A stretch of 63,828 nt of DNA from positions 1-63,828 of the IMG/VR virus record IMGVR_UViG_3300025131_000032. One strand, written 5' to 3'. Source of the DNA: a virus. Below are positions 1 through 63,828 of this stretch, piece after piece. The position numbers and the translations under genes are program-made. Each line of letters starts with the position of its first letter. Within the stretch, counting starts at the first letter, position 1. The notes beneath the pieces were generated by a model. It did not search any database. It was not told where the DNA came from and worked only from the letters and a program-made list of their open reading frames with translations.

Positions 1-22
1 ATCGGCCGCAATCTGACCACCG
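1..22. repeat. Terminal overlap, left copy
   Basis: These 22 bases are identical to 63807-63828. Joining the two ends at this overlap restores one open reading frame, so the overlap most simply marks a circular or circularly permuted molecule. It lies inside a repeated unit, and a 15-base part of it recurs at 121-135, so the true number of repeat copies at the join may be wrong in the assembly. Confidence 0.75.
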
Positions 23-1844
23 CTTCAATAAAATGGATCCAGATCCAATGGGAATTGCACCGCAGCAACCACCGTCGCGTCTGGATGGCGAGGTGTCAAT
101 GACGGCCAACCCTCCACCGTATCGGCCGCAATCTGTCTCCCGCTTCAATAAAATGGATCCAGATCCAATGGGAATTGCACCAGCCAGACCACCGTCGCGT
201 CTGGATGGCGAGGTGTCAATGACCGCCAACCCTCCACCGTATCGGCAGGGACAGGCTGAGCAGTGGGGGCAAGGCGGCGGCTTCTTTGGTGGCATCCCAC
301 GGGAAGCTCCCGCTGAGCAGATTGCACCGCAGCAACCACCGTCGCGTCTGGATGGCGAGGTGTCAATGACGGCCAACCCTCCACCGCATCGGCAGGGACA
401 GGCTGAGCAGTGGGGGCAAGGCGGCGGCTTCTTTGGTGGCATCCCACGGGAAGCTCCCAACGCTGAAATATTCTCTCAGACAGCTGGTGATTTGCAGGCA
501 GCTCACCCTATGGAGCAGCGTATCACCGGGCCTGATGGTCAACCTGGGCGAACAGTCGGAGAGGCGGTGGAAGCCTTTAATAGCCCCAGCCTGGAGAAGA
601 AGCCAATCGACTTCTCCGGCCAAGCGCCGACGCCAGAGATCCAGGCTAAGCGAGATCTTATTGCGGGTCGTCGCGCCCATATTGCGGCTCAGATGGATGA
701 GTCAGCCAAACTTGAACCCCAAGGCCCCTGGGAGTCGTCAGCGGGTCGAAACCGTGGCATGAATCGCTACCGATCTGGGTGGGAGCTACCGATCCCGAAA
801 GATGGCAAGGGCTATGACGGCAAGAGTCATCCTGGTGGTGTCTTGAAAATCCCCGGTAACGAAGCTCCCGTGTCACGAGAAGACCGCGGCGCAGCGTGGG
901 ACGTTAGCCCCGAACTGGAAGCAAAGGCCCAACAGATCAGGGATAGCATTGCCGCTAAACGTGCCCCAGCGGCACCGCAGCCTCCAGTCGAATTCGGTGG
1001 TGGCTCACAGGGGTTCCCGCAACCATCGTCGCCAAGTGATGCCCCCCCTCCGACTGATGCCCTAGCAGACAGCCCCTTCGGAGACGGGAAGAAGGACTGG
1101 AATGCAATCGGGCGAGGGAGATACCAAGAGCGACACGCCCGCCTTAAGGCCGCTCGTGAGGCTGCGTTTATGGGTAACTTCTCCCCAAAGGCTCAGCAGC
1201 GTAAGGATCGCCTGCGGATGCAGAAGATGGTCCAGGCCCTGCGCCGGAACGGGATTAACCCAATGATGGCGTTCCCGTCTCCAGACGCCATGCGGATGCA
1301 AGCTCAGAAGTACCGCACAGACGCGATCACTGAGCAGGGCAGGCTAGAGGCAGAGCGCAGGACAGGAGAGGCTGAAGCGAAACACCAATCCGCCATGGAC
1401 TTGCAAGCCGACAGGCACAAACATGACGCGGACATGCTCGAGAAAGCCGAAGGCTTGAAGCAAGGGAGGGATAGCCTTCCAGTCCCAAAAGCCGCCCCTT
1501 CAGAGCCAGAACCCACGGGTCTCGTCCCAGCAAGGGTGAATGAGACGCTGGGTGACTACTTCGAGGCTCAGTCAGCTGCGGGTGTTGAGCCTGATGTCAT
1601 CATGGATGGGTTGCGTTGGCGATTCCCCAACGCCTCGCCAGAAGAGATCGAAAAGGCGTATAGGGGGCTTGGGTCTCCCGGTGGAGGTAAGTGGCCATCT
1701 AAGGCTGCCGCTGCAGCCTCGTCGCACTTAGCGCCGAAGTTCACCCCGCTCCCAGCCGACGCCGATGATTGGATCAAGTCCAGAGGTCGAGCTGGAGCAA
1801 TCCACAGAGCTGCCACAGACGCCGATGATTGGGGGGGAATGTAA
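1..1844 (+). CDS. Proline-rich, repeat-rich virion-type protein, 3' part (gene begins at 63176)
   Basis: This is the downstream part of a gene that starts at 63176 and crosses the contig ends. Joined at the 22-base overlap, the full product is about 824 residues. The N-terminal third carries repeated units with the cores RLDGEVSMTANPPP and GGGFFGGIPREAP. The C-terminal half is polar and charged, with a helical segment rich in K, R, E and Q (roughly codons 1090-1470 in base coordinates) and a final Ala/Ser/Pro-rich tail. I recognise no enzyme motif. The position after the tail genes and just before a 1,269-residue virion-type protein suggests a structural or ejected protein; that role is inferred from context only. 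Confidence 0.7.
   Translation, partial: RPQSDHRFNKMDPDPMGIAPQQPPSRLDGEVSMTANPPPYRPQSVSRFNKMDPDPMGIAPARPPSRLDGEVSMTANPPPYRQGQAEQWGQGGGFFGGIPREAPAEQIAPQQPPSRLDGEVSMTANPPPHRQGQAEQWGQGGGFFGGIPREAPNAEIFSQTAGDLQAAHPMEQRITGPDGQPGRTVGEAVEAFNSPSLEKKPIDFSGQAPTPEIQAKRDLIAGRRAHIAAQMDESAKLEPQGPWESSAGRNRGMNRYRSGWELPIPKDGKGYDGKSHPGGVLKIPGNEAPVSREDRGAAWDVSPELEAKAQQIRDSIAAKRAPAAPQPPVEFGGGSQGFPQPSSPSDAPPPTDALADSPFGDGKKDWNAIGRGRYQERHARLKAAREAAFMGNFSPKAQQRKDRLRMQKMVQALRRNGINPMMAFPSPDAMRMQAQKYRTDAITEQGRLEAERRTGEAEAKHQSAMDLQADRHKHDADMLEKAEGLKQGRDSLPVPKAAPSEPEPTGLVPARVNETLGDYFEAQSAAGVEPDVIMDGLRWRFPNASPEEIEKAYRGLGSPGGGKWPSKAAAAASSHLAPKFTPLPADADDWIKSRGRAGAIHRAATDADDWGGM
19..468 (+). repeat. Nested tandem repeats inside the virion gene
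   Basis: Near-identical units begin at about 19, 139 and 321, and a further unit lies at about 63707. Each contains the same stretch encoding PPSRLDGEVSMTANPPP. Units alternate between an ARPP and a QQPP version (63707 ARPP, 19 QQPP, 139 ARPP, 321 QQPP), which suggests that a pair of units was duplicated together. A second repeated block encoding QGQAEQWGQGGGFFGG follows the third and fourth units (about 244-320 and 393-468). Confidence 0.9.
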
Positions 1845-4800
1845 ATGGCCCTTAACCCGTATGTTGCCGCGGCTATTCGCAGCCAGCGGTCTCAGCAGCC
1901 CACGATGGACCCAGCACAGCGGCAGTCGATCATGTCGCGCGGGCTCAACATGGCTCTCACGCCGATCGCTGCGGTGGGCAACACCCTCGACCTTGCTAGG
2001 ACTTCAGGTAATGACCTGATTATGTCTGGGTTAACTGGAAAGTGGCATAATCCGTTCGATCAGTGGCTAACTCCATTTTCGCCCGAGAACCGAGTTGAGG
2101 GGCGTGATATCAACCGGCAGTTGGGCTGGGCTGGCCCAGAGGATAATTGGTCCAACTTCATAGGCGGGATCGCAACCGAGATTGTGACCGATCCACTGTC
2201 GTATTTATCGCTCGGCGGGACAAAGGCCCTGTCGCTGATGGGTAAAGCGGCGGAGAAGGCTGGTCTAGGCGCCCGCCACGCCCTCAAGGCGCAAGCAGCT
2301 AAGTCCGCTGGGAAGATCGGTGGCGAGAGCTTAACTGGCCTGCAGAAGCTAATGCCATCGTGGGGTCGAGGCAAGCGGGCGGCCATGGCTAAAACCTCAG
2401 TCCGAGACCTATGGGAGCACGGGGATGATTTCACTCGCAATCAGCTGCGGGAGAGCGTAGACCCTAATGTCTGGGACGCGATGGTGTCACTAGATAAGGG
2501 GGAAGCCAATAAGTTCCTTGACATGCCTCTTGGCCATGGTCCCTCCCTGACAACACCAATCGGCGGCGGATCGGCGCCATTTCTCTCTCAGGCTCAAAAC
2601 CAGGGATTCGCCAGCTTGATGGATGTTCCGGGCCAGCTCACTGGGAAACTGCCGGTGATCGGGCGAATGTCCCGTGGAATGGGCATGCTCTTTGATGACA
2701 GGGCGGGTAATCGCAGGGGAGAGGCAGCGCAGGGTCTTGCTCGAGGGGTGTCTGGGGAAGCGTTAGATCTGACTCCTGGCGCTCGGCATGCGGCTATTAA
2801 GATCCGCGGGCTATCACGGGAGTTTGAGGGTGAACTTCACGACGATGTGCTGAGGGAACTCGGCGCTGGCAATGGCTTAATGAGCCCTGACGGCCACTCA
2901 ATTGGCGACATCGTGGAAACCGTGGATGGTACACAGGCAACAGTGATGGGGTTTGACGTTGACGAAATACGCCTGCATGTAGCCAACCCAGCCAAGGGTA
3001 AGCAGCGGCATATCAACCAGCCCCATTTTACCGCCGGAGACGCCAAGCACGAGCTTAAGCAAGTTCACGAGTACGGGTCTAATGAGGCGGCGATGGGGCT
3101 GCGTAGCGTAACGAGGACAGTTGCCGGCAAGATCGCAAGATTCCGCTTAGAGAACCCAGAACTCGACATCAACAGGGCGTTCAAGGAGTTCCTGCCTAAG
3201 ACGAGTGCCGCCTCTAAGATCAGCCAAAGGGTGCAAGACATAGCTGAGGAAGCGGTCTCTAGCTTCGATAACCTCCAGTCTGATCTTGCCGAAATGGGCG
3301 GCAATATGGGGATGATCGACATAGAACGCCGTGGGTATGCCCCCCGTCGCGCCAACGTGGACGATGCAGGGTTTGAGAAATATGGCCCGCAGTCGAAGCT
3401 CACTAAGGATGTCAGGTTGCCTCGGAACACACCCACCAGTGCGGCCAGTGCGAAGAGCAGAACGGACGAGCTCCGCCACATGCCTGAGTTTGCTATCAAC
3501 CGCATCCTGTTATCTGAGAAGGACGCGCGATCTGCTGATTCGATCATGTCGGTGTATGGCGAGTTCCTTGATGACACATACGGCAAAGGCGAAATCCTTG
3601 AGGAGGCCACGAAAGAGGCTCGGCTCAAGCTCGACAAGTGGGAGCGGGCGGGGCGAGCGGTGGCAGGTGGAGATCCCGCGAAGTTGGCTCAGATCGACGA
3701 AATGATCGCCAAGCGTGGTGAAATCAACATCATCAGCCAAGGGTCTAAAGAGGAGCATGCTGAGGCACTAGCCAAGTGGGTGAAGGGCCGGAAGCGGAAA
3801 GAGCTTTACACGAATCACATGTACGACGACGCGATGGATTACCTCGTAAGTGGTACAGCGATGAAGGGGAACATCAACGCCATCCACCATCAGCTGATGA
3901 ATCGGATGTCTCACGTTGGCGACGACGTGGCCGATGCGCTCACGGTGAACCAGACGCTGATAAATGCCGGGATCAACCCAGACGCCGGGATTCGGTATCA
4001 AGCTAAACTGGCGGTTGGTGAGACGGAATGGAACAAGCTGAATGCCGCTGGGAATGAGGTAGCACTTGAGGAGCTTATTGACACCATGGGATCCCGCAGA
4101 GTGGACCCCAAGGTATCCCACGCGGTTTTGGAGTCGTTCAAGAAGGCCCAGACTCCAGAATGGTTTGACGCTGTTCAGGAGCTGATCGGCGGCATTACCC
4201 AGGTATTTAAGACTGGCGTGACGGCAATCGGTGGCTACCCTGGCTTCCAGTTCCGTAACCTTATTTCAGGGCAACACCTGAATATCTCAGCCAGCGGGCA
4301 GATCCACAACACACGCGATCTCGTGATGTACGGGTGGGAGGTGTGGCAAACTAAGAAGCTGATGGATCGCATGCGGGCGAATAAGCTCACTAACGCAGAC
4401 AAGGAGCTTCTCACCGAGCTTGAGGCCCAGGACTTCCTGCAGGCGAAGAAGACGATGCACGGCGAGCTAGGTGGCCACGACATGCCCTCAGAGGGGCTAC
4501 ATGTTGGGCCGAAGGGGCGTGAGATCTGGAAGTCATCGGCCAGGAAAGAGATTGGGCAGTCGGCTCGCCAAGCCGTGCAGCAGAACCCAATGGCAGCGGG
4601 GATTGTTGACGTTGATACCCTCTACCCCGGTGTGAAGCGAGGCATAAACAAGGCTAGGCAAGGTTGGGCTGCTGCTGCGGAGTTTGGTGGCGGGCTCAAT
4701 AATCGAGTGGAATGGGCTAACCGTGTACCCCTGTACACCTACCTAACAAGGAAAAAGGGTTGGTCGGCGCGAGCGGCTGCTGAGAAGGTAGTCGAGATGC

Positions 4801-5654
4801 AGTACGATTACGGTCGCATGACAGATTTCGAGCAGAAGGTCATGTCCAACCTTGTGCCGTTCTACAAGTTTAGTCGGCTCAATGCACCAAACATCTACCG
4901 GAATCTCCTGCATAAGCCTGGTGGTGGTGTAGCTCAGACGGTTCGCTTTTACAACAAGGGTCTCAAGGAGAATGACGAGCATGTGCGACCCCAGCGATTT
5001 GAAGGCAAGTTCGCGTTCCGGCAGGGTGGCGGCAAAACTAAGGTTGGCGGCGCGTTTGACCGCTACTTCGTTGGCTCTGGCTTAGCCCATGAAGACGCTC
5101 TGTCCCTCACTCCTTTCAGTGGCAGCCGGAACATGCTGTATTCGATGGCCAGTAGGGCGAGCCCGTTAATTCAAGCCCCAATCGAGCACATGACGGATCA
5201 GTCTCTCTTCCAGCGAGGTCGTCCTTACTCATCGCTCGATCCGACGATGGGTCGCACAATATCGAACATCTCTGGCATCGCAGGTCACCCCATGGAGGGT
5301 CCGTACAAAACCCCGCCGCTGCTAGAGAAGGCGATCGGTTACTCTCCGCTTAGCCGTTTAGCTGGTCGCGTCCGTACTCTAACGGATGCCAGGAAGGGAG
5401 TTACCGGCGACGATGGTTTCAAGTGGACCACCTGGGCTAAGCGCCAAGGCGTCAACCAACTGACCGGATTCAAGTTCACTGACGTGGACCAGAAAGAGCA
5501 GTTGCGGGAGCTCAATCGCCGCCTCGGAGAGCGTGAGAAGGAACTCGGCGCCCGCACATTCTCCCGAAGCTATGGCATGCCTCACTTTATGACCCCAGAG
5601 CAAATCGAGAAGTTCAATGAGCTTCAAGTTCTGCGGCGAGAGCTAGAACGCTAG
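1845..5654 (+). CDS. Very large virion-type protein (1,269 aa), possible ejection protein or tape-measure substitute
   Basis: The start ATG follows the upstream stop codon directly and has a G-rich ribosome site (GGGGGGAA). The product is mostly helical and polar. The segment near residues 990-1020 contains NLVPFYKFSRLNAPNIYRN, resembling a conserved block (N-L-V-P-F-Y) in large uncharacterised virion proteins of other tailed phages. No lysozyme, protease or polymerase motif is visible. It is the longest gene in the genome and the last of the structural module before the early promoter at 5670. Its length would suit a tape measure, but it lies far from the tail chaperones, so an internal or ejected virion protein is equally possible. 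Function is inferred from size, position and the weak block similarity. Confidence 0.65.
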   Translation: MALNPYVAAAIRSQRSQQPTMDPAQRQSIMSRGLNMALTPIAAVGNTLDLARTSGNDLIMSGLTGKWHNPFDQWLTPFSPENRVEGRDINRQLGWAGPEDNWSNFIGGIATEIVTDPLSYLSLGGTKALSLMGKAAEKAGLGARHALKAQAAKSAGKIGGESLTGLQKLMPSWGRGKRAAMAKTSVRDLWEHGDDFTRNQLRESVDPNVWDAMVSLDKGEANKFLDMPLGHGPSLTTPIGGGSAPFLSQAQNQGFASLMDVPGQLTGKLPVIGRMSRGMGMLFDDRAGNRRGEAAQGLARGVSGEALDLTPGARHAAIKIRGLSREFEGELHDDVLRELGAGNGLMSPDGHSIGDIVETVDGTQATVMGFDVDEIRLHVANPAKGKQRHINQPHFTAGDAKHELKQVHEYGSNEAAMGLRSVTRTVAGKIARFRLENPELDINRAFKEFLPKTSAASKISQRVQDIAEEAVSSFDNLQSDLAEMGGNMGMIDIERRGYAPRRANVDDAGFEKYGPQSKLTKDVRLPRNTPTSAASAKSRTDELRHMPEFAINRILLSEKDARSADSIMSVYGEFLDDTYGKGEILEEATKEARLKLDKWERAGRAVAGGDPAKLAQIDEMIAKRGEINIISQGSKEEHAEALAKWVKGRKRKELYTNHMYDDAMDYLVSGTAMKGNINAIHHQLMNRMSHVGDDVADALTVNQTLINAGINPDAGIRYQAKLAVGETEWNKLNAAGNEVALEELIDTMGSRRVDPKVSHAVLESFKKAQTPEWFDAVQELIGGITQVFKTGVTAIGGYPGFQFRNLISGQHLNISASGQIHNTRDLVMYGWEVWQTKKLMDRMRANKLTNADKELLTELEAQDFLQAKKTMHGELGGHDMPSEGLHVGPKGREIWKSSARKEIGQSARQAVQQNPMAAGIVDVDTLYPGVKRGINKARQGWAAAAEFGGGLNNRVEWANRVPLYTYLTRKKGWSARAAAEKVVEMQYDYGRMTDFEQKVMSNLVPFYKFSRLNAPNIYRNLLHKPGGGVAQTVRFYNKGLKENDEHVRPQRFEGKFAFRQGGGKTKVGGAFDRYFVGSGLAHEDALSLTPFSGSRNMLYSMASRASPLIQAPIEHMTDQSLFQRGRPYSSLDPTMGRTISNISGIAGHPMEGPYKTPPLLEKAIGYSPLSRLAGRVRTLTDARKGVTGDDGFKWTTWAKRQGVNQLTGFKFTDVDQKEQLRELNRRLGEREKELGARTFSRSYGMPHFMTPEQIEKFNELQVLRRELER

Positions 5655-5669
5655 ACTTTGCACCACCTA

Positions 5670-5705
5670 TTGCTATTATTTTGCAAGTCCGTTAGTATTC
5701 ACTAA
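5670..5705 (+). promoter_or_regulatory. Candidate promoter with overlapping operator-like inverted repeat
   Basis: A sigma-70-like promoter can be read as TTGCTA (5670-5675), a 17-base spacer and TAGTAT (5693-5698). An inverted repeat TTAGT-ATTC-ACTAA (5692-5705) covers the -10 box, as a repressor site would. The site sits in the 67-base gap after the structural genes and just before the strong GGAAGGAGGTGA ribosome site of the next operon. Confidence 0.55.
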
Positions 5706-5721
5706 TGGAAGGAGGTGAAGG

Positions 5722-6003
5722 ATGGCGGCAAAGGTTATCAAAACCCGCCCAAAAGCCAAGCTAGGCCGACCGGCCAAGTACCCCTGGAGCGACTGGCTTG
5801 ACGGTAAATGGCGAGAGGTAGACCCCTTGGAATACGATGTCTCAGCCGAAGGTCTGCGCACGTCAATTCATGCAGCTGGCCGGCGTTCCAACGTCAAGTC
5901 ATGCGTTACAATCTACACCACAAATAGCGGCACTCGCATGGTTGCATTTCGGTTCAATGGGGTGCGTGATGAAGATGCAAATCAGGCTGATGCGGCAGGA
6001 TGA
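5722..6003 (+). CDS. Small basic protein, paralogue of the 6668 gene
   Basis: A 93-residue basic protein, the first gene of the early plus-strand operon, with a very strong ribosome site (AAGGAGGTGAAGG) ahead of ATG. The N-terminus is rich in K, R and P and includes KYPWSDWLDGKWREV, closely matched by KYPWAEWTDGQARQV in the 98-residue product at 6668. The C-terminal half looks like a small beta-rich fold. I infer a duplicated nucleic-acid-binding or regulatory protein; no named family is recognised with certainty. The gene overlaps the following acetyltransferase. Confidence 0.75.
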   Translation: MAAKVIKTRPKAKLGRPAKYPWSDWLDGKWREVDPLEYDVSAEGLRTSIHAAGRRSNVKSCVTIYTTNSGTRMVAFRFNGVRDEDANQADAAG

Positions 6004-6442
6004 TGTGGACGCGGTGCTCGAACTAGAGAAGGCGTGTTTTCACGACATGCTTGATCGCGACGAGATCCAGACCGCCCTGAAGTCAGACCAGATTAAGACG
6101 ATCGTGGCGGTGGCTGGGCCTCATTTGGTGGGGTATACGGAAGTGGAGATGTTCCCGAAGGAGACTTTGCTCAACACGATTGCAGTGAGTTATCTGTTGC
6201 GCAGGAACGGCATCGGGTCGAAGTTGGTGAGGTTAATCACGGCTGATGCGGATCGGAAGGGTATTCCGGTTGTCACGTTGAGTGGTGAGGCGGATTTGCC
6301 GTATCAGCTATTCCTTAGATCGAGGGGGTTCCGTTGTGAAGAGATTCTCCATGGGGGGCCAGGAGGTTCCACCGAGTACCTGTTTGAATGGAGAAGCCGC
6401 CATGACAGTAGCAGCATGGAACGGGCCGAAGAGATGGATTAG
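5969..6442 (+). CDS. GNAT-family N-acetyltransferase
   Basis: A product of about 157 residues with GNAT features: an N-terminal strand and helix (IRLMRQDDVDAVLELEKACF), a central strand pair (LVGYTEVEMFP), and the acetyl-CoA-binding segment around LLRRNGIGSKLVRLI, which carries the R-R-x-G-I-G version of the Q/R-x-x-G-x-G/A loop. The C-terminal half has the usual Y-x-x-F-L-x-x-x-G-F ending (YQLFLRSRGF). I start it at the ATG at 5969, which has GGGGTG upstream; 5975 is an alternative. It overlaps its neighbours on both sides, so it is probably translationally coupled. The substrate is unknown. A second GNAT protein lies at 37860. Confidence 0.8.
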   Translation: MKMQIRLMRQDDVDAVLELEKACFHDMLDRDEIQTALKSDQIKTIVAVAGPHLVGYTEVEMFPKETLLNTIAVSYLLRRNGIGSKLVRLITADADRKGIPVVTLSGEADLPYQLFLRSRGFRCEEILHGGPGGSTEYLFEWRSRHDSSSMERAEEMD

Positions 6443-6626
6443 GATCCGGTCGAAGGGGCATGATTTCCTGCTTCGTTGGGGTGAGAACACTGACGAGGAG
6501 GCGGTGTACAAGGCGGCCTTGAATATGCCTGAGCCATTCGACTTTGCCGAGCAGATGTTCGTGTTCGGACGGTGGCAGGCATTGCGGGACGGGGACTGTT
6601 TCTCTGTTGGGGCGACCACGTTTTAG
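6402..6626 (+). CDS. Small hypothetical protein (74 aa)
   Basis: The frame begins at an ATG with GGAG upstream and overlaps the end of the acetyltransferase gene by 41 bases. The product has a basic N-terminal third (WNGPKRWIRIRSKGHDF) and an acidic and aromatic remainder. There is no recognisable motif. It is supported by compact spacing in an operon and by consistent coding character up to the stop. Confidence 0.6.
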   Translation: MTVAAWNGPKRWIRIRSKGHDFLLRWGENTDEEAVYKAALNMPEPFDFAEQMFVFGRWQALRDGDCFSVGATTF

Positions 6627-6667
6627 TGCAAGGCTGAGTAAGCAACCAATCTGAAAGGAAGTGAAGT

Positions 6668-6964
6668 ATGCAGGCGAAAGTGCTGAAGAAGATGCCATCG
6701 CGGAAGATGAAGTACCCGTGGGCTGAGTGGACAGACGGACAGGCGCGGCAGGTTACGCTCGGGAAGAACGAGGTGTCTCCCGTGGCCTTCCGTAACTCGT
6801 TGTATAGCCGTGCCAGGAGGATCAACAGGGGTGTCACTGTGTCCATGGTTGGGCAGGTGGTGTCGTTCCAGTTTGAGGTGGATGAGGTTCTCGACCTTGC
6901 CGCTGAGATCATGGATGGGATAGATGCGGCTCGCTATCCAACGAGCACGGAGGCGCCAGAATGA
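6668..6964 (+). CDS. Small basic protein, paralogue of the 5722 gene
   Basis: A 98-residue protein with ribosome site AAAGGAAGTGAAGT. The N-terminal 30 residues (KYPWAEWTDGQ block) match the 93-residue product at 5722, and the rest can be aligned loosely, so this is a tandem duplication separated by two genes. The stop codon overlaps the start of the exonuclease (ATGA), which places it in the recombination operon. A DNA-binding or regulatory role is possible but not shown. Confidence 0.75.
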   Translation: MQAKVLKKMPSRKMKYPWAEWTDGQARQVTLGKNEVSPVAFRNSLYSRARRINRGVTVSMVGQVVSFQFEVDEVLDLAAEIMDGIDAARYPTSTEAPE

Positions 6965-7845
6965 CCATTCTCACCCAGATCCCCTTTGCGGACTACGTTG
7001 GTATGCCGCAGATCAACCCGTCGCTGCTTACCCATGCCTTCAAGAGCTGGAAACAGTTCCGGCATGTGCAGCTCAATGGGTTCCAGCCTAAGACGCCGAC
7101 CCGCGTTGGAACCCAACTACACTCCATGGTAGAGCTCCTGCCGCTAGAGAAGTTCCAAGACGAGTATGTGGTCATGCCTGACTACAAGACCTCGCCTGAC
7201 AATGTCACCGGCACAGGCAAGCCATCCACATCCCGCACCGGCTGGGTGAAGGACCAGGAAGCCGCGTTCAAGGATGCCAACGGTGGGGCAGAGGTTCTGG
7301 AGCTGTCTGAGCACAAGCGAGTGCGGCGGATGCTCAAATCGGTTCAGGAATGTCCCGATGCCCTAGACCTGATCGAGGGCTCTCAGAAAGAGATGAGCAT
7401 GACCGCAGAGATGTGCGGGATCCAGTGTAAGGGCCGCATGGATGGGATCAAGCCGGTTTCGAGTATCCTGTGGGATCTCAAGAGTACGGCCTCGATCCAG
7501 CCTCAAGCGTTTGGTCGCACGGCCACCAACCTTAACTACGTCTTCAAGATGGCGTTTTACACTCGGCTGATCGTTGCCAACGGTGGCGCGGTGGATCGCG
7601 TGTTCTTCATCGCGGTTCAGGATGCTCGGCCCCACAAGGACGGGGTGACCTGGAACGAGGCGCCGGATTGCACGGTTATCGAAGTTCCGATGATCGCCAT
7701 CGAGAACACGTTTTCAACCATCGATCGGCTGTTGTACGAACTCAAGGCGTGCCAGGACGAGAATGCTTGGCCTGGGGTAGCGTCTCACGAGCTGTACATT
7801 CCGAACTGGGCGATGCCAGAAGAGGATCTAGAACTCTGTGACTAA
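6961..7845 (+). CDS. PD-(D/E)XK exonuclease, RecE-like
   Basis: A 294-residue protein with the arrangement of phage-type PD-(D/E)XK recombination exonucleases: an N-terminal His in VGTQLHSMVELLP, then CKGRMDGIKP and WDLKSTAS about ten residues apart (residues 155-175), which supply the catalytic Asp and the D-x-K pair. The aromatic and Gln-rich helix after it (FKMAFYTRLIVANGG) resembles the tract that follows the active site in RecE and DUF3799-type nucleases. Such enzymes resect double-stranded ends to give 3' tails for single-strand annealing. The next gene overlaps it by eight bases and is likely its partner. Confidence 0.8.
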   Translation: MTILTQIPFADYVGMPQINPSLLTHAFKSWKQFRHVQLNGFQPKTPTRVGTQLHSMVELLPLEKFQDEYVVMPDYKTSPDNVTGTGKPSTSRTGWVKDQEAAFKDANGGAEVLELSEHKRVRRMLKSVQECPDALDLIEGSQKEMSMTAEMCGIQCKGRMDGIKPVSSILWDLKSTASIQPQAFGRTATNLNYVFKMAFYTRLIVANGGAVDRVFFIAVQDARPHKDGVTWNEAPDCTVIEVPMIAIENTFSTIDRLLYELKACQDENAWPGVASHELYIPNWAMPEEDLELCD

Positions 7846-8287
7846 CCACGAACCTGACCCAGACATCATCGATGACGGCAGCAAGTATTTGCATTCCTGG
7901 GACTTAGTTGCTGACGGCAAATACTGCGAGGGCACCTACACCATCAAGGCGGTAGGGCAGAAGGGGGCGATGAAGGATCATGCCGGGAAGCCTATTCCAG
8001 GCACTCCGCTCGCGTTCGAGGAGACTTACAAGGTGTTTGTCTTGAATGTCACTAACACTCGGTCGATCGTCAACATGTTTAAGACGAAATCACGGTCTCA
8101 GTGGGTCGGTCGAAAGGTGACGTTCTACGTTACGATTCTCGCGAAATGCATGGGTAAAGAGAACCATCCTGCCGTTCGTGTTCGTGTTCCAGCTGAGATA
8201 CTCAAGGCGAATGACATGAGTCCCAGGGCGAAGGCGAACCTGGGGCGTGATGCCACTGGATGTGCCGAGATAAAGGATCTGACATGA
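7838..8287 (+). CDS. Recombination-module protein of a widespread phage family
   Basis: A 149-residue beta-rich product starting at GTG and overlapping the exonuclease gene by eight bases. The centre carries VLNVTNTRSIV and then W-V-G-R-K-V-T-F-Y. This follows the pattern V-L-N-x-T-N plus W-x-G-K-x-V-T-x-Y that I know from small proteins beside phage exonucleases and SSB genes. The fold could be an OB-type single-strand-binding domain, but that is inference. No annealing protein (Beta, RecT, Erf or Sak) is otherwise visible, so this gene is the first candidate for that role. Confidence 0.65.
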   Translation: MTNHEPDPDIIDDGSKYLHSWDLVADGKYCEGTYTIKAVGQKGAMKDHAGKPIPGTPLAFEETYKVFVLNVTNTRSIVNMFKTKSRSQWVGRKVTFYVTILAKCMGKENHPAVRVRVPAEILKANDMSPRAKANLGRDATGCAEIKDLT

Positions 8288-8442
8288 AATGCCCTGACAA
8301 CCTCTGCTGGCAGATTGGCGATCCGCGGCATAAGACCGCTCCGAGCAGCAAGTACAGGGGCAAGTTTGTGACATGGTGTACCGTCTGCGGGCGGTTGGTT
8401 GGGTATAGCCACTACGAGGAGAAGAAGGATGGCGGAAAGTGA
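8284..8442 (+). CDS. Small zinc-ribbon-like protein (52 aa)
   Basis: The ATG overlaps the preceding stop (ATGA). The product has a C-x4-C pair near the N-terminus (CPDNLC) and a C-x2-C pair (CTVCG) about 25 residues later, enough for one zinc site. The coupled start and tight spacing support a real gene. Function is unknown. Confidence 0.65.
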   Translation: MKCPDNLCWQIGDPRHKTAPSSKYRGKFVTWCTVCGRLVGYSHYEEKKDGGK

Positions 8443-8698
8443 TTTCAAGAGGGACAACGATAACCTCCGGCCTAGAGACCTGAAGTTCCTCCAGATCCCC
8501 TACAACGCTGGGATCGACCATGTTAAGAAGGCTCTGAGGTGCATCACGGTCCCGCACCCCAATCCACAACTTGAGATCGCGCGGCCCAGGATTGAGCGGG
8601 ATCTCAAGCAGGCGCTGAAAGCGATGGAGGCAGCTAAGCCAGTTGCGATCGAGGACGGCAAGATCATCACGAAACTGGTCATGGACGGGAGGGAGTGA
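8429..8698 (+). CDS. Small hypothetical protein (89 aa)
   Basis: It starts at an ATG behind GAGGAGAAGAAGG and ends in the TGATG junction that starts the helicase. The product is charged and helical with a central PHPNPQLE stretch. The context (between recombination genes and the helicase) suggests a DNA-metabolism accessory role, but no family is recognised. Confidence 0.65.
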   Translation: MAESDFKRDNDNLRPRDLKFLQIPYNAGIDHVKKALRCITVPHPNPQLEIARPRIERDLKQALKAMEAAKPVAIEDGKIITKLVMDGRE

Positions 8699-10389
8699 TG
8701 GGGTTTAAGCTACGGCCGTACCAGCGCGAGTGCTGCAAGGCTATTCAGGACGCTTGGCATGACCACCAGTCGGTGATGGTGGAGCTTGCGACCGGCACGG
8801 GCAAGACCGAGATATTCACTGAGATGCTCCGGCGGTTGCAGTTGTCTGAGCAGGAGAAGAGTCGCGGCTTGGTGGTTTGCCCTCAGTTACCGCTAATCGC
8901 GCAGGCTGCCGACAAGATCTACAAGCGGACGGGCGACCGGCCAGCAATCGAGCAGGCGTCTAATTGGTCCAGGGAGCATGGTAAATGGCGTTCTGACTTC
9001 ATTGTCGGATCCAAGCAGTCGCTGACTCTTACCCGCAGGGACGGGACGAAGCGGTATGAGCGGTTTGAGGACGTGGGTGTCCTGATAGTCGATGAGTGCC
9101 ACCTGTCGATCACGCCCCCGTTTATCGAGATGGTCGAGCACTTCCTGCGGGGCGGCGCCAAGGTCTTAGGGGTGACGGCGACGGCAAAGCGGCACGACGG
9201 GAAGGCTGAGGGAGTCCTGTACGAGACATGCGCGTTTCAGTATGGGATTCAGGAGGCGATCAAGGACGGGTGGCTAGTGGCGCCTAAGACTGAGGTGGTG
9301 ATGCTGAAGTCCCTCGACCTGAGCAACATCGGCACCAGCTACAACCAGTATGGCGCTGACTTCGCGGTAACTGAGCTTAACGAGGCGATTGAGAACCTGG
9401 AGACGATCTGCGAGATAGCGGATGCAGCGGCTCGGGAGACGAAGGGGCGGAAGACGGTGGTCTACTGTGCCTCGGTGGCGGAGGCGAAGTTGGTTTCCGA
9501 GCGGCTATCCGACCACCATGGCATCAAGTCAGGCTGGATCTGTGCTGACGAGAAGCGATGCACCAAGAAGACCAGAGAGGCCACGCTGGCGTCGTTTGTG
9601 TCAGATGACGAGGATTCCATCTCACATGTGGCGAACGTGGGGATTCTCACGACGGGGTGGGATTTCCCAGCTTTGCAGGCGATTGTGATGGCCCGTCCGA
9701 CCAAGTCTAAGCCTCTGTTCACTCAGATCCTTGGTCGCGGTACTCGCGCACTCGAAGGCGTCGTCGATTTCCCAGACTCCACCCCGGAACTACGCCGGCA
9801 GCGGATCGCGGAGTCGGCCAAGCCTGACTTCCTGATGATCGACTTGGTGGATAACAGCCTGGAGCACAAGATCGTCACCAGCGCCGATGTCCTGGGCGGC
9901 AATTACAACGTCGCGGTGGTAGATCGGGCCAAGGGAGACCTATTGGCCGCAGAAGGCCCTCAGAGCGTCTCTGACGCCCTGGAGCGGGCTGAGCGTGAGC
10001 TGGCAGCCGAAGAGGTTGAAATGCAGCGAGAGAAGCGTGAGCGAGCTGAGAGACGTGCCAGGGCTAAGGTGAAGGCTCAGCTGGAGTATGAGAAGCGCCA
10101 GGTGGACGTATTTGGGCAGGTTGAGGGGATTTCTCGCAGCCGGGGGAAGAGTAAGGCGACTATGCCGTTCGGGAAGTACAAGGGGCGGAGCCTGTCTGAG
10201 GTTCCCACGGGCTACTTGCAGTATGCGCTGGCTAACTTCACGTTGCATTTCACGACTGAGTTGAATGTGCAGGATGAGCTGGTTAGGCGGATGAATCCTG
10301 CGCCACGAGCGGAACCTTCGGCTAGTTTCGCGGTTAAATCGATGGAAACGGACTTGGACGACGTGTTACAGACCTTAAGGAGGAAGTGA
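8698..10389 (+). CDS. SF2 DEAD/DEAH-type helicase with C-terminal DUF3820-like module
   Basis: A 563-residue helicase. Motif I is ATGTGKT (31-37), motif II is VDECH (131-135), motif III is GVTATAKRHDG, and the second RecA domain has VVYCAS, TGWDFPALQ and the arginine-finger motif QILGRGTRAL. This resembles the ResIII/UvsW-like group that remodels forks and recombination intermediates. A charged coiled-coil (about 425-470) leads to a C-terminal module beginning MPFGKYKGRSLSEVP at residue 489, which matches the F-G-K-Y-K-G start of DUF3820 proteins; I infer a fusion of two phage proteins. The start overlaps the previous stop (TGATG), and the stop overlaps the next start the same way. Confidence 0.88.
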   Translation: MGFKLRPYQRECCKAIQDAWHDHQSVMVELATGTGKTEIFTEMLRRLQLSEQEKSRGLVVCPQLPLIAQAADKIYKRTGDRPAIEQASNWSREHGKWRSDFIVGSKQSLTLTRRDGTKRYERFEDVGVLIVDECHLSITPPFIEMVEHFLRGGAKVLGVTATAKRHDGKAEGVLYETCAFQYGIQEAIKDGWLVAPKTEVVMLKSLDLSNIGTSYNQYGADFAVTELNEAIENLETICEIADAAARETKGRKTVVYCASVAEAKLVSERLSDHHGIKSGWICADEKRCTKKTREATLASFVSDDEDSISHVANVGILTTGWDFPALQAIVMARPTKSKPLFTQILGRGTRALEGVVDFPDSTPELRRQRIAESAKPDFLMIDLVDNSLEHKIVTSADVLGGNYNVAVVDRAKGDLLAAEGPQSVSDALERAERELAAEEVEMQREKRERAERRARAKVKAQLEYEKRQVDVFGQVEGISRSRGKSKATMPFGKYKGRSLSEVPTGYLQYALANFTLHFTTELNVQDELVRRMNPAPRAEPSASFAVKSMETDLDDVLQTLRRK

Positions 10390-10664
10390 TGAACACAAGT
10401 GAAGTGCGAGAGTACGCGGAGAGCCTGCTCAGGGTGACCTCTGCGGCGGATCGGGGAAAGAAGATGCAGAAGCGGAGATTCGCGAGTTCCGACATGTGGA
10501 GTGACTGCTTGGAATCGATCACCCGTTGGAACCCCCAAGCCTACGAATACCGCATCAAGCCCAAGGAACCAGAGACGATCTGGGTCGCAGGCGATCGAGT
10601 GTTATTTCGCGGCAAAGACCCTCAACACCCCACTGCCCGCAAGTTCGTCGAGGAGATGCCATGA
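10389..10664 (+). CDS. Small phage protein with Y-R-x-K-P motif
   Basis: A 91-residue protein starting in a TGATG junction after the helicase (ribosome site AAGGAGGAAG). The middle contains YEYRIKPKEPETIW, a signature I know from many small phage proteins. Related segments occur in the second half of the 14220 product (YRLKPPTRVVYID) and in the first half of the 36991 product (RYRPKPKP). The function of this group is not known. Confidence 0.7.
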   Translation: MNTSEVREYAESLLRVTSAADRGKKMQKRRFASSDMWSDCLESITRWNPQAYEYRIKPKEPETIWVAGDRVLFRGKDPQHPTARKFVEEMP

Positions 10665-10873
10665 GTGATCGCCTCTCAGCAGCCATGGCCCTTCTCTTCG
10701 TTGCAGTGGCTGGGTTGATGGCGTTAATTCGGATGTTCTTCCCAGAGCTGAGTTGGTTCTGGGTATTGGTGCCGCTGGGTGCTCCGATTTTGATATTTGT
10801 GGGGACATTGACTGTGCTGGCGGTGTTGACGCTGGTGGTGTTCCTGACTGGCATATTCGACCGGAGGCTGTGA
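10661..10873 (+). CDS. Small membrane protein (70 aa, two helices)
   Basis: The ATG overlaps the previous stop (ATGA). Two long hydrophobic segments (about residues 8-30 and 35-62) are joined by a short turn (FPELSW), ending with charged DRRL, so the protein should span the inner membrane twice. The last 34 bases are repeated, with three changes, before the gene at 11336. A role in superinfection control or lysis timing is possible but unsupported. Confidence 0.7.
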   Translation: MSDRLSAAMALLFVAVAGLMALIRMFFPELSWFWVLVPLGAPILIFVGTLTVLAVLTLVVFLTGIFDRRL

Positions 10874-10882
10874 TGAATTACC
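10849..10882 (+). repeat. Duplicated gene-junction leader, copy 1
   Basis: Thirty-four bases covering the last codons of the membrane protein at 10661, the GGAGG ribosome site and the first codons (ATGAATTACC) of the next gene. The same stretch, 31 of 34 identical, occurs at 11312-11345. Confidence 0.9.
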
Positions 10883-11286
10883 TGGAGAAGTACCTCAGCT
10901 TCCTAAATAAACCGCCTTGGAAGTGGGATATTTTCCGTCCTATCGGCCTAGACGCGATCCAGGTTGACACATCCGAGATTAGCAAGGAGACAATAATGGC
11001 ATTGGTTAAAGTTGATTACGAGAAGTACGAAGACCGGATTCCACCGCATACGCTTGAGACACTGCGGAATTACATCGAGCATGGTGTACCCACTGGCGGA
11101 TTTCTCCATAGCGTCCTGACCGACAGCCTTTTTGGGGCTTATGGAAAAGCGGACCCTGGGAATAGGGAAACCCTTGGTGACATTGTGATGTTCATTTACA
11201 ATGAAGCACCCGGCGGTTGTTGGGGATCTAGCGATCATGTCAAAGCGTGGCGGCGGAAAAAAGGCCGCCAAGGACGTGATGCATAG
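10873..11286 (+). CDS. Conserved phage protein with H-G-(I/V)-P-T-G-G-F motif (137 aa)
   Basis: It begins in a TGATG junction. The C-terminal 90 residues, from about RIPPHTLETLRNYIEHGVP, continue with TGGFLHSVL, LFGAYGKAD and a final CWGS. This is the pattern of a small family common in phages of many hosts, whose function is unknown. The first 45 residues (MNYLEKYLSFLNKPPWKW) are an extra segment; an internal ATG at residue 46 could give the short family-like form. Confidence 0.75.
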   Translation: MNYLEKYLSFLNKPPWKWDIFRPIGLDAIQVDTSEISKETIMALVKVDYEKYEDRIPPHTLETLRNYIEHGVPTGGFLHSVLTDSLFGAYGKADPGNRETLGDIVMFIYNEAPGGCWGSSDHVKAWRRKKGRQGRDA

Positions 11287-11311
11287 GGGAGCACGCCGGG
11301 ACGATCTTGAG

Positions 11312-11345
11312 TGGCATATTCGACAGGAGGCTACGATGAATTACC
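11312..11345 (+). repeat. Duplicated gene-junction leader, copy 2
   Basis: A copy of 10849-10882. Here the part that encodes a membrane-protein C-terminus in copy 1 is untranslated leader between the genes at 10873 and 11336; the ribosome site and the first codons (Met-Asn-Tyr) are kept. Confidence 0.9.
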
Positions 11346-11530
11346 CCAATCGCATTCCCGGCTCGAAGTATTTCCGCGAGTATTGTGCGTGTTGTGGTGA
11401 GCCCATGCGAGTGGTTGGTGAGGATGTTGGGACTGAGCCATGGTGTGTTTCATGCCGCCATGGACCGCTGGCTCAGCATACTGGCCTGACGCCTCGGCAG
11501 AAGCATGGACTAAAGAATACTGGAGGTTGA
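11336..11530 (+). CDS. Small zinc-ribbon-like protein (64 aa)
   Basis: It starts behind ACAGGAGGCTACG, part of the duplicated leader. Two C-x2-C pairs (CACCG and CVSC, separated by about 22 residues) suggest one zinc site. The rest is basic. No closer family can be named. Confidence 0.65.
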   Translation: MNYPNRIPGSKYFREYCACCGEPMRVVGEDVGTEPWCVSCRHGPLAQHTGLTPRQKHGLKNTGG

Positions 11531-11531
11531 G

Positions 11532-11780
11532 ATGCCGCGACAACTGACTAAGGCGGAGAGGAAGAGGTTCGATGCGATTAACGAGCTGATAATCAAGGCT
11601 CGGTTAGCCCAGCGTGGCCTTTGCCGGTTCAAGGGGTGGCAGGAGCACTCTAACAAGCTGCGGGCTGTTTGCTTGGCCCTTGAGCGGCAGTACATCGAGG
11701 ATATCTTCGAGGCGATTGACCTGTATGGGGTTGACACGGATGTCGTCTGTGGTGATAACTGTGCGCAAGCCGTTGACTAG
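11532..11780 (+). CDS. Small helical protein (82 aa), last gene before a terminator
   Basis: The product is helical with a basic N-terminus (LTKAERKRFDAINELI) and ends in two Cys. It is the last gene of the first early operon: its stop is followed within ten bases by a large inverted repeat and about 90 bases later by a rho-independent terminator. Function is unknown. Confidence 0.65.
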   Translation: MPRQLTKAERKRFDAINELIIKARLAQRGLCRFKGWQEHSNKLRAVCLALERQYIEDIFEAIDLYGVDTDVVCGDNCAQAVD

Positions 11781-11790
11781 TCACCAACAG

Positions 11791-11835
11791 CACAACCAAA
11801 CCAAACGTCATAAAACATTGTTTGCTTTGGTTGTG
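11791..11835 (+). promoter_or_regulatory. Large imperfect inverted repeat after the 11532 gene
   Basis: CACAACCAAA pairs with TTTGGTTGTG, and inside these CAAAC pairs with GTTTG. One C-C mismatch separates the stems and the loop is 13 bases, giving about 15 paired bases. It starts 10 bases after the stop codon. It could protect the 3' end of the mRNA or be a protein-binding site. Confidence 0.8.
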
Positions 11836-11870
11836 GACAGTGGCTTTTCTCGGCTTGACCGCCGAGCATA

Positions 11871-11900
11871 GCGTTCGGCACGATGCCGGACGCTTTTTTT
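11871..11900 (+). terminator. Rho-independent terminator
   Basis: The stem GCGTTCGGC / GCCGGACGC (nine pairs with one T-G wobble, loop ACGAT) is followed directly by seven T. A smaller hairpin CTCGGC-TTGACC-GCCGAG precedes it at 11849-11866. This ends the operon that starts near 5700. Confidence 0.85.
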
Positions 11901-12207
11901 ATGCCCGGCCACAACTTGCCAACGCCGCCAGAACGATTACGACGGCGCCAACCCTCGAGCGGGGATCGTAATATCGCAGTCCAGGGCGTGTACGGGGCGC
12001 TCTCTCAGACACTCTCCACGGTTTGGTGACGACGCACGCCCGTGGATGCACTCTGGGCCAGCAGGGTGAAAGCTCGCTACGGCTGGACAACGAACAAGCG
12101 AGACGATGAGGTGCTGACGCTGACGCGATGCACATTTTCGTTTTTCATGGCCCCATTCGGTTGGGGTCGATGTCGGAACCTCGGCCTCTGCAATGCACAT
12201 TGGCCTT
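11901..12207. other. Gap of about 300 bases without a supported gene
   Basis: Between the terminator and the next ribosome site I see no convincing coding frame. It contains one perfect seven-base inverted repeat (ATTACGA 11936-11942 / TCGTAAT 11966-11972, 23 bases apart). A GTG-started frame (12042-12224) does end in a TGATG junction with the next gene but has no ribosome site. A promoter for the next operon is expected here, but no clear -35/-10 pair stands out. Confidence 0.5.
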
Positions 12208-12223
12208 CAAGGAGCTTGACCTG

Positions 12224-12427
12224 ATGACTATGCCACACTTAATGAACTGCGCACACTCAGAGGACGGGTGGTGTCTGGACTGCGTGTGGGCGGTTTGGGC
12301 CGAGCACGAGGGCCAACTATCGTCTCTTCGGCAGCAGATTACGGCCATCCGCCAGCAGCGAAATGAGCTTCGGTTAATAATTGAGTCGCTGAGGCCAACC
12401 GAAACCCAGCCCGATCCGCGGGGTTAA
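12224..12427 (+). CDS. Small Cys/His and coiled-coil protein (67 aa)
   Basis: The start has AAGGAG ten bases upstream. The N-terminus has a possible metal site (C-A-H followed by C-x2-C in CLDCVW); the rest is a heptad-like helix (LSSLRQQITAIRQQRNELRLI). This layout, a small zinc knuckle followed by a coiled coil, also occurs in the product at 15632. The role is unknown. Confidence 0.65.
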   Translation: MTMPHLMNCAHSEDGWCLDCVWAVWAEHEGQLSSLRQQITAIRQQRNELRLIIESLRPTETQPDPRG

Positions 12428-12460
12428 ATGAGTGGTAATTCCCTTCCTAGGAGACGAGTA

Positions 12461-12853
12461 ATGGCCAACCACTTCACTAACATCCTGATCTGCATCCAAG
12501 ACCCCGAGCAGGAGATTCCAGTCGATCTCCCCAGTGACCTATGCGAGTGGGTTGACCCGATGCCGCCAGTGCTTCGCAATTCGCCGCGCTGGTACGACTG
12601 GGCGGTGGAACACTGGGGCACTAAGTGGGGGACATACAGCCACGAGGTGACTCAGCTAGGCGGTGACTGTTGCCCCTTTGTCATCTCTTTCATCACAGCC
12701 TGGGGGCCGCCACATCCCGAGATGATGCGGCAGATTGTTGCCAAGCTGAAGGCTGAGTTTGCTTTCGATGAGATCTGCCATGTGGGCGTGGATCCGTATG
12801 ACGGCGACATTGAGGTTGTTGGTGAAGTTGCCGCTAAAACAGGAGACGAGTAA
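12461..12853 (+). CDS. YubB/DUF1281-like ferredoxin-fold protein (130 aa)
   Basis: The N-terminus MANHFTNILICI, then WAVEHWGTKWGTYSHEV and ISFITAWGPPHP follow the pattern of the small phage and plasmid family with a YubB ferredoxin-like fold (N-W-G-T-K-W and T-A-W-x-P-P). Function in that family is not established. The ribosome site AGGAGACGAGTA is the first of three copies in this region. The last codons are duplicated beyond the methyltransferase gene at 13944. The stop overlaps the methyltransferase start (TAATG). Confidence 0.7.
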   Translation: MANHFTNILICIQDPEQEIPVDLPSDLCEWVDPMPPVLRNSPRWYDWAVEHWGTKWGTYSHEVTQLGGDCCPFVISFITAWGPPHPEMMRQIVAKLKAEFAFDEICHVGVDPYDGDIEVVGEVAAKTGDE

Positions 12854-12856
12854 TGG
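12815..12856 (+). repeat. 42-bp direct repeat flanking the methyltransferase gene, left copy
   Basis: These 42 bases are identical to 13944-13985. They hold the last codons of the 12461 gene, the ribosome site AGGAGACGAG and the start TAATGG. The two copies bracket a 1,087-base segment that carries only the methyltransferase and the first codons of another frame. Confidence 0.95.
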
Positions 12857-13899
12857 CAAGGATGAACTATCTGGACCTTCTACAGAGAGAGCTTCCTCGA
12901 CCGTTAAAGCGTAGGACACGCAAATACAAGGCACTCGACCTTTTTGCCGGCTGCGGAGGACTTGCTTTAGGTTTTGAGGCCGCTGGGTTTCACACGGTTG
13001 GCTACGAAATGTTGGCCGACGCATGTGACACTTATTCTGCAAATCTGGCGGGCGAATGCCACCAGTTGACCCTGGAGCCAGGGCAAGATCTTACTGACGA
13101 AGCACATGTTGTAATTGGTGGACCGCCTTGCCAGCCGTTTAGTGTTGGTGGATTGCAAAATGGTAAGCGGGACAAGCGGGATGGTTTCCCGGCGTTTCTC
13201 TCGGCAGTTCAGCGATACAATCCCGATTTGGCGATGTTTGAAAACGTCCGTGGGATGCTGTATCGGAACAAGGGGTATCTTGAGTATATTGCCGATGAAC
13301 TGCGTTCTCTTAGCTACATCGTTGAGTGGAAGCTCTTAAAAGCGGTCGAGTTCGGTGTGCCGCAACGGAGAGAGCGTCTTTTCGTGATCGCTCATCGGGG
13401 GCCGTGGAGCTTTCCACAGCCGTCAGCACGCAATAGCGATTACACAGCCGGTGATGCTCTTGATGATTTGGCATTCAAGGTCCACGAAAACACCAAGTTC
13501 TTAACGAAAAGTATGGACGAGTATGTGGCACGATACGAGAAAAAGTCGCTTTGCGTTCGCCCTCGTGACCTTCACTTAGATCAGCCAAGCAGAACCGTTA
13601 CATGTCGCAATCTAAATGGCGCCACTAGTGACATGTTGCGAGTGCGCCTCCCCGATGGACGCCGGAAACGTCTTGTTGTTCGTGAGGGTGCAAGATTACA
13701 GAGCTTCCCTGATTGGTTTCAGTTCAGTGGTGCCGAAGGCAGCCAGTTCAATCAAGTAGGCAATGCAGTGCCACCCCTCTTGGCAAAGGCCGTAGCAAAG
13801 TCTGTGCTGCAATATCTCGAATGTGACAGGCGACTTTCCAAGAATGAAATCGCCAAGCATAACGCAGCGGGTCAGCTATGCCTGGATTCTGGGGAATGA
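12853..13899 (+). CDS. C5 cytosine DNA methyltransferase (restriction-modification type)
   Basis: A 348-residue enzyme with the C5-methyltransferase motifs in order: I DLFAGCGG (29-36), IV GPPCQPFS with catalytic Cys93, VI ENVRG (130-134), VIII QRRERLF (171-177), then a target recognition region, IX REGARLQSFP, and X QVGNAVPPL near residue 300. It transfers a methyl group from S-adenosylmethionine to C5 of cytosine and would protect phage DNA from host restriction. The sequence looks like methyltransferases of type II systems rather than the phage type at 25483. It lies on a segment between two exact 42-bp repeats and looks somewhat more A/T-rich than its neighbours, which suggests recent capture. 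The target sequence cannot be predicted. Confidence 0.93.
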   Translation: MARMNYLDLLQRELPRPLKRRTRKYKALDLFAGCGGLALGFEAAGFHTVGYEMLADACDTYSANLAGECHQLTLEPGQDLTDEAHVVIGGPPCQPFSVGGLQNGKRDKRDGFPAFLSAVQRYNPDLAMFENVRGMLYRNKGYLEYIADELRSLSYIVEWKLLKAVEFGVPQRRERLFVIAHRGPWSFPQPSARNSDYTAGDALDDLAFKVHENTKFLTKSMDEYVARYEKKSLCVRPRDLHLDQPSRTVTCRNLNGATSDMLRVRLPDGRRKRLVVREGARLQSFPDWFQFSGAEGSQFNQVGNAVPPLLAKAVAKSVLQYLECDRRLSKNEIAKHNAAGQLCLDSGE

Positions 13900-13905
13900 T
13901 TTTTG

Positions 13906-14049
13906 ATGCCAGATATAGCCACTAGAATTGAAGAAGCCCAGCAGTTGTTGGTGAAGTTGCCGCTAAAACAGGAGACGAGTAATGGTCACGTTCAGCAGCC
14001 AGTCCGATTTACGGGGCGACATCCTCGAGGAGTTGCGGGTTTGGTATCT
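13906..14049 (+). pseudogene. Possible remnant of a gene formerly next to the methyltransferase (47 codons)
   Basis: Six bases after the methyltransferase stop, an ATG with GGGGA upstream opens a frame MPDIATRIEEAQQ. After 13 codons it runs into the right copy of the 42-bp repeat and continues out of frame through the next gene until a stop at 14047. The first 13 residues look like a natural helical N-terminus, and the rest is junction sequence. A start cut off this way would be expected if the source locus had a second gene, for example a restriction enzyme, after the methyltransferase. That source is inferred. Confidence 0.4.
13944..13985 (+). repeat. 42-bp direct repeat flanking the methyltransferase gene, right copy
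   Basis: Exact copy of 12815-12856. Removing the interval between the two copies would join the gene at 12461 directly to the gene at 13982 with the same ribosome site, so this is probably the original arrangement. Confidence 0.95.
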
Positions 14050-14230
14050 TGAGGCGTTAGCGAAGGGGTTCGAGGTGATAGAGGGGCCAGAGCGTGAGCT
14101 GATGGCACTCTGTTGCTTGAACGACGTGGAGGCGGCTGAAGACGCCACTACGCAGATGAAGGCGCGATTGGCGGTGTTGGGTATTTTGACGGTAATGGAG
14201 CACATGGAGGAGTCGAGCGATGAGTCTTGA
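13982..14230 (+). CDS. Small acidic helical protein (82 aa)
   Basis: It starts in the right 42-bp repeat (AGGAGACGAGTAATGG). The product is acidic and helical with LEELRVWYLEALAKGFEV and an acidic end (MEHMEESSDES). It overlaps the next gene by 11 bases. No family is recognised; its position suggests that it followed the 12461 gene before the methyltransferase inserted. Confidence 0.65.
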   Translation: MVTFSSQSDLRGDILEELRVWYLEALAKGFEVIEGPERELMALCCLNDVEAAEDATTQMKARLAVLGILTVMEHMEESSDES

Positions 14231-14867
14231 CGTTTACCTGAAAGTGACCCAGCCCAGCACGGTGTTCACGGCCAACTACACGCATAATTGCAATGTGATG
14301 GCTAGTGAGGCTGGCATTTATAAGCATTTGTGGCGACCGGATGAGCTTGGGATCACCAAGGCGCACGAGTTGATCGAGCCTCTAACTCAGGGGTTACTGT
14401 TGATGCGGAGAGACCCTGAGCGATTCGAGGCGTTGAATCCAGAGAATGGTTGGGGCTCGTATATGTCGTTTGTTCCGTGGGTTCAGGGGTATCTCAATGC
14501 CTGTATCGAGTACCCTGACGCGGATGTTGAAACCTTTTGGTCAGTTGGCCAGAAAGAGGAGACGATGAGTAAGCAAGAGACGATAGTGAAACTGAAGCAG
14601 TTGTGCGAGGACACGCTGGCGGCGATCGAGGCTGCAGGTCATGCTCCAGTTGCAATTGATTTTGAATTTACCGACGACGGCGGCGCATGTTGGCGCTTTG
14701 ATGATACCGCTGGTTTTGATTTAACCTGCCATTACCGCCTCAAGCCACCGACCCGCGTGGTCTACATCGACTTCAATGCGGATGAGGAGTGGTGGCATAG
14801 CGAGGCGGAATTTGCAGCTGCCTCGAACCCAGGCCGCTTCACCAAGTTCATCGAGGTCATCGAGTGA
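14220..14867 (+). CDS. Fusion of two small phage proteins, with an internal ribosome site and start
   Basis: Residues 1-110 (MSLDVYLKVTQPSTVFTANY, later AGIYKHLWRPDE, then ALNPENGWGSY) form a complete small family that usually stands alone in phages. Residues 116-215 start MSKQETIVKLKQLCEDTLAA and contain the Y-R-L-K-P motif of another stand-alone family. The joint, KEET-M, is encoded by AAAGAGGAGACG-ATG, a good ribosome site with an in-frame start at 14565. The simplest reading is that the stop codon of the first gene was lost and the two frames fused. The second half may still be made separately. Confidence 0.75.
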   Translation: MSLDVYLKVTQPSTVFTANYTHNCNVMASEAGIYKHLWRPDELGITKAHELIEPLTQGLLLMRRDPERFEALNPENGWGSYMSFVPWVQGYLNACIEYPDADVETFWSVGQKEETMSKQETIVKLKQLCEDTLAAIEAAGHAPVAIDFEFTDDGGACWRFDDTAGFDLTCHYRLKPPTRVVYIDFNADEEWWHSEAEFAAASNPGRFTKFIEVIE

Positions 14868-15121
14868 TTTTCCTCCTGAGCTTTGTCCAGGGGCTGTGTT
14901 TCAGCCTGACAAGTCGTTCCCGCAACCGGGACCACATTGGTTACCATTTCGTGGCGAGTTTGCTATCGAACGGGGTGTGGTTCTGGGTGTTGCGGTATAT
15001 GATTGTGTCGGAGCTAGGGGCATGGGAGTTTGTTTCATATTCATTTGGCTGTTCGACTGGGTCGATAGTGGGGTATTGGGCATCGGCTTGGGTTGAGCGG
15101 AGGTTAGGAGCGAAGGCATGA
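14864..15121 (+). CDS. Conserved phage membrane protein (85 aa)
   Basis: It starts at GTG overlapping the previous stop (GTGA). Hydrophobic segments at about residues 2-16, 28-48 and 57-73 frame the loop SRSRNRDHIGYH. The pattern S-R-S-R-N-R-x-x-x-Y-H followed by S-N-G-V-W-F occurs in a small membrane family found in diverse tailed phages. Its function is unknown to me. A GTG start with no strong independent ribosome site implies translational coupling. Confidence 0.75.
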   Translation: MIFLLSFVQGLCFSLTSRSRNRDHIGYHFVASLLSNGVWFWVLRYMIVSELGAWEFVSYSFGCSTGSIVGYWASAWVERRLGAKA

Positions 15122-15342
15122 ACCAGATCGAAGCGTATTATGCGTTGCGGCGGGAGCTGAAGAAGCGGCGGAATAGGTCTCAGTTTTTCGCGGGGTTTTG
15201 GCAGCGGAAATTTGCCAATGAACCAGACGAGGATCTTCGGGGATTTGCGACCGATATGATGGACCGACATGAGTCCGAAGTGAGTGAATACACGCTACTC
15301 CTGGCCCGCTGCAAGCATGAGGAATTGCGAGGCAGATCATGA
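15118..15342 (+). CDS. Small charged helical protein (74 aa)
   Basis: The ATG overlaps the previous stop (ATGA) with GCGGAGGTTAGGAG upstream. The product has a basic first half (ALRRELKKRRNRSQ) and an acidic helical second half. No known family is recognised. Confidence 0.65.
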   Translation: MNQIEAYYALRRELKKRRNRSQFFAGFWQRKFANEPDEDLRGFATDMMDRHESEVSEYTLLLARCKHEELRGRS

Positions 15343-15635
15343 CCAAGCTCCCCACACGGGCCGACATGCAGGCCCAGATCGACAAGCTGACTGTGGAGAA
15401 CGCTCGGCTGACAACTCGGCTCCAGGGGCTGATTGAGGGCGATAACAGCCGGATGAGCGTGGAGTTGCTGTCCCGCCGGCTCGAGGACTATCGGAAGGAA
15501 GCGGCCATGGCTACGGGGCAGATCAGGGACAGTGTTAAGGAGTTGGGTTCAGAGCATGCGGAGACACGGAAGCGGGTGGAGAATGCGGCGCCTGTGGTGC
15601 GTCAGTTACAACAACAATTAGGAGAGTTGAAATGA
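15339..15635 (+). CDS. Coiled-coil protein (98 aa)
   Basis: ATGA-coupled to the gene before it. Residues 10-35 form an IDKLTVENARLTTRL-type heptad, and the C-terminal half is again strongly helical (NAAPVVRQLQQQLGELK). It is probably an oligomeric helper protein; no enzyme motif is visible. Confidence 0.65.
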   Translation: MTKLPTRADMQAQIDKLTVENARLTTRLQGLIEGDNSRMSVELLSRRLEDYRKEAAMATGQIRDSVKELGSEHAETRKRVENAAPVVRQLQQQLGELK

Positions 15636-15811
15636 GCTGCCCCATCTGCGGGAACAAGGCGTCAGACTGCGACTGCACCCCCTGGGAGCGCCAGAGCTAT
15701 GACCTGGAGGATCGGGTTGAGGAGCTAGAGGCCAACCTCAAGGGACTGGCAGAGGCATGTGAGGAGATCCTTAAATCCATCGAGATCCTGGGCCGAAACG
15801 TCTTCAAATGA
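15632..15811 (+). CDS. Zinc-knuckle and coiled-coil protein (59 aa)
   Basis: ATGA-coupled at both ends. The N-terminus has C-x2-C (CPIC) and then C-x-C (CDC) within 15 residues, followed by a heptad helix (LEDRVEELEANLKGL). The exact coupling at both ends gives good support for so short a gene. Confidence 0.7.
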   Translation: MSCPICGNKASDCDCTPWERQSYDLEDRVEELEANLKGLAEACEEILKSIEILGRNVFK

Positions 15812-16095
15812 GTAGCCTCATGCTCCCACCCGATACGAAGATCACCCCCTCAAACCACTCGGTCCAGCGATACCATGAGCGTAAGCAGTTTGGGGCGACT
15901 GCTCGGGATGTGGTATCATCGGTCACGGGTTCGAGGTATCTTGGTCGCCGGGAGCGGAAGAAGAGGACCAAGCTACCGGAGGTGGAGACGGGTCTCTTTT
16001 ACCTGATTTCAGATGACACGGGGTTTGTGTTCCTGATGCGCAGGTTGGCACCTGGGGACTTACTGGTGATTACATGCTATTCATTGGACGGGTGA
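15808..16095 (+). CDS. Small basic phage protein (95 aa)
   Basis: ATGA-coupled start. Residues 17-24 (NHSVQRYHERK begins here), a basic middle (RRERKKRTKLPEVETG) and the end LFYLISDDTGFVFLMRR then LLVITCYSL look like a compact alpha-beta protein. The layout recalls DUF4258 or RelE-type small proteins, but I do not see their catalytic residues clearly, so I leave the function open. Confidence 0.6.
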   Translation: MSSLMLPPDTKITPSNHSVQRYHERKQFGATARDVVSSVTGSRYLGRRERKKRTKLPEVETGLFYLISDDTGFVFLMRRLAPGDLLVITCYSLDG

Positions 16096-16235
16096 ATTGT
16101 GGGATTCCCAACAGTGAAGTCGAGTCCCTGGGGGTTGCCTCAGCGCTCGCGATCCACGGTGCTATGGTCGGAGCGGCGTTGGCGGGTGGCGGTATTGGAG
16201 TCGCTACTCGCGGTAGAGTCACTGGCCAGGCGTAA
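16092..16235 (+). CDS. Small Gly/Ala-rich membrane peptide (47 aa)
   Basis: It starts at GTG overlapping the previous stop (GTGA). The product has one hydrophobic Gly/Ala-rich segment (VASALAIHGAMVGAALAGGG) flanked by a polar N-terminus and a basic end. The coupled start and membrane-like segment favour this frame over a second overlapping frame (16099-16293). Confidence 0.55.
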   Translation: MNCGIPNSEVESLGVASALAIHGAMVGAALAGGGIGVATRGRVTGQA

Positions 16236-16309
16236 GAAGATCGCCTCGGCCACGTCATTTTGCTTCACCAAGCAGGCGCTAGAGGTCAATTGACACAAGG
16301 ACGGCCAGT

Positions 16310-16531
16310 ATGGAATGCGAGGCATGCGGCCGTATCGACGAGGGGTTCACGCCAGATGGATATTGCCTGCATTGCGACATGCCCCACCCCCTAACTGTGG
16401 CTGGGCTATTGCGGGCGATCCGCAAGGAGTGGAGCGAGGATCAGGCGGAGAAGAGGTGGGTAGGTCCAGGTCGGCGCCCTGTCAACGTCGAGGACCACGG
16501 CAACTTATTTCCCCAGGGTCGGAGAGTATGA
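16310..16531 (+). CDS. Zinc-ribbon protein (73 aa)
   Basis: CEACG at residues 3-7 and CLHCD at about 19-23 form a four-Cys zinc ribbon. The remainder is basic. ATGA overlap with the following Myb-like gene suggests both act together, perhaps in regulation. Confidence 0.7.
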   Translation: MECEACGRIDEGFTPDGYCLHCDMPHPLTVAGLLRAIRKEWSEDQAEKRWVGPGRRPVNVEDHGNLFPQGRRV

Positions 16532-16761
16532 CACGACAACGGAGATGGACGCCGCAGGAGACATCGATGCTGCGGCAGCTGTACGTTCAGGAGGGCCGCA
16601 AGATGAAAGACATCGCGGTGGTGCTTGGCCGGAGCTATCGGTCGTGTACCTGCCGGGCGTTCCTGATGAAGTTTCTGCGCAAGGGCGGGCATGATGTGCA
16701 TCGGCCTGACCGGAGCCATCCATTCAAGTCGAACTATCCGCCGCGGGAGGGAGAGGCATGA
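16528..16761 (+). CDS. Myb/SANT-like helix-turn-helix protein (77 aa)
   Basis: Residues 5-50 fit a SANT/Myb or GcrA-type helix-turn-helix: RRWTPQETSMLRQLYVQ, then KDIAVVLGRSYRSC as turn and recognition helix. It is a candidate transcription regulator of the phage. It lies 540 bases upstream of the TCGGACA array, the most obvious operator-like element on this strand, but a link between them is only a hypothesis. Confidence 0.7.
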   Translation: MTRQRRWTPQETSMLRQLYVQEGRKMKDIAVVLGRSYRSCTCRAFLMKFLRKGGHDVHRPDRSHPFKSNYPPREGEA

Positions 16762-16943
16762 ACCCAACCGACGAGCAGCTCGACAAGATCATCGACATCT
16801 CGATGTTCTCAAACAACTACCAAGGCGACGACCAGATGTGCGGCCATGACACCAACCTCGGCACTCGCCAGGAACTGCGAGACGAGATTAGGGAGATACT
16901 CAATGGCACGGAAGCGAGTTCCCAGGACCAGGGCGGGCGCTGA
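16758..16943 (+). CDS. Small acidic protein (61 aa)
   Basis: ATGA-coupled to the Myb-like gene and overlapping the HNH gene by 41 bases. The product is acidic with a central QMCGHD. No family is recognised. Confidence 0.6.
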   Translation: MNPTDEQLDKIIDISMFSNNYQGDDQMCGHDTNLGTRQELRDEIREILNGTEASSQDQGGR

Positions 16944-17277
16944 GTGGACTGAGGCTCGGTTCTGGTCATTCCTGCGCAGTAACATCCGCCTTGCCAGTCG
17001 CAAGTGGCCCCCGATGTACGCCTGCAAGGCTCTTGCTCGGCGGCACTCCCAGCTCTCGGACAAGCGGGTAAAGTGGGAGTATCAGTGTGCGTTGTGCGGC
17101 GGCTGGTTCAAGGGCAAGGAGACCCAGGTGGACCATATTGTGCCGTGCGGCACGTTGAAGTCATTTGAGGACTTGGCGCCGTTCGTGCGGCGATTATTCT
17201 GCGAGGCTGACGGGCTGCAGGTGGTTTGCAAGCCGTGCCACGCGGAGAAGACTAACGCTCGCCACAAGGGGGATTAG
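16903..17277 (+). CDS. HNH endonuclease (124 aa)
   Basis: The fold is clear from CALCGGWF, then VDHIVPCG with the H of the first HNH position, and CKPCH near the C-terminus. The two C-x2-C pairs form the structural zinc site. The N-terminus is basic (MARKRVPRTRAG) with W-x-x-A-R-F-W. The start has GGGAGATACTCA ahead of ATG inside the previous gene. HNH proteins in this position can be homing enzymes or help packaging; the distance from the terminase genes argues against packaging. Confidence 0.8.
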   Translation: MARKRVPRTRAGAEWTEARFWSFLRSNIRLASRKWPPMYACKALARRHSQLSDKRVKWEYQCALCGGWFKGKETQVDHIVPCGTLKSFEDLAPFVRRLFCEADGLQVVCKPCHAEKTNARHKGD

Positions 17278-17303
17278 GTGGGGATTGGTGGGGATTACTT
17301 AAT

Positions 17304-17382
17304 TCGGACATCACTCGGACAGAATTAAGCGTAAAAGCCTTGTTTTTAAGCGATTCGGACACTTCTCGGACAGATTCGGACA
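17304..17382 (+). promoter_or_regulatory. Array of five TCGGACA motifs
   Basis: TCGGACA occurs at 17304, 17315, 17355, 17366 and 17376, all in the same orientation. The steps are 11, 40, 11 and 10 bases, so all lie on about the same face of the helix. A CATAAT hexamer directly follows the last motif (17381-17386) and could be a -10 box. The array lies in a 283-base gap with no convincing gene. It could be an operator for the operon that starts at 17561, or iterons of a replication origin. Confidence 0.65.
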
Positions 17383-17560
17383 TAATGGGGGGGACTATCT
17401 CGGCGGTTCTAAGACGACTGCGGACGCGCAGATCGCCACTGCCTTTTGTGTCGTGCAAACGGGAAACCGTGCAACCCCCCACCAAAATAATTACTCTGGC
17501 AATCACTTCGATCATCGTGTTAAATGACACTGAGGCCACCCCCATACCAGGAGGCCAGCA

Positions 17561-18103
17561 GTGTTATCGTGGATTGCAGACTACCTGGAACTGCTCCTCT
17601 CGGTCATCCCCAGGATTACGGCGATCGAGGAGAACCGGACGGCATTACGGTGCCGCTGGGGGAAGTTCACAGTAGTTGAGTCAGGCCGCTGGTTCTGGTA
17701 CTGGCCCGTCTCAACAACAATTCAGAGCTGGCCAAGCAACCTAGTGCCAGCAGAACTCCCCCAGCAGGCTCTCACAACCAATGATGGCCACACCATCATG
17801 GTAACTGGGATCTTTTCTTACCGCATCAAAGACTTCCTCCAGCTCACTCTCGAGCTATACGACGCCGCCGGCTCAGTCGATGAGATCGTGGCGGGCATCC
17901 TGGCTGAATACGTCAGAGATCGCAACCTAGAAGACCTCGTGGCCGACTCTGACAGCCTGCGAGCCCTTGCCACCGAGGCCCTGGAACCCTACGCCGTCAC
18001 TGTCGAGCGGTTCTGGCTGGTTGATCTCGTCACCGACCCATACGTTGTTAGACACTACGGCATCCGCGCACCCGAACCCACTCAAGAGGCTACCGATGGC
18101 TAA
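17561..18103 (+). CDS. SPFH/Band-7 domain protein (180 aa)
   Basis: It starts at GTG with CAGGAGGCCA upstream. The N-terminal 15-20 residues form a hydrophobic helix (MLSWIADYLELLLSVI), and the body follows the SPFH pattern: RWGKFTVVESGRWFWYWP, then LTTNDGHTIMVTGIFSYRI, then IVAGILAEYVRDRNLEDL. Bacterial SPFH proteins form large membrane-bound rings that control membrane proteases and microdomains. A short phage version could act in membrane remodelling, superinfection exclusion or lysis control; this is inference. It is the first gene after the TCGGACA array. Confidence 0.75.
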   Translation: MLSWIADYLELLLSVIPRITAIEENRTALRCRWGKFTVVESGRWFWYWPVSTTIQSWPSNLVPAELPQQALTTNDGHTIMVTGIFSYRIKDFLQLTLELYDAAGSVDEIVAGILAEYVRDRNLEDLVADSDSLRALATEALEPYAVTVERFWLVDLVTDPYVVRHYGIRAPEPTQEATDG

Positions 18104-18353
18104 GAAGAAGTTACGGCTCACCAAAGTCACTAAGCGCCAATCTTGGAGCTGGAACTCCCAGATGAATAAGGCGAAGTTTGACGTGGTCTGTGAGGAGAGC
18201 AGGAATTATCTCACGGGCCAATACCCTGAAATTAAATCAATTACGCATCTCCACCGCGAACTGGTGAAGCACAATATTCTCCCCAAGGAGATCACCTCCC
18301 AGCAGTTTCGCCGGTGGTTTAGCGAAATGAGGCTCGAATGGGAAAGCGACTGA
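18096..18353 (+). CDS. Small basic protein (85 aa)
   Basis: It overlaps the SPFH gene by eight bases. The N-terminus is strongly basic (AKKKLRLTKVTKRQSW) and the rest helical, which suggests nucleic-acid binding. It overlaps the phosphoesterase gene by 16 bases. Confidence 0.65.
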   Translation: MAKKKLRLTKVTKRQSWSWNSQMNKAKFDVVCEESRNYLTGQYPEIKSITHLHRELVKHNILPKEITSQQFRRWFSEMRLEWESD

Positions 18354-19282
18354 GTCCGACCAAGGAAGACGGGAACGAGGTCAAGGCGCTACGGAAGAAG
18401 AATGCCGAGCTCCAGAAGATCATCGAAAGGATGACGCAGGAGCACGAGGACCAGCGGAAGGCGAAGTTCACGATCCCCAAGGGGCGCATGACCTCACCCC
18501 GTGGCTCATTTATCAGGCTGGTGATCCCAGACACTCACGGTTGCTTCATTGAGAAGGCCGCCGCTCGAGCCATGCTTAAGGACGCCAGTAACTTTGACGT
18601 GAAGGAAGTGGTGTTCCTGGGTGACCATGTGGATTGCGGCGGTTTTCTTTCCGCGCACTCTCTCGCGTATGTTGCTGAGGCTGATTACACCTACCAGGAT
18701 GACATCAACTCGGCCAACGTCTTTCTAGACGAGGTCACCAAGGCTTGCCCTGGCGCGAAGAACTACTTCATCTGCGGCAATCACGAGAGGCGGGTCGAAC
18801 GATGGTGCTTGACCCAGGCCGTCAAGAACGCCGTGGACGCCCAGATGCTCCTCAAGGCCCTAGATCCGGTATACCTTCTCCACTTGAAGGAGCGGGGGAT
18901 CGAGTACATTCACACGCTCGACAATACCCACAGCAAAGGGAACACGCGAAACACCCTCGAACTCGGGAAGTGCCTGTTCCTCCACGGCTACTCTCACGCC
19001 CAGCATGCCACCCAAACCACTCTGAATGACCTTGCCAAGAACGCGGTTGTTGGGCATATCCACCGCCGGCAGAGCTTCGCCAGGACCACGCACGCAAGCG
19101 ATATTGAGGCTTGGTGCCCAGGCTGCCTCACAGAGCGGCGGAAGTTCTATTGCCATGGCAGGCCCACACACCACAGCCATGGCTACGGCCTCCAGATCGT
19201 GAAGAAAGACGGTGCTTTTCTCCACATCAACGTCCCAATCATTAACGGGAAGTCGTATCTTTCGGCGTTGAAGTCGGTTTAA
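18338..19282 (+). CDS. Metallophosphoesterase (314 aa) with N-terminal coiled coil
   Basis: All five calcineurin-like motifs are present: PDTHG (D65, H67), GDHVD (96-100), GNHE (147-150), HGYSH (216-220) and GHIH (239-242). The first 50 residues are a charged helix. The enzyme should hydrolyse a phosphomonoester or diester with two metal ions; nucleic acids or nucleotides are possible substrates. An additional C-x2-C (CPGCL) follows GHIH. The gene lies between the SPFH gene and a secreted protein. Confidence 0.85.
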   Translation: MGKRLSPTKEDGNEVKALRKKNAELQKIIERMTQEHEDQRKAKFTIPKGRMTSPRGSFIRLVIPDTHGCFIEKAAARAMLKDASNFDVKEVVFLGDHVDCGGFLSAHSLAYVAEADYTYQDDINSANVFLDEVTKACPGAKNYFICGNHERRVERWCLTQAVKNAVDAQMLLKALDPVYLLHLKERGIEYIHTLDNTHSKGNTRNTLELGKCLFLHGYSHAQHATQTTLNDLAKNAVVGHIHRRQSFARTTHASDIEAWCPGCLTERRKFYCHGRPTHHSHGYGLQIVKKDGAFLHINVPIINGKSYLSALKSV

Positions 19283-19330
19283 GCTGCCTGTAAAATCCGG
19301 TGTCAACCCCAACTTTTAGGAGAGTGCAAG

Positions 19331-20008
19331 ATGCAACCTATTGCCAAGATCCTGCTATTTACAGCCAGTGTCATTACTGGGCCGGTCGCCTATGCGCAGA
19401 CCGAGGCTGCAATCGTGGACACATTCCGCGAGGGTGAGACCATCATTATCGTCACCATCAAGGATGGGATCGTGTCTCACCGGATCGTCCGGCGCAGCAT
19501 TAAGACGACCAGCGGGGGGCCGCCTCCGCCAGTGTCTCCAATCCCGCCAGGGAACTCTGGCCTCACCGCTTTCGTGGAGAACGCGGCCAAGGCAGTTGAC
19601 CATGCCGATAAAGACGAGATCAACAGCGAGTTGGCCCACGTCTACACCTCGGTCGCCAACCAGATCAGCGATGGCAAGATCATTTCCCCGCAAGTCGCCG
19701 CGGATGTGATGAAGGAAGCGGTGAGGATCTACCTGCAGTCGGCTCGCAAGACTGATGCGTGGGACAAGTTACAGTCGGACATCCAAGACCAGCTAACCCA
19801 GCGCAACCTCCGCACTGTAGATGATGTGGAGACCGCGATACGGGAAATAGCGGCGGGGTTCTCGCAGTCCTCGACAGCGGCGCTGAACCCCAAGCGGATT
19901 CGGGTGATCTTGAAATTGGTCATGGCAATCCTCTCGAAGGATCCGGTTTCAGTAGTGGCGGTGATTATCGAGTTGGTGGAAATGATCCGCATCGGCAGGG
20001 GAGGGTAG
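19331..20008 (+). CDS. Secreted helical protein with proline linker (225 aa)
   Basis: It has a signal peptide (IAKILLFTASVITGPVAYAQ, with AYA-Q as a likely cleavage site), a short beta segment, a proline linker (GGPPPPVSPIPPG) and a C-terminal helical domain of about 150 residues. The ribosome site is AGGAGAGTGCAAG. I have the impression of similar layouts in planctomycete-associated phages. It may act in the periplasm during lysis or assembly; no catalytic motif is visible. Confidence 0.7.
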   Translation: MQPIAKILLFTASVITGPVAYAQTEAAIVDTFREGETIIIVTIKDGIVSHRIVRRSIKTTSGGPPPPVSPIPPGNSGLTAFVENAAKAVDHADKDEINSELAHVYTSVANQISDGKIISPQVAADVMKEAVRIYLQSARKTDAWDKLQSDIQDQLTQRNLRTVDDVETAIREIAAGFSQSSTAALNPKRIRVILKLVMAILSKDPVSVVAVIIELVEMIRIGRGG

Positions 20009-20012
20009 GGCT

Positions 20013-21014
20013 GTGGGACGCAAGGAACTCGACTGGGCCTATAAGACGGGTGCGTTCTGGGCTACGGGAACGACTGATATCGATCCGTCGCACCTGGAGA
20101 CGCTCAAGATAACCTCACCAGAGGCCCGTGCGGCGTTCAAGCACGTTCAGGAGATGCACAGGCCCGTCTGGGACGTGTTCTCCTCGATGTACTGGGCGGA
20201 TGTTCCCGAACCTGACGGGGGCTTAGATGACCCCACAGTGAATATGATCGCAGCCTTCGACAACCCCAAGAGTCCCGTTAACCGCTGTCCCTTGCCTGAT
20301 GTCGCGCCCCCAGAGAACGCCAGCTTCCACTATGACGACCCGCTCGTTCAGGCGGCCGTCCTGGCTCAGCAGCACAGCGCTGCCGTTGGGAAGGGGAGTT
20401 GGCCGGCAGGGTGCCACGAGGACATCTACGCTGGCCATGCGATCACATTCAGCGTGGATCGCTCTAAGGCTCCCATGTCAGAGGAAGTCATCGACAAGAT
20501 CCTCCGCAACTGCAGCCAGGCGTATGGCGAGATCGGCGCCTTAATGCAGGAAGTGGAAGACCCAGACTACGCTGACATCAACGTGAGTTGGCGCCTACTC
20601 CGCGGCGGGACTATCGGCCTGGCCCAGTTCAACAGCCAGTCGTGCCGGGATACGGTGTTCTGCTATCTGGATCCAGGCTACAACCCGTCGATCACCCAAG
20701 TCAGTCGGCTACTACTCCATGAGTGGGGGCACAATGTCAACTTGCAACATACTCGGGGCGGCGTTATGCATCCCAGTATCCTCCAGGGGTTCGAGGGCTG
20801 GGAACGCGACGACCCGAGCTACAATACGTTAGTCTCCTACTTTGGAGGCGAACCAGTGAGCGTTGTTCCGCCGGTCACTCCGAAAGACCCGGAGCCAATA
20901 CCGCACGAGGTGGTAGGCCGTTTCGAGGATCGCGGTTCTTCGTATGTGATCACGAGAGTTGGGCAGGAACCGGACGAGGGCGATGATAATGCGCCACCAA
21001 TTAACTGGGGATGA
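20013..21014 (+). CDS. Metzincin/matrixin-like zinc metalloprotease (333 aa)
   Basis: It starts at GTG behind GGGAGGG. The zinc-binding site HEWGHNVNLQH (about residues 236-246) matches H-E-x-x-H-x-x-x-x-x-H, with a GGVMHPS turn 10 residues later, as in the Met-turn of metzincins. A Pro-rich segment (VVPPVTPKDPEP) follows. No signal peptide is seen. Position just before two membrane proteins and no visible peptidoglycan hydrolase suggest a role in lysis or in opening a proteinaceous envelope; a virion role is also possible. Confidence 0.8.
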   Translation: MGRKELDWAYKTGAFWATGTTDIDPSHLETLKITSPEARAAFKHVQEMHRPVWDVFSSMYWADVPEPDGGLDDPTVNMIAAFDNPKSPVNRCPLPDVAPPENASFHYDDPLVQAAVLAQQHSAAVGKGSWPAGCHEDIYAGHAITFSVDRSKAPMSEEVIDKILRNCSQAYGEIGALMQEVEDPDYADINVSWRLLRGGTIGLAQFNSQSCRDTVFCYLDPGYNPSITQVSRLLLHEWGHNVNLQHTRGGVMHPSILQGFEGWERDDPSYNTLVSYFGGEPVSVVPPVTPKDPEPIPHEVVGRFEDRGSSYVITRVGQEPDEGDDNAPPINWG

Positions 21015-21018
21015 GTCG

Positions 21019-21348
21019 ATGGCAGTAAAGACTTCGGAATGGATAGCTTGGATCAGCCGCATTGTGACGCTACTGCTTGCGCCATTTATCGGGATCCTGA
21101 CATGGTACGGGTCAAACCTCTTCACGATGGCCGAATCTAACCGGGCTGCCGTCCACAAGAACGCAACCGAGATCTACGGCATCCGGCAGAATAGGTACAC
21201 AGGCAAGGAAGCCGCGGCAGACAGGCTTTTAGAGCGGGAAGACATGAAGGAATTCATCCGGCTCAACATCGACCCGATCCACAGCTCGCTGGCTGAAATC
21301 AAAGCAGCGGTCAAAGAAAACCGAGATGCAATCAGGGATCTGAAATAG
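21019..21348 (+). CDS. Membrane-anchored coiled-coil protein (109 aa), holin- or spanin-like
   Basis: One N-terminal transmembrane helix (about residues 8-32, WISRIVTLLLAPFIGILTWY) is followed by a long charged helix. This layout is found in class III holin-like proteins and in inner-membrane spanins. It starts five bases after the protease stop. Because a second small membrane protein follows at 21626, one of the two is a probable holin. Confidence 0.65.
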   Translation: MAVKTSEWIAWISRIVTLLLAPFIGILTWYGSNLFTMAESNRAAVHKNATEIYGIRQNRYTGKEAAADRLLEREDMKEFIRLNIDPIHSSLAEIKAAVKENRDAIRDLK

Positions 21349-21359
21349 GAAGGGTAACC

Positions 21360-21596
21360 ATGGCGAGGCAACGCGGGCTGCGGGCGAGCATGGACAGAGT
21401 CGAAGGGAATGCCCACTACACGATGAATTCCCTCCGATCCACCGCACTTGAGCTGATCGAGGAGCTTGAGGACGGCATTACGATCCGCATTACAAAGGTC
21501 GGTGAGGGCAGTGTTATGGACTTCCTGATGGGCAGGCTCGAGGAATGTCCCATCGGGTTGCGTATCGATCTCAGAGAGGACGATGAAGGCAACTAG
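21360..21596 (+). CDS. Hypothetical protein (78 aa)
   Basis: Ribosome site AGGAAGGGTAACC ahead of ATG. The product has a basic N-terminus and an acidic C-terminus (LREDDEGN) with LELIEELEDGITIRI in the middle. Placed between two membrane proteins in the presumed lysis cassette; no family is recognised. Confidence 0.65.
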   Translation: MARQRGLRASMDRVEGNAHYTMNSLRSTALELIEELEDGITIRITKVGEGSVMDFLMGRLEECPIGLRIDLREDDEGN

Positions 21597-21625
21597 GCCG
21601 CATGGCCGCATTAAGGGTGAGAACA

Positions 21626-21811
21626 ATGGTTGATGTAGTGAAGAAATCGCTTTCTGGGAAGAAGACCTATTTCGTCGCTGTCGGCATGGCAATGTACGCC
21701 ATCGGTGGCGCAATTACGGGTGCTCACGACTACGGCCACATGGTCGAGGTGTTGATCCAGGCCGCTGGCTTGATCGCACTCCGCCTTGGTGTCGAGAAGG
21801 CGGGAGCTTAA
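21626..21811 (+). CDS. Small membrane protein, probable holin (61 aa)
   Basis: MVDVVKKSLSGKKTYFVAVG is followed by two hydrophobic stretches separated by a short polar turn (GAHDYGHM), ending near EKAGA. The pattern L-S-G-K-K-T-Y-x-V-A-x-x-x-A-x-Y-A-I-G-G is typical of small phage holin-like proteins. I choose the ATG at 21626 (AGGGTGAG upstream) over one 24 bases earlier, which lacks a ribosome site. Confidence 0.65.
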   Translation: MVDVVKKSLSGKKTYFVAVGMAMYAIGGAITGAHDYGHMVEVLIQAAGLIALRLGVEKAGA

Positions 21812-21885
21812 TTTAGCGCGGCAGGTAGGGCGTGCAGCTGGGACAATAACTCCCGCGCCGCCCGCCCTGTTGCTAAAGGTAAGAC

Positions 21886-22995
21886 ATGGCAGACGCTCAA
21901 ATCGAAGATGTTGGCGTAACGATTACGTCAGGGAACCTAGCTTCTGGCGACATCTTCGTCTGTGTTGACATCTCCGACACGACCGACGATGGCAACGGCA
22001 CGACTGCCAACATTACATGGGCCTCCATGCTTGGGACGGGTCTGACGTTTGCCGCTGCGGGTGGGTTGACGACCACTTCAGCCGACTTGACGCTGACGGC
22101 TGGCGGGTCTAATGATGTCGTCCTTGTTGGGAATACAGCCAGCGGCTTGGCGTCTCATAGCCCCAAGACGATTGCCAGCTGGACGAGCGGCACAGCTAAT
22201 AGTTACCTCAACCTGAAAGAGGCGACGAACGCTGCATATCTTGCCGTCCAGGGCACATCAGGCGGCGCAAACATCTCCCTTGTTGACCTTAGTGGCGCAA
22301 GTAATGACAAGTGGATGAACTTCAACATGGACGGGGGGAAGCTGACCCTTGAGTCCCATACTGATGCTGGCGGCGCAGGGGTCAGTAATATCCAGACATG
22401 GGACAATGGCACGGGAAATGTTGTATTCGGCGCTGCTGGTGCATCGACAGCCAGGCTTTACATCGCTGGCGGCAGATTGCAGATCGACAACGATGAAACA
22501 TTCACGATGCTCAATGCGGCATCTGGGACGGGCGGCACGATCTATTGCGACACATCTGATGATGTCCACTTCACTGTCGGCGGCACCACCGCAATCACGC
22601 TAGACGAGACAAACGACGAGATTGAACTGAAGGTTGGTTTGCAGCATGGCAGCAATGCCGCCAGCATTAGCAGCAACGCCGTTACGCTCGACATGGGGGT
22701 CAGTAACACCTATGCCCTCGACCTCGCGGCAGCAACTGGCGACGTAACGATAACGCTCACTGAACCCAATGGCGATATGATCGGGTTTATCGATGTCAAA
22801 CAAGATTCGGGGATGATGGCGCGCGGTATAACCTGGGCTTCGTCAGGCTCAGCGACGTTTCACTGGGTAGACGAAAACGTGACCGGCGAGCCGTCTTGGA
22901 GTTTCGATACCCCTTCAAGCCACCGGATGATTTCCGTCCGATACATTAAGAGTCTTGATCGCTTTGTAATGCACGCACTTGGCGAATACACATAG
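21886..22995 (+). CDS. Fibre-like structural protein (369 aa)
   Basis: The product is a low-complexity, Gly/Thr/Ala-rich beta protein with short repeated strands (LYIAGGRLQID, FTVGGTTAITLDE, VTLDMGV), typical of tail fibre shafts. It ends with a compact aromatic segment (YIKSLDRFVMHALGEYT). The ribosome site is AAAGGTAAGAC. It is the first of three probable receptor-binding or fibre genes at the end of the plus arm. Confidence 0.7.
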   Translation: MADAQIEDVGVTITSGNLASGDIFVCVDISDTTDDGNGTTANITWASMLGTGLTFAAAGGLTTTSADLTLTAGGSNDVVLVGNTASGLASHSPKTIASWTSGTANSYLNLKEATNAAYLAVQGTSGGANISLVDLSGASNDKWMNFNMDGGKLTLESHTDAGGAGVSNIQTWDNGTGNVVFGAAGASTARLYIAGGRLQIDNDETFTMLNAASGTGGTIYCDTSDDVHFTVGGTTAITLDETNDEIELKVGLQHGSNAASISSNAVTLDMGVSNTYALDLAAATGDVTITLTEPNGDMIGFIDVKQDSGMMARGITWASSGSATFHWVDENVTGEPSWSFDTPSSHRMISVRYIKSLDRFVMHALGEYT

Positions 22996-23006
22996 GGACA
23001 CCAAAT

Positions 23007-24944
23007 GTGGCTGACGACAGACTTCTCATCCGCAGCGGCGATGCCCTACTTATCCGGGCAGGGGACGCTCTGCTTATTCGGGCTGCCGTTGCCGGTGTGT
23101 CGATCCCGGTATTCCAGAACCACTATCGTCAACAGGCCGATCAAATGAACTATCTCAAGCAATCAACTGCCTCCCAGGCGATTACGCTTGGCCCGTTCGT
23201 TGATTCGACTGACGGCGACACAACAGAGACTGGCCTGACAATTGCGAACACTGACATTCTGCTGTCGAAATCTGGTGGGGCGTCGGCGGCGAAGAACTCA
23301 GGCGGCGCAACTCACGATTCGGGCGGAACCTACACAGCAACCCTTGACGCCACCGACACCAACACGGTTGGCACTCTCGATGTGACGGTTCATGTCTCCG
23401 GCGCCCTGTACGTCAAGCGGTCGTTCCAAGTGCTCGAAGAAGCGATCTACGACGCCCTGATAGGAGCCTCCGCAACCGGATTCAATTCCTCCGGCCAGAT
23501 TGCCTTGCTCACGGCTACACAAGCGAGCATCGACGCAATCGAGACTGATACCTCGACAACGCTTCAGGGCGAACTCGATGCGATACAGGCTGCTGTCATC
23601 ACCAACGCAGCAGGCACAGACATTGCAGCAGACATTATTGCAGTCAAGGCTGAGACCGCATCAATCCTGACAGACACCGCAGAGATTGGCGCTGCTGGGG
23701 CTGGCCTTTCTGACCTTGGCGGGATGAGCACGGGGATGAAGGCGGAAGTCAACGCTGAGTGCGACACTGCAATCACCGATGCTGCTCTTGCTACGGCAGC
23801 CAGCCTGGCGACAGTGGACACAGTGGTCGATGCGGTAAAAGCAGTAACCGATGTGCTTCCTGACAGTGGTGCTCTTACCTCGTTGGCTACCGCATCTGCT
23901 CTATCAATCGTAGACGGGATTGTAGATACGATCCTCCTCGACACAGCGGAATTGCAGACTAACCAAGGAAACTGGGCGACCGCAACAGGATTCTCAACTC
24001 ACACCGCTGCAAATGTTCGTACTGAGATGGACTCGAACAGCACGCAGTTGGCAGCCATCGTTGCGGACACTCAGGACATCCAGACCCAAGTTGGCACTGC
24101 AGGCGCCGGACTCACAGACCTTGGTGGTTTCAGTACGGCCGCCAAGGCTGAGATCGAATCGGAAGCAAATGACGCCCTAGTCGTGCTCCAATTGGATCAC
24201 CTGCTCCATGTGGCCGACGCTTCGACCACTACAAACAACTCCATCATCGCCAAGATAGCTAGTAAGTCAGCAACGGCGGCCTTCTCGTCATTCGTGAATA
24301 CGACAGACAGCCTTGAGGCGTTGCGAGATAACCAAGGTGGCGGAGGTGGTGGTGATGCAACTGAGGCCAAGCAAGACCTCATTATCGCTGCTGTCATCAC
24401 CAACGCTGCAGGCACAGACATTGCAGCAGACATTATTGCAGTCAAGGCTGAGACTGCCAGTATCCTCGTTGACACTGGCACCACCTTGCCAGCCTCGATC
24501 GCTACTATCGATTCAAATGTCGATGCTATTTTGGTTGATACGGGCACTACCATCCCGGCCACCTTAGCGACAATCGACGGGATCGTGGACTCCATTCTCG
24601 TTGACACGGGGGCCACCCTGCCCGCTACCCTAGCCACCATCGACTCCAACGTGGACGCAATCCTGGTTGATACAGCCACGACGATCCCCGCCAGCATCTC
24701 AGCCCTAAACGACATCTCAGCCGCGGATGTGAACGCCCAGGTGGTTGATGTGGTTTCGACAGACCTCCGCGTTGACGGCTATTCCTTGACGGATGCCACC
24801 CAGATCATTGCCGCGGCATGTTGCGGGCGAGTCTCTGGAGCCGGCACAGCCACCGAGGTCTTCAAAGGGCTTGATGAGTCAACTACTCGTATCACAGCCT
24901 CCGTGGACTCGAGCGGAAACCGAACCGACCTCGTCTATGTGTAG
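23007..24944 (+). CDS. Tail-fibre-like protein with internal repeats (645 aa)
   Basis: A GTG start is likely. The N-terminus has three near-repeats of DALLIRAG, followed by a beta domain (to about residue 150) and a long helical Ala/Thr/Asp-rich shaft. The segment VITNAAGTDIAADIIAVKAE occurs twice almost identically (DNA at about 23592 and 24391). Near 24470-24690 a unit of DTGTTLPASIATIDSNVDAI type is repeated about four times. This layout suits a trimeric fibre shaft. Repeat number may vary between phage isolates. Confidence 0.7.
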   Translation: MADDRLLIRSGDALLIRAGDALLIRAAVAGVSIPVFQNHYRQQADQMNYLKQSTASQAITLGPFVDSTDGDTTETGLTIANTDILLSKSGGASAAKNSGGATHDSGGTYTATLDATDTNTVGTLDVTVHVSGALYVKRSFQVLEEAIYDALIGASATGFNSSGQIALLTATQASIDAIETDTSTTLQGELDAIQAAVITNAAGTDIAADIIAVKAETASILTDTAEIGAAGAGLSDLGGMSTGMKAEVNAECDTAITDAALATAASLATVDTVVDAVKAVTDVLPDSGALTSLATASALSIVDGIVDTILLDTAELQTNQGNWATATGFSTHTAANVRTEMDSNSTQLAAIVADTQDIQTQVGTAGAGLTDLGGFSTAAKAEIESEANDALVVLQLDHLLHVADASTTTNNSIIAKIASKSATAAFSSFVNTTDSLEALRDNQGGGGGGDATEAKQDLIIAAVITNAAGTDIAADIIAVKAETASILVDTGTTLPASIATIDSNVDAILVDTGTTIPATLATIDGIVDSILVDTGATLPATLATIDSNVDAILVDTATTIPASISALNDISAADVNAQVVDVVSTDLRVDGYSLTDATQIIAAACCGRVSGAGTATEVFKGLDESTTRITASVDSSGNRTDLVYV

Positions 24945-24951
24945 GTGAATC

Positions 24952-25245
24952 ATGGCTAAACGTACCTTCGCCTCTCGCATGTTCATGGCGAACCACTACG
25001 CCTCCGGTATGTGGGCAGGCGCAGCATCGACAGCAACCACCCTCTGCTACAGCCCTACCCACTCGGTGGGCTCAGTCGAGCAGTACACCCCCGAGAGCCT
25101 CACAGACGGCTCCTACACGCCGGCAGCCACTGTGCTGTCCTCTTACGTCCCCACCAGCTTGGAGCTCTCCTCGTACACTCCAGGGGCTGTAGCGGCGAAT
25201 ACCTGCTATCGCCCAGGTAAGCTCGGGGACTCCTGCGGGCCGTAG
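24952..25245 (+). CDS. Small Ser/Tyr/Thr-rich protein (97 aa), probably virion-associated
   Basis: Last gene of the plus arm. After MAKRTFASRMFMANHYASGM the protein is a run of short repeats of the type S-Y-T-P or S-Y-V-P (YTPESL, SYTPAAT, SYVPTSL, SYTPGAV) and ends in a Cys-containing tail (CYRPGKLGDSCGP). It may be a surface or fibre-tip component. It faces the minus-strand genes. Confidence 0.65.
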   Translation: MAKRTFASRMFMANHYASGMWAGAASTATTLCYSPTHSVGSVEQYTPESLTDGSYTPAATVLSSYVPTSLELSSYTPGAVAANTCYRPGKLGDSCGP

Positions 25246-25357
25246 GCGCATAAAAACGCGGCGGCAAGTAACAGGAGCCGGGGAGGAGGTAGACCCCGTG
25301 GAGACGTTGCCCCTGTCACAAACGATCCGCATCACCAGACCGTGCCGCCGCTGATGT

Positions 25358-25450
25358 TCACTGCTCCAACCACCTAGATACCCAGGCCGCCGCTAAGAAT
25401 GCGGCTACATACAGGGCTAATTCCCAAAACCTTGACCAGAAACGGCTCAT
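25358..25450 (-). CDS. Small membrane peptide (30 aa)
   Basis: MSRFWSRFWELALYVAAFLA continues to a short basic and polar end, with one transmembrane segment of about 18 residues. The ribosome site GGGAAGGGG lies eight to ten bases ahead of ATG. It is the last gene of the minus arm, 32 bases after the methyltransferase stop. The convergent 112-base gap to the plus arm shows no clear terminator. Confidence 0.6.
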   Translation of the reverse strand: MSRFWSRFWELALYVAAFLAAAWVSRWLEQ

Positions 25451-25482
25451 CGCTGACCCCTTCCCAGTTGCCCCTGTCTAGC

Positions 25483-26613
25483 TTACTTCCGGTCCTGGGG
25501 CAAGTCCAGCTCGCAAATAGACTGCATGAACGCTATGACGAACTGGGCCGCCACCTGCGGGACGATAGCATTTCCCAGTCCACGCAACTTAGCCACTCTG
25601 GCGGGTATCCCTGAAGCCAGCGGGAATGTTCCGGGTTCAACTGGCCGATACTTTCCGTCTGAGCAGTAGAGGTAGTCTGCTTCTGCCCAGAACCCGCTTT
25701 CGCAGCGTCGCACGGCAGGGATCCGCCTGACTGATTCGGCCCCCCCTTGCTCCCATCGGTCGCCCTGGGAGTATTCCGACCGTTGGTCTTCGCAGCGTCT
25801 GACTCCGCCAGTTGCGCCATCGATTGCAGGTCGATCCCGCCGGACCGAGGACGCTTGGCCTTGCTCTCCCGTGTCTCCTCGCCCCCCGTCTTGGCATTGG
25901 GAGTCGCCCACCCCGCTAGTGCCACTGTCTTCCGGCTGGAGTCCGTGTTGCCTGCTTCGTTGTAGATCTTCTCCCCCGCCGCGTTGAACTTCGCTGGTGT
26001 CCCGGCCTGGGGAGTAGGCCACCCCGCCATCGTCGCCACATAGCTCAGAGGCTTCCCCCTGCTGTGCGCATCCCGCTTCGCGTTGAACTCCGGCGTTGCT
26101 GATTCGCTCCGATAGTCCCTCGCCGCTGCGGTAGGCCACCCAGAACAACCGTTGGCGGATGTGCGGCGCCCCGATGCCCGCAGCGCACAAATCGGCTGCC
26201 CCGAAGGCATATCCCAGTGCTTCCAGGTCAGCTTGTACTCCGGCGAGCCACGCCCGTCCAAGTTTGCTCGCAACCTGCTCTCCAAAGACAACTGGAGGGC
26301 GGCACTCGTCAATGAGGCGCCTGAACTCGGGCCAGAGGTGTCGCTCATCTGACTCCCCTTTCCGCTTACCGGCGGCACTGAAGGGCTGGCATGGACAACT
26401 TCCAGTCCAAACGGGAACATCGTCTGGCCAGCCTGCGAGTTGCAAGGCGTAAGGCCATCCCCCGATTCCTGCGAAGAAATGGCATTGGGTGTATTCTTTG
26501 AGTTCATCTGCTGTTACCTCACTAATACTGCGGTTGTCGATCCGGTCTAATTGTAACGGTAGCTGCTCCAACCACGCGCAAGCCTTAGCGTCGTTGTCGT
26601 TGGCGTAGATCAT
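25483..26613 (-). CDS. C5 cytosine DNA methyltransferase, phage type (376 aa)
   Basis: The start is the ATG at 26613, which overlaps the upstream stop (ATGA) behind AGGAGGG and AAGGAGG. Motif I is FFAGIGGW (47-54), motif IV CPCQPFS with catalytic Cys75, motif VI appears as EQV in VVFGEQVASK, motif VIII as RQRLFWV, and motif X as LGNAIVPQVA near the end. The middle (residues 190-290), where target recognition is expected, is unusually rich in G, Q, E, R and D. This low-complexity stretch is exactly where a second long frame overlaps (25533-26507). The enzyme probably protects phage DNA from host restriction. Confidence 0.92.
   Translation of the reverse strand: MIYANDNDAKACAWLEQLPLQLDRIDNRSISEVTADELKEYTQCHFFAGIGGWPYALQLAGWPDDVPVWTGSCPCQPFSAAGKRKGESDERHLWPEFRRLIDECRPPVVFGEQVASKLGRAWLAGVQADLEALGYAFGAADLCAAGIGAPHIRQRLFWVAYRSGEGLSERISNAGVQREAGCAQQGEASELCGDDGGVAYSPGRDTSEVQRGGGEDLQRSRQHGLQPEDSGTSGVGDSQCQDGGRGDTGEQGQASSVRRDRPAIDGATGGVRRCEDQRSEYSQGDRWEQGGAESVRRIPAVRRCESGFWAEADYLYCSDGKYRPVEPGTFPLASGIPARVAKLRGLGNAIVPQVAAQFVIAFMQSICELDLPQDRK
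25533..26507 (-). CDS. Second long frame within the methyltransferase gene (324 aa), GWPTP-repeat protein
   Basis: Same strand, +1 frame, 325 codons without a stop, fully inside the methyltransferase gene. Its ATG has GAGG nine bases upstream. The protein has features of a recurring phage family rather than of chance translation: LTWKHWDMPSGQPICALRAS, repeats of the kind GW-P-T or GW-A-T (SGWPTA, AGWPTPQ, AGWATPN), and the ending LNPEHSRWLQGYPPEWL. I know this ending and the GWPTP repeats from proteins next to phage C5 methyltransferases. I take both frames to be coding. Function is unknown. Confidence 0.6.
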   Translation of the reverse strand: MNSKNTPNAISSQESGDGLTPCNSQAGQTMFPFGLEVVHASPSVPPVSGKGSQMSDTSGPSSGASLTSAALQLSLESRLRANLDGRGSPEYKLTWKHWDMPSGQPICALRASGRRTSANGCSGWPTAAARDYRSESATPEFNAKRDAHSRGKPLSYVATMAGWPTPQAGTPAKFNAAGEKIYNEAGNTDSSRKTVALAGWATPNAKTGGEETRESKAKRPRSGGIDLQSMAQLAESDAAKTNGRNTPRATDGSKGGPNQSGGSLPCDAAKAGSGQKQTTSTAQTESIGQLNPEHSRWLQGYPPEWLSCVDWEMLSSRRWRPSSS

Positions 26614-26840
26614 CCTCCTTGTACCCTCCTCACCTTCTGGTATGCACCCCCACCCATCGCGATCCACCCTGCCCGAGGCGTCACTGACCGAGGCGTGAGG
26701 TGCGTGTCGTCCTCATAAAAAACACGGGCGCCTGCCCGGAAAGCACGTTGCTCTTCGGTCCAGGTCGCCCGTATTGCGTCACGACGTTTGATAATCTCGT
26801 CGTGGTCTAGGTCGTCTTCGATGTCATCATGCCAAGCCAT
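26610..26840 (-). CDS. Small acidic hypothetical protein (76 aa)
   Basis: It overlaps the next start (ATGA) and the previous stop (TAATG), so it is coupled on both sides. The N-terminus is very acidic (WHDDIEDDLDHDEIIKRRD), the C-terminus basic. No family is recognised. Confidence 0.65.
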   Translation of the reverse strand: MAWHDDIEDDLDHDEIIKRRDAIRATWTEEQRAFRAGARVFYEDDTHLTPRSVTPRAGWIAMGGGAYQKVRRVQGG

Positions 26841-27100
26841 TACCGCTCCCAGTTCTTCTCCATCGCATGCTTGATGGTCAGCTTAGCCTCATCATACGCC
26901 CCAGCATCGATGTGCTGAGTGGCGATTTCGAGAAGGCCGCCGATCAGCTCCTGCTGGCGCCGATCCTCTGGTGGGTCTGGCGAGTATTGCGCCGATGGCA
27001 ACCGGACATTGCAGCATGGTTTCACGAACCTGCCCCCTCCGTAAGAGACTGCACACACTTTCCCGCACTGCGGGCATGTGCCAAGGCTGACATCACCCAT
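26840..27100 (-). CDS. Zinc-ribbon protein (86 aa)
   Basis: It starts at an ATG in one of five identical TGATG junctions (ribosome site GGAGGTGGAG). CPQCGKVC and PCC about 20 residues later provide the Cys residues of a zinc ribbon; the C-terminal 45 residues are helical. Function is unknown. Confidence 0.7.
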   Translation of the reverse strand: MGDVSLGTCPQCGKVCAVSYGGGRFVKPCCNVRLPSAQYSPDPPEDRRQQELIGGLLEIATQHIDAGAYDEAKLTIKHAMEKNWER

Positions 27101-27453
27101 CACTCCACCTCCAATTCAGGATAGAAGTACCCCTGGAACTCGCACGACTCTGACGCAGGCAAGTCCTCGTACACCGCTTTCGGGTCGAAGCTGAACTTGA
27201 GCGGCACCGCAACCGGATCGTCCCCGCAACCCATCTCGACCCCGTCGCCGCGATCACCCCCGCCATTCCGCTCGGCCAACCATTCGTAGGCGTCAACCTC
27301 GCCAAACATCCCATACCCAGCGTACCACGATTCCTCAACCGGAGGCTCGCCATCGGGCTGAAGCAGGAAGACCGCCCGCTGCTCAAACCTGCTCGAATGC
27401 GAATTCGCGATTGACTCACCAGTGTCGGCCGTTTTCCATGAGAAGAAACCCAT
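27100..27453 (-). CDS. Conserved phage protein, MGFFSWKTADT family (117 aa)
   Basis: The N-terminus MGFFSWKTADTGESIAN, then FLLQPDGEPPVEE and YGMFGEVDAYEWLAERN match a small family that I know from many tailed phages; its function is not established. The start lies in the GGAGGTGGAGTGATG junction and its own last codons (E-L-E-V-E-stop) form the next copy of that junction. Confidence 0.75.
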   Translation of the reverse strand: MGFFSWKTADTGESIANSHSSRFEQRAVFLLQPDGEPPVEESWYAGYGMFGEVDAYEWLAERNGGGDRGDGVEMGCGDDPVAVPLKFSFDPKAVYEDLPASESCEFQGYFYPELEVE

Positions 27454-27641
27454 CACTCCACCTCCAATTCATCATCGTAATCATCTGTGTAGTCGTTGAT
27501 GCCCTCGATTAACTCGTCCTGGGCACTGTCAAGCCGCTCCACCGCGACATAGTAGGGGATCTCACCCTCCTCGACCGCTTCGATCAGCATTGTGACGATG
27601 CGATCCGCCACCGCTTGCAGTTCTTCACGTTCATCCGCCAT
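27453..27641 (-). CDS. Small acidic protein (62 aa)
   Basis: The start MADEREELQAVAD lies in the third copy of the shared junction; the end DELEVE-stop forms the second. The product is helical and strongly acidic at its C-terminus (NDYTDDYDDELEVE). It overlaps the upstream gene by 11 bases. Confidence 0.65.
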   Translation of the reverse strand: MADEREELQAVADRIVTMLIEAVEEGEIPYYVAVERLDSAQDELIEGINDYTDDYDDELEVE

Positions 27642-28476
27642 CACTCCACCTCCAGAAAAAAGGGATATCACTTGCGTAGATTTGTTTGAGAGCCAGCCAC
27701 TCTCGTTTACTCGCGGCAAGGAAGTTGTCTTCTTCGGCATCCACTCGCCTGAGCATGTTAGCGAACTTCCTGGCTCGCAGATCGAAGTCCCAATCAATGC
27801 CGACTGCCCCGGCATACATCGACCCTGGCAGGGACTCGATCAATGCCGCTAGGCAGTCATCGTTGATCTTCTGCTGGGACATGCCAGCGGGTGGTTCCCA
27901 ATCGCCTGTATCCCAATTGCCGTGCTCGTCGTATTGCCCAAGCGTCTCAGCGATCTCGTGCGGCTCGTCCCACTCTTGAGCAAACCAGCCACTCGCCCGC
28001 CCCTTGCTGATGACTACGTTTCCAAATGTTCCCTCCTTCGCGGCAGAAGTTTGAACTTCACACACTGGGCCAGTGCCCTCAAATGCTACTCGCATCTTGT
28101 CGATGTCTTCCTGCTCCACTCGGTCGAGCCAGTGCGTTTCGTATGCTGCCCAGCATGACCATTTTAGATCAACGCTGATTTTGACTTGCCGTGGTGGGGT
28201 GGGGTTGTCCATCCACAATTGCAGTGTGGGGTTTGCCTTGCTCCCACACTTGCTACACCTGATGCCCATGCCTCCCGCGATGCGGATAACGTGAGCGGTG
28301 AACGTCTCGACAGGCTCGCCTTTCATGTATGCGCGGTCGCTGGGTCTGTCTTGCATGTGTTCCTCGTAGGAATCATGCCCGTATAGCCTTGCGATAATGG
28401 GATTTGCCTCATCGTTGAGGGCGACGACGTGCCACCCAGTTAAGCTATTGTTAATTCTCGCCTTCGCAATACCCAT
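27631..28476 (-). CDS. Hypothetical protein with C-x2-C motif (281 aa)
   Basis: It starts in a shared junction (ATG at 28476). The protein is soluble and mixed alpha-beta, with a CSKCG near residue 75 and several acidic Trp-rich segments (WFAQEWDEPHE, NWDTGDWEPP). No catalytic motif is recognised. It is the largest gene in this run of short minus-strand genes. Confidence 0.65.
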   Translation of the reverse strand: MGIAKARINNSLTGWHVVALNDEANPIIARLYGHDSYEEHMQDRPSDRAYMKGEPVETFTAHVIRIAGGMGIRCSKCGSKANPTLQLWMDNPTPPRQVKISVDLKWSCWAAYETHWLDRVEQEDIDKMRVAFEGTGPVCEVQTSAAKEGTFGNVVISKGRASGWFAQEWDEPHEIAETLGQYDEHGNWDTGDWEPPAGMSQQKINDDCLAALIESLPGSMYAGAVGIDWDFDLRARKFANMLRRVDAEEDNFLAASKREWLALKQIYASDIPFFWRWSDGG

Positions 28477-28652
28477 CACTCCACCTCCAGCTTAATGCCA
28501 AATTGCCGTTTAAACGTCCTCACAAGCCCCCTAGCGTCCTCCACCGCCTCAGCCTTGGTCTGATAAGGCCCCATCCACCCAGTGCCCTTGAATGGCCGTA
28601 GGATGACCCAGCGACCGCCGCGATGCCCACGCCGCGTTTGTACTATCCGCAT
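28476..28652 (-). CDS. Small basic protein (58 aa)
   Basis: MRIVQTRRGHRGGRWVILRP, then TGWMGPYQTKAEAVEDARGL, ending KLEVE-stop. The end codons form one copy of the shared junction. The layout, a short beta hairpin and a helix with Y-x-T-K-A-E-A-x-x-D-A, suggests a small AP2-like or HicB-like alpha-beta fold, only as a guess. It overlaps the upstream gene by ten bases. Confidence 0.6.
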   Translation of the reverse strand: MRIVQTRRGHRGGRWVILRPFKGTGWMGPYQTKAEAVEDARGLVRTFKRQFGIKLEVE

Positions 28653-28900
28653 GATTCATCCCCCAACTGCACATCCCAACCCAGCGTGGCGCACTCTGCA
28701 GGGATCTTCGCCAACTGAATCAGTTCGGCTTCCACCGCATCGAGGTAGTCAGGCAGGAGCAGGCAATTGCACAACACCGCATAGCTACCCCGCTGCAACT
28801 CCCATTCAGCAATTGCCCGTGGCTCATCTTTCGCCGCGAACACATCGACGAATATCTGCCGCTCGTCTGGATCGCACGACTCGATTACGAAGTTTTGCAT
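28643..28900 (-). CDS. Small hypothetical protein (85 aa)
   Basis: The start at 28900 lies in the fifth exact copy of the shared junction. The product is compact and acidic with Cys residues (VLCNCLLLPDYLDAV). No family is recognised. The last ten bases overlap the next gene. Confidence 0.6.
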   Translation of the reverse strand: MQNFVIESCDPDERQIFVDVFAAKDEPRAIAEWELQRGSYAVLCNCLLLPDYLDAVEAELIQLAKIPAECATLGWDVQLGDESCG

Positions 28901-29139
28901 CACTCCACCTCCTCTAAAAGGTTGAATTGCCGGTTCAGCTTGCTCGTGGCCAAGGCCAGCGCCTGCACATCACTCAGCCACACGTCGTGACATTCAGCGA
29001 TGCAATCTGCCACCTTGCTCATTGCCTCGATAGCACCCGCAACCGCTTCCCGTTGCTCAGGCGTCAATTCTGCCACGCCTGCCCGCCGCTTCTCTCGCTT
29101 GGCATTCTCCGGCGCTTTCCAGTCTTCGTTAATCGTCAT
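28900..29139 (-). CDS. Small helical protein (79 aa)
   Basis: Ribosome site GGAGGTGATGTGAG ahead of ATG. The product is helical (LTPEQREAVAGAIEAMSKVA), basic at its N-terminus, and ends LLEEVE-stop, a variant encoded by the same junction sequence. Function is unknown. Confidence 0.65.
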   Translation of the reverse strand: MTINEDWKAPENAKREKRRAGVAELTPEQREAVAGAIEAMSKVADCIAECHDVWLSDVQALALATSKLNRQFNLLEEVE

Positions 29140-29178
29140 CTCACATCACCTCCAGGTTGAAACAGGAACACAAGCCCA

Positions 29179-29197
29179 GCGCCCACCTCCTGGGCGC
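29179..29197 (-). promoter_or_regulatory. Intercistronic hairpin with GGAGG loop
   Basis: On the minus strand GCGCCCA and TGGGCGC form a seven-pair stem with the loop GGAGG. It lies in a 68-base gap between the genes at 29208 and 29139. A very similar element lies at 30817-30837; flanks (CTACCG before, CTTGTG after) are shared. Confidence 0.75.
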
Positions 29198-29207
29198 CGG
29201 TAGAGTG

Positions 29208-29642
29208 TCACTGTGCCATCTTCGCGAACAAGTCGAGCGCGGCCTCGAACTCCATCTCATTGAGCGGAACCACGCCTTCACGCCGAGTCTTGAACCGCTC
29301 CAGCGCCTCCGCAGTCGGCTTGGTCCCAATCTCGAAGATCCCACCCTCCTTGGCGAAGAGAATCTTCCGCCGCAGCATCCGCTTCAGATCCCGCGCCATC
29401 AGCCAGCGATTAACCAAGTCGCAGCACTCCCCCTCCAGGTTGTGCCACTCGCCCTTGGTGCGACAGTAGTCGTCAGCCAGCTTCCAGGCCGCCTGATCAC
29501 CCGCGAACAGGTCAGGGCCGCCCCTGCCATCGTTCTCGACTGTGCCGATCCGCTTGCCATCGACCCAGACTGAGGCAGAGTAGCAGTGCGTTTCCTGACT
29601 GGCGAAATCGGCATGCTTGACGTTTTTGAGTTGAATTTTCAT
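29208..29642 (-). CDS. Conserved phage protein (144 aa)
   Basis: MKIQLKNVKHADFASQETHC, then SASVWVDGKRIGTVENDGRG, GGPDLF follow the pattern of a small phage family (beta sheet with G-R-G-G-P), whose function I do not know. The ribosome site AAGGAGCGTCTGTT and about 35 bases upstream duplicate the 3' end of the gene at 30045, so its leader appears copied from there. Confidence 0.7.
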   Translation of the reverse strand: MKIQLKNVKHADFASQETHCYSASVWVDGKRIGTVENDGRGGPDLFAGDQAAWKLADDYCRTKGEWHNLEGECCDLVNRWLMARDLKRMLRRKILFAKEGGIFEIGTKPTAEALERFKTRREGVVPLNEMEFEAALDLFAKMAQ

Positions 29643-29644
29643 AA

Positions 29645-29682
29645 CAGACGCTCCTTGATTAGTTGATTAGTTCCGCTTCCAG
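29645..29682 (-). repeat. Duplicated gene-junction leader (EAELI copy 1)
   Basis: Identical to 30051-30080 except for an additional tandem eight bases (CTAATCAA twice on the minus strand). At 30051 the sequence encodes E-A-E-L-I-K-E-R-L at the end of a gene; here it is leader for the gene at 29642. Confidence 0.9.
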
Positions 29683-29703
29683 CGCCTCGATCACAGTTCG
29701 ATT

Positions 29704-30048
29704 CTATCCAAGGACATTAAGCTGGACCTCGTTTGGAATATGGAATTTATCATGTGACCAATGCACAACGCCGCCAGTGCTGGACTCAATTCGCACGATG
29801 CAATGATCCAACACGCCACTGCCGCCCATTGAGTTGGATCGGTAGATGACTAGCGGAATCTTGATCCTGCCAGTGGATCGTCCAATGTAACACCGCTCTA
29901 CATCGCCCCATGCTGCACCAGTTTCCTGTTCGCCGTAGAACAACTTGAGCCGCATACCTCGCTTGCTCGTGCGTGATTTCTCCAACACCCTGATAACATT
30001 CAAAGGCGTGTCGTTGTGGTATGTGGTGCCGTCTTGAATTTTACTCAC
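29704..30048 (-). CDS. Hypothetical protein (114 aa)
   Basis: It starts at GTG overlapping the upstream stop (GTGA), with AAGGAG eight bases ahead. The product is a basic beta-rich protein (MRLKLFYGEQETG, IKIPLVIYRSNSMGG). No motif is recognised. Confidence 0.65.
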   Translation of the reverse strand: MSKIQDGTTYHNDTPLNVIRVLEKSRTSKRGMRLKLFYGEQETGAAWGDVERCYIGRSTGRIKIPLVIYRSNSMGGSGVLDHCIVRIESSTGGVVHWSHDKFHIPNEVQLNVLG

Positions 30049-30365
30049 AGCAGACGCTCCTTGATTAGTTCCGCTTCCAGTTTGCGAGCCAGCGCCGCCG
30101 ACTCGTACACGCCGCACTCCTCACACACCGCTTCCATCACCTCCACCACCGTCTTCCGCCGAGGTGGCGCTTCGATGCCGCTCTCATCCACCAACCGCGC
30201 ACAGGTCTTGTGGACCTTCCAGACCGCGCCCGCCGACGACCTGGACCCCCGCGCCGTCTCAATCGCTACCTTGACGGTCTTTGGGTTGACTTTTGTCACC
30301 CGCCCGATGGTTTGCTCACCACTCGGGCGCCCGAAAATCACACGATCACCAATAGAAAAATCCAT
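30045..30365 (-). CDS. Conserved phage protein with KOW-like N-terminus (106 aa)
   Basis: The N-terminus (FSIGDRVIFGRPSGEQTIG, then KVNPKTVKVAI and GAVWKV) matches a small family found in T4-like and other phages. The pattern G-D-R-V-x-F-G-R-P-x-G resembles a KOW/SH3-type barrel. The C-terminal helix ends EAELIKERLL, whose codons supply the ribosome site AAGGAG of the next gene. The start has GGAGGTGAGTT. Confidence 0.7.
   Translation of the reverse strand: MDFSIGDRVIFGRPSGEQTIGRVTKVNPKTVKVAIETARGSRSSAGAVWKVHKTCARLVDESGIEAPPRRKTVVEVMEAVCEECGVYESAALARKLEAELIKERLL
30051..30080 (-). repeat. Duplicated gene-junction leader (EAELI copy 2)
   Basis: Coding here (end of the gene at 30045); duplicated at 29645-29682 as leader of another gene. 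Confidence 0.9.
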
Positions 30366-30378
30366 AACTCACCTCCAA

Positions 30379-30492
30379 TTAGGATAGTAACCAAGCGAAA
30401 ATGCTGTCGCAAACGATCCAGCCCAGCCCAAAGCAGACCCAGAGAGCCAACTGACAGCCGGTATAGTCCACATTCGCCTTGTCATCTTGCAC
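30379..30492 (-). CDS. Small membrane peptide (37 aa)
   Basis: GTG start behind GGTGGAGGTGGAGC. The product is polar for 13 residues and then one transmembrane helix (CQLALWVCFGLGWIVCDS and following). A second frame (30369-30485, 38 aa) begins with an ATGA-coupled ATG and is also hydrophobic; I prefer the GTG frame because its stop falls before the next ribosome site. Confidence 0.5.
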   Translation of the reverse strand: MQDDKANVDYTGCQLALWVCFGLGWIVCDSIFAWLLS

Positions 30493-30616
30493 GCTCCACC
30501 TCCACCTTGCTGGAATCCCACTTGAAACGCAACACGCAATAATTGCCTGCTGCAACCGCCGACGCTGCTTCGACCGTGCGCCTGAACCGGCCACGGTAAT
30601 AGACCTTGTATCTCAC
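30482..30616 (-). CDS. Small basic MRYKVYY protein (44 aa)
   Basis: GTG start (ribosome site AAGGAGGTGACTC) overlapping the upstream stop (GTGA). The product begins (M/V)RYKVYYRGRFRRTVEA, has a Cys near residue 28, and ends KVEVERAR. Its ribosome site and first seven codons are copied at 32107-32070, upstream of the clamp gene. Confidence 0.6.
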   Translation of the reverse strand: MRYKVYYRGRFRRTVEAASAVAAGNYCVLRFKWDSSKVEVERAR

Positions 30617-30774
30617 GAGTCACCTCCTTGGGCAATGCGGAGCAAGGCGCCGCCCCAGCTCTTGGGCGCCCCCTCAGCTTTCTGCTCCTGGTTTTTATGG
30701 CAGTCGCCACACATGCCGTTAAGCAGTAGGGTCTTCGCCCCACAGCACTCGCATTCTCCTAGCGTGGTCGTCAT
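30613..30774 (-). CDS. Small zinc-finger protein (53 aa)
   Basis: CECC near residue 8 and C-x2-C (CGDC) at 22-25 give four Cys for a zinc site, followed by a basic and Gly-rich tail. Ribosome site GGAGACTGATTAG ahead of ATG; the end is GTGA-coupled to the next gene. Confidence 0.65.
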   Translation of the reverse strand: MTTTLGECECCGAKTLLLNGMCGDCHKNQEQKAEGAPKSWGGALLRIAQGGDS

Positions 30775-30816
30775 CTAATCAGTCTCCAAAAAAGGTAGGG
30801 AATAAGCCGCACAAGT

Positions 30817-30837
30817 CCGCGCCCACCTCGGGCGCGG
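30817..30837 (-). promoter_or_regulatory. Intercistronic hairpin with GAGGT loop
   Basis: On the minus strand CCGCGCCC and GGGCGCGG pair perfectly (eight pairs) around the loop GAGGT. It lies in a 77-base gap after the 30852 gene and resembles 29179-29197 in sequence, position and flanks. Both loops display a Shine-Dalgarno core. Confidence 0.8.
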
Positions 30838-30851
30838 TAGTCTGTGGCCTA

Positions 30852-31274
30852 TCAATACTCACTCGGCAGAAAGATCAGCCGCACTTTCTCGTCACCAACC
30901 ATCGTGGGCGCCACATAGAACTTCGGCCAACCCTGCTCAAAGTCCCAATCAGTGAACCCCACAAACTGCCGATCCTGCACGTCGATCATCTCGCCGTCGT
31001 TGTCGATGTCCGCGCCTGCTTCGACCACCGCAGTGGCATCCGGCGCCGGTTGCCCGTCGAAGTCCACCGGCTTATCGCTGGGCTGGATCGGGCGAAGGCG
31101 CCAGATCTGCAAGGACTGGAACCGCATATCCCCAGCGCGAACGCCCCTTGAACCCTGCCGAGTTGCCACGATATCGATCAGCCAGTGGCAATTGTGCTCC
31201 TCCCGATACGCAGCCACGCCGCTAGTAAAGCAAACGCCCCGGCATAAACTGTGCCTAGTGATAGTGTCAGACAT
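30852..31274 (-). CDS. DUF6876-like protein (140 aa)
   Basis: The start at 31274 follows TGGAGGGTTTGAGC, a leader shared with the gene at 32347. The N-terminal half (TITRHSLCRGVCFTSGVAAY, then HNCHWLIDIVATRQ and FQSLQIWRL) follows the pattern of DUF6876, a domain of unknown function in bacteria and phages. The C-terminal part is acidic. Confidence 0.6.
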   Translation of the reverse strand: MSDTITRHSLCRGVCFTSGVAAYREEHNCHWLIDIVATRQGSRGVRAGDMRFQSLQIWRLRPIQPSDKPVDFDGQPAPDATAVVEAGADIDNDGEMIDVQDRQFVGFTDWDFEQGWPKFYVAPTMVGDEKVRLIFLPSEY

Positions 31275-31313
31275 GCTCAAACCCTCCAAAGATAGAGTAG
31301 AAAACCAAGCTAA

Positions 31314-31335
31314 CGCCGTGACCGGAGCCACGGCG
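31314..31335 (-). promoter_or_regulatory. Intercistronic hairpin
   Basis: CGCCGTG and CACGGCG pair around an eight-base loop. It lies in the 77-base gap between the clamp stop and the 31274 start and is the third hairpin of this kind in the minus arm. Confidence 0.65.
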
Positions 31336-31351
31336 CACGCCTGAGCCGCTA

Positions 31352-32068
31352 CTATGCGTAGCAGGGCATGAAGCAGAACGTCACGCCTTGCGCTTGCCCA
31401 TAGCAAGGTTTGTCTCCATTCGTCCAGATCTTCACATGCGCATCGTCGTGCAACGTAGCAAGCCAGTCTCGCAACAAGTCAGGGTTCATGGCTACCTTAG
31501 CGCCTTCCACTTGTAGGTCGTAGGATACGCGACCACGCGGCTCGTATCGTGGCCGAATTGTCCCGTCTGGCTCGATATGGTAGACGGTTCCTTCGGTTGC
31601 GGCGTCGATCCAGCGGACAAGATCTTCCGCGCGTCCCGATATCGTCCCAGTACCCTCAGGCGCATCAGGCAGGTAGTCATCACAAGCTGGAAAACGGCCC
31701 TGGACACGCTCGATTGTGATCTCGATTGCGGTTGGCTCTTTCTTAATCAGTTTCGAGAATCGGAAAACGGCGGAAGTTGCTGTGATCTCGTATTCAACGG
31801 CGCCAGACTTGGCAGTCAACGCGCCCGCCAACTTCTTCAGCCCAGCCCGATCTAAAATAACGTCCGCCAGAAACGGATCGTCATCTGGCACCAGCGAGCA
31901 CTTGGTACGCGATGCTCGCCGCCCATCGGTACAAGTGACCTGCCCATTGGCAAAATAGGCGCCCCCAAGGGCAAACCGGCTTGATTTAGTGTCTGACGCA
32001 AACAGCACTGCGCGGAGGCAGCGCTTGAGTTCGATTGCGTCGATTGTGGCAGCAGTAGCGATTGACAT
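31352..32068 (-). CDS. Sliding clamp, DnaN-like (238 aa)
   Basis: The N-terminus IELKRCLRAVLFASDTKSSR, then FALGGAYFANGQVTCTDGRR, is typical of the first beta-clamp domain, with the conserved T-D-G-R-R in place of the bacterial T-D-L. Later VQGRFPACDDYLP corresponds to the G-x-F-P-D-Y segment. At 238 residues it is shorter than bacterial DnaN (about 370) and near T4 gp45 in length. The clamp would tether a DNA polymerase, but none is encoded here, so it may recruit the host enzyme. The chosen start has TGGAGCTAGTT; an in-frame extension of 13 codons to 32107 begins with a copy of another gene's start. Confidence 0.8.
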   Translation of the reverse strand: MSIATAATIDAIELKRCLRAVLFASDTKSSRFALGGAYFANGQVTCTDGRRASRTKCSLVPDDDPFLADVILDRAGLKKLAGALTAKSGAVEYEITATSAVFRFSKLIKKEPTAIEITIERVQGRFPACDDYLPDAPEGTGTISGRAEDLVRWIDAATEGTVYHIEPDGTIRPRYEPRGRVSYDLQVEGAKVAMNPDLLRDWLATLHDDAHVKIWTNGDKPCYGQAQGVTFCFMPCYA

Positions 32069-32122
32069 AACTAGCTCCAAAAAAGGGTAGTAGACCTTGT
32101 AACGCATGACTCACCTCTCCAA

Positions 32123-32347
32123 TCAGCGATAGGAGCCTCCGCTTTGGTCGAAGATATGCTCGATAGTGTAAATCTCAATTTCCGTTAACTCGCAGCCGTC
32201 AAGCCGCGTAATCCAGCGGTCAGAATAGCCGCCTACCTTCTGGCAGGCGCGACGGTCGCGACTCAAACATGCCACGGCAGTCTCAAGGGATCGGTGCCGA
32301 TGGCCGCAGTCAGAGCGGACAGAACCCTTCGTTGTATACTCGCCCAT
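32123..32347 (-). CDS. Small protein with Cys/His cluster (74 aa)
   Basis: Starts at ATG behind GGAGGGTTTGAGC. MGEYTTKGSVRSDCGHRHRS followed by SLETAVACLSRDRRAC suggests a compact fold with a possible metal site (CGHRH, C, C). It lies upstream of the clamp in the same transcript. Function is unknown. Confidence 0.65.
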   Translation of the reverse strand: MGEYTTKGSVRSDCGHRHRSLETAVACLSRDRRACQKVGGYSDRWITRLDGCELTEIEIYTIEHIFDQSGGSYR

Positions 32348-32387
32348 GCTCAAACCCTCCGAAAATAGTGAAGAAATGCCCCAACCG

Positions 32388-32594
32388 CTATACGTCTCGC
32401 TGCTGGTACTCGATCACCGCGCCGTCTTCATCGACAACCCGCACCGCTTGCTGGAGGCCGTCGTTACGCTGCTGGTACTCGCCGCGCAGCCTGTCTCGCG
32501 CCTCCAGCGCCTCCAGCGCCGAGCCAAACTCGGTCGAATCGTCATCTCGCGAGAATAGGTAAGTGGACAGGCACCGCGTCTGCAAATAAAACAT
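32388..32594 (-). CDS. Small acidic protein with internal EYQQR repeat (68 aa)
   Basis: Ribosome site TTGGAGTAGTT ahead of ATG. The protein is helical and contains EYQQR twice, about 24 residues apart. It begins just after the tandem-repeat region. Confidence 0.6.
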   Translation of the reverse strand: MFYLQTRCLSTYLFSRDDDSTEFGSALEALEARDRLRGEYQQRNDGLQQAVRVVDEDGAVIEYQQRDV

Positions 32595-32655
32595 AACTAC
32601 TCCAATGTGATTAGTGATTTGCCCCACAATTCAACCCCATCCCGCTGCTATAGTT

Positions 32656-32880
32656 CCTACTCCGCCCTACTCCGACCTGCTCCGACCTGCCGACCTGCTC
32701 CGACCTGCTCCGATCCTGCCGAGCCGCCGATCCTGCCGACCCTGCTCCGATCCTGCTCCGATCCTGCTCCGATCCTGCCGACCCTGCTCCGATCCTGCTC
32801 CGATCCGCCGACCCTGCCGATCCGCCGACCCTGCCGAGCCGCCGACCCGCCGACCCGCCGACCCTGCCGACCCTGCCGAC
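32656..32880. repeat. Degenerate tandem repeat array, about 225 bp
   Basis: On the minus strand the array is built from units of 9 bases (GGGTCGGCA, GGGTCGGCG, GGATCGGCG) and 11 bases (GGATCGGAGCA), mixed in blocks. It begins at the base after the stop codon of the gene at 32881 and ends at about 32656 with looser copies. No coding gene overlaps it with support. Such arrays can be replication iterons, recombination spots or RNA elements; the neighbourhood (clamp gene 600 bases downstream) makes an origin worth testing. Confidence 0.85.
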
Positions 32881-33645
32881 CTACTTATGAAACGGATAGA
32901 CTACGTCAACCAAAACAGCCGCGCAAGCCGTGCAATTGCCACATTTGGCTCGCGGGTTCGCTCGGCTCGGCTTATGCTTGGACGCAAACGTATTCGCAAT
33001 AGCAGGGCAGATAACCGTTTTGCGGCCGGTTGCTTTACGACGACGACGCGCCAACTCCCGCGCGGCCGCTATCCGCTCGCGCAGTTTAGTCCCTGGACTC
33101 CCAGCAACGACACTAACGGCGCCACTAGCCCGGACAAACCGCCGAGCACTAGCGCAGGACTCCCGCACCGTTACCAGATCGCCAACCAAGGCGCGGTAGA
33201 ATCTAGCCTTCGCGAACCCCTCGACTGGAAAATGGGTAGGGATTCCCAAATCGGTTGTCCACCGAAACAGCCCCCGCAAAGCAGTCAGGAACAGCCTATT
33301 CTGCCGCGCCACGCTCGGCATTGGAACCGATCCAAAACTACTGATGCGCAGCCACGGAATCGAGTCCTTGCTTTGCATCTCAACCAGCGCCCGATTAACT
33401 AGCGTCGCCGGATTAGTGTGGCTGTGCCGAGAAAGCTTGGCTTGCAATTGGCGCCTATCGATTTGCGCCTGCGTCGATGTTGCGTAACATTGCCGCGAGG
33501 CGCCCGGAATTGTCGAGCGTTTGTGATGCCCGCAAGCCGACCGATCACAATTGACGCCGCTACTACTGCCGAAATTGAGAGAAACGGCGCCTTCAACCGC
33601 TTTGCCAAATCCTCCGAGCACCGGCCTACGCTTTCGAGTTTTCAT
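32881..33645 (-). CDS. gp88/DUF7227-like protein (254 aa)
   Basis: MKTRKRRPVLGGFGKAVEGA, an N-terminal Cys set (NCDRSACGHH, then C in RQCYA), a middle WTTDLGIPTHFP with A-K-A-R-F-Y-R, and a C-terminal CGNCTAC. The Cys arrangement and the C-G-x-C-T-x-C end resemble the gp88 group of mycobacteriophage and other phages, whose function is unknown. The start at 33645 has TGGAGAGCAGT. The stop is followed directly by the tandem array. Confidence 0.6.
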   Translation of the reverse strand: MKTRKRRPVLGGFGKAVEGAVSLNFGSSSGVNCDRSACGHHKRSTIPGASRQCYATSTQAQIDRRQLQAKLSRHSHTNPATLVNRALVEMQSKDSIPWLRISSFGSVPMPSVARQNRLFLTALRGLFRWTTDLGIPTHFPVEGFAKARFYRALVGDLVTVRESCASARRFVRASGAVSVVAGSPGTKLRERIAAARELARRRRKATGRKTVICPAIANTFASKHKPSRANPRAKCGNCTACAAVLVDVVYPFHK

Positions 33646-33679
33646 ACTGCTCTCCATTCTGAGGGTAAGAACGAAACCC

Positions 33680-33708
33680 CAATCGCCCCGCAATGTGCGG
33701 GGCGATTG
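33680..33708 (-). promoter_or_regulatory. Strong intercistronic hairpin (13-bp stem)
   Basis: CAATCGCCCCGCA pairs perfectly with TGCGGGGCGATTG around a three-base loop. On the minus strand it is followed by GGGGTTTCGTT, so it could be a weak terminator or mRNA stabiliser. It lies in the 79-base gap between the genes at 33725 and 33645. Confidence 0.8.
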
Positions 33709-33724
33709 CAGCCAAGCACCTACC

Positions 33725-33925
33725 CTACTTAGGTGTGGTGATCTTAGTCTTGGCGCAAAATCGTAGCATCACGTCGTCCCCCATTTCTTGCCGATTGCAG
33801 GGTTTCCCGTCGTAGGGGTGAAATAGGTCCGCAATGATCCAATCTTGACCGCTTGCCCAACTAGCGCGGGCTGCTTTAACCGTCTTGAAATCACGTCCAT
33901 AGGCCGGAAGTAGTGTCGTTGACAT
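33725..33925 (-). CDS. Conserved small phage protein (66 aa)
   Basis: GRDFKTVKAARASWASGQDW, then DGKPCNRQE and VMLRFCAK follow the pattern of a short phage family (G-R-D-Y-K-x-K-x-A, Q-D-x, L-R-Y). Function is unknown. The leader TTGGAGCTACGTTATGTC nearly matches the one before the clamp gene. Confidence 0.65.
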   Translation of the reverse strand: MSTTLLPAYGRDFKTVKAARASWASGQDWIIADLFHPYDGKPCNRQEMGDDVMLRFCAKTKITTPK

Positions 33926-33967
33926 AACGTAGCTCCAACAAAAGGGGAAGGAAAACTCAGAGTTTGG

Positions 33968-34159
33968 TTATTCGGTATCACAGTAGTGCTCTAAATCAAT
34001 GGCGCCGTCGCGTATTAGTGTCACCGACTCACCCGCAGCGCGACCGATGCACAGTAGGCTTAGCTCACGATACTCCGCAAACATCTTGTGGGCGTAGACT
34101 GGCGAACAGCCGGAGAAGACCGTGCCGATGTTGCCGACGATTACCTCATAGTTACTCAT
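33968..34159 (-). CDS. Conserved small phage protein (63 aa)
   Basis: MSNYEVIVGNIGTVFSGCSP, then AEYRELSLLCIGRAAGESVT and LIRDG match a small family common in phages (Y-E-V-x-V-G-N-I-G-T-V; G-R-A-A-G-E-S-V-T-L). Its role is not established. Ribosome site AAGGAAACGAACA. Confidence 0.7.
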   Translation of the reverse strand: MSNYEVIVGNIGTVFSGCSPVYAHKMFAEYRELSLLCIGRAAGESVTLIRDGAIDLEHYCDTE

Positions 34160-34181
34160 TGTTCGTTTCCTTAGTTGATGG

Positions 34182-34367
34182 TTAGTTGGAAGCTTCGATC
34201 CATTCTTGGGCGTCGTAATCGTAGTATGGCTCACCCGATAGTATTTGGTGGACTCGTTGCAATTCGCACAGGAGTATATCGGTTGTCACGCCGGGACTGC
34301 GGTGCAGACTGTCTAACTTGGTTGGTTCGCAACATGCGATTGCAGCCTGTAGTCGCTTGTGGTTCAT
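34182..34367 (-). CDS. Small hypothetical protein (61 aa), first gene after the intergenic region
   Basis: MNHKRLQAAIACCEPTKLDS, a helical protein with two adjacent Cys and an aromatic acidic end (YYDYDAQEWIEASN). The start has CCGGAGACCGG upstream, directly behind a nine-pair hairpin. It is the first coding region downstream of the 34.4-34.9 kb gap. Confidence 0.6.
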   Translation of the reverse strand: MNHKRLQAAIACCEPTKLDSLHRSPGVTTDILLCELQRVHQILSGEPYYDYDAQEWIEASN

Positions 34368-34383
34368 CGTGCCGGTCTCCGGA

Positions 34384-34411
34384 GGTTTGTTGCTGTACAG
34401 TCCAACAAACC
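34384..34411 (-). promoter_or_regulatory. Hairpin or operator in front of the 34367 gene
   Basis: GGTTTGTTG pairs with CAACAAACC (nine perfect pairs), and its ten-base loop contains the palindrome CTGTACAG. It lies 17-44 bases upstream of the ATG. It could be a protein-binding site or a structure that limits access to the ribosome site. Confidence 0.7.
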
Positions 34412-34898
34412 ACGGCGCCGCCCAAAAGTTCCGGCCGATTCCGAGTAAAATCGAGAACACGCCGAATCCACCCCTACCAAACGCCTGGACCTGGTGTACG
34501 GCCGTTCACTACTGAACACTTGAACACTGAGCTCGAGGCCTCCCGCCTGTAGACAGTAGAGGCCGGCGTTGAGCAACGATGACGAGCGTAGCGAATATGG
34601 TAGGAAAGACAGGATTTTAGAGGCCAAATCGAAACGCTCAAGAAATAGGCAGCGCCTAACTTGTTTGATGCCAACAGCTTGCGCCGATTGGCAAAATGGG
34701 GGGAGGGGCGACCATCGGCCCGCCTGGCCAATTGTATCTACAACCCCGTAAATTTTTCGCAGTTTTGCTCTAGGGTAGTGTCATGGCCGTAGACTTGGCC
34801 CTGTGCATGCCCCTGGTCGCCCGTGTGCCCCGTTTTGCTGATATTCGATATCTGAGCCCTGATTATTTTTTTCGCGTTAAAACGGCTCTGGGGGCCTC
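34412..34898. other. Intergenic region of about 490 bases
   Basis: No frame has a good start, ribosome site and coding character. I see the inverted repeat GATAT-TCG-ATATC (34840-34852), GGCCTC/GAGGCC bracketing 34538-34563 with a small CTGT/ACAG palindrome between, and several A/T-rich tracts (34749-34757, 34861-34877). It is the largest gap in the minus arm, so promoters for the run from 34.4 to 25.4 kb may lie here, but no clear -35/-10 pair stands out. Confidence 0.5.
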
Positions 34899-35375
34899 TC
34901 AGGGGGTGGTGAGCATTCGCCAGTCGATCAGATGGATCGGAGAGAAGAGGAACTGCTGGGAGACGTTATTGTACCGTGCGTCGGTGCGTGTCTCGGTGTT
35001 CCATTGGGTGTGGTGATGGCCGTATGCGATGGCGAGGTGTGTGGCGTGCTTATTGAGGTAGAAAAAGGCTCTAGGCTTGGGAATTGCGGCATTCCAGGCG
35101 TGTTTTGCGCAGACGATGAACTTATTTTTGAAGGGCCAGTCGTGTTGGTTAGTGAACTCGGCGGAGAGTTGTTTGACTTCGATCCGGTCTCCGTTTGCGT
35201 AGATATCGCCATTATCTGCGTGTTTCGCCCATTGTTTGTGTGTTGGGGCGGTGGTGGAGGGTGGTATTTGTACGCAATATCCGCGGGAGAGGAGCCAGTT
35301 TGCGATGGTGTAGACGGCTTTATGGGAGCTGGAGAGGTGCTTAAGGAAGCGTGAATGGTTGTCTTTTCCGTCCAT
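34899..35375 (-). CDS. PD-(D/E)XK nuclease-like protein (158 aa)
   Basis: The segment GDIYANGDRIEVKQL contains the D-x(n)-E-V-K arrangement of the PD-(D/E)XK fold, preceded by a helix (YTIANWLLSRGY) and followed by strands (KNKFIVCAKH, AFFYLNKHATHLAIAY). This would suit a small Holliday-junction resolvase or restriction-like nuclease. The N-terminus is basic and His-rich. No ribosome site is visible at the ATG, so the start is uncertain. It ends at the edge of the 34.4-34.9 kb gap. Confidence 0.55.
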   Translation of the reverse strand: MDGKDNHSRFLKHLSSSHKAVYTIANWLLSRGYCVQIPPSTTAPTHKQWAKHADNGDIYANGDRIEVKQLSAEFTNQHDWPFKNKFIVCAKHAWNAAIPKPRAFFYLNKHATHLAIAYGHHHTQWNTETRTDARYNNVSQQFLFSPIHLIDWRMLTTP

Positions 35376-35453
35376 ATCGTGTCCAGAAGTGCTGATTTGG
35401 GGGTATTTTGGCCGGAGGGGGGTTTTCAGATTTCCAGTAATCGAGGGGGCCGA

Positions 35454-35651
35454 TTATCGATCCTGCGCCCTAGGAGTACGACTGGCTGCGAAACCTGCTT
35501 CGACGGCCATTCCGAGTGCTTTTGCGAGGCAGAGTCCGCAGATTTCGAGTTCCAGTTCAAAGTCATCCCCGAGCGTGACGAGCACCTGGACGTGTTCTCC
35601 GCATTCATCACAGATGCGGGTGTCGTCATTGAGCGAGATTTCAACTTCCAT
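35454..35651 (-). CDS. Zinc-ribbon protein (65 aa)
   Basis: CDECG (about residue 14) and CGLC (about residue 37) form a four-Cys ribbon, with an acidic beta-rich middle. Ribosome site AAGGAGACACCCC. It follows the SGNH hydrolase gene after 12 bases. Confidence 0.65.
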   Translation of the reverse strand: MEVEISLNDDTRICDECGEHVQVLVTLGDDFELELEICGLCLAKALGMAVEAGFAASRTPRAQDR

Positions 35652-35663
35652 GGGGTGTCTCCT

Positions 35664-36767
35664 TCAGGCGTTAGTAGGTTTCAGCACCGCATCCTCGATC
35701 GAGAGCTTGTGCAGGTAGCAGTCTCTCATCCAGAACCCGGCACGGTCGCCGGGCAGCCCCAGGGGGACGGTAGCGGACATGTGCAGTTTTTCGCCGTTGA
35801 CGAACAGGTGGACCACGCCTTGGTAGTGGGTGAGCGTTAGAGGGAACCGAACGAGCCCGTGATAGATGGCGGCTACGTCAAATGCGTAGTCTGTTTCAGG
35901 TGTTGCCAGGTCGTTAGTGTGTACGCCTGACTTCCAGTGTGCAATTCGGAATGACTTCCCATTCATGAAGTTAAACCCAGACTGGATCCATTCTTCGTGT
36001 GTGGCCTCGGTGACGAACGAGAAGAAGGATTGGGGATTGTCCCTGGGTAGGCTGATTTCGGCCTGGAGCGTGAAGTCAGATTGTGTCGGTACGCAAGCCA
36101 GGGCGCCGGTGTAGCCTGACTGGTGTGCGCCGTCGCTTGTGATGGCAATTGGTTTCGGCCACACCTCCCATCGCTTCTCGAGCCAATCGCCGGGGTTGCC
36201 AATGTGGAGTCTTCCGGGTCTGCTGTGCGTCCAGTCGGCGTAGTGGTGGAGGTGGCCAAGTGCCGCCATTGCCTCGATTGCCACACTCCGTTGCCCTGCC
36301 GGCGTGAGATGCAGGCCGTCAGGCTGGCCGTAGAAGGTGCTCAGGCTGTGGTCTGGATTCCTCAGATCGTCGTAAGTCACATTGAGGAATTCGTGATGTG
36401 CAGCCAGGAGTGCGTTTGTCGCTAGGATATCGCTGGCGTAGGTAATGCACGGGAACACGGGCAGGATGACGAAGTCGATACCAACCGGGAGCGAGGCGAT
36501 TGCCCTGGACATCCTCGCGTCTACTTCCGCGGGGGTCTTCCCGAGTGCGAGATCATTAACCCCGCCTCCGATAACAGCTTGATCTCCAGCTGCGAATGTG
36601 GCGGCCTGGATCTGTGCCTGGATCGCCGGCAGTTTAGCGCCGTTCTCGGCGTGATTCTGTGTGGCGTGTGTTTCGACCGAGTCTGGGTGGCTGGACTGGA
36701 GATACCAGCTGGCTGGGGTTGAGTTTTTGCCGAAGACGTTGGAGTCTCCGAAGAAGTGGATTGTCAT
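35664..36767 (-). CDS. SGNH/GDSL hydrolase with C-terminal lectin-like domain (367 aa)
   Basis: Block I is FGDSN (Ser9 nucleophile), block III is GGGVND (67-72, with the Asn of the oxyanion hole), and block V is DGLHL (Asp150, His153). After about residue 190 the sequence changes to a beta-rich domain (FTLQAEISLPRD, GLVRFPLTLTHYQGVVHLFV) like a concanavalin-type or LamG module. The protein is probably an esterase that removes acyl groups from a polysaccharide. There is no signal peptide. It lies among small early-type genes, not beside the fibre genes, which is unusual for a virion enzyme. Confidence 0.8.
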   Translation of the reverse strand: MTIHFFGDSNVFGKNSTPASWYLQSSHPDSVETHATQNHAENGAKLPAIQAQIQAATFAAGDQAVIGGGVNDLALGKTPAEVDARMSRAIASLPVGIDFVILPVFPCITYASDILATNALLAAHHEFLNVTYDDLRNPDHSLSTFYGQPDGLHLTPAGQRSVAIEAMAALGHLHHYADWTHSRPGRLHIGNPGDWLEKRWEVWPKPIAITSDGAHQSGYTGALACVPTQSDFTLQAEISLPRDNPQSFFSFVTEATHEEWIQSGFNFMNGKSFRIAHWKSGVHTNDLATPETDYAFDVAAIYHGLVRFPLTLTHYQGVVHLFVNGEKLHMSATVPLGLPGDRAGFWMRDCYLHKLSIEDAVLKPTNA

Positions 36768-36994
36768 TCTGGGAACTCCTCTAGTTCAGTGACTACGACT
36801 ACGTTGTAGGGGTGCGAGAAGATGACGACAACAACCTGGCCGCCGCTGAGTTTGGCGACACGGGCCTTCTCGCCAGCCCCAACCGGGAGCGCCTTTCTGA
36901 TCGCTTCCTTTTCGTCGTACACCTCCTCCGCGAGTTTCCCTCCCTCGACATCCAGAGCTCGCATTCGCTCTATTGCGGTGGTTTGCGGTTTCAT
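36764..36994 (-). CDS. Small hypothetical protein (76 aa)
   Basis: ATGA-coupled to both neighbours, with GGAGCTGATCGG ahead of ATG. A charged helix (IERMRALDVEGGKLAEEVYD) is followed by a short beta segment (GGQVVVVIFSHPYNVVVV). No known family. Confidence 0.65.
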   Translation of the reverse strand: MKPQTTAIERMRALDVEGGKLAEEVYDEKEAIRKALPVGAGEKARVAKLSGGQVVVVIFSHPYNVVVVTELEEFPE

Positions 36995-37410
36995 CCGATC
37001 AGCTCCTGGTCGATGCACCAGAGCGGGAAGTCGGCATCGAGGGGTCTGAGGATTGCGACTTGCTTTCCCTCCCGCCTAATTTCAACTGGTGCGGTTATTT
37101 CGAGGTCGTCACAGTCGATGCCACTGAGTGCATCTAGTAGTGGGATGATTTGCTTGAGTTCGCAGGCTGTTAGTGCCTTTGTGTTGTCCATGGTAGTTGC
37201 CTTTGGTTGGGGGTTGTGTAGGGGGCAGGAGCATTCGTGCGGTTTGGGCTTAGGTCGGTAGCGGCCAACCCAGTTTGGCGTCGAGGTGTTTTGCCATCCG
37301 TCAGCGGCAAGCCTTTGAACTTCCTCAAATCTCCAGTGGGCCTCAATCGCCGCGATAGTCTGTTCACATTCCTGCTTCAGTTTCTGCGCAGGTGTTTCCG
37401 CCATACCCAT
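36991..37410 (-). CDS. Apparent fusion of two small phage proteins (139 aa)
   Basis: Residues 1-60 form the Y-R-x-K-P family (LAADGWQNTSTPNWVGRYRP and KPKP), seen also at 10389 and in the second half of the 14220 product. Residues 74-139 begin with Met (MDNTKALTACELKQIIPLLD) and look like an independent small domain. The internal ATG at 37191 is preceded by AAAGGCAACTACC, a possible ribosome site in frame. This is the second fusion in the genome that involves the same family. Confidence 0.65.
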   Translation of the reverse strand: MGMAETPAQKLKQECEQTIAAIEAHWRFEEVQRLAADGWQNTSTPNWVGRYRPKPKPHECSCPLHNPQPKATTMDNTKALTACELKQIIPLLDALSGIDCDDLEITAPVEIRREGKQVAILRPLDADFPLWCIDQELIG

Positions 37411-37470
37411 GTCAGTCTCCCTAGAATCCAGTGGTTGCGTGATGTTCCCGAAGCAGATTTCGGGAAGCCT

Positions 37471-37501
37471 AAAAAGCGGCCCCTAGTCTCCCAGGGGCCG
37501 C
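37471..37501 (-). terminator. Rho-independent terminator inside the minus arm
   Basis: On the minus strand GCGGCCCCT and AGGGGCCGC form nine pairs around an eight-base loop, followed by five T. A second hairpin (CCCGAA/TTCGGG, 37447-37464) lies just beyond. It sits 28 bases after the stop of the gene at 37529 and would end or attenuate transcription from the 43.9 kb end. Confidence 0.8.
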
Positions 37502-37528
37502 CGCGAAGTCCTCGTCGCACGAGGTTTC

Positions 37529-37867
37529 CTATGTGTCACTTGCTCCATGTCTCAACTGAAAATCGGATATCCACCAGCCATGTGACGCTACCTCAACTCG
37601 CGATGCCGGCTCATCCTGTGTCCAATAATCGGCAATCTGATGCTCGACACAGACTATACCGTGTCGCTGCTTATTGAGGCTGATGTCGAAGGCTGTGTTG
37701 TACACCCATGCCCAGCCATTGCCGTCCGTGAAGCTCTCGCCGTTCTTCATCGGCCACTGCCCGGCTGCAAGGTTGCGAGACTGGAAGCTACCCTGAACGG
37801 CATCCTCCTCCAGTAGCCCCACTAGCGGACTCGCCAGCACTGCCGCGATCATCTGTCTCCTATCCAT
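37529..37867 (-). CDS. Exported small protein with twin-arginine-like N-terminus (112 aa)
   Basis: MDRRQMIAAVLASPLVGLLE is a basic twin-Arg start and a hydrophobic segment, like a Tat-type or ordinary signal peptide. The rest is a soluble Trp- and His-containing domain (DGNGWAWVYNTAF, HGWWISDFQ). The start overlaps the upstream gene by eight bases. Function is unknown. Confidence 0.6.
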   Translation of the reverse strand: MDRRQMIAAVLASPLVGLLEEDAVQGSFQSRNLAAGQWPMKNGESFTDGNGWAWVYNTAFDISLNKQRHGIVCVEHQIADYWTQDEPASRVEVASHGWWISDFQLRHGASDT

Positions 37868-38321
37868 CACTCACCTCATATCTGAATTCGTAAGCGGCGC
37901 TGCCGTCCTCGTACTCCCGAGGATGGACCTTGACTGCCTCGAACCCCTTCTCCTTCAGGAACAGCTGGCCATCGAGGTTCCGCTCGTTGAGTAGACTGAC
38001 CAGTGTCTTCCGCCGCTTCTCGTCCAGCTTCGATTTTAGCTTGTCGATGATGGCTGTGGCTACCCCTGTTCTCCGGTGGATTGGGTGGACGCCGAGCGAG
38101 ATGATGGTCATGTTCTTGCTGTGGAGTTCGTAGATGACGAACCCTGCGACCTTATCCCCTCGCTCAGCAACCAGGGCGATGCAAGCTCGCTTCCGCAGTT
38201 GCTCGTGGAATTCACTTAGCGTCCAGGCGACGGGGTAGGACATCTTGTCGATGGGCATGACTTCGTCGAGGTCGCGGCGGATGAGCCAGCGGATATGCGT
38301 GTCGGTGATAGTGTCAGTCAT
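37860..38321 (-). CDS. GNAT-family N-acetyltransferase, RimI-like (153 aa)
   Basis: Typical GNAT layout: IRWLIRRDLDEVMPIDKMSY at the N-terminus, VAGFVIYELHSKNMTIISLG for the central strands, and the acetyl-CoA-binding loop HPIHRRTGVATAIIDKLK (R-R-x-G-V-A). The end FLKEKGFEAVKVHP fits RimI-type enzymes. It may acetylate a host protein or small molecule. The ribosome site GGAGAATACG is good. Confidence 0.85.
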   Translation of the reverse strand: MTDTITDTHIRWLIRRDLDEVMPIDKMSYPVAWTLSEFHEQLRKRACIALVAERGDKVAGFVIYELHSKNMTIISLGVHPIHRRTGVATAIIDKLKSKLDEKRRKTLVSLLNERNLDGQLFLKEKGFEAVKVHPREYEDGSAAYEFRYEVSDG

Positions 38322-38640
38322 CGTATTCTCCTATGCAGTCGTTATGCAGCACCCAGTCGTCTCCAGGCATTTGCTCCAGCCCCAGTAGTCGTCTCATCAG
38401 TTTCTGCGGATCGCGAGTTGTGTAGTTCGCCACCATCTGGCCGTCCCCGAACACGACAATCTCATCGGCATCGCCAGCCTCCAGTTCATCCCCCAGGAAC
38501 GCGGTGAGGCAATAGAGCGAGTCCTCGTGGCCGGCGTTGAGCATGGCAAACTCGACGGCCTGAACATTGTGCCCGCGGATGTTTGTGCCCACGGTGTTCT
38601 TAGCGAAGGCGGAAACGGCGGAATGGAAGTGTAGTTTCAT
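38314..38640 (-). CDS. Hypothetical protein (108 aa)
   Basis: MKLHFHSAVSAFAKNTVGTN, then GDADEIVVFGDGQMVANY, an alpha-beta protein without recognisable motif. ATGA-coupled to the upstream gene and overlapping the acetyltransferase by eight bases. Confidence 0.65.
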   Translation of the reverse strand: MKLHFHSAVSAFAKNTVGTNIRGHNVQAVEFAMLNAGHEDSLYCLTAFLGDELEAGDADEIVVFGDGQMVANYTTRDPQKLMRRLLGLEQMPGDDWVLHNDCIGEYDD

Positions 38641-38804
38641 TTGATGGTTCCTGGGTAGACGATGCGACCGGCCTTCTCAAGCGTTGCGAGTTGTTTCAAG
38701 TTCTCTGCGCGGGTCTGCTCATCGAACGCCGCCTGGACGAGCCGCATTTCCAGCAGGAACTCGTCGAAGTCGAACGGCTCGGGGATGGGGGTGTCTGGGT
38801 TCAT
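38637..38804 (-). CDS. Small acidic protein (55 aa)
   Basis: MNPDTPIPEPFDFDEFLLEM begins the product; the rest is helical. The ATG lies one base after the upstream stop, behind AGGGGATGAC. No known family. Confidence 0.6.
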   Translation of the reverse strand: MNPDTPIPEPFDFDEFLLEMRLVQAAFDEQTRAENLKQLATLEKAGRIVYPGTIK

Positions 38805-38805
38805 G

Positions 38806-39162
38806 TCATCCCCTGCAACTAGCGCAAATGGTCTTGTGTCCAGCCTCATGGGCGAGGTCGCCGCATAATTCGCAGACCTTGAATGAGGTGTTCTCGGCGG
38901 CCGTGATTATAGTGTCGATCTCATCGGTTGAGCCAGAGACATAGAACCGGAGCCCGCCAAGCTTCTCCTTAACCGCCGCAGCCCTGAATTTCTCTGGTGG
39001 GTCAGTGGCCATAATCTTCTCGCACGTCTGGCCGAGTAGTTCGTACCAGCCATCGTCGCACTCGAACCCGAACGCCATGCATGACTCTGCTGGCGGGGCA
39101 TTGTAGTCGCGGAAGATCTGCGGGAAGCGTTCGACTAGGGCTACTTCCAGGTCGATGTTCAT
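38806..39162 (-). CDS. Conserved phage protein with C-terminal zinc ribbon (118 aa)
   Basis: FPQIFRDYNAPPAESCMAFG, then CDDGWYELLGQTC and VKEKLGGLRFYVSG, ending CELCG and CASC. This matches a family common in phages (G-W-Y-x-L-L; V-K-E-K-F-G-G-L-R-F-Y; two C-x2-C pairs), of unknown function. ATGA-coupled start with AGAGGTGCCGAA. Confidence 0.75.
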   Translation of the reverse strand: MNIDLEVALVERFPQIFRDYNAPPAESCMAFGFECDDGWYELLGQTCEKIMATDPPEKFRAAAVKEKLGGLRFYVSGSTDEIDTIITAAENTSFKVCELCGDLAHEAGHKTICASCRG

Positions 39163-39602
39163 TTCGGCACCTCTTGAAGGTCTGGGGCAGGTAGCTTGAA
39201 ATACGGATTCCACTCGCTCATGTCGCGAGCACCAACCGCATTCCAGGGGTCGTCGATCTCTCTGGCGAGTTCGGCCAGGAGCTCTCGGCGGTTGATGTCC
39301 ATGACGGCAACCTCGCGATCGCTTAAGGTCTCTCCGCAGCCAGCTTCTTCAATCTGACCACGGGCAGTAGCGATCTGCCCGTCGCCCATCGTGATAACGC
39401 ATTCGACTTGCCAGATGGCGTCGTCCACTTGCCAAGCGTTGCACTCGACATCGGTATACGACCTAAGTTCCCACACCTTGAGCTTACTTCCGATCTCCCG
39501 CACCTCGGCGGGGTGGATGTCCTCCAAATACCAAGACCGCCCCCAGGTGTCCCGCACGCGGGTGTCTTGTTTGCCATCGCCTCGCACGATGTTCAATATC
39601 AT
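39159..39602 (-). CDS. Hypothetical protein (147 aa)
   Basis: An ATGA-coupled gene whose product is soluble and acidic (RDTWGRSWYLEDIHPAEVRE, DREVAVMDINRRELLAE). No motif is recognised; the C-terminus is Pro-rich. Confidence 0.65.
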   Translation of the reverse strand: MILNIVRGDGKQDTRVRDTWGRSWYLEDIHPAEVREIGSKLKVWELRSYTDVECNAWQVDDAIWQVECVITMGDGQIATARGQIEEAGCGETLSDREVAVMDINRRELLAELAREIDDPWNAVGARDMSEWNPYFKLPAPDLQEVPK

Positions 39603-39880
39603 TTCAATTCCTCCACTATTTCGACTGGCACGCCGCGTTGCTCGAACGAGTTAACGACATTGTGATAGAACCGCTTCCTGAATGGGAGTTCAGCCTTGAC
39701 TGGGAGCGTGGTTGTGAGGGCGCCGATAAGCACGTCTGGGGCCATGTCATCCACTCTGAATGCCTGGAGCCAAGTGTTGAGATCATCGAATGAACCTGCA
39801 ATCACGAACGACTCGATCAGCTTCACGATGACATCCAGTTTCTCGTTCACGTCCGCGTCATACTCATTCAATCCGCTCAT
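39599..39880 (-). CDS. Hypothetical helical protein (93 aa)
   Basis: MSGLNEYDADVNEKLDVIVK begins a helical protein. The ribosome site AAGGAGCAACT is encoded by the last codons of the HNH gene (K-E-Q-L-stop). No known family. Confidence 0.65.
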   Translation of the reverse strand: MSGLNEYDADVNEKLDVIVKLIESFVIAGSFDDLNTWLQAFRVDDMAPDVLIGALTTTLPVKAELPFRKRFYHNVVNSFEQRGVPVEIVEELK

Positions 39881-40527
39881 AGTTGCTCCTTTGCCACTGG
39901 TTTCAGTAGTGCTAATTGCGGTGCCCATCCACCCGCCAGTCGTGACCGGAGCGTGTTTTTCCCTGTCCCGCAAATCCCCGTGTCAATCCACTCGGAGACG
40001 GTGAGTGAAGTGCCGAACATCGAAAGCGTCCGGTTTGTACGGCGATTATTCGCCTGCTCCTTTCTCGTAGCCCATCTGCAGTTTCCCGGTTCATAGCTGC
40101 CGTCATTGTTAATGCGGTCGATCGAATGAGCTGGCGTTGGCCTTGGCCCCATGTCGTCGAGAAACGCCTCAAATTTAGCCCAGCGGTCGCAGACAGTGAT
40201 TCCGCGACCGCCGTAGTGGTGGTATGCGTGATTATTGGCGTTAGAGCAACGACTCTTCATCATGAGCCACACTGAAAATTCCGGCGTCCCTGTCTTGCCG
40301 TGGCTTAAATTCACTGTCTGGTATCTCAGAGAAGAAACCTCTGAATTCAGGCAGCCACACGACTTTACCCTGCCTGACCGCAGGTTTCCGCCCGTTATCT
40401 TCTTCTGAGTGCCGCAATCACATTTACATAGCCAATACCCGCGAGAGGCGGCTGTTCCGCTGGTAAACTTGACGGCAACGAGCTTGCCAAATCTCTTGCC
40501 GGTAACATCCTTCAGTCTGTTATGCAT
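39877..40527 (-). CDS. HNH homing-type endonuclease with N-terminal DNA-binding module (216 aa)
   Basis: Residues 1-60 (GKRFGKLVAVKFTSG, YWLCKCDCG, SCGC) form the Cys-containing module typical of phage HNH enzymes. Residues 75-165 hold the nuclease (VWLMMKSRCSN, YGGRGITVCDRW, SIDRINNDGSYEPGNCRWA, KEQANNRRTN), with the H-S-I-D-R-I-N-N and N-C-R-W blocks complete. A C-terminal SEWIDTGICGTGKNTLRSRL resembles a NUMOD-like helix-turn-helix. It overlaps genes on both sides, so it is a free-standing homing endonuclease integrated into the operon. Confidence 0.88.
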   Translation of the reverse strand: MHNRLKDVTGKRFGKLVAVKFTSGTAASRGYWLCKCDCGTQKKITGGNLRSGRVKSCGCLNSEVSSLRYQTVNLSHGKTGTPEFSVWLMMKSRCSNANNHAYHHYGGRGITVCDRWAKFEAFLDDMGPRPTPAHSIDRINNDGSYEPGNCRWATRKEQANNRRTNRTLSMFGTSLTVSEWIDTGICGTGKNTLRSRLAGGWAPQLALLKPVAKEQL

Positions 40528-40762
40528 ACTTATTGACCTCGATTACACCCTGGTAAAGGTATCTGTCCGTGACTTCAGTTCTGCCCTTCCATTCATCGCC
40601 CTCCACATCCAGCCCCTCCTCTCCAGCCCACGCATACTCGTAGGTCACATACGCAGCCTCGCCAGCCATCCCGAAAGTCACAACCGCCGGCATGCAATCG
40701 GCGTCTGGGAACTCGATCTTCAGTCCATCCCAGGGGCCTTGCTCGAGTACGGCGACAATCAT
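40520..40762 (-). CDS. Small hypothetical protein (80 aa)
   Basis: MIVAVLEQGPWDGLKIEFPD, then YVTYEYAWAGEEGLDVEGDE: an acidic beta-rich protein. Ribosome site TAGGACTCAGCC. Overlaps the HNH gene by eight bases. No known family. Confidence 0.65.
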   Translation of the reverse strand: MIVAVLEQGPWDGLKIEFPDADCMPAVVTFGMAGEAAYVTYEYAWAGEEGLDVEGDEWKGRTEVTDRYLYQGVIEVNKYA

Positions 40763-40771
40763 GGCTGAGTC

Positions 40772-41317
40772 CTATCTAGGTTCACCAGTCAGCCCCCGCC
40801 GCTCACTGATCTTGAACTTCTCTCTGTCCATCACCTCTGGGTCCACCCCGATCGTCCATGTCTCCATGAAGGCGTCCGCTGTGATCCTCCGTAGGATACC
40901 GTCCTTATGGAACACGAGCTGCCATTTACCCCTCGCGCGATCAGGTAGCTTGCCGCGGAAGGGCGGGTTGTAGGCAGGTGGTTTTGGCGGGTGCCAGTTG
41001 AATAAGATTTGCTTGAGTGGCCGGATGCCCTTCCACTTCCGCACAAACTCCTGCTTCCTCTTCTCGATCCACGCCTCCTTGAACTTAGCCTCCGCCGCTC
41101 GCCACTCGACCTGCTCCTCCTCGTCCAGGTCAGGGAGCTGCTTCCGTTTGGGCAGCACGATGAACCATGCCTGCACATGGCCATCGTGCCAGAAGATGTA
41201 TTGGTCAAGGACGATGATTGCTCGCTCTGTCTCGTGCAGGTGATTCAACTCTATCCGGTCAAAGTGATCCTCAGCGATCAGGTCGTGAGGGATTATCGCG
41301 AATAGGAGGAGGAGCAT
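40772..41317 (-). CDS. Exported or membrane-anchored phage protein (181 aa)
   Basis: A short hydrophobic N-terminus (MLLLLFAIIPHDLI) may be a signal or anchor. The body AEDHFDRIELNHLHETERAI, then VLDQYIFWHDGHVQAW, a charged middle and DGILRRITADAFMETWT resembles a phage family of unknown function that I associate with planctomycete viral sequences (E-x-N-H, D-Q-x-I-F-W, L-R-R-I, E-T-W-T). That association is from memory and weak evidence for host. Confidence 0.6.
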   Translation of the reverse strand: MLLLLFAIIPHDLIAEDHFDRIELNHLHETERAIIVLDQYIFWHDGHVQAWFIVLPKRKQLPDLDEEEQVEWRAAEAKFKEAWIEKRKQEFVRKWKGIRPLKQILFNWHPPKPPAYNPPFRGKLPDRARGKWQLVFHKDGILRRITADAFMETWTIGVDPEVMDREKFKISERRGLTGEPR

Positions 41318-41329
41318 CGTGCTGTCCCG

Positions 41330-41512
41330 TTATGTTGGATCGTCCCCGAGGAGGATAAGGCAGATAGCGGTGCAGATGGGGCATTCTTCCGAATCTTCAA
41401 CCAGCTTCTTCACAATCCGCAGTCGCTCGCGCAGCATGGTCGCCTCAGCGATAGCATCGAGCGCCTCCTGTTCCATTCGTGTTGCCTCAGATTCAACGGG
41501 TGTGCCGGTCAT
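41330..41512 (-). CDS. Small protein with C-x2-C (60 aa)
   Basis: ATGA-coupled to the upstream gene, with AGAGGAAAAAAGCA as ribosome site. The product is helical (LDAIAEATMLRERLRIVKKL) and ends ECPICTAICLILLG. No known family. Confidence 0.6.
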   Translation of the reverse strand: MTGTPVESEATRMEQEALDAIAEATMLRERLRIVKKLVEDSEECPICTAICLILLGDDPT

Positions 41513-41859
41513 TGCTTTTTTCCTCTCTTCTTTCGGGTGGCTTTCTTCTTAGGTGGCCGGCGGTTGGGGCCCGGCACATCAGCCTTCTCAGTAGGTTGCG
41601 ACTGGCACCCACCTTCAAGCACTGCCGTATTCCTCGTGCTGTTGGTGACGGTGTAGGCGATCGGATCTGGCGGCCCCAGATCAACCTTGATCCGTTCATT
41701 CATATTGAGCAGGCACGCGCACTCCTTCGCGTGGATCTCCTCCTCCGCGTTGTGGGCCGCGACAATCTTGTCAGCAAACCCCTTATCGGGGCAGTCGAGA
41801 ATGTGAGTGCCCTTGTCATTGAAGATTCGCCGTTCTTTCTTTGTTAGCCACATGGCCAT
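41509..41859 (-). CDS. Small protein with basic C-terminal tail (116 aa)
   Basis: A charged N-terminal domain (TKKERRIFNDKGTHILDCPD) is followed by a linker and a strongly basic end (RRPPKKKATRKKRGKKQ), which suggests DNA or RNA binding. It lies directly after the SSB gene. Confidence 0.65.
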   Translation of the reverse strand: MAMWLTKKERRIFNDKGTHILDCPDKGFADKIVAAHNAEEEIHAKECACLLNMNERIKVDLGPPDPIAYTVTNSTRNTAVLEGGCQSQPTEKADVPGPNRRPPKKKATRKKRGKKQ

Positions 41860-41869
41860 GGTCTAGTCC

Positions 41870-42301
41870 TTAAAATGGGTTCGAGTCGAATTGGGGTTGC
41901 TGGTTGCCTTGGTTGTTTCCCTGGGCGACGGGCTGGGAATACTGGGAGTTCCCCCTACCACCGTTGCCTCCGCCCTTCTTGTCGAGCATCTGCATCCGCT
42001 CTCCGATGACACAGAGCTTCTGGTGCTTCTGCCCATCCTTCTCCCACTTGTCGAGCTTGAGCCGACCTTCGACGAGGCAGCTGGATCCCTTCTGCAAATA
42101 CTCTCCAGCCACTTCTGCTGTGCGGCCCCAGAGCGTCACGTCAACGAACGTGGTCTCCTCAACCCACTGCCCATTGCTGTCCTTCTTCCGGTCGTTGACG
42201 GCCAAGCCCAGGTTGGTGACCGCAGTCCCGCCTTGGGTGTACTTCAGCTCTATGTCTCGGGTGACGTTGCCGACAAGAATAACTCGATTGAAACTAGCCA
42301 T
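41870..42301 (-). CDS. ssb: Single-stranded DNA-binding protein (143 aa)
   Basis: The OB-fold sequence is clear: [81 protein letters not shown] Gly/Gln/Asn-rich linker follows, and the end FDSNPF resembles the acidic D-D-D-I-P-F tip that binds partner proteins in bacterial SSB. It protects single-stranded DNA during replication and recombination. Ribosome site AAGGAGTTCCG. Confidence 0.93.
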
Positions 42302-42310
42302 CGGAACTCC

Positions 42311-43402
42311 TTACTTGATTGGACGCTTATTGGCGATCGTGTTGTTTGTAATAAAGGCGGAAGTGTAACGAATTGTTAGCTCACGCCCCTGACATGTCAT
42401 TTTCCCCTTTACAGGCTCCTCAGTCTTGTAGTGGTGCTTCATTAGGTTCCTGTACAGTGCCTCACATCGCTTGGGGGTAAAGTACCTGCCGCGACCCGTG
42501 TGGTGTTCGCGGCGGATCGGCGCCCTGTTCTCGCGCCGAGCGTGAAGTACCTCGAAAGCGTCAGAGATCCCAGGCCAGCCCATTCCGTGCCGGCGGTAGA
42601 AACCAGCCAGTCGCATCCACGGAGCGAGGTAGTGATCGAGCCTTAGTCGTCTCTTCCGGCTGGCTTGGTCGCGAACAGCCTTGAAACCCAGCGGCGGTTT
42701 GCCTACCCACCATCCACCCGCCCTGGCGGTTTCCCTGGCAGCGGTAGTTCGCTCGGCAATGCACTTACTCTCCCACTGGGCGACGACCATCATGATACTC
42801 AGCACCATCTCACCAACCGGCGAGGCGCCATCGATATTCAGGTTAGCGAAGTGCATCTTGATGCCGCGGCTATCCCAGAGGGCCTTGGTGGTCGTGAAGT
42901 CGTTGAGGTCGCGGAATGCTCTGTCGTGGACAGCGAAGACAACATGGTCGCCCTCTTTGAGCATCGAGTTGAGCACTCGGCCTCGGGGGCGGTTAATGAA
43001 CGGCACCTTCGCAGCGGAGACGCCTTCCTCAACGAATCGCTCACCATCTTTGACGTTGTGGTCCACGCTGATCTTCTGCGCGAACGGGGTGATGGCGGCC
43101 TGCTGAGCGTCGAGCCCTAGTCCAGATTCAACCTGCTTGTTGGTTGAAACCCGCATGTACTGGAAGATCCTGGGGCCGCGTTCCAGGTCTGGGGGCGGCA
43201 GGGCCTCTAGCGTTTTGCGGCGATTACAGCGGGGCGGGTCTGATGTCCGGTGTAGCTGGCCGAACGGGGTTTCCGTTGTAGATTTCCAGCCAACTGTGCA
43301 AGTGCGGCATAGAGGAGAATCTTCTGAGGCGAAGTATTCTTCAGTTGGTGGATAGAAGCGGTTGCACTTTCCTTGGCACTTCCGTAGATTTGCAGTAGCC
43401 AT
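42311..43402 (-). CDS. Serine recombinase with N-terminal zinc ribbon (363 aa)
   Basis: Residues 5-40 have a zinc-ribbon Cys set (CQGKC and CRTC). The resolvase domain starts near residue 79 with FQYMRVSTNKQ (catalytic Ser86), then VESGLGLDAQ, HDRAFRDLNDF, GASPVGEMVLSIMMVVAQ and SKCIAERT, which matches serine recombinases. The C-terminal 140 residues (GWWVGKPPLGFK and following) are a short DNA-binding part, much shorter than in large serine integrases. It could integrate or invert DNA, or resolve multimers. The HTH gene and two promoter-like sites upstream suggest regulated expression. Confidence 0.85.
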   Translation of the reverse strand: MATANLRKCQGKCNRFYPPTEEYFASEDSPLCRTCTVGWKSTTETPFGQLHRTSDPPRCNRRKTLEALPPPDLERGPRIFQYMRVSTNKQVESGLGLDAQQAAITPFAQKISVDHNVKDGERFVEEGVSAAKVPFINRPRGRVLNSMLKEGDHVVFAVHDRAFRDLNDFTTTKALWDSRGIKMHFANLNIDGASPVGEMVLSIMMVVAQWESKCIAERTTAARETARAGGWWVGKPPLGFKAVRDQASRKRRLRLDHYLAPWMRLAGFYRRHGMGWPGISDAFEVLHARRENRAPIRREHHTGRGRYFTPKRCEALYRNLMKHHYKTEEPVKGKMTCQGRELTIRYTSAFITNNTIANKRPIK

Positions 43403-43473
43403 TAGTACCCTTCCTAGCTCAAGGGGAACGCGGTCAGCCCGCGGGGGAATGGCGATTCCCCCTGTGGGCGTTC
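43403..43473. other. Short gap with hairpin between recombinase and 33-aa gene
   Basis: Contains the perfect hairpin GGGGGAAT-GGCG-ATTCCCCC (43443-43462). It could stabilise RNA or be part of an attachment or resolution site for the recombinase; nothing else is seen. Confidence 0.5.
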
Positions 43474-43575
43474 TTACTTCTTGGTCGATTTCTGACCGAT
43501 CTTGTCTCCGCCCTTGACGTTCTGGACGGCTTTGCCAGATGTGGGGCCTGACTTGCCCTTTTTCACTCCGCTCAT
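43474..43575 (-). CDS. Very small basic protein (33 aa)
   Basis: MSGVKKGKSGPTSGKAVQNV and a final KIGQKSTKK: Lys/Gly/Ser-rich, with the probable ribosome site AGAGAGAGCAG. A promoter-like site lies 50-80 bases upstream. It could bind nucleic acid. The short length limits confidence. Confidence 0.5.
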   Translation of the reverse strand: MSGVKKGKSGPTSGKAVQNVKGGDKIGQKSTKK

Positions 43576-43626
43576 GACTCTGCTCTCTCTAGGGGTCAAA
43601 CTGATACCGAAAACTCGTAGCAAGTA

Positions 43627-43655
43627 TTCATATCAGTGCCGAAAGTAATTTGCAA
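43627..43655 (-). promoter_or_regulatory. Promoter-like site before the 33-aa gene and recombinase
   Basis: On the minus strand TTGCAA (43655-43650), a 17-base spacer and TATGAA (43632-43627) fit a sigma-70 promoter. Two related 14-base motifs (CTTTCGGCACTGAT and GTTTTCGGTATCAG) lie in the spacer and about 30 bases downstream and could be regulator sites. Confidence 0.6.
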
Positions 43656-43663
43656 GCCCTTTT

Positions 43664-43882
43664 TTAGCAGCCCTCTAGATTGAGCGCCTCCTCGAACCGC
43701 CGGATCGCGGCGAGGCTTGTGGCTTTCCCAGTAGGTAGCCGGCACGTCTCCAGCTTCACCACTGGCCCCTTCTTATTGATCCCTGAGCGAAGTCCTGTGG
43801 CCGACCACTTGGACAGCGTGTCGTATTTGAGCGTTCCATGCTCACTAAGGAGGAACGGCGACTCGTTCAACAGCTTAGACAT
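43664..43882 (-). CDS. DUF1580-like helix-turn-helix protein (72 aa)
   Basis: MSKLLNESPFLLSEHGTLKY, DTLSKWSATGLRSGI, VVKLETCRLPTGKATSLAAI and RRFEEAL follow the pattern of DUF1580 and MerR/excisionase-like proteins: a helix-turn-helix, then a wing with L-E-T-x-R-L-P and a final x-x-A-I-R-R-F. DUF1580 is known mainly from Planctomycetota. It may be an excisionase or regulator for the recombinase. I start it at 43882 (AAGGGGAGAAT ahead), because the frame can also begin at 43924 but that start lacks a ribosome site and lies at the promoter. Confidence 0.65.
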   Translation of the reverse strand: MSKLLNESPFLLSEHGTLKYDTLSKWSATGLRSGINKKGPVVKLETCRLPTGKATSLAAIRRFEEALNLEGC

Positions 43883-43922
43883 ATTCTCCCCTTCATCTGA
43901 CAGATCCGTCTTATCCGCGAGC

Positions 43923-43952
43923 ATTCTATTATGTTCTGGAACATCAACGCAA
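43923..43952 (-). promoter_or_regulatory. Divergent-region promoter with palindromic operator
   Basis: On the minus strand TTGCGT (43952-43947), an 18-base spacer and TAGAAT (43928-43923). The spacer contains a near-perfect 14-base palindrome, ATGTTC-TG-GAACAT (43931-43944), placed where a repressor would block RNA polymerase. This is the junction between the minus and plus arms. Confidence 0.6.
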
Positions 43953-44027
43953 GAGCTTGACGTTTACTTGAAGCACTTTCTTTTTCAGGTCAACCTCCGC
44001 GTATCCAATGTGCAACCCGAGGTAAAA

Positions 44028-45188
44028 ATGGACGATCAACTCCCATCAGACCTGTTTAAGCAAGCTGCTCAAGAGGCGGAGGGTGCTCCTGCGCCCGTCG
44101 ATCCGCCTACCAATGACGGGGCGGCTGCAACAAGCGAACCCGTAACTCCGCCGGCGCCCCCTGAACCTGGCACCCCGATTCTCGACGAAGCTCGCGAGCG
44201 TGGTTTCAACACTGAAGGCATCGAGACGGATCAGGATTGGGTGCGGCAACTGGAAACTCACGCCTCGTACCAGCAGCAACTTGCTCAAGGGTACGAAGTC
44301 GAGCGCGAGGAATACGGGGCACTAAAGGCGAATCCAGACTTCATCGAGTGGCAGAAGCAGCGTGAAGACGCGGCCAAGGCTGAGGCGGCCAAGGAACCAG
44401 AACCAATCCTCCCCGAGTGGGGCAATCGGCCTGAGTTCGACGAGCAATGGGGCCAGTACGTTGAGTACAACCCATCCTCAAACACCTTCGAGCTGTCAGA
44501 GTCGGCGCCTAAGTTCATTAACCAGGACATCGCCCGCAAATACACCGCGGCGAAGCAGTGGGAAGCCCAGCAGAGCCAGCGAATCGTCAACGATTTCCCA
44601 GACCTCGTATCTCAGATCGTAGAGAAAGCGATCGAGGGGCGATTGGGCGACTTGGACGAGCGAATCAATAAGAACGTCGGCGGGTACATGCAGCAGCGAG
44701 ATGCTTATGCCCATGCCGAGAACACTGTGCAGGCGTTTCTCGTTGACAACGTCAAACACCTATACGCCCACGAAGACGGGGAAATGGTGCAAGACGCCCA
44801 GGGGAATCCGCAATTGACCGAATCAGGGCAACGATTCGCTCAGCTGCGAGAACAGGGCGCTCAATTTGCCCGTCGCCTGGGGGTCGAAAACCCAACGGAA
44901 GAGGTGATGAATCAATATGCGATGGACAACTGGCAGGCTCCAGCAGCTTCGCCAGATCCACCGCAACCGGCAGCAGCGGACGCAACGCCGCCTCCTGCCG
45001 CGGTCCCTGAGCCAAATAAGAAGAGTCGGCTCAAGGAAGAGTTTGCTAAGGAAGCGAAGCGGCGATCCGCGGAACCTCCTCAGCCAGTCTCAAACCGGAA
45101 GGTTGCTGAAGCAGCGAATGCAGCAACTGAAGAGATCAGCTTTGAGCGGATGCTTCAAGAAGAAGCAAAAGCGAACGGCTTAAGTTAA
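44028..45188 (+). CDS. Scaffold-like head assembly protein (386 aa)
   Basis: An acidic, Pro- and Gln-rich helical protein: Ala/Pro/Glu-rich N-terminus (PPAPPEPGTPILDEARERGF), helical centre (IVEKAIEGRLGDLDERINKN) and a Pro-rich, basic C-terminus (KKSRLKEEFAKEAKRR). This composition and the position directly before the major capsid gene fit a scaffolding protein. The start at 44028 has GAGGTAAAA; a longer frame upstream runs through the promoter region and is unlikely. Confidence 0.7.
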   Translation: MDDQLPSDLFKQAAQEAEGAPAPVDPPTNDGAAATSEPVTPPAPPEPGTPILDEARERGFNTEGIETDQDWVRQLETHASYQQQLAQGYEVEREEYGALKANPDFIEWQKQREDAAKAEAAKEPEPILPEWGNRPEFDEQWGQYVEYNPSSNTFELSESAPKFINQDIARKYTAAKQWEAQQSQRIVNDFPDLVSQIVEKAIEGRLGDLDERINKNVGGYMQQRDAYAHAENTVQAFLVDNVKHLYAHEDGEMVQDAQGNPQLTESGQRFAQLREQGAQFARRLGVENPTEEVMNQYAMDNWQAPAASPDPPQPAAADATPPPAAVPEPNKKSRLKEEFAKEAKRRSAEPPQPVSNRKVAEAANAATEEISFERMLQEEAKANGLS

Positions 45189-45236
45189 ACCAAGAGGCGC
45201 CTTTCAAGTTTGTAACTTGTAACACGGAGCTTAGTT

Positions 45237-46334
45237 ATGTCAGAGGCACTTTCAGTCGTCAACACAACCGCACGCAAGTATTTCAGCGGTGCGGCTGATT
45301 TGACCATCCGGCGCCGACTGTTCTTGCGCCTTCTCGCTCAACACGGGCGAATCGCGTACAACGAAAACGGCGATGCAGTGTATTGGAATGTTCAGCATTC
45401 CCAACCGCCAGTTCAGGCTCACGGGGCGAGTGGTGAATACTCGTTCGACGAGCACGATCTGTACCGTCAACTCACCGTCGATGTCCGTGGCTACGTTGCC
45501 ACCGACAAGATGGACGAGAAGAACCGCCTGATGAATAAGGGCAATGTTGCCATCATCAAGCGCTACGGTCGGATCATCCCGAACCTGAAGCAGTCGCTCG
45601 ACGACAACTTCCACGGCGAACTGTACATCGACGGTTACGGCACCGGGAACGGCAATCGCCTCCACGGTCTCCAGTCCTTCCTTGGTGAAGGCACTGTGGT
45701 TGCTGCCGACTTGGTTGCTCAGCCGAGCGACACTTATGGCGGCCACTCAACGGCGCTTGCCAATGAGGGTGGCTCCTGGTCGAGCGATCTCAGCACGAGC
45801 CCCAACGCCGCAGTCGCCACTGACTGGCCTGACGGCAAAGGTGACGCCGAGTACGACTTCATGTCGCCGGTTTTGGTCAACACGACCTCGACGAACTGGG
45901 GATCGACGACCAACTGGGAAGACAACTGCGGGAAGATCCTCCGCAGAACGACCACTTGGCTCACCAAGAACGGTGGCCAAACAGGGCGACCGACGCTCTA
46001 CATGATGGGCGGAAACAAGTTCAACGGTTTCCAAGACTATCACGAGACCAAGTTCCGCAACATCATTCCGCACCCCGAAGCACGGGATCTTGGCTTCCCT
46101 GACACGCTCAATCAAGACGGCGTCATGGTGAAGTACGAGTTCGACGTTCCGGCGACGGAAGTCTACGGCATCAACATCCACCAGATGGAGCTGTGCTCCT
46201 GGGATAGCGTGCTGTTTGGTGTTCGTGGTCCGACTTACGACATCAAATCGGATGCGACTTTGTTCAAGGCAGGCTTCTTCGGTAACGCCCGTTACCAGCC
46301 GAAGTATTTCGCGTTGCTCAAAGAGTACGCATAA
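45237..46334 (+). CDS. Major capsid protein (365 aa)
   Basis: The product (MSEALSVVNTTARKYFSGAA, then NNFHGELYIDGYGTGN-like segment, TLYMMGGNKFNGFQDYHETK, and GVRGPTYDIKSDATLFKAGF near the end) looks like an HK97-fold capsid protein. The position after a scaffold-like gene and before decoration-type genes supports this. It has no separate protease domain. Ribosome site GGAGCTTAGTT. Confidence 0.75.
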   Translation: MSEALSVVNTTARKYFSGAADLTIRRRLFLRLLAQHGRIAYNENGDAVYWNVQHSQPPVQAHGASGEYSFDEHDLYRQLTVDVRGYVATDKMDEKNRLMNKGNVAIIKRYGRIIPNLKQSLDDNFHGELYIDGYGTGNGNRLHGLQSFLGEGTVVAADLVAQPSDTYGGHSTALANEGGSWSSDLSTSPNAAVATDWPDGKGDAEYDFMSPVLVNTTSTNWGSTTNWEDNCGKILRRTTTWLTKNGGQTGRPTLYMMGGNKFNGFQDYHETKFRNIIPHPEARDLGFPDTLNQDGVMVKYEFDVPATEVYGINIHQMELCSWDSVLFGVRGPTYDIKSDATLFKAGFFGNARYQPKYFALLKEYA

Positions 46335-46367
46335 GCCGTTCCGTCAACCTGAAAGAGAGAACGAGTT

Positions 46368-46808
46368 ATGGGTACGTTCAGTGCGGGAACAAATCCCCGC
46401 CTAGAAGCGGCATTGGCCTCACGGTCAGCAGCCGCCGACATCAAAGACTTGATCGAAGCTCCGACCGACATCGTCGAAACCAAAACCGCCGACTACACCC
46501 TTGTGGCGGCGGATAGCGGCAAGACGTTCATCGCGGGCGCCGTGGACTTGACGTTCACGTTGCCAGCCACGATCTCCGGGTTCAAGGCCACGTTTATCGT
46601 GGCGACGGTGAGTGCAACAACGGGTTGCTCGATCTCACCAAACGCCTCGGACAAGATCATTGGGAACGCCTTTGCGGGCACAGATGATAAAGATGCGATC
46701 AACACCGCTGCGACTGACGTTGCTGGCGATGCGATCGAGATTGTCGGTGATGGTTCTGATGGCTGGTACATCAAGAATATCATCGGCACATGGGCGCTAG
46801 AAGCGTAA
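46368..46808 (+). CDS. Small beta-rich virion protein, possible decoration protein (146 aa)
   Basis: After an Ala-rich helix the body is beta-structured (TADYTLVAADSGKTFIAGAV, FTLPATISGFKATFIV) and ends GDGSDGWYIKNIIGTW. The last motif (G-D-G-x-x-W-x-I) is common in capsid decoration and fibre domains. Ribosome site AAAGAGAGAACGAGTT. Confidence 0.65.
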   Translation: MGTFSAGTNPRLEAALASRSAAADIKDLIEAPTDIVETKTADYTLVAADSGKTFIAGAVDLTFTLPATISGFKATFIVATVSATTGCSISPNASDKIIGNAFAGTDDKDAINTAATDVAGDAIEIVGDGSDGWYIKNIIGTWALEA

Positions 46809-46878
46809 GAGCATGGGTCGGTAGAGGGTGAACCCCAACGACTTCATGTGTTCCAATTTTCAAGAAAGAGAGTGAGTC

Positions 46879-47397
46879 ATGGCTGGAGCAGGCATGGGTC
46901 TCATGAGGCGCGGTGTCTCTTGGACCTCGATCCCCACAGGGGCCGAAGGTTTGGTTAAAGAGTTTCCTGACGTGGACTGGTCGCAGCAAGGCGTCAAGCC
47001 TCGCACGAGCAACATGAAGGTGACTTGTCGTTTGGTCAAGAACACGGACGCGACCGCGCTATTGCCGTCGCTTCTGGTGACCTACGAGGCCGGTTCGTTC
47101 GGTCTTGAGGTTGACGATTACGCCGCGGCCACCGATCAACCCGCCGGGATGGTCGATGAGTATTTGCCCGCAGCTGGCGTCCCCGCCGGTTCGTGGTTCT
47201 GGATCGTCCAAAAAGGCCCCACCAAGGGCACGGACAGCGGCAGTGGTCTCACGGCAGACACAATTATCGCCGCAGCGGCTTCTGGTGAAGTTGCTGACGC
47301 CTCCTCGCCTCCGACTGACAACGACGTTGGTCGAGCGATGGGAACGGTAGCGGCAGACGCGGTAGGTCGCGTCTTCCTGAATCTCCTGTACAGCTAA
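46879..47397 (+). CDS. Virion-type protein (172 aa)
   Basis: MAGAGMGLMRRGVSWTSIPT begins a soluble mixed protein (LLVTYEAGSFGLEVDDYAAA, PAGSWFWIVQKGPTKG). The segment W-x-W-I-V-x-x-G-P resembles capsid-associated proteins that carry a beta domain. Position between capsid and terminase genes supports a head component. Ribosome site AAAGAGAGTGAGTC. Confidence 0.6.
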   Translation: MAGAGMGLMRRGVSWTSIPTGAEGLVKEFPDVDWSQQGVKPRTSNMKVTCRLVKNTDATALLPSLLVTYEAGSFGLEVDDYAAATDQPAGMVDEYLPAAGVPAGSWFWIVQKGPTKGTDSGSGLTADTIIAAAASGEVADASSPPTDNDVGRAMGTVAADAVGRVFLNLLYS

Positions 47398-47467
47398 GTC
47401 AGGTGAACACTCCCAGTCGGCCTACCTCACGACGGGTCGGCTGGGAGCCCTTTCTTCTGGGTGATCT

Positions 47468-47992
47468 ATGTCCGAAACGATCGCAAAGCGAAAGTGTAAC
47501 GGTTGCAAGCGGGTGATTCATCGCCGCGCTGGTGACACATTTCGGCAGTATTGTCGAACTTGCGGCAAGATCCGAGCCGACAACAAGGCAGCGAACGAGG
47601 AAGCGAAGAAGAAAGTCTTGTCCAATAAAAGCGATGAGGACAAGCGGAAGTTAATGGTGCAGGCGAGCCAAATCATGCTGAAGGCCGGCGACAAGTACGC
47701 CGAGGTCGTCAGTATCTGCGACAGGTTAATGGATCTTCACGGCGGTCTCGATGGGTTCTGCCGAGAGTGGAAGCATCACATTGACGTTGCCGCGCGGGAC
47801 AATCCTGGTTCTAAGCTGATCTTGGATCAGTACCATGGGATTGTCAGGTTGCATATGAAAGCAGCCGAACATCGCCCAGCCAACACCGACATCGATCAGA
47901 TGGAACTTGAGGACACCGCCGCCGAACTTGATCGGATGGCGACACAACTCGGTTTGAATGTGTACGGCGGGCTTGATGAACAATCCGCATAA
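47468..47992 (+). CDS. Probable small terminase or packaging accessory protein (174 aa)
   Basis: A zinc-ribbon-like N-terminus (CNGCKR, then CRTCGK) and a helical body (KKKVLSNKSDEDKRKLMVQA) are followed by a Glu/Asp-rich C-terminus. It lies immediately before the large terminase and overlaps it by 17 bases, the usual place for the small subunit. The sequence does not show a classic HTH, so the assignment rests on position. Confidence 0.5.
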   Translation: MSETIAKRKCNGCKRVIHRRAGDTFRQYCRTCGKIRADNKAANEEAKKKVLSNKSDEDKRKLMVQASQIMLKAGDKYAEVVSICDRLMDLHGGLDGFCREWKHHIDVAARDNPGSKLILDQYHGIVRLHMKAAEHRPANTDIDQMELEDTAAELDRMATQLGLNVYGGLDEQSA

Positions 47993-49703
47993 AATCACAC
48001 CTGTGGAACAGCAGCGGCTGATCCGTCTTGCGGGCCAGCGTGCGCGTCTGCAGAAGGAAGCCCTGAACATCTTCAGGCCGACCCCAAATCAAGTTGACAT
48101 CTTCAAATCTGAGGCGTCTGAACTTTTGCTTCGAGGTGGCAACCGAAGTGGCAAAAGCGTTTGTGCGGCCATGTTGTTCGCTTCTGCCGCCACCGGGATT
48201 CCTGTAAAAGACCCTGACGGCAATCCGATACCGATATTTGAGCCGCACCGCCTAGCTCACCACCATAAGCGTGGGATGACGACGTGGTGTGTCGGGCTTG
48301 GCGAGAAGCATATTGGCCAGACCCTCCATCGACTCCTGTTCCAGCGCGATCTCTTCAAGATGATCCGTGACGACGACAGTGGCGAGTGGCGATCATTTGA
48401 TCCAGTGGCTGACAAGGGCCGAGAATGGGAGACACGCCCATCTCCGCCCGCAATCCCGAAACGATTCATTGAGGCGTGGGGCTGGAAGGATAAGTCGAAG
48501 CGATTATTCGAGTCCTGCCGGCTAACCAACGGGACCACAATTTACGCCTACACGTCGATAGCAGACGCGAAGATGGGCGATCCCGTAGACTTCATTTGGA
48601 TTGACGAGAACATCCGGTTTGGCGCTCACTACGCGGAGTGGCAAGCTCGCATCTCTGACCGCAAGGGGCGGATAGCATGGTCGGTGTGGCCAGGGCATGG
48701 ATCCTGGGTGGTGCAAGATATTAGCGAGCGGGCTAAGGTCCAGCGTGACGAGAAGCGTGAGAAGCTCGACGTGGAAGAAGTTGTGCTCACGTTTAGCTCG
48801 AACAAGTTCATTGACGCGGACGAGAAGCGGAAGCGGCTTGAGGGCTGGAGTGAGGATGACCGCCGGTCACGCGACGAGGGCGAGTTCACTTACGGCAAGA
48901 GCCGCATCTACCCAACATTCGCGGAGTCCACCCACGGCACACCGTCTCGATACGAGGCTGAGTGGGACTTGGTTGACAAGGTGATGGACAAGAACAACGG
49001 GATGCCACCGTCTGATTGGTGCCGCGGCCTTGTTGTAGACCCTGGCCATTCACACCCCGGCATCCTATTCGTGGCAATCGCACCTCCAGATCTATGCCCA
49101 AATGGCCCTGTCTGGGTGGTGTACGACGAGCTCTATCAGCCCCAGACGGACGCTGACGAGCAAGCAAAGGGCGTGAGTCTCAAACCGGCAGCTCCTTACA
49201 TGTACTTTGTGATGGATGCACACGCCGGTCGAACCACGCCGATGGGTTTCAATATCACGGTTCGTGACCGCTATGAAGAGGCGTTCGCTCAGTACAAGCT
49301 GCGGTGCGAGACGACTCAAGGTAGCTTCCGCATGGGCAATGACAATGTCGAGGCTGGTATCGGCGCTGTCCGAGGTGCTTTGCATATCGGAGAGGGTGGC
49401 CGCCCGAAGCTGCGAGTGGTGATTGCCAAGTGCCCGTGGTTCATTAAACAGATGACCATGTACCGCAAGCTGATCGACCTGAAGACAAACATGCCGGTTG
49501 ATGAGCCGGCCAAGCGCCAGATTGACCCACTTGTTGACTGCATCAGATACTGGTGTGCGGGCAATTACCAATACATGTCACCTCCGCGTAACACCGCCAA
49601 AGCGAGCGGAGCGTTGGAGTATTTTCGGAATGAGTTTGTAGATGAGGAATCGCAACCTAAGAACGACTCCATTTATTGTGGAGCAGGAGTGATTGAGAAA
49701 TGA
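47976..49703 (+). CDS. terL: Terminase large subunit (575 aa)
   Basis: Walker A is GGNRSGKS (about 54-61), Walker B is DFIWIDE near residue 205, and the nuclease half has VDPGHSHPGILFVAIA, then YFVMDAHAGR and DPLVDCIRYW with the expected Asp residues. The start at 47976 (MNNPHKITPVEQQRL) is preferred to one 18 bases earlier, because the latter lacks a ribosome site. The enzyme packages DNA into the head and cuts it at the end of each round. Confidence 0.92.
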   Translation: MNNPHKITPVEQQRLIRLAGQRARLQKEALNIFRPTPNQVDIFKSEASELLLRGGNRSGKSVCAAMLFASAATGIPVKDPDGNPIPIFEPHRLAHHHKRGMTTWCVGLGEKHIGQTLHRLLFQRDLFKMIRDDDSGEWRSFDPVADKGREWETRPSPPAIPKRFIEAWGWKDKSKRLFESCRLTNGTTIYAYTSIADAKMGDPVDFIWIDENIRFGAHYAEWQARISDRKGRIAWSVWPGHGSWVVQDISERAKVQRDEKREKLDVEEVVLTFSSNKFIDADEKRKRLEGWSEDDRRSRDEGEFTYGKSRIYPTFAESTHGTPSRYEAEWDLVDKVMDKNNGMPPSDWCRGLVVDPGHSHPGILFVAIAPPDLCPNGPVWVVYDELYQPQTDADEQAKGVSLKPAAPYMYFVMDAHAGRTTPMGFNITVRDRYEEAFAQYKLRCETTQGSFRMGNDNVEAGIGAVRGALHIGEGGRPKLRVVIAKCPWFIKQMTMYRKLIDLKTNMPVDEPAKRQIDPLVDCIRYWCAGNYQYMSPPRNTAKASGALEYFRNEFVDEESQPKNDSIYCGAGVIEK

Positions 49704-50182
49704 GCGACCAAGTGCAAATCGGAACCACGGTAGTTTACTACGAGTGCGGCGACGTTAGCGGCAAGCCGACCGCGGCAATCATTGTCGATTACAACGAGCA
49801 TGACCGGCGACTGGAGCTGGCCTTGATCGCCAAGAACACTGAGACGCTGATTCGGCGCCACAATGTTTACCACACGGCGTCTGAGATCCCGAACGAGAAG
49901 ACGAGAGTCAAGTACGGCACATGGGAGTCGCTTGAAGAGTCTCGCGTCCGCATCGAGGAGAGTGATGCTGTGCGGAAGGCTCGGGTCAGAAAGGCTCAGC
50001 AGGATCGTGAGAAGTTTGAGCGGATGGACCATGAGCGATTCCAGGTGATGAAGCTCCACGACACGGGCAAGAAGCCTGGCGAGATTGCTGCCGAGGTTGG
50101 TGGCGACTGGACGGCGATGTCGGTCGGGCGGTTCATCAAGTCGAGGACCAAAGAGCGGGTAACCGCCGGAAGTGACCAATAA
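49700..50182 (+). CDS. Head-module protein with HTH-like end (160 aa)
   Basis: ATGA-coupled to the terminase. A beta-rich N-terminus (IGTTVVYYECGDVSGKPTAA) is followed by a long charged helix, and the end (VMKLHDTGKKPGEIAAEVGG, WTAMSVGRFIKS) resembles a helix-turn-helix. It may bind DNA during packaging, but this is inference. Confidence 0.6.
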   Translation: MSDQVQIGTTVVYYECGDVSGKPTAAIIVDYNEHDRRLELALIAKNTETLIRRHNVYHTASEIPNEKTRVKYGTWESLEESRVRIEESDAVRKARVRKAQQDREKFERMDHERFQVMKLHDTGKKPGEIAAEVGGDWTAMSVGRFIKSRTKERVTAGSDQ

Positions 50183-52596
50183 TGACTAGCGTTAGCACTG
50201 TACCGTCGCTGGCACCCGAGCCACCGAAGCTGTCAGTCATGATGCCGATCGCCAAGGGGTGGCTCGGTAAGATGGATGAGGCTATCGATGCGCGGCGTGG
50301 TTTCGACGATGTGGCGGAACAGTGCCATAGCTTCTTTGCTGGCGACATGGGGTTCATGTGGGACTCTAATTTCCAGAAGAAGTACATGAAGGGTGGTATG
50401 GATCCGAAGTTCAAGATCACACTCCAGAAGGGGTATGAGCTGGTCTCGATCTTTGGTCCTAAGATGTACCACCAGAACCCAACTCGGGAGGTTCGGGATG
50501 TCGAGCCATTGGAGTTCTCACCGATGGCGTTTGGTGATCCGAACGACCCGCAGGTGCAGCAGATCTTTCAGATGGCTCAGCAGCAGCAGCAGCAGCGCGC
50601 CGAGGACGACTCGATCCGTAACAAGCTGTTCGACATCATTTTGAACTACACTCCTGGCGAGATGCCTGGGGGTGGTTTGGCGGCACACTCGAAACAGGGC
50701 ATTACAGAGGCCCTGGTGACCGGCAGAGGCGTTCTGTGGCCTCGTGACTATCACATGCCGGGAAGCGACCGAACGCTCACAGGCTGCTTCTGGGACTCTC
50801 AGGACAACCTGTTCTACGACCCTGATGCCACGAGCGTGGATGATGCTTGGTGGGTAGCCCGCCGCGAGATCAAGCCCTACTGGGAGTTCGAGCGGGAATT
50901 CAACCTCCCCAAGGACTCCTTGCGTGGTAAGGCGACCCACGAGAGCCGCAACAGTCGCGGTGACTCAGCTGGCGACGATCTAGCGGCCCATCATCGCCGC
51001 GAGGGTAAGACCAACGACTTGATGGTGGTCTACAAGATCTGGAGCAAGATGGGTCTTGGCGGGCGGATGAAAGGGAACATGGAGCATGTCAGCGACGGTT
51101 TGCGTAAAGAGCTGGACGAAGTGTGCGGCGATTACTGCTACATCTGTGTCGCTGAAGGTGTCGATTTCCCGCTAAATGCCCCGAGTGAAGCGGTCGTGAA
51201 GGAGGATGATGACCAGATCGAGAAGCGCTTCCGTTGGCCGATCCCGTTCTGGCGGGACGACAAGTGGCCATTCGCGCTGCTTGAGTTCAACAAGAACCCG
51301 AAGTCACCGTACCCGATCGCCCCGATGGCTCCCGGCCTGGGCGAGTTGACGTACCTAAACATCTTCATTTCCCACCTAGCAGCCCGCACCTGGAGCAGTT
51401 CCAGAGACCTGATTGTCGTCTTGGAGCGAGCGGCCGTTGACCTTGAGGGTCCACTGCAGAACGGCAAGGACCAAGCGATTATCAAGGTTGGTGAGGGTAA
51501 CAAAGACCTGAGAGAGTGTATTCAATGGATTCAGCAGCCCGGCGTGAACAAAGATGCCTTCGAGATGATCGACCGAATCACCCGTTTGTTCGAGCAAAGG
51601 ACAGGGCTCAACGAGCTCCTTTACGGGATGAACGTCGGCGGGATCCAATCACGCTCGGCCACCGATTCAAAAATAAAAAACGAAAATGCACAAACCCGCG
51701 TGGGCGCGATGGCTAAGGCGGTTGAGTCTTGGATGGCAGAGGCCGCGGACATGGAGAAGTTTGTTCTCCGGTTCAAGGTCGAGGGCAAGGATATTCGGGA
51801 GCGGGTGGGGCCGGTTGGCGCCCACCTCTGGGATACCAAGGTGCTTGAGGAGCCGCTAGAGGTCGTGTGCCGCGAGATGCGTGCGACGGTCACGGCAGGC
51901 TCGATGCGGAAGCCTGATAAGGCCCAGGACGCTCAGAACATCGCCTCGGTGGTATCGACCATCTTCCCCGAGCTGTCGAAGCACGCGGACGTAACCGGCG
52001 ACACGAACCCAGTGAACAGCTTTATCCAAACCTGGGGTGAAGCGATCGAGCAGGATGTTGACGGGTTGATGATGGGTCAGCGTCAGCAGGCGCCCCCGAG
52101 CGAAGAGGCGCAACAGCAGCAGCAGATGATGCTCCAGTTCGAGCAGCAGAAGATGCAGGCGGAAGTACAGAAGGCGGGGCTGGAAGTACAGAAGATACAG
52201 GCAGACGTGCAGATTGGCGGCCAGAAGGCTCAGATTGAGGGTCAATTGTCCTCGATCAAGCTACAGACGGCGGCGCAGGAAGCTCAGATTGACATGCAGG
52301 TTAAGCAGGCCGACATCGCGCTGCAGACTCAAGAGGCTGAACTTCGCCAGGCCGAGATGCAAGGCAAAATGCTCGAGAGCCAGCTCAAGATCGAGCAGCA
52401 GAAAGCCTCCACAGAGCAGGCGACCATCAACGCCGCAAAGGACATAACCAACGCAGAGGGTGAAGTCGAAGGCAAGGAGATCGAGGTCGTGCTGAAGCGG
52501 CTCGACGTGGAAGAGAAGAAGATCGACCTCCAGATTAAACGCAAGCAACTCACCCTACTCGACAAGGAACCGAACGATGCTGAACGATCCGACTAA
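50182..52596 (+). CDS. Portal protein (804 aa) with long Gln-rich C-terminal coiled coil
   Basis: TAATG-coupled start. The first 550 residues fit a portal (FFAGDMGFMWDSNFQKKYMK, LTYLNIFISHLAARTWSSSR, FEQRTGLNELLYGMNVGGIQ). The region after residue about 630 is a long helical tract rich in Q, E, A and K (EEAQQQQQMMLQFEQQKMQA and on), ending in charged repeats. The portal is the dodecameric ring through which DNA enters and leaves. The coiled-coil tail is longer than usual and may project into the capsid. Confidence 0.88.
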   Translation: MTSVSTVPSLAPEPPKLSVMMPIAKGWLGKMDEAIDARRGFDDVAEQCHSFFAGDMGFMWDSNFQKKYMKGGMDPKFKITLQKGYELVSIFGPKMYHQNPTREVRDVEPLEFSPMAFGDPNDPQVQQIFQMAQQQQQQRAEDDSIRNKLFDIILNYTPGEMPGGGLAAHSKQGITEALVTGRGVLWPRDYHMPGSDRTLTGCFWDSQDNLFYDPDATSVDDAWWVARREIKPYWEFEREFNLPKDSLRGKATHESRNSRGDSAGDDLAAHHRREGKTNDLMVVYKIWSKMGLGGRMKGNMEHVSDGLRKELDEVCGDYCYICVAEGVDFPLNAPSEAVVKEDDDQIEKRFRWPIPFWRDDKWPFALLEFNKNPKSPYPIAPMAPGLGELTYLNIFISHLAARTWSSSRDLIVVLERAAVDLEGPLQNGKDQAIIKVGEGNKDLRECIQWIQQPGVNKDAFEMIDRITRLFEQRTGLNELLYGMNVGGIQSRSATDSKIKNENAQTRVGAMAKAVESWMAEAADMEKFVLRFKVEGKDIRERVGPVGAHLWDTKVLEEPLEVVCREMRATVTAGSMRKPDKAQDAQNIASVVSTIFPELSKHADVTGDTNPVNSFIQTWGEAIEQDVDGLMMGQRQQAPPSEEAQQQQQMMLQFEQQKMQAEVQKAGLEVQKIQADVQIGGQKAQIEGQLSSIKLQTAAQEAQIDMQVKQADIALQTQEAELRQAEMQGKMLESQLKIEQQKASTEQATINAAKDITNAEGEVEGKEIEVVLKRLDVEEKKIDLQIKRKQLTLLDKEPNDAERSD

Positions 52597-52897
52597 ACTG
52601 ACTCTCGTCAACTTCGACGAGGCAACGGCGGCCACACATTCGGTCGTCGCATTGGCTGCAGGTGAAACCATCATCGTGCATGAGGTTTTCCTTGTCGCAG
52701 CGGGTGCTACCGATGTGACATTCAAGTCAGCAACCACCACAAAGATTGGCCCGATCGCTATGAAGTCCGGTGACATCATACAAGTCGGGTTCAACGACAA
52801 GTACCCATTCTTGGTCTGCACCAAAGCTGAGGCGTTTCAGATTACCCTGAGCGCTGCCGAGCGAGTGTCAGGCTGGATCCGGTATGTACAGGAGTAG
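52577..52897 (+). CDS. Small beta-rich virion protein (106 aa)
   Basis: It overlaps the portal gene by 20 bases. A beta-rich protein (ETIIVHEVFLVAAGATDVTF) that ends SGWIRYVQE. It resembles small decoration or head-surface proteins of other phages. Ribosome site AAGGAACCGAACG. Confidence 0.6.
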   Translation: MLNDPTKLTLVNFDEATAATHSVVALAAGETIIVHEVFLVAAGATDVTFKSATTTKIGPIAMKSGDIIQVGFNDKYPFLVCTKAEAFQITLSAAERVSGWIRYVQE

Positions 52898-52899
52898 AC

Positions 52900-53466
52900 A
52901 TGGCGACTAGCTGGAAGACCAAGATCAACGGCAAGACGTACACAGCCAAGATGGTGAACGGTGCGGTGGAATACGATCCGCCGATGCCCGCTGACCAGTT
53001 GGCTCGTGAGAAGCAGAACATGGCTGGGATGGCAGAGGCTCGCCGCGCCCCTGGGTGTGTTACTGATTCGACGTTCTTTGCTGGGGTCGGGACGCTGTCG
53101 GAGCAGTTCCGCGGTGAGGAGCGGCAGCTTTCACAGATGGTAGCCAATGCTAAAGCTAACGGGTACACGCCGGCTAATGGGGACTTCTACCAAGAGGGTT
53201 TGGCGGATTACCCAGGCGACCCGAAGGCGTTTGTGAAGTCTCGTGGCGAAGTGCGTGAACGATGTCTCGAACGAGGAGTTCCCTGTCATGGCAGCGTGAA
53301 TGTCAGTGAGCATGAAGTTGCAGCCCGGCCAGAGCGAGTGAAAAAGACGAAACTGGCCGACGACATTGTCAATCGCAAGGTGATGGACATCAAGAAGGCC
53401 GGCGGCCACGTCAAGAGCGAGTCGGCCATCCGCCAGGAAATCGTTGAGAAACACGGTTCAAAATGA
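52900..53466 (+). CDS. Hypothetical virion-module protein (188 aa)
   Basis: A basic N-terminus (WKTKINGKTYTAKMVNGAVE), then a helical middle (LAREKQNMAGMAEARRAPG) and a basic end. It resembles small regulator-like or scaffold helper proteins but shows no motif. It follows the previous gene after two bases. Confidence 0.6.
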   Translation: MATSWKTKINGKTYTAKMVNGAVEYDPPMPADQLAREKQNMAGMAEARRAPGCVTDSTFFAGVGTLSEQFRGEERQLSQMVANAKANGYTPANGDFYQEGLADYPGDPKAFVKSRGEVRERCLERGVPCHGSVNVSEHEVAARPERVKKTKLADDIVNRKVMDIKKAGGHVKSESAIRQEIVEKHGSK

Positions 53467-54626
53467 GCATACAGCTTTATACATACAAGGACATTCACGA
53501 TCACCTCGCGGATGTCTTCGATGTGAATACAACTGCGGCGACCCGTGAGAACAACCTCATTAAGCGGGCCATCGTCTCTGCGTACAGGGAGCTTCCCGCT
53601 AAACACAAGTGGAAGTACTTCGAGCGGACATTCACGATGGAGAGTGAAGCCAGCCAGTCAACTGGAACGATCACCTACACGCACTCGACTAGGACAGTGA
53701 CGCTGTCAGGTGACACTTGGCCGACTAACGCGAGCTTGTACAAGATCTACTTTGCATCGAATGGGGCGACCTATCCGATTGAGAGCTACACAGACAGCAC
53801 TAACATTGTCCTGACTGAGACTCAAAATCCAGGTGACGATGTGGCGGCTGGGGCTTCCTTCATCCTCTACCGATCCCATTACCCCTTCCCATGCAACTTC
53901 CGCAAGATGGATCGAGCGTGGGATGTCACGGGCAACTTCGCGCTCCGCTACTCCCCGCCCGCCGAGGGACTGGGGAACACGGTTTTGTACAGCACGCCGA
54001 GTCAGCCAACCATGTTCTCGATCGGGGCAGACGGCAGGTACTACGGTGCGTTGTCGATGGTGTTGTCTCCACCCCCGAGCACGGCTAGGACGTATGAGTT
54101 CAGCTACCAGGCATCGCCGCGCCCGCTGACGCTGCTCGAGGAGAACACTGGCACGGTAACGCACACAGCAGCCTCGACGACGGTAGAGGGCACGGGCACT
54201 GCATTTGACTCAGTAGACCATGAAGGCGCTGTGATTCGCTTTGGCGACACTACCAACGTCCCAACAGACAGAGAGGGAGATTACCCGTACAAGGTCTGGC
54301 GGATTGTCTCAAGCGTGACCGATGCAGACACGTTGGTGATCGACGCCACGCCTGGGATCGCCGGCACGACGGTCAAGTATTCGATGTCAGACCCGATTGA
54401 CATCACCTCAGACACAATGATGACCTACTTTCTAAGGCTTGCGGAACTTCAGTTCTCGATCATGACAAACCGGAAGGATGTGCGATTGAGAGCGGCTGAG
54501 GAGCGAGAGGCTTTGAAGTGGGCGGCAGGTGCGGACGCAAGATACAGAGATACAGTTGAGGCAGGCGGAATAGTTCCGTTCCATCTTCGCGGGTGGTCCA
54601 CTATTCCTGACGAGATTGTGAACTAG
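53463..54626 (+). CDS. Head-tail connector-like protein (387 aa)
   Basis: ATGA-coupled start. Residues 1-60 (KDIHDHLADVFDVNTTAATR, then IKRAIVSAYRELPAKHKWKY) form the helical start found in neck and connector proteins, followed by an inserted beta domain (SQSTGTITYTHSTRTVTLSG) and a helical C-terminus (LRLAELQFSIMTNRKDVRLR). The location between portal and tail genes supports a head-completion or adaptor role. Confidence 0.65.
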   Translation: MSIQLYTYKDIHDHLADVFDVNTTAATRENNLIKRAIVSAYRELPAKHKWKYFERTFTMESEASQSTGTITYTHSTRTVTLSGDTWPTNASLYKIYFASNGATYPIESYTDSTNIVLTETQNPGDDVAAGASFILYRSHYPFPCNFRKMDRAWDVTGNFALRYSPPAEGLGNTVLYSTPSQPTMFSIGADGRYYGALSMVLSPPPSTARTYEFSYQASPRPLTLLEENTGTVTHTAASTTVEGTGTAFDSVDHEGAVIRFGDTTNVPTDREGDYPYKVWRIVSSVTDADTLVIDATPGIAGTTVKYSMSDPIDITSDTMMTYFLRLAELQFSIMTNRKDVRLRAAEEREALKWAAGADARYRDTVEAGGIVPFHLRGWSTIPDEIVN

Positions 54627-54699
54627 TTCATCGGGTGGCGCGTGCGGGTTAGCGTCCTGGTTGCCCCGCTGGCCCGCACCGCCGTTTTTCGGAAATACA

Positions 54700-55152
54700 A
54701 TGGCCAACTCAGTCCTAGAAAGCTGCATGGACCAGATCGTCACGCAAATCAATGCGATGTCGTTGGCTGGGCTTGGTGGCAATGGGCTGTGCCAGAAGCG
54801 GATTGCGCCGTGGGACAGGAACAAGATCCACTCGGGGATTACGGTTCATTTACCCGTGCAAGAACATGAGATGCCTGGGACGCACAGTTGCGATGACATT
54901 GCGTACCCGATCCAGGTGACGATTGTCCGCGGCACGTCAGGGTCTGAGGAAAGCACCCATATCGATCGGTTGGCGGTGTGGCGGCAGAAGATCAGGCGAG
55001 AGTTCATTCACCAGCGACTATCGGGCGTTGACACGGTTTACACCTGCCGCGTGCAGTTTGGCCGCGTTTTACTTCCGTCCCATTACAGAGACAATTACCA
55101 CGCAACCACGATGTCAATTGTTTGTATGTCCCGTGAGAGCAGAGGGAATTAG
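54700..55152 (+). CDS. Tail completion or neck protein (150 aa)
   Basis: MANSVLESCMDQIVTQINAM, then ITVHLPVQEHEMPGTHSCDD and YPIQVTIVRGTSGSEE, WRQKIRREFIH follow the pattern of tail-terminator or neck proteins that precede the tail tube gene. The start at 54700 lacks a strong ribosome site (GGAAATACA). Confidence 0.65.
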   Translation: MANSVLESCMDQIVTQINAMSLAGLGGNGLCQKRIAPWDRNKIHSGITVHLPVQEHEMPGTHSCDDIAYPIQVTIVRGTSGSEESTHIDRLAVWRQKIRREFIHQRLSGVDTVYTCRVQFGRVLLPSHYRDNYHATTMSIVCMSRESRGN

Positions 55153-55154
55153 AG

Positions 55155-56054
55155 ATGACATGTGGATCAGCGCAAGGCGCCCAGGCAAAGTTCGCAGTCC
55201 AGAATGGCTCGACGCTCAACAGCAGCGGGACCGAGATAGATCTTCTCCATGAGAATGTTCGCCAGATCATACGGACGAAGCATACGGACGGGATCCGCGG
55301 CACACGATCGCTCCACACGAACCGGCAGCGGACAGTTGCCCAGTTTGTGACCGGGAGCTTTGCGTTCAATCCGGCGCCGACAGACCTCGATGTGATCCTC
55401 GAGCTAATCCTTGGGGCCTCAGCGTCTGGTGACACGTTCGCCCTGGCTGAAGACCTGCAGGACTTTGTGATCGGCAAGGATCTGGACGGGGTGCTGTGGC
55501 AGTATAAGCCTTGCTATGTGAACCGGGCAATCTTCCAGGCACGAGCTGGTGGGTTACTGGAGTGCATTATCGAGGTGGTGGGTGAGGCAGAGTCAACGCT
55601 GGCGTCGTGGCTGCCAACAGCCATGGGTGAGACTATCGCTGAACAACCGTTCACCATGGCGGATTCGATGGGTGCTTTGGTGCTGGATTCCAACGCCATC
55701 GAAATGATGTCGTTCCGCGTGACGATCGACAATAACCTGGACATGCGGTTTGTTAATAAGCTGACCCCAACGTCGATCTGCCCGAAGACTCGCAGGACCA
55801 CGTTGGATGTGGTGACGCCTTACAAGTCAACGAACGAGCGGGCGCTGTACACGGACGGAGTGACGGCAGAGACCGGAACCTTGACGTTCACGAACAGCAC
55901 AGTGAGTACGTTGTTCACGTTCGCCTCGCTGGTAAAAGACCCAGAGACGCCGACGATCCCCGGTAAGAAAGAGATTACGCAGCACACTCGATATGTTGCA
56001 TACGAGACTGATGCTGCGAAAGAGCTTGTGGTAACTAGTGACGCTACTGTGTAG
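55155..56054 (+). CDS. Major tail tube protein (299 aa)
   Basis: The protein has the two beta-sandwich segments of long-tail tube proteins, with conserved-looking SFRVTIDNNLDMRFVNKLTP and TLDVVTPYKSTNERALY near residue 210-240, and a final strand-rich end. It lies directly before the tail chaperone pair, as in siphoviruses and myoviruses. There is no sheath gene, so a non-contractile tail is inferred. Confidence 0.75.
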   Translation: MTCGSAQGAQAKFAVQNGSTLNSSGTEIDLLHENVRQIIRTKHTDGIRGTRSLHTNRQRTVAQFVTGSFAFNPAPTDLDVILELILGASASGDTFALAEDLQDFVIGKDLDGVLWQYKPCYVNRAIFQARAGGLLECIIEVVGEAESTLASWLPTAMGETIAEQPFTMADSMGALVLDSNAIEMMSFRVTIDNNLDMRFVNKLTPTSICPKTRRTTLDVVTPYKSTNERALYTDGVTAETGTLTFTNSTVSTLFTFASLVKDPETPTIPGKKEITQHTRYVAYETDAAKELVVTSDATV

Positions 56055-56062
56055 GAGATGCA

Positions 56063-56386
56063 ATGGCAACTGCATTCATTTATGACGGATACACGCAAGA
56101 TGGTTTGGTTGCAGGGTGCGACCTTCACGAAGAGGTTGGGTTTTCATTCCGCCCGATCTACGGCAGTGAGAGAGCGGCTGTTTACGATTTGTGCAGCAAG
56201 ACGACAGGGTTGGTTGGCAAGAATGAGGCCGTGAACCAAGCCCTTTGCGATTCCCTTATCAACTGGAGCCTTGACGGCGAACCTACGCTTGAGTCGATCG
56301 AGCGGCTACACCCAACGGTGAAGCGGAATATGTTCCAACAGGTAATGCTCAACAAGGCAGCGGATGAGGAATCGGCAAAAAACTAA
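56063..56386 (+). CDS. Tail assembly chaperone, G-like (107 aa)
   Basis: A small helical protein (MATAFIYDGYTQDGLVAGCD, SERAAVYDLCSKTTGLVGKN, FQQVMLNKAADEESAKN). The last sense codons GCA-AAA-AAC before TAA contain the slippery heptamer A-AAA-AAC in the correct register, so part of the ribosomes should shift -1 and read on into the 56395 frame, giving a product of about 220 residues, as in lambda G/GT. Confidence 0.75.
   Translation: MATAFIYDGYTQDGLVAGCDLHEEVGFSFRPIYGSERAAVYDLCSKTTGLVGKNEAVNQALCDSLINWSLDGEPTLESIERLHPTVKRNMFQQVMLNKAADEESAKN
56377..56383 (+). promoter_or_regulatory. Programmed -1 ribosomal frameshift site (A AAA AAC)
   Basis: The heptamer follows the X-XXY-YYZ rule in the zero frame and lies directly before the stop codon of the first chaperone frame. 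The -1 frame is open from here to 56724. The 332-base distance between the two annotated starts leaves the second frame exactly one base back. Confidence 0.85.
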
Positions 56387-56394
56387 GCGGCGGG

Positions 56395-56724
56395 GTGCAG
56401 TTGGTGATCCTCTACCCCGCATTCGCTAAACGCGATTGCCAAGAGTGTTTGAAGTGGCAAGTCAATGAGAATACAGGTGAGTTTACCACTAACCGGAGTG
56501 GTGAAAGGTTCAGGCGGCATACGTCGGCGTTATGTCAGATGTCGATCGGGTGTCCGAAGGGGACGCCCGAAGCGCCCATGTCGCTGACGAAGCAGAATAG
56601 GCTGGCGTACCAGCACTACAGGGAATGCAAGGCGGTTGGCAGCTTCCCTGATGATGCAGTGGTGCGGCGGAATGCGTTGATTGTCTCAGAGGCAGTTAAG
56701 CGAACAGAGGCACAGAATGTCTGA
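56395..56724 (+). CDS. Tail assembly chaperone, T-like, probably made as a frameshift product (109 aa)
   Basis: The frame contains RDCQECLKWQVNENTGEFTT, then GCPKGTPEAPMSLTKQNRLA and YQHYRECKAVGSFPDDAVVR. This is the C-terminal chaperone pattern that I know from siphoviruses (C-P-K-G-T-P; N-R-x-A-Y-x-H-Y-x-E-C). The GTG at 56395 is a poor start, so I treat this frame as mainly the second half of the frameshift product that begins at 56063. Confidence 0.75.
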   Translation: MQLVILYPAFAKRDCQECLKWQVNENTGEFTTNRSGERFRRHTSALCQMSIGCPKGTPEAPMSLTKQNRLAYQHYRECKAVGSFPDDAVVRRNALIVSEAVKRTEAQNV

Positions 56725-57298
56725 CTTTTACGACGAAGAAGACGACGAAGGCCAGGACGACTGGGTGGACGACAGCCAGTTCTTCATGGACGAGTCCCCG
56801 CCTGAGATCGATGACGTTGAGTTCAACGATCCGGTGGAGGTTCCGTTTGTGGATGCGGGTATGCCTGAGTTGGAAGCGGCAGAGGTGAATGAAGTCGAAT
56901 TTGAGTTACCGCCCGAAGAATCAAGTGAGTCGTTGCAGCCGTCCCCGGAGCCGGATTTCGCCTCTTCGGTTTCCGGGGGCGCACCTTTTACGCCTGCGCC
57001 TGAGTTATTTGACGAGCGGGCCATGGACCCGGCGGGCGACATGCCACCAAGTGTGGAGTTGGCCTCAAACCCAGAAAAGTTCCCGCTGGAGCATAATGCT
57101 ACACCAGTGGGAGGTAACTCGTCCGAGGAGATTCCACAATCATCAACAACCGCCCTTGATACCGCCGCCGCCGAGGTGTCCTCAACTATGTCTGAGGTCG
57201 AGAATGCGGTTGTCAGTGTGTTGGAATCCATGAGCGGTCAATTCGGGGAGATGGCTGTTAACATACGCCGCCTCGAAGAGGGGAAGTTTGTGCGATGA
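56717..57298 (+). CDS. Acidic protein in the tape-measure position (193 aa)
   Basis: It overlaps the chaperone frame by eight bases (GAGG as ribosome site). The first 90 residues are extremely acidic (DFYDEEDDEGQDDWVDDSQF), the middle is Pro/Ser-rich, and the last 50 residues form a helix (VSSTMSEVENAVVSVLESMS). In other siphoviruses this position holds a tape measure of 600 to 2,000 residues. As a tape measure, 193 residues would fit a tail of only about 30 nm. It may be a short tape measure or only a tail assembly factor. Confidence 0.6.
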   Translation: MSDFYDEEDDEGQDDWVDDSQFFMDESPPEIDDVEFNDPVEVPFVDAGMPELEAAEVNEVEFELPPEESSESLQPSPEPDFASSVSGGAPFTPAPELFDERAMDPAGDMPPSVELASNPEKFPLEHNATPVGGNSSEEIPQSSTTALDTAAAEVSSTMSEVENAVVSVLESMSGQFGEMAVNIRRLEEGKFVR

Positions 57299-58047
57299 CC
57301 ATCTTCAAATATCGCGGCGTTCCACATCCTGTCAACGAAGTGAACCTCGTCCGCATGCATAAGCGGAAGACGCACACTAAGCGCGGGCACCAGAAGCGTG
57401 ATATCCACACGCTGACGATCGTCGGTGAGCTGAAGACCACGACAGACGGCAGTTTCGACACCCTCCTGGCGGCTCTAGAGGATCAGTATGAGGAGGATGG
57501 CAGGTTTGGGGAGTCTGCAGGTTTGTACTGGGACGATGGTGAGCCAACTCCGCATGTCATCACAGCGAACAACCAGTGCGTGAACGGGATTGAGGTGCTG
57601 GATTTCAGCTACACAGGCAGGGACGGGGCAGAGCTTGCGACTCAGAGGACATTCCAGATCACGCTCAAGGCTGAGTTCTTCGCTTTATCCGGCACAAGTT
57701 ACGGTTCTGGATTAATGGAGTGGTACGAGGAGATTAAAGTGAAGGGCAATGGCGGCCCTATCATTCGGTGGACGACCACGGAAACTGGCGCCCAGGCGAT
57801 GCAGATAACCCAAGAGACTTCTGGGTCGATGGCAACCCAAACCGGCTATGCCGTGATGGCTAGGGGGCCATATATCCTTCCCCCGCCGCCCCGCTGGCCA
57901 TTATTTAACCTGAATAACGAAGAAGAGATTGGCCACGGAAGCGCCCAAAGGCAGGAAATCGCAGTCGTGGACTACCGAACAACGTGGCGATACAAGTTCA
58001 AGGCACCCGTTGCTCTTTCACGTCTAGAATATCCACAAACAAGGTGA
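57295..58047 (+). CDS. Tail protein, distal-tail-like (250 aa)
   Basis: ATGA-coupled start. The protein has a basic start (MTIFKYRGVPHPVNEVNLVR, MHKRKTHTKRG) and a beta-rich body, and lies where the distal tail protein is found. Identification is from position and composition. Confidence 0.6.
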   Translation: MTIFKYRGVPHPVNEVNLVRMHKRKTHTKRGHQKRDIHTLTIVGELKTTTDGSFDTLLAALEDQYEEDGRFGESAGLYWDDGEPTPHVITANNQCVNGIEVLDFSYTGRDGAELATQRTFQITLKAEFFALSGTSYGSGLMEWYEEIKVKGNGGPIIRWTTTETGAQAMQITQETSGSMATQTGYAVMARGPYILPPPPRWPLFNLNNEEEIGHGSAQRQEIAVVDYRTTWRYKFKAPVALSRLEYPQTR

Positions 58048-58050
58048 GTT

Positions 58051-59382
58051 ATGGCTACTAGAACTTGGATTGGCCGAGCGACTAAGGTTGCCCAAGAGGA
58101 CACGATTACCCTTGCCGGGACGTGGGCTGCGGGAAATCAAATTGACATCGACATCGACACGGGCGGGGTGCTGACCCTGATTATTGGCTCGGCAGCGCTG
58201 AATGACATCGGCTCAGACATTGTCTACATGCTGACAGGTGTTGGGTCGTTGGCCTCTGGATCGACCGTGAATGGCACCGGAAACACGCTGGGCGACTTCC
58301 GCCAGTTGCAGTCGGTAACGTACAGCACTACCACCAACAAGGTGACACTTACTGGCAAGGCTGACGGTCGCCCGTTTGCCCTGGCGTTGGTGGAGAACTC
58401 GGCTTCCGGTACGGCAGCGACAGCGACAGCGACTACGGCGAGTGGCCCGCACGATTGGACTGTGGCCCGCAACTGGTCAGGCGACACTGTTCCGACAACC
58501 GGCGACAGCATTATCTTCGACCACCAGAGCCTTGAGGACTTGAAGTACAACCTAGTGGACGGCACCTCGGCCATCGTCAAGATCGACTATTCGTCCGACT
58601 GCAGCGTCAATATCGGGCTTGCGCCAATCAACAACGACGACCCTTCAATGCCGTACTACGAAGGACAGGGCCGGTTTCTGGATGTTGCAGAAGGCGCCAC
58701 CACATGCACGGTTAACATCGGCGTGGAGGGATCTGAGAGCGCCTCTATGGGATGGATGAAGATCGACACTGGCAATGCCCAGGCTGTTGGGACTGTGCGA
58801 AAGACAGCGACTCGTGCCAGCGAGGCGCCGGTTGAGGTTATCGACGGGGCTGGGTCTGGGACAACTTGGACTATCCTGCGGGGTGACGTTGACTTTGCTG
58901 TGGGAGATGCCGAGGTGGCCACAATCACTACCCTTGAAGTGGGGTTTGTTAGTTCTCAGTTGACAGACGCTAAGGTGAATATCGGCAACGGCAGTACGAT
59001 CACGAACCTTAATCAGTCAGGCGGGGCGGTATCGACTCGATCCACGCCCACTACGATCAAGCTGTATGGCGGGACCATGCACTACCAGGACGACGGTGGT
59101 GGCGGCACGTTCTCAGTAGTCCAAGATGCAACTTTGCACTACGAGAGCAGCGGTACACTAACGGCGGGCCACATCTTCTCAGGCGGGATCATCGACTTTA
59201 CTCGAGACCGCCGATCCCGAACGGTAACCGCCATCGATTTATACACCGGCGCCGGATACAAAGACCCATATGACACTGTGACGTTGACAGCCGGAATTGA
59301 CCTGAACGGGCTAGTTATCGATGACCTATCCGTCCTTGAGCATCCGCGAAACAAGAAGATATCGTTCGCAGCAGTCTCGTAA
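58051..59382 (+). CDS. Beta-rich tail or fibre protein (443 aa)
   Basis: Repeated short beta strands, Gly/Thr/Asp-rich (ANIDIDIDTGGVLTLI-like start, GSTITNLNQSGGAVSTRSTP), with a parallel beta-helix character at 330-400. It is likely a baseplate spike or fibre. Ribosome site AAGGTGAGTT. Confidence 0.6.
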   Translation: MATRTWIGRATKVAQEDTITLAGTWAAGNQIDIDIDTGGVLTLIIGSAALNDIGSDIVYMLTGVGSLASGSTVNGTGNTLGDFRQLQSVTYSTTTNKVTLTGKADGRPFALALVENSASGTAATATATTASGPHDWTVARNWSGDTVPTTGDSIIFDHQSLEDLKYNLVDGTSAIVKIDYSSDCSVNIGLAPINNDDPSMPYYEGQGRFLDVAEGATTCTVNIGVEGSESASMGWMKIDTGNAQAVGTVRKTATRASEAPVEVIDGAGSGTTWTILRGDVDFAVGDAEVATITTLEVGFVSSQLTDAKVNIGNGSTITNLNQSGGAVSTRSTPTTIKLYGGTMHYQDDGGGGTFSVVQDATLHYESSGTLTAGHIFSGGIIDFTRDRRSRTVTAIDLYTGAGYKDPYDTVTLTAGIDLNGLVIDDLSVLEHPRNKKISFAAVS

Positions 59383-59391
59383 GAGGTTTCA

Positions 59392-60999
59392 ATGGCGACT
59401 AAAGGCTATGCGACGTTCGGGAACTACCGGACTATCGGTGGTTACTTCTCAGTGTCTCAGGGTGCGTACCCAGGCCAGGGGGTTTTAGTCACCCCTGCAA
59501 ATTCCACAGTCGCCCAAGAGGCTACACTCACCCTGATCTTCGGGGCGGTGCGGATCAACTTCCCAGGCTCGCGAGTGACTGAGAGTAATTACTTCTACCG
59601 CGACGGGCTGCGGTTGATGCGGCATCACATTCAGGATGGCCGCTGGAAGCTCGCTCAGGCTACTGTGAGCGGCAAATACAACCAGAAGGGTCCGAGCGGT
59701 AAGATTCCGGCAGCACGCAAGAGGCCGATTGAGGAGCTGTTTGGTGAGATCAGCTTCCAGACAGGCGTCCCTATTGATGTTTCTGGGGTGTCCGACTTCG
59801 AGGATTTCATCCCGGTGGACTGGGATCAGACGAATGCTGCGGCGGCGATTGAGTCGCTTTGCGCGTCCACGGGTGTCAGTTTCAATGTGACTGCTTCAGG
59901 TGGTTACCGGATTGACAAGGCGGGGGTGGGTGCGAACTTGCCAGTGGCGCCGAGCATGACGAACGCTGGTCGAACGATGGCGAATGATGCGCCGAAGAAC
60001 ATTCGTATCGTTGGGGCGCCGACTCAGATCCAGACGATGTTCACAATGCGTGCAGTGGGGCTCGACAAGGTGGGGTCTGACGATGATGAAGATGCGTGGA
60101 TGGGGATTGATGCCCTCTCCTACGCCCCATCTAGTCCAGATTACTGGTCAAAGGAGTCGCCAGAGTCGTTCGCTGGGATCGAGCAACCGGGCCGGAACCT
60201 TGCCTTAAAAACAGTCTTTCGGTGCTATCAAATCAAAGACTGGCATCCTCGCCCATTTTCTGGGTTTGACCCGGATGATATCACTAACATCAAGCAGGTG
60301 TTGCCAATCCAAGATCGCCTCCTGGTAGACGGAACTGACTTCCTGCTCCAGCTCGACAGGCAGTCCCCTAAAGCAACGATTCACGGAGTCTTCTCCAGCG
60401 GTAATTTGTTAATGGAAAACACGTCCATGGACAAGGAGATATTCTCCGGGTTCAGTATCAATGAAGACCTTGGCATCATCACGTTTGACCGCCCCGTGTA
60501 CAAGCTCGAGGACGACAGGGTTGTAGAGGCGGAGTTGTTCCTGCAATGCACCTACACCCCGATCCATTACAACCGTGAAGCTGACCGGATTAAGGTTGAG
60601 AGGCAGGTGAATCCAGCAGGCTTGGGGACTGAGGTTGTGCAAAGGAAGGACATCCAGAGCATTATAGTTCAACCATTTCAGTATAACGCGGGCGGGACTG
60701 GTCGGCCTGAGAGCTGGACGCCAATGGGGCTGCAAGATAATTTTACCGAGATGGAGGCAAAGGCAGAGCGATCGATCGACATTCTCGCTGAGCAACACCG
60801 TATCGCTAAGGACGTAGAGTACCCTGGGTTTCTCGCCATTACCCCAGCCGGCAAGATTCAGCGTGTTCGCTGGGACTGGGGGCATGGCGAGGTAGCAACC
60901 ACTCGCGCGAGCTCGGGCTACGACTTTGACTTCTACTCCCCCAGGGCTAAGGATCGCGAGCAGACAATGTTGAATGCCAGCCTGAAGGAGATGTTGTAA
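59392..60999 (+). CDS. Tail hub or baseplate protein (535 aa)
   Basis: A mixed protein with GEISFQTGVPIDVSGVSDFE, DWDQTNAAAAIESLCASTGV and a long beta-rich C-terminal half. The segment A-A-A-I-E-x-L-x-x-x-T-G-V-S-F resembles domains of baseplate hub and secretin-type proteins. Position is consistent with the hub. A lysin domain is not seen. Confidence 0.6.
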   Translation: MATKGYATFGNYRTIGGYFSVSQGAYPGQGVLVTPANSTVAQEATLTLIFGAVRINFPGSRVTESNYFYRDGLRLMRHHIQDGRWKLAQATVSGKYNQKGPSGKIPAARKRPIEELFGEISFQTGVPIDVSGVSDFEDFIPVDWDQTNAAAAIESLCASTGVSFNVTASGGYRIDKAGVGANLPVAPSMTNAGRTMANDAPKNIRIVGAPTQIQTMFTMRAVGLDKVGSDDDEDAWMGIDALSYAPSSPDYWSKESPESFAGIEQPGRNLALKTVFRCYQIKDWHPRPFSGFDPDDITNIKQVLPIQDRLLVDGTDFLLQLDRQSPKATIHGVFSSGNLLMENTSMDKEIFSGFSINEDLGIITFDRPVYKLEDDRVVEAELFLQCTYTPIHYNREADRIKVERQVNPAGLGTEVVQRKDIQSIIVQPFQYNAGGTGRPESWTPMGLQDNFTEMEAKAERSIDILAEQHRIAKDVEYPGFLAITPAGKIQRVRWDWGHGEVATTRASSGYDFDFYSPRAKDREQTMLNASLKEML

Positions 61000-61688
61000 T
61001 GCCAGACCCCCGTGAACCATTTTTTCAGGAGAGGTGGGTTGCCTGTAAGTTTGTGGACGCTTCAAGTTCACAAGCGGGGAATGTCCAGATCCAGCCTTTT
61101 GGCGCGATGCAGTACACCGGCGTGGAGGTGACCGATGATGGCACTGCGGTGATTGAGGTTAGCAAGGTGATCGATGCCCAAACTGAGAAGATATGCTTCA
61201 ACTCTGGTAGGATTCTCAAGCCTGGCGAGTACGGGATCTGCACGATGACTGGGCCGATGGTCGCAAAGTACAAGAGCGGCTCATCCTCCAGCCAGGCGGT
61301 TGCAGCGGGTGACTATCTTGGCACCGAAGTTGGAAGCGAGGAGCTTGTAAAACGGGGTGGTGGGGCATTCTTGGTGATTGGGGTCTTAGATGCAGATCGC
61401 GAGCTAGCGTTAATAACAGTCCCAGCTGGAATCGTCCTGTACCAGTTCCGGCTCACAACAGCCATGATTTCTGGCCAGTTCAGTTCAGTCTGGAATGCAG
61501 ACGCTGAAGTCTGGGTGGCTGGCGGTACTGGCACCACTGTAGATGCGACCGTCCATGACTACACTGGGATTTTCTCTACCCTCCAGGCTGCGGCAGTCGG
61601 GTACTGCATATTGCAGCTCGGCTCGTACATTGTAATTCAGGCGAATTGCCTGTTTAGTGAGTTCACCGATCCACCGCCAGCCATATAG
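60999..61688 (+). CDS. Baseplate or fibre-associated protein (229 aa)
   Basis: TAATG-coupled start. A beta-rich Gly/Thr/Val protein (IQPFGAMQYTGVEVTDDGTA, KPGEYGICTMTGPMVAKY) that ends FSEFTDPPPAI. No enzyme motif is visible. Confidence 0.6.
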   Translation: MPDPREPFFQERWVACKFVDASSSQAGNVQIQPFGAMQYTGVEVTDDGTAVIEVSKVIDAQTEKICFNSGRILKPGEYGICTMTGPMVAKYKSGSSSSQAVAAGDYLGTEVGSEELVKRGGGAFLVIGVLDADRELALITVPAGIVLYQFRLTTAMISGQFSSVWNADAEVWVAGGTGTTVDATVHDYTGIFSTLQAAAVGYCILQLGSYIVIQANCLFSEFTDPPPAI

Positions 61689-61699
61689 CGGAGGCCCTA

Positions 61700-62353
61700 A
61701 TGGCTTGGTATCCATGCTGCTGTGTCGAACCGCCGTGTATCCTCTGTGACGAGGCACCGCTGCATAGTACGTCTCAGGACAGCTACACGGTGACCTTCTT
61801 CCCTGGCGCATCTGAGAGCGACATCATTGTTGCTGGCCCAATATCAAATCGATCAAGGGTGTACTCCTGGTCAGGTAACCCCGGCACTCTGTATGCGTGC
61901 TGCTGGGCCTACAACGGCATCTTATCGGACATTACCGGGATCGCAGACGATGAAAACGGGACATGTGATGAGAGTAGCTCTCTTAATGTGAGCCTCTGCC
62001 TTTACTGGTCACCGTTTGATGCAGCAGTTGGTGTTTACGGGCATTACTATTTAGAGGGCTGGCATTGGATGTTAGGAGTTGAATTGCCATGCCCTGGTGG
62101 CGGGCCAGCGAATCGCGGGGCAATAAGGTCACATATTGAGGCAGAAGCCGGCGTGGATGATAGCACGGCAAATTGTTCCCACGAAGCTCCTAATGAACTG
62201 ACGTTTCCTGTGCCGGGACGTGTTGATAACTATGACTGGTGTGGGCATATGGGCGGAATGCTTCCCTCAAAAATAGGCTGCCTCGACGCTGACCGTTACG
62301 GTCGTGATCCTGACTTTCCTTCCTCCACGTTGGCGACAGTTGTTAATGGCTAG
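61700..62353 (+). CDS. Cysteine-rich tail protein (217 aa)
   Basis: The N-terminus MAWYPCCCVEPPCILCDEAP contains six Cys in 12 residues, with further Cys pairs later (YACCWAYNG, CGHMGG). Such clusters can bind metal or form disulfides; a tail-tip adhesin is a reasonable idea. It overlaps the next gene by eight bases. Ribosome site GGAGGCCCTA. Confidence 0.65.
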   Translation: MAWYPCCCVEPPCILCDEAPLHSTSQDSYTVTFFPGASESDIIVAGPISNRSRVYSWSGNPGTLYACCWAYNGILSDITGIADDENGTCDESSSLNVSLCLYWSPFDAAVGVYGHYYLEGWHWMLGVELPCPGGGPANRGAIRSHIEAEAGVDDSTANCSHEAPNELTFPVPGRVDNYDWCGHMGGMLPSKIGCLDADRYGRDPDFPSSTLATVVNG

Positions 62354-62759
62354 GATGATTCCAAATTGCGTGTTGAAGCGGACTCTTACTGGCAAATGGC
62401 AATGCGCTCATTGCGGATGGCAAACCACCAAGCCTAAGTCGAAGCGGAACTGTGAAGTCCAGTTGCCTAACGTCACCACGGGAGTGGGCCTGGAGTTGGA
62501 GATTGGCTTTAGACGGTGGCGGATTAAGCCAGTACCTGGGTGCTCGTGCAACTCCGTGAGACGAATTATGGATCGACTGGGACCAAACGGCTGCCGAACC
62601 CACCTCCTGAAGCTGGCTCAGATGATCCAGGCCGAAGCAATTTCAAGGAAATACCACCTTGCCCACACGTTTTTAATGGTCCTTGCCGCCAAAGGTGCGA
62701 TTTTGTGGGCGGTGAGGAAAGTTGAGAAAAACAGTAGGCGGAAGAGTTTGTTACGGTAA
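62346..62759 (+). CDS. Cys-rich zinc-ribbon protein with G-P-x-G-C-R motif (137 aa)
   Basis: A ribbon CAHCGW, then a linker and PGCSCNSVRRIMDRLGPNGC and the helix LAQMIQAEAISRKY. The C-terminal block (C-x-C, M-D-x-x-G-P-x-G-C-R) resembles a small family in phage tail regions that I remember from marine and planctomycete viral sequences. A metal- or iron-sulfur-site role is possible; the protein ends in a basic tail. Confidence 0.6.
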   Translation: MARMIPNCVLKRTLTGKWQCAHCGWQTTKPKSKRNCEVQLPNVTTGVGLELEIGFRRWRIKPVPGCSCNSVRRIMDRLGPNGCRTHLLKLAQMIQAEAISRKYHLAHTFLMVLAAKGAILWAVRKVEKNSRRKSLLR

Positions 62760-62797
62760 AATCAACGCTGTCAATATGGACATAAGGAAATTCAGCT

Positions 62798-63172
62798 ATG
62801 GCCGACGAAATCACTGTTGACCTGGAATTCATCGTCAGCAAAGACCCGTTCTACTTCAAGTACGACCTCGGCGCTCAGACGTATGACCTGTCTGGAGCTG
62901 GTGGCGGGAACCCAGGCTTGGTCTCTGTCGGCACCTCGGAAGAGGACATTGACTTTGGCGATGTCACGGGCGAGGGGATCTTATTCATGAAGAACCTCGA
63001 TGCCGCGTCAGACGTGGATTGGGGCGTCCAAGATACCACGATGAAGGCTATTGGCACGCTCAAGGCTGGTGGCATTCCCGCGATACTCAACATCAAGTCG
63101 GGCACAACCCTTCGTATGCAATCCACTGGCGGCGGCGCTGCCAAGTGTTACATCGGTCGATTCGAGGTATAA
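62798..63172 (+). CDS. Small beta-rich virion-type protein (124 aa)
   Basis: MADEITVDLEFIVSKDPFYF, then GDVTGEGILFMKNLDAASDV and a final CYIGRFEV. A beta-sandwich protein with an acidic surface, resembling head or tail surface proteins. It precedes the repeat-rich gene by three bases. Ribosome site AAGGAAATTCAGCT. Confidence 0.65.
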   Translation: MADEITVDLEFIVSKDPFYFKYDLGAQTYDLSGAGGGNPGLVSVGTSEEDIDFGDVTGEGILFMKNLDAASDVDWGVQDTTMKAIGTLKAGGIPAILNIKSGTTLRMQSTGGGAAKCYIGRFEV

Positions 63173-63175
63173 ACC

Positions 63176-63828
63176 ATGTCGAGAATTCAATCAGGCACCT
63201 TCCCTCAGCGGAAGCGCACTGCGCCTCAGTCACCGTATGGCAAGTTGCCGACGCCTCAGTCACCGTATGGCAAGTTGCCGACGCCTCAGTCCCCGGCTGC
63301 GGGTAATTCGTTCCAGCCTGGGCAGCAGTTCCGGTCTGGTGGGCAGCGTGGTCGGCCACCGGAGATGATGAATCGCCCGCATTATCCCGGCCAAGGGGAT
63401 GGTGCGCTACAGTTTCTGCAGCGCGGCCAGCAACTACCCGGCTATGCGAGTGGTGAGCTGTTTCAGCCTGGCGAGCTCGATGTGATCGACAAGTTCGGGT
63501 GGCCTTATAGCGCACGACCACCCGAGACAATTCAGGAAATGCGGGAGTGGAGCAGGCAGGAAGAGCTGAGAGAGCAAAGGCGGCCAACTATTGACAACCC
63601 CGAAATCGGGTCGTTGGGGTGGAAGCTGTTTCAGCAATTGAAGGCGGATGGAATCGACCCGCGCGAGTTCTTCTCGCCGCGTCGATCGCAGCCTTCCTCC
63701 ATTCACCGCTTCAATAAAATGGAATTTGATCCAACGGGAATTGCACCAGCCAGACCACCGTCGCGTCTGGATGGCGAGGTGTCAATGACGGCCAACCCTC
63801 CACCGTATCGGCCGCAATCTGACCACCG
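63176..63828 (+). CDS. Proline-rich, repeat-rich virion-type protein, 5' part (continues at 1)
   Basis: The frame starts at the ATG at 63176, four bases after the previous stop, and stays open to the end of the window. Joined at the 22-base overlap it continues in frame to 1844. The N-terminus has a 30-base tandem repeat encoding TPQSPYGKLP (63222-63251, 63252-63281 and a partial third copy). After a Pro/Gln/Gly-rich stretch the first RLDGEVSMTANPPP unit appears near 63707. No known domain is visible. Confidence 0.75.
   Translation, partial: MSRIQSGTFPQRKRTAPQSPYGKLPTPQSPYGKLPTPQSPAAGNSFQPGQQFRSGGQRGRPPEMMNRPHYPGQGDGALQFLQRGQQLPGYASGELFQPGELDVIDKFGWPYSARPPETIQEMREWSRQEELREQRRPTIDNPEIGSLGWKLFQQLKADGIDPREFFSPRRSQPSSIHRFNKMEFDPTGIAPARPPSRLDGEVSMTANPPPYRPQSDH
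63222..63290 (+). repeat. 30-bp tandem repeat in the repeat-rich gene
   Basis: Two exact copies (63222-63251 and 63252-63281) and the start of a third, encoding T-P-Q-S-P-Y-G-K-L-P. The copy number can change by slippage without breaking the frame. Confidence 0.9.
63807..63828. repeat. Terminal overlap, right copy
   Basis: Exact copy of bases 1-22. The circular length after removing one copy would be 63,806 bases. Confidence 0.75.

Follow-up and report, generated by a model that had tools for sequence, protein, structure and literature searches.

A conserved gene nested in the +1 frame of a phage C5-cytosine methyltransferase gene, and its probable role as the target-recognition part of the enzyme

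The window analyzed here, 63,828 nucleotides of the viral record IMGVR_UViG_3300025131_000032, carries on its minus strand a C5-cytosine methyltransferase gene (the outer gene, alpha), and a second long reading frame (the inner gene, beta) is fully nested inside its 394-amino-acid open reading frame. A second methyltransferase gene of the same phage served as an internal control.

25483 to 26667, minus strand: outer gene (alpha), putative catalytic subunit of a C5-cytosine methyltransferase, 394 amino acids from a GTG
25533 to 26507, minus strand: inner gene (beta), 325 codons including the stop, 324 amino acids, ATG start, +1 register
26517 to 26520, minus strand: GAGG, Shine-Dalgarno-like, 9 nucleotides upstream of the beta ATG
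12853 to 13899, plus strand: ordinary single-frame C5 methyltransferase, internal control outside this system (Pfam positions 1 to 322 of 324)

The inner frame, with its own ATG and GAGG (upstream sequence, ...TTAGTGAGGTAACAGCAG-ATG), lies at the coordinates given in the original prediction, and the traits described there for the two products were present as well: GW-P-T, GW-P-T-P, and GW-A-T-P motifs and the C-terminal end LNPEHSRWLQGYPPEWL in beta and a low-complexity center in alpha. The true start of alpha is probably the ATG at 26613 (376 amino acids) rather than the GTG at 26667, because homologues begin there in an alignment of starts. Elsewhere in the window, a recombinase-like protein is encoded at 42311 to 43402 on the minus strand (PHROG_95, integrase; PHROG_125, DNA invertase), which suggests a temperate phage, and a GDSL-like lipase/acylhydrolase family protein at 35664 to 36767, also on the minus strand (Pfam PF13472; E value, 6e-11).

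The out-of-frame open run in the alpha locus extends for 326 codons, compared with 138 codons for the next longest same-strand run among the other open reading frames of at least 240 amino acids in the 63.8-kb window. Such a run could be a by-product of codon usage and a conserved outer protein, and high-GC DNA does have fewer +1 stops by chance. However, when the codons of alpha were shuffled with the outer protein and its codon usage kept, stops arose in nearly all cases (about 5 on average, with zero inner-frame stops in 1 of 5,000 synonymous permutations), and the ordinary methyltransferase of the same phage shows nothing similar, with 12 stops in its +1 frame.

Relatives came from two sources: viral contigs, searched with the outer protein, an outer alignment, and an inner alignment; and bacterial genomes, for which the inner alignment served as the query. 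Beta lies in the +1 frame of alpha in all 268 loci, fully nested in 245, and none of the 268 has beta without alpha; the 80 loci retrieved by the outer alignment alone, without selection for the inner frame, all carry it. A search for relatives with a broken inner frame and an intact methyltransferase, which the original prediction had proposed as its own refutation, left it standing: once near-duplicates were removed (268 to 238 loci), the inner frame was open over its conserved span in 224 of the 238 distinct relatives, with 14 expected from synonymous permutation. Most of the 14 non-open relatives have stops only in about the first 27 inner residues or near the conserved end; the exceptions include one damaged locus (L243 of our collection) and another (L016) in which a stop falls within the motif IX-like segment as aligned. 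Inner-frame stops cluster at residues −23 to −2 and 308 to 338, with nearly none between, and starts cluster at −9, −3, and +1, a Shine-Dalgarno-like stretch being found in 88 of the 133 relatives with an ATG at −3. The +2 frame contains 2637 stops in the relatives, compared with 2387 expected. An 86-amino-acid ATG frame at 25637 to 25897, in the third register, was rejected as a gene on the ground that +2 stops are as many as expected. A single tblastn query with beta hit 176 phage records. Annotation covers both genes in a few of the records, namely, K1ind2 (ORF29/ORF28, "Mte8-like"), PhiXhv-5, and Genki, only the outer gene in others such as epsilon15 and N15, and only the inner gene in PMG1. 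Beta is a real, ancient gene.

Motifs and regions of the two proteins, all on the minus strand, are as follows.

26458 to 26481, minus strand: alpha motif I (HFFAGIGG, residues 63 to 70), near-invariant in 76 homologues
26377 to 26394, minus strand: alpha motif IV with the catalytic Cys (PCQPFS, residues 92 to 97), near-invariant in 76 homologues and aligned with M.HhaI
26272 to 26283, minus strand: alpha motif VI (GEQV, residues 129 to 132), invariant in 76 homologues
26131 to 26163, minus strand: alpha motif VIII (HIRQRLFWVAY, residues 169 to 179), R171 and R173 invariant
25684 to 26142, minus strand: alpha passenger region, low-complexity (residues 176 to 328), inner wobble sites free and pLDDT low
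25540 to 25587, minus strand: alpha motif X (LRGLGNAIVPQVAAQF, residues 361 to 376), L361, G365, and N366 invariant
26142 to 26306, minus strand: beta N-terminal domain (residues 68 to 122, ...LQLSLESRLRA...YKLTWKHW..PSG..ICALRAS.RRTS), selected in both frames
25683 to 26141, minus strand: beta GW-x-T-P module region (residues 123 to 275), proposed target-recognition region with selection confined to the inner frame
25590 to 25643, minus strand: beta motif IX-like segment (QLNPEHSRWLQGYPPEWL, residues 289 to 306), selected in both frames

Selection in each frame was assessed in about 22,000 sequence pairs with 40 to 62% outer identity, using fourfold sites at which both members encode the same amino acid. 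Because the pairs are non-independent, the bootstrap was performed by sequence, and the resulting intervals are narrow. Differences at alpha fourfold sites amount to 0.69 before the overlap and 0.73 after the inner stop; inside, they are 0.63 at outer residues 74 to 110, 0.43 at 111 to 145, and 0.29 at 146 to 178, and in the C-terminal zones they are 0.18 (327 to 352) and 0.40 (353 to 377). The strongest constraint, about 0.06 to 0.20, coincides with the motif IX-like segment of beta. Constraint sets in at about outer residue 121 (inner residue ~68) and is released at about outer residue 360 (inner residue ~306), boundaries that delimit the conserved part of beta. A later start of beta at M54 was considered because of this onset; it is disfavored by the GAT that makes that ATG, found at 27% compared with 40% expected, and by the Shine-Dalgarno-bearing starts at −9, −3, and +1. 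The reciprocal test used the inner wobble position, which is position 1 of the outer codon: it is free (0.58 to 0.63) over inner residues 123 to 275 and held at 0.11 to 0.42 elsewhere.

These profiles divide the overlap into zones. Inner residues 1 to 67 are mainly an outer-gene zone, weakly constrained in the inner frame; residues 68 to 122 and 276 to 306 are selected in both frames, residues 123 to 275 in the inner frame only, and residues 307 to 324 in the outer frame only. The locus is a dual-selection overlap, open beyond chance and with constrained outer synonymous sites that share the same boundaries. The constraint comparison in both frames suggested by the original prediction came out partly in its favor, with outer sites held at 0.18 to 0.43 across the conserved inner parts, and its claim of two-frame selection stands for inner residues 68 to 122 and 276 to 306 and fails for the overlap as a whole, the center being selected in the inner frame alone. 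Outer synonymous constraint confined to the inner domain, together with inner codon positions that look coding-like in the center, speaks further against a by-product of codon usage, and we regard that explanation as having a negligible chance of being right. The low-complexity center of alpha is a disordered passenger, since inner wobble sites are free there; and because selection on it is confined to the inner frame, this center is not the recognition domain of the enzyme itself. The original prediction had linked changes in target recognition to the second protein; the second protein is probably the target-recognition part itself.

Residues P92, C93, Q94, and S97 of motif IV are invariant in the 76 homologues, and motif X matches LRIIGNGVVPQQAA of single-chain methylases. 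The protein matches PHROG_363 throughout (E value, 5e-74), and its match to Pfam DNA_methylase (PF00145; E value, 1.4e-17; 64.6 bits against a cut-off of 22) spans residues 81 to 186 only. In the AlphaFold model, a confident C5-methyltransferase fold (match to the M.HhaI fold; E value, 9e-8) flanks a disordered center, with pLDDT values of 33 to 44 at about residues 201 to 310; this center is rich in G, R, S, A, E, D, and Q, with G at 18% and R at 11% of the stretch in relatives. A target-recognition domain or motif IX was not recognizable in alpha by Pfam search or by comparison of the inner and outer profiles. From its motifs (I, IV with PCQ, VI, VIII, and X), alpha appears to be the catalytic part of a PF00145 enzyme. 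It is not a complete single-chain C5 methyltransferase, with target-recognition domain and motif IX in the same chain, because the Pfam alignment covers profile positions 59 to 168 of 324 and then ends, the NCBIfam dcm score is below cut-off, and the center is unselected and disordered. Two relatives (L016, positions 2489 to 4210, and L025, positions 2353 to 4002) have extra outer-frame stretches of well over 100 codons between the inner-end region and motif X, with the outer frame open.

Beta matches PHROG_1008 (E value, 8.3e-25; residues 6 to 308), a phage family labeled "DNA methyltransferase," in agreement with the original prediction, which likened the end of the protein to proteins near phage C5 methyltransferases. 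Modeled alone, it gave a poor structure (pLDDT 59, pTM 0.27), with pLDDT of 80 to 86 over about residues 71 to 110. The number of W-x-T-P modules per inner protein ranges from 0 to 6 among relatives. Between two that are closely related (L014 and L019), DNA identity is about 92 to 98% outside the inner domain, 43 to 70% across it, and recovers at its end, so that the apparent swap unit is the inner domain, as expected for an exchangeable recognition block. A PDB sequence search with beta or its profile returned no relevant solved structure, and a profile comparison with E. coli Dcm gave no match. Pfam, NCBIfam, and PADLOC searches of beta also gave no match, as might be expected if it were a true overlapping gene for an independent protein, such as a regulator or an anti-restriction factor, and no enzyme subunit. 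We consider this unlikely, because the modules and the motif IX-like end share a chain with the catalytic core in other phages (Saroj, Quico, and WillSterrel), recognizable equivalents are lacking from alpha, and beta never occurs apart from alpha in the collected loci.

Single chains carrying motifs I to VIII, LPTPxAxD modules, a motif IX-like segment, and motif X are encoded by Saroj gp68, Quico gp77, and WillSterrel gp71, the last with RLNPAFPEWMMGWPTGWVT as its motif IX-like segment. The inner protein of one relative (L007) matches an in-frame module of WillSterrel gp71 over 44 residues (TPTVQDSTNNAGPSQFRRNSLPLN versus TPTTQDGSNCGGPSQFNRNSLPLN; E value, 2e-9), and its LNPEHSRWLMGYPAEW end matches the WillSterrel motif IX-like segment (E value, 2e-5). 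By hhalign, the end of beta aligns with single-chain phage methylases over their motif IX region (E value, 3.7e-7; 92.9%), and similarity between the outer profile and the single chains extends as far as motif VIII (E value, 8e-19). No match was obtained between the inner and the outer profile. Because the modules and the motif IX-like end are homologous to parts of single chains and the two profiles do not match each other, beta appears to carry what alpha lacks, namely, the modules and a motif IX-like end, the motif IX link resting on phage methylases. We conclude that beta is most likely the target-recognition part of the methyltransferase.

The placement of motif IX in the inner frame, exactly where single chains have it and just before motif X, would also suit a programmed frameshift that fuses the frames, passing from alpha motifs I to VIII into the inner frame and back for motif X. 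Two shifts in opposite directions would be required, though, and the inner frame has its own cluster of Shine-Dalgarno-bearing starts and a cluster of stops at residues 308 to 338 in relatives. Two dual-selected zones would be needless for one shifted product, and the parts are annotated as separate genes in Wile and Upyo; we therefore hold a frameshift to be very improbable.

When phage methylase genes were scanned with the inner profile, +1-frame matches appeared in Mycobacterium, Gordonia, Streptomyces, Paenibacillus, and Escherichia phages and none in E. coli dcm. Methylase genes of actinophages and of Paenibacillus phages carry the beta N-terminal domain in +1, and weak +1 matches (E values, 0.0004 to 0.03) occurred in Vash, Papez, Quico, Tweety, and Saroj. 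PHROG_1008, a ready-made and independent profile, was used as a yardstick for the frame of each part. WillSterrel has profile positions 28 to 151 in +1 and 131 to 323 in the catalytic frame, Saroj has positions 131 to 323 in the catalytic frame, and in Wile (82 to 318) and Genki (29 to 283) the match is in +1. By these matches, the parts keep a constant order along the DNA and differ in frame between lineages. Three layouts can be distinguished: modules and motif IX in +1 with motif X in frame 0 (the window, N15, and Genki); modules, IX, and X all in +1 (Wile, Upyo, and Vash); and modules in frame 0 or split between the two frames, with both IX and X in frame 0 (Saroj, WillSterrel, Quico, and JKSyngboy). 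We lean toward the view that phage C5-methyltransferases evolve by frame swapping, in which frameshifts would move modules, motif IX, and motif X between overlapping subunits and recognition specificity would be exchanged in blocks, each exchange altering both chains at once.

Tweety (L271, positions 1967 to 2368) and Saroj (L276, positions 1967 to 2335) have LPTP modules in both frames of one gene, and the +1 frame of Saroj carries TPRATDGTKGGPNQRG, nearly the TPRATDGSKGGPNQSG of the window. The annotated starts of the second methylase gene in Wile (L270, positions 1955 to 2701) and Upyo (L273, positions 1610 to 2875) appear to be placed too far downstream; the open frame continues well beyond them in the upstream direction, overlaps the first gene, and encodes the conserved N-terminal region of inner-family proteins.

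The most likely product of the locus is a C5-cytosine DNA methyltransferase of the M.EcoHK31I type, made of two subunits that one stretch of DNA encodes in different frames. Alpha would supply the catalytic core, comprising the SAM and catalytic motifs I to VIII plus motif X, and its center would be an unselected linker, translated of necessity because motif X lies beyond it. Beta, initiated at its own GAGG-preceded ATG, would supply the small domain, with the GW-x-T-P target-recognition modules and motif IX. We infer that a single mRNA yields both chains and that they join to form one enzyme, which would methylate a specific site and probably shield phage DNA against restriction by the host.

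Annotation programs usually discard long same-strand overlaps in DNA phages. The layout described here persists in hundreds of phages and prophages, although a mutation in the overlap has to suit two proteins. It is old, common (the 176 phage records found with a single query are joined by many prophages), and measurable in both frames, which makes it a strong natural case of one DNA encoding two proteins. If the two-subunit model is true, many phage "cytosine methyltransferases" in databases would be half enzymes, and the annotated gene alone, its inner frame recoded by codon optimization, would appear falsely inactive in tests.

The principle of a split, overlapping methyltransferase is known, and the frame map, its breadth, and the swapping of domains between frames look new: no paper describing the present phage overlap was found in the open-access literature searched. 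The outer and inner proteins of the window belong to the phage families PHROG_363 and PHROG_1008, both labeled "DNA methyltransferase," of which many records annotate only one member, and a published account of the division of labor in such pairs was not found in the papers searched. Lee, Kam, and Shaw reportedly described in 1995 that the gene for the larger chain of M.EcoHK31I, whose site is YGGCCR, also encodes the smaller chain in an alternative frame. According to PMC3404938, M.EcoHK31I consists of two polypeptides, the larger with motifs I to VIII and X and the smaller with motif IX, and its predicted target-recognition domain is assigned to the larger. Going by that described layout, the window resembles M.EcoHK31I in having motif IX in the smaller, nested chain and differs in that the larger chain is unselected from motif VIII to motif X, the recognition-like modules lying in the smaller. 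M.AquI, according to the same source, is a two-subunit C5-methyltransferase in which motif IX and the catalytic motifs belong to different chains; its smaller subunit holds motifs IX and X and half of the variable region, unlike the window, and a layout like that of M.AquI is found in Wile gp74, Upyo gp53, and Vash gp33.

The translation of the "hidden HNH" insertion of ShiLan in mycobacteriophage methylases is an open question (PMC11855218). An insert resembling it occurs in one relative (L017, positions 2502 to 3911; IMGVR_UViG_3300034103_001027), where an endonuclease VII/HNH-type sequence (PHROG_1035, E value, 4e-27; PHROG_3118, E value, 5e-14) is in frame with the inner protein and splits the outer protein after about residue 143, both frames being open throughout. 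The overlap may bear on how such insertions in related methylases are translated, and an overlapping inner gene could be the answer for ShiLan. We read Tweety, Saroj, and WillSterrel as members of the same methylase family as ShiLan. The actinophage single-chain methylases of that family (PMC9957025, PMC11855218) share with the window a homologous catalytic core and LPTP modules, and several also have beta-like sequence in +1; unlike the window, they carry motifs IX and X and some of the modules in the catalytic frame.
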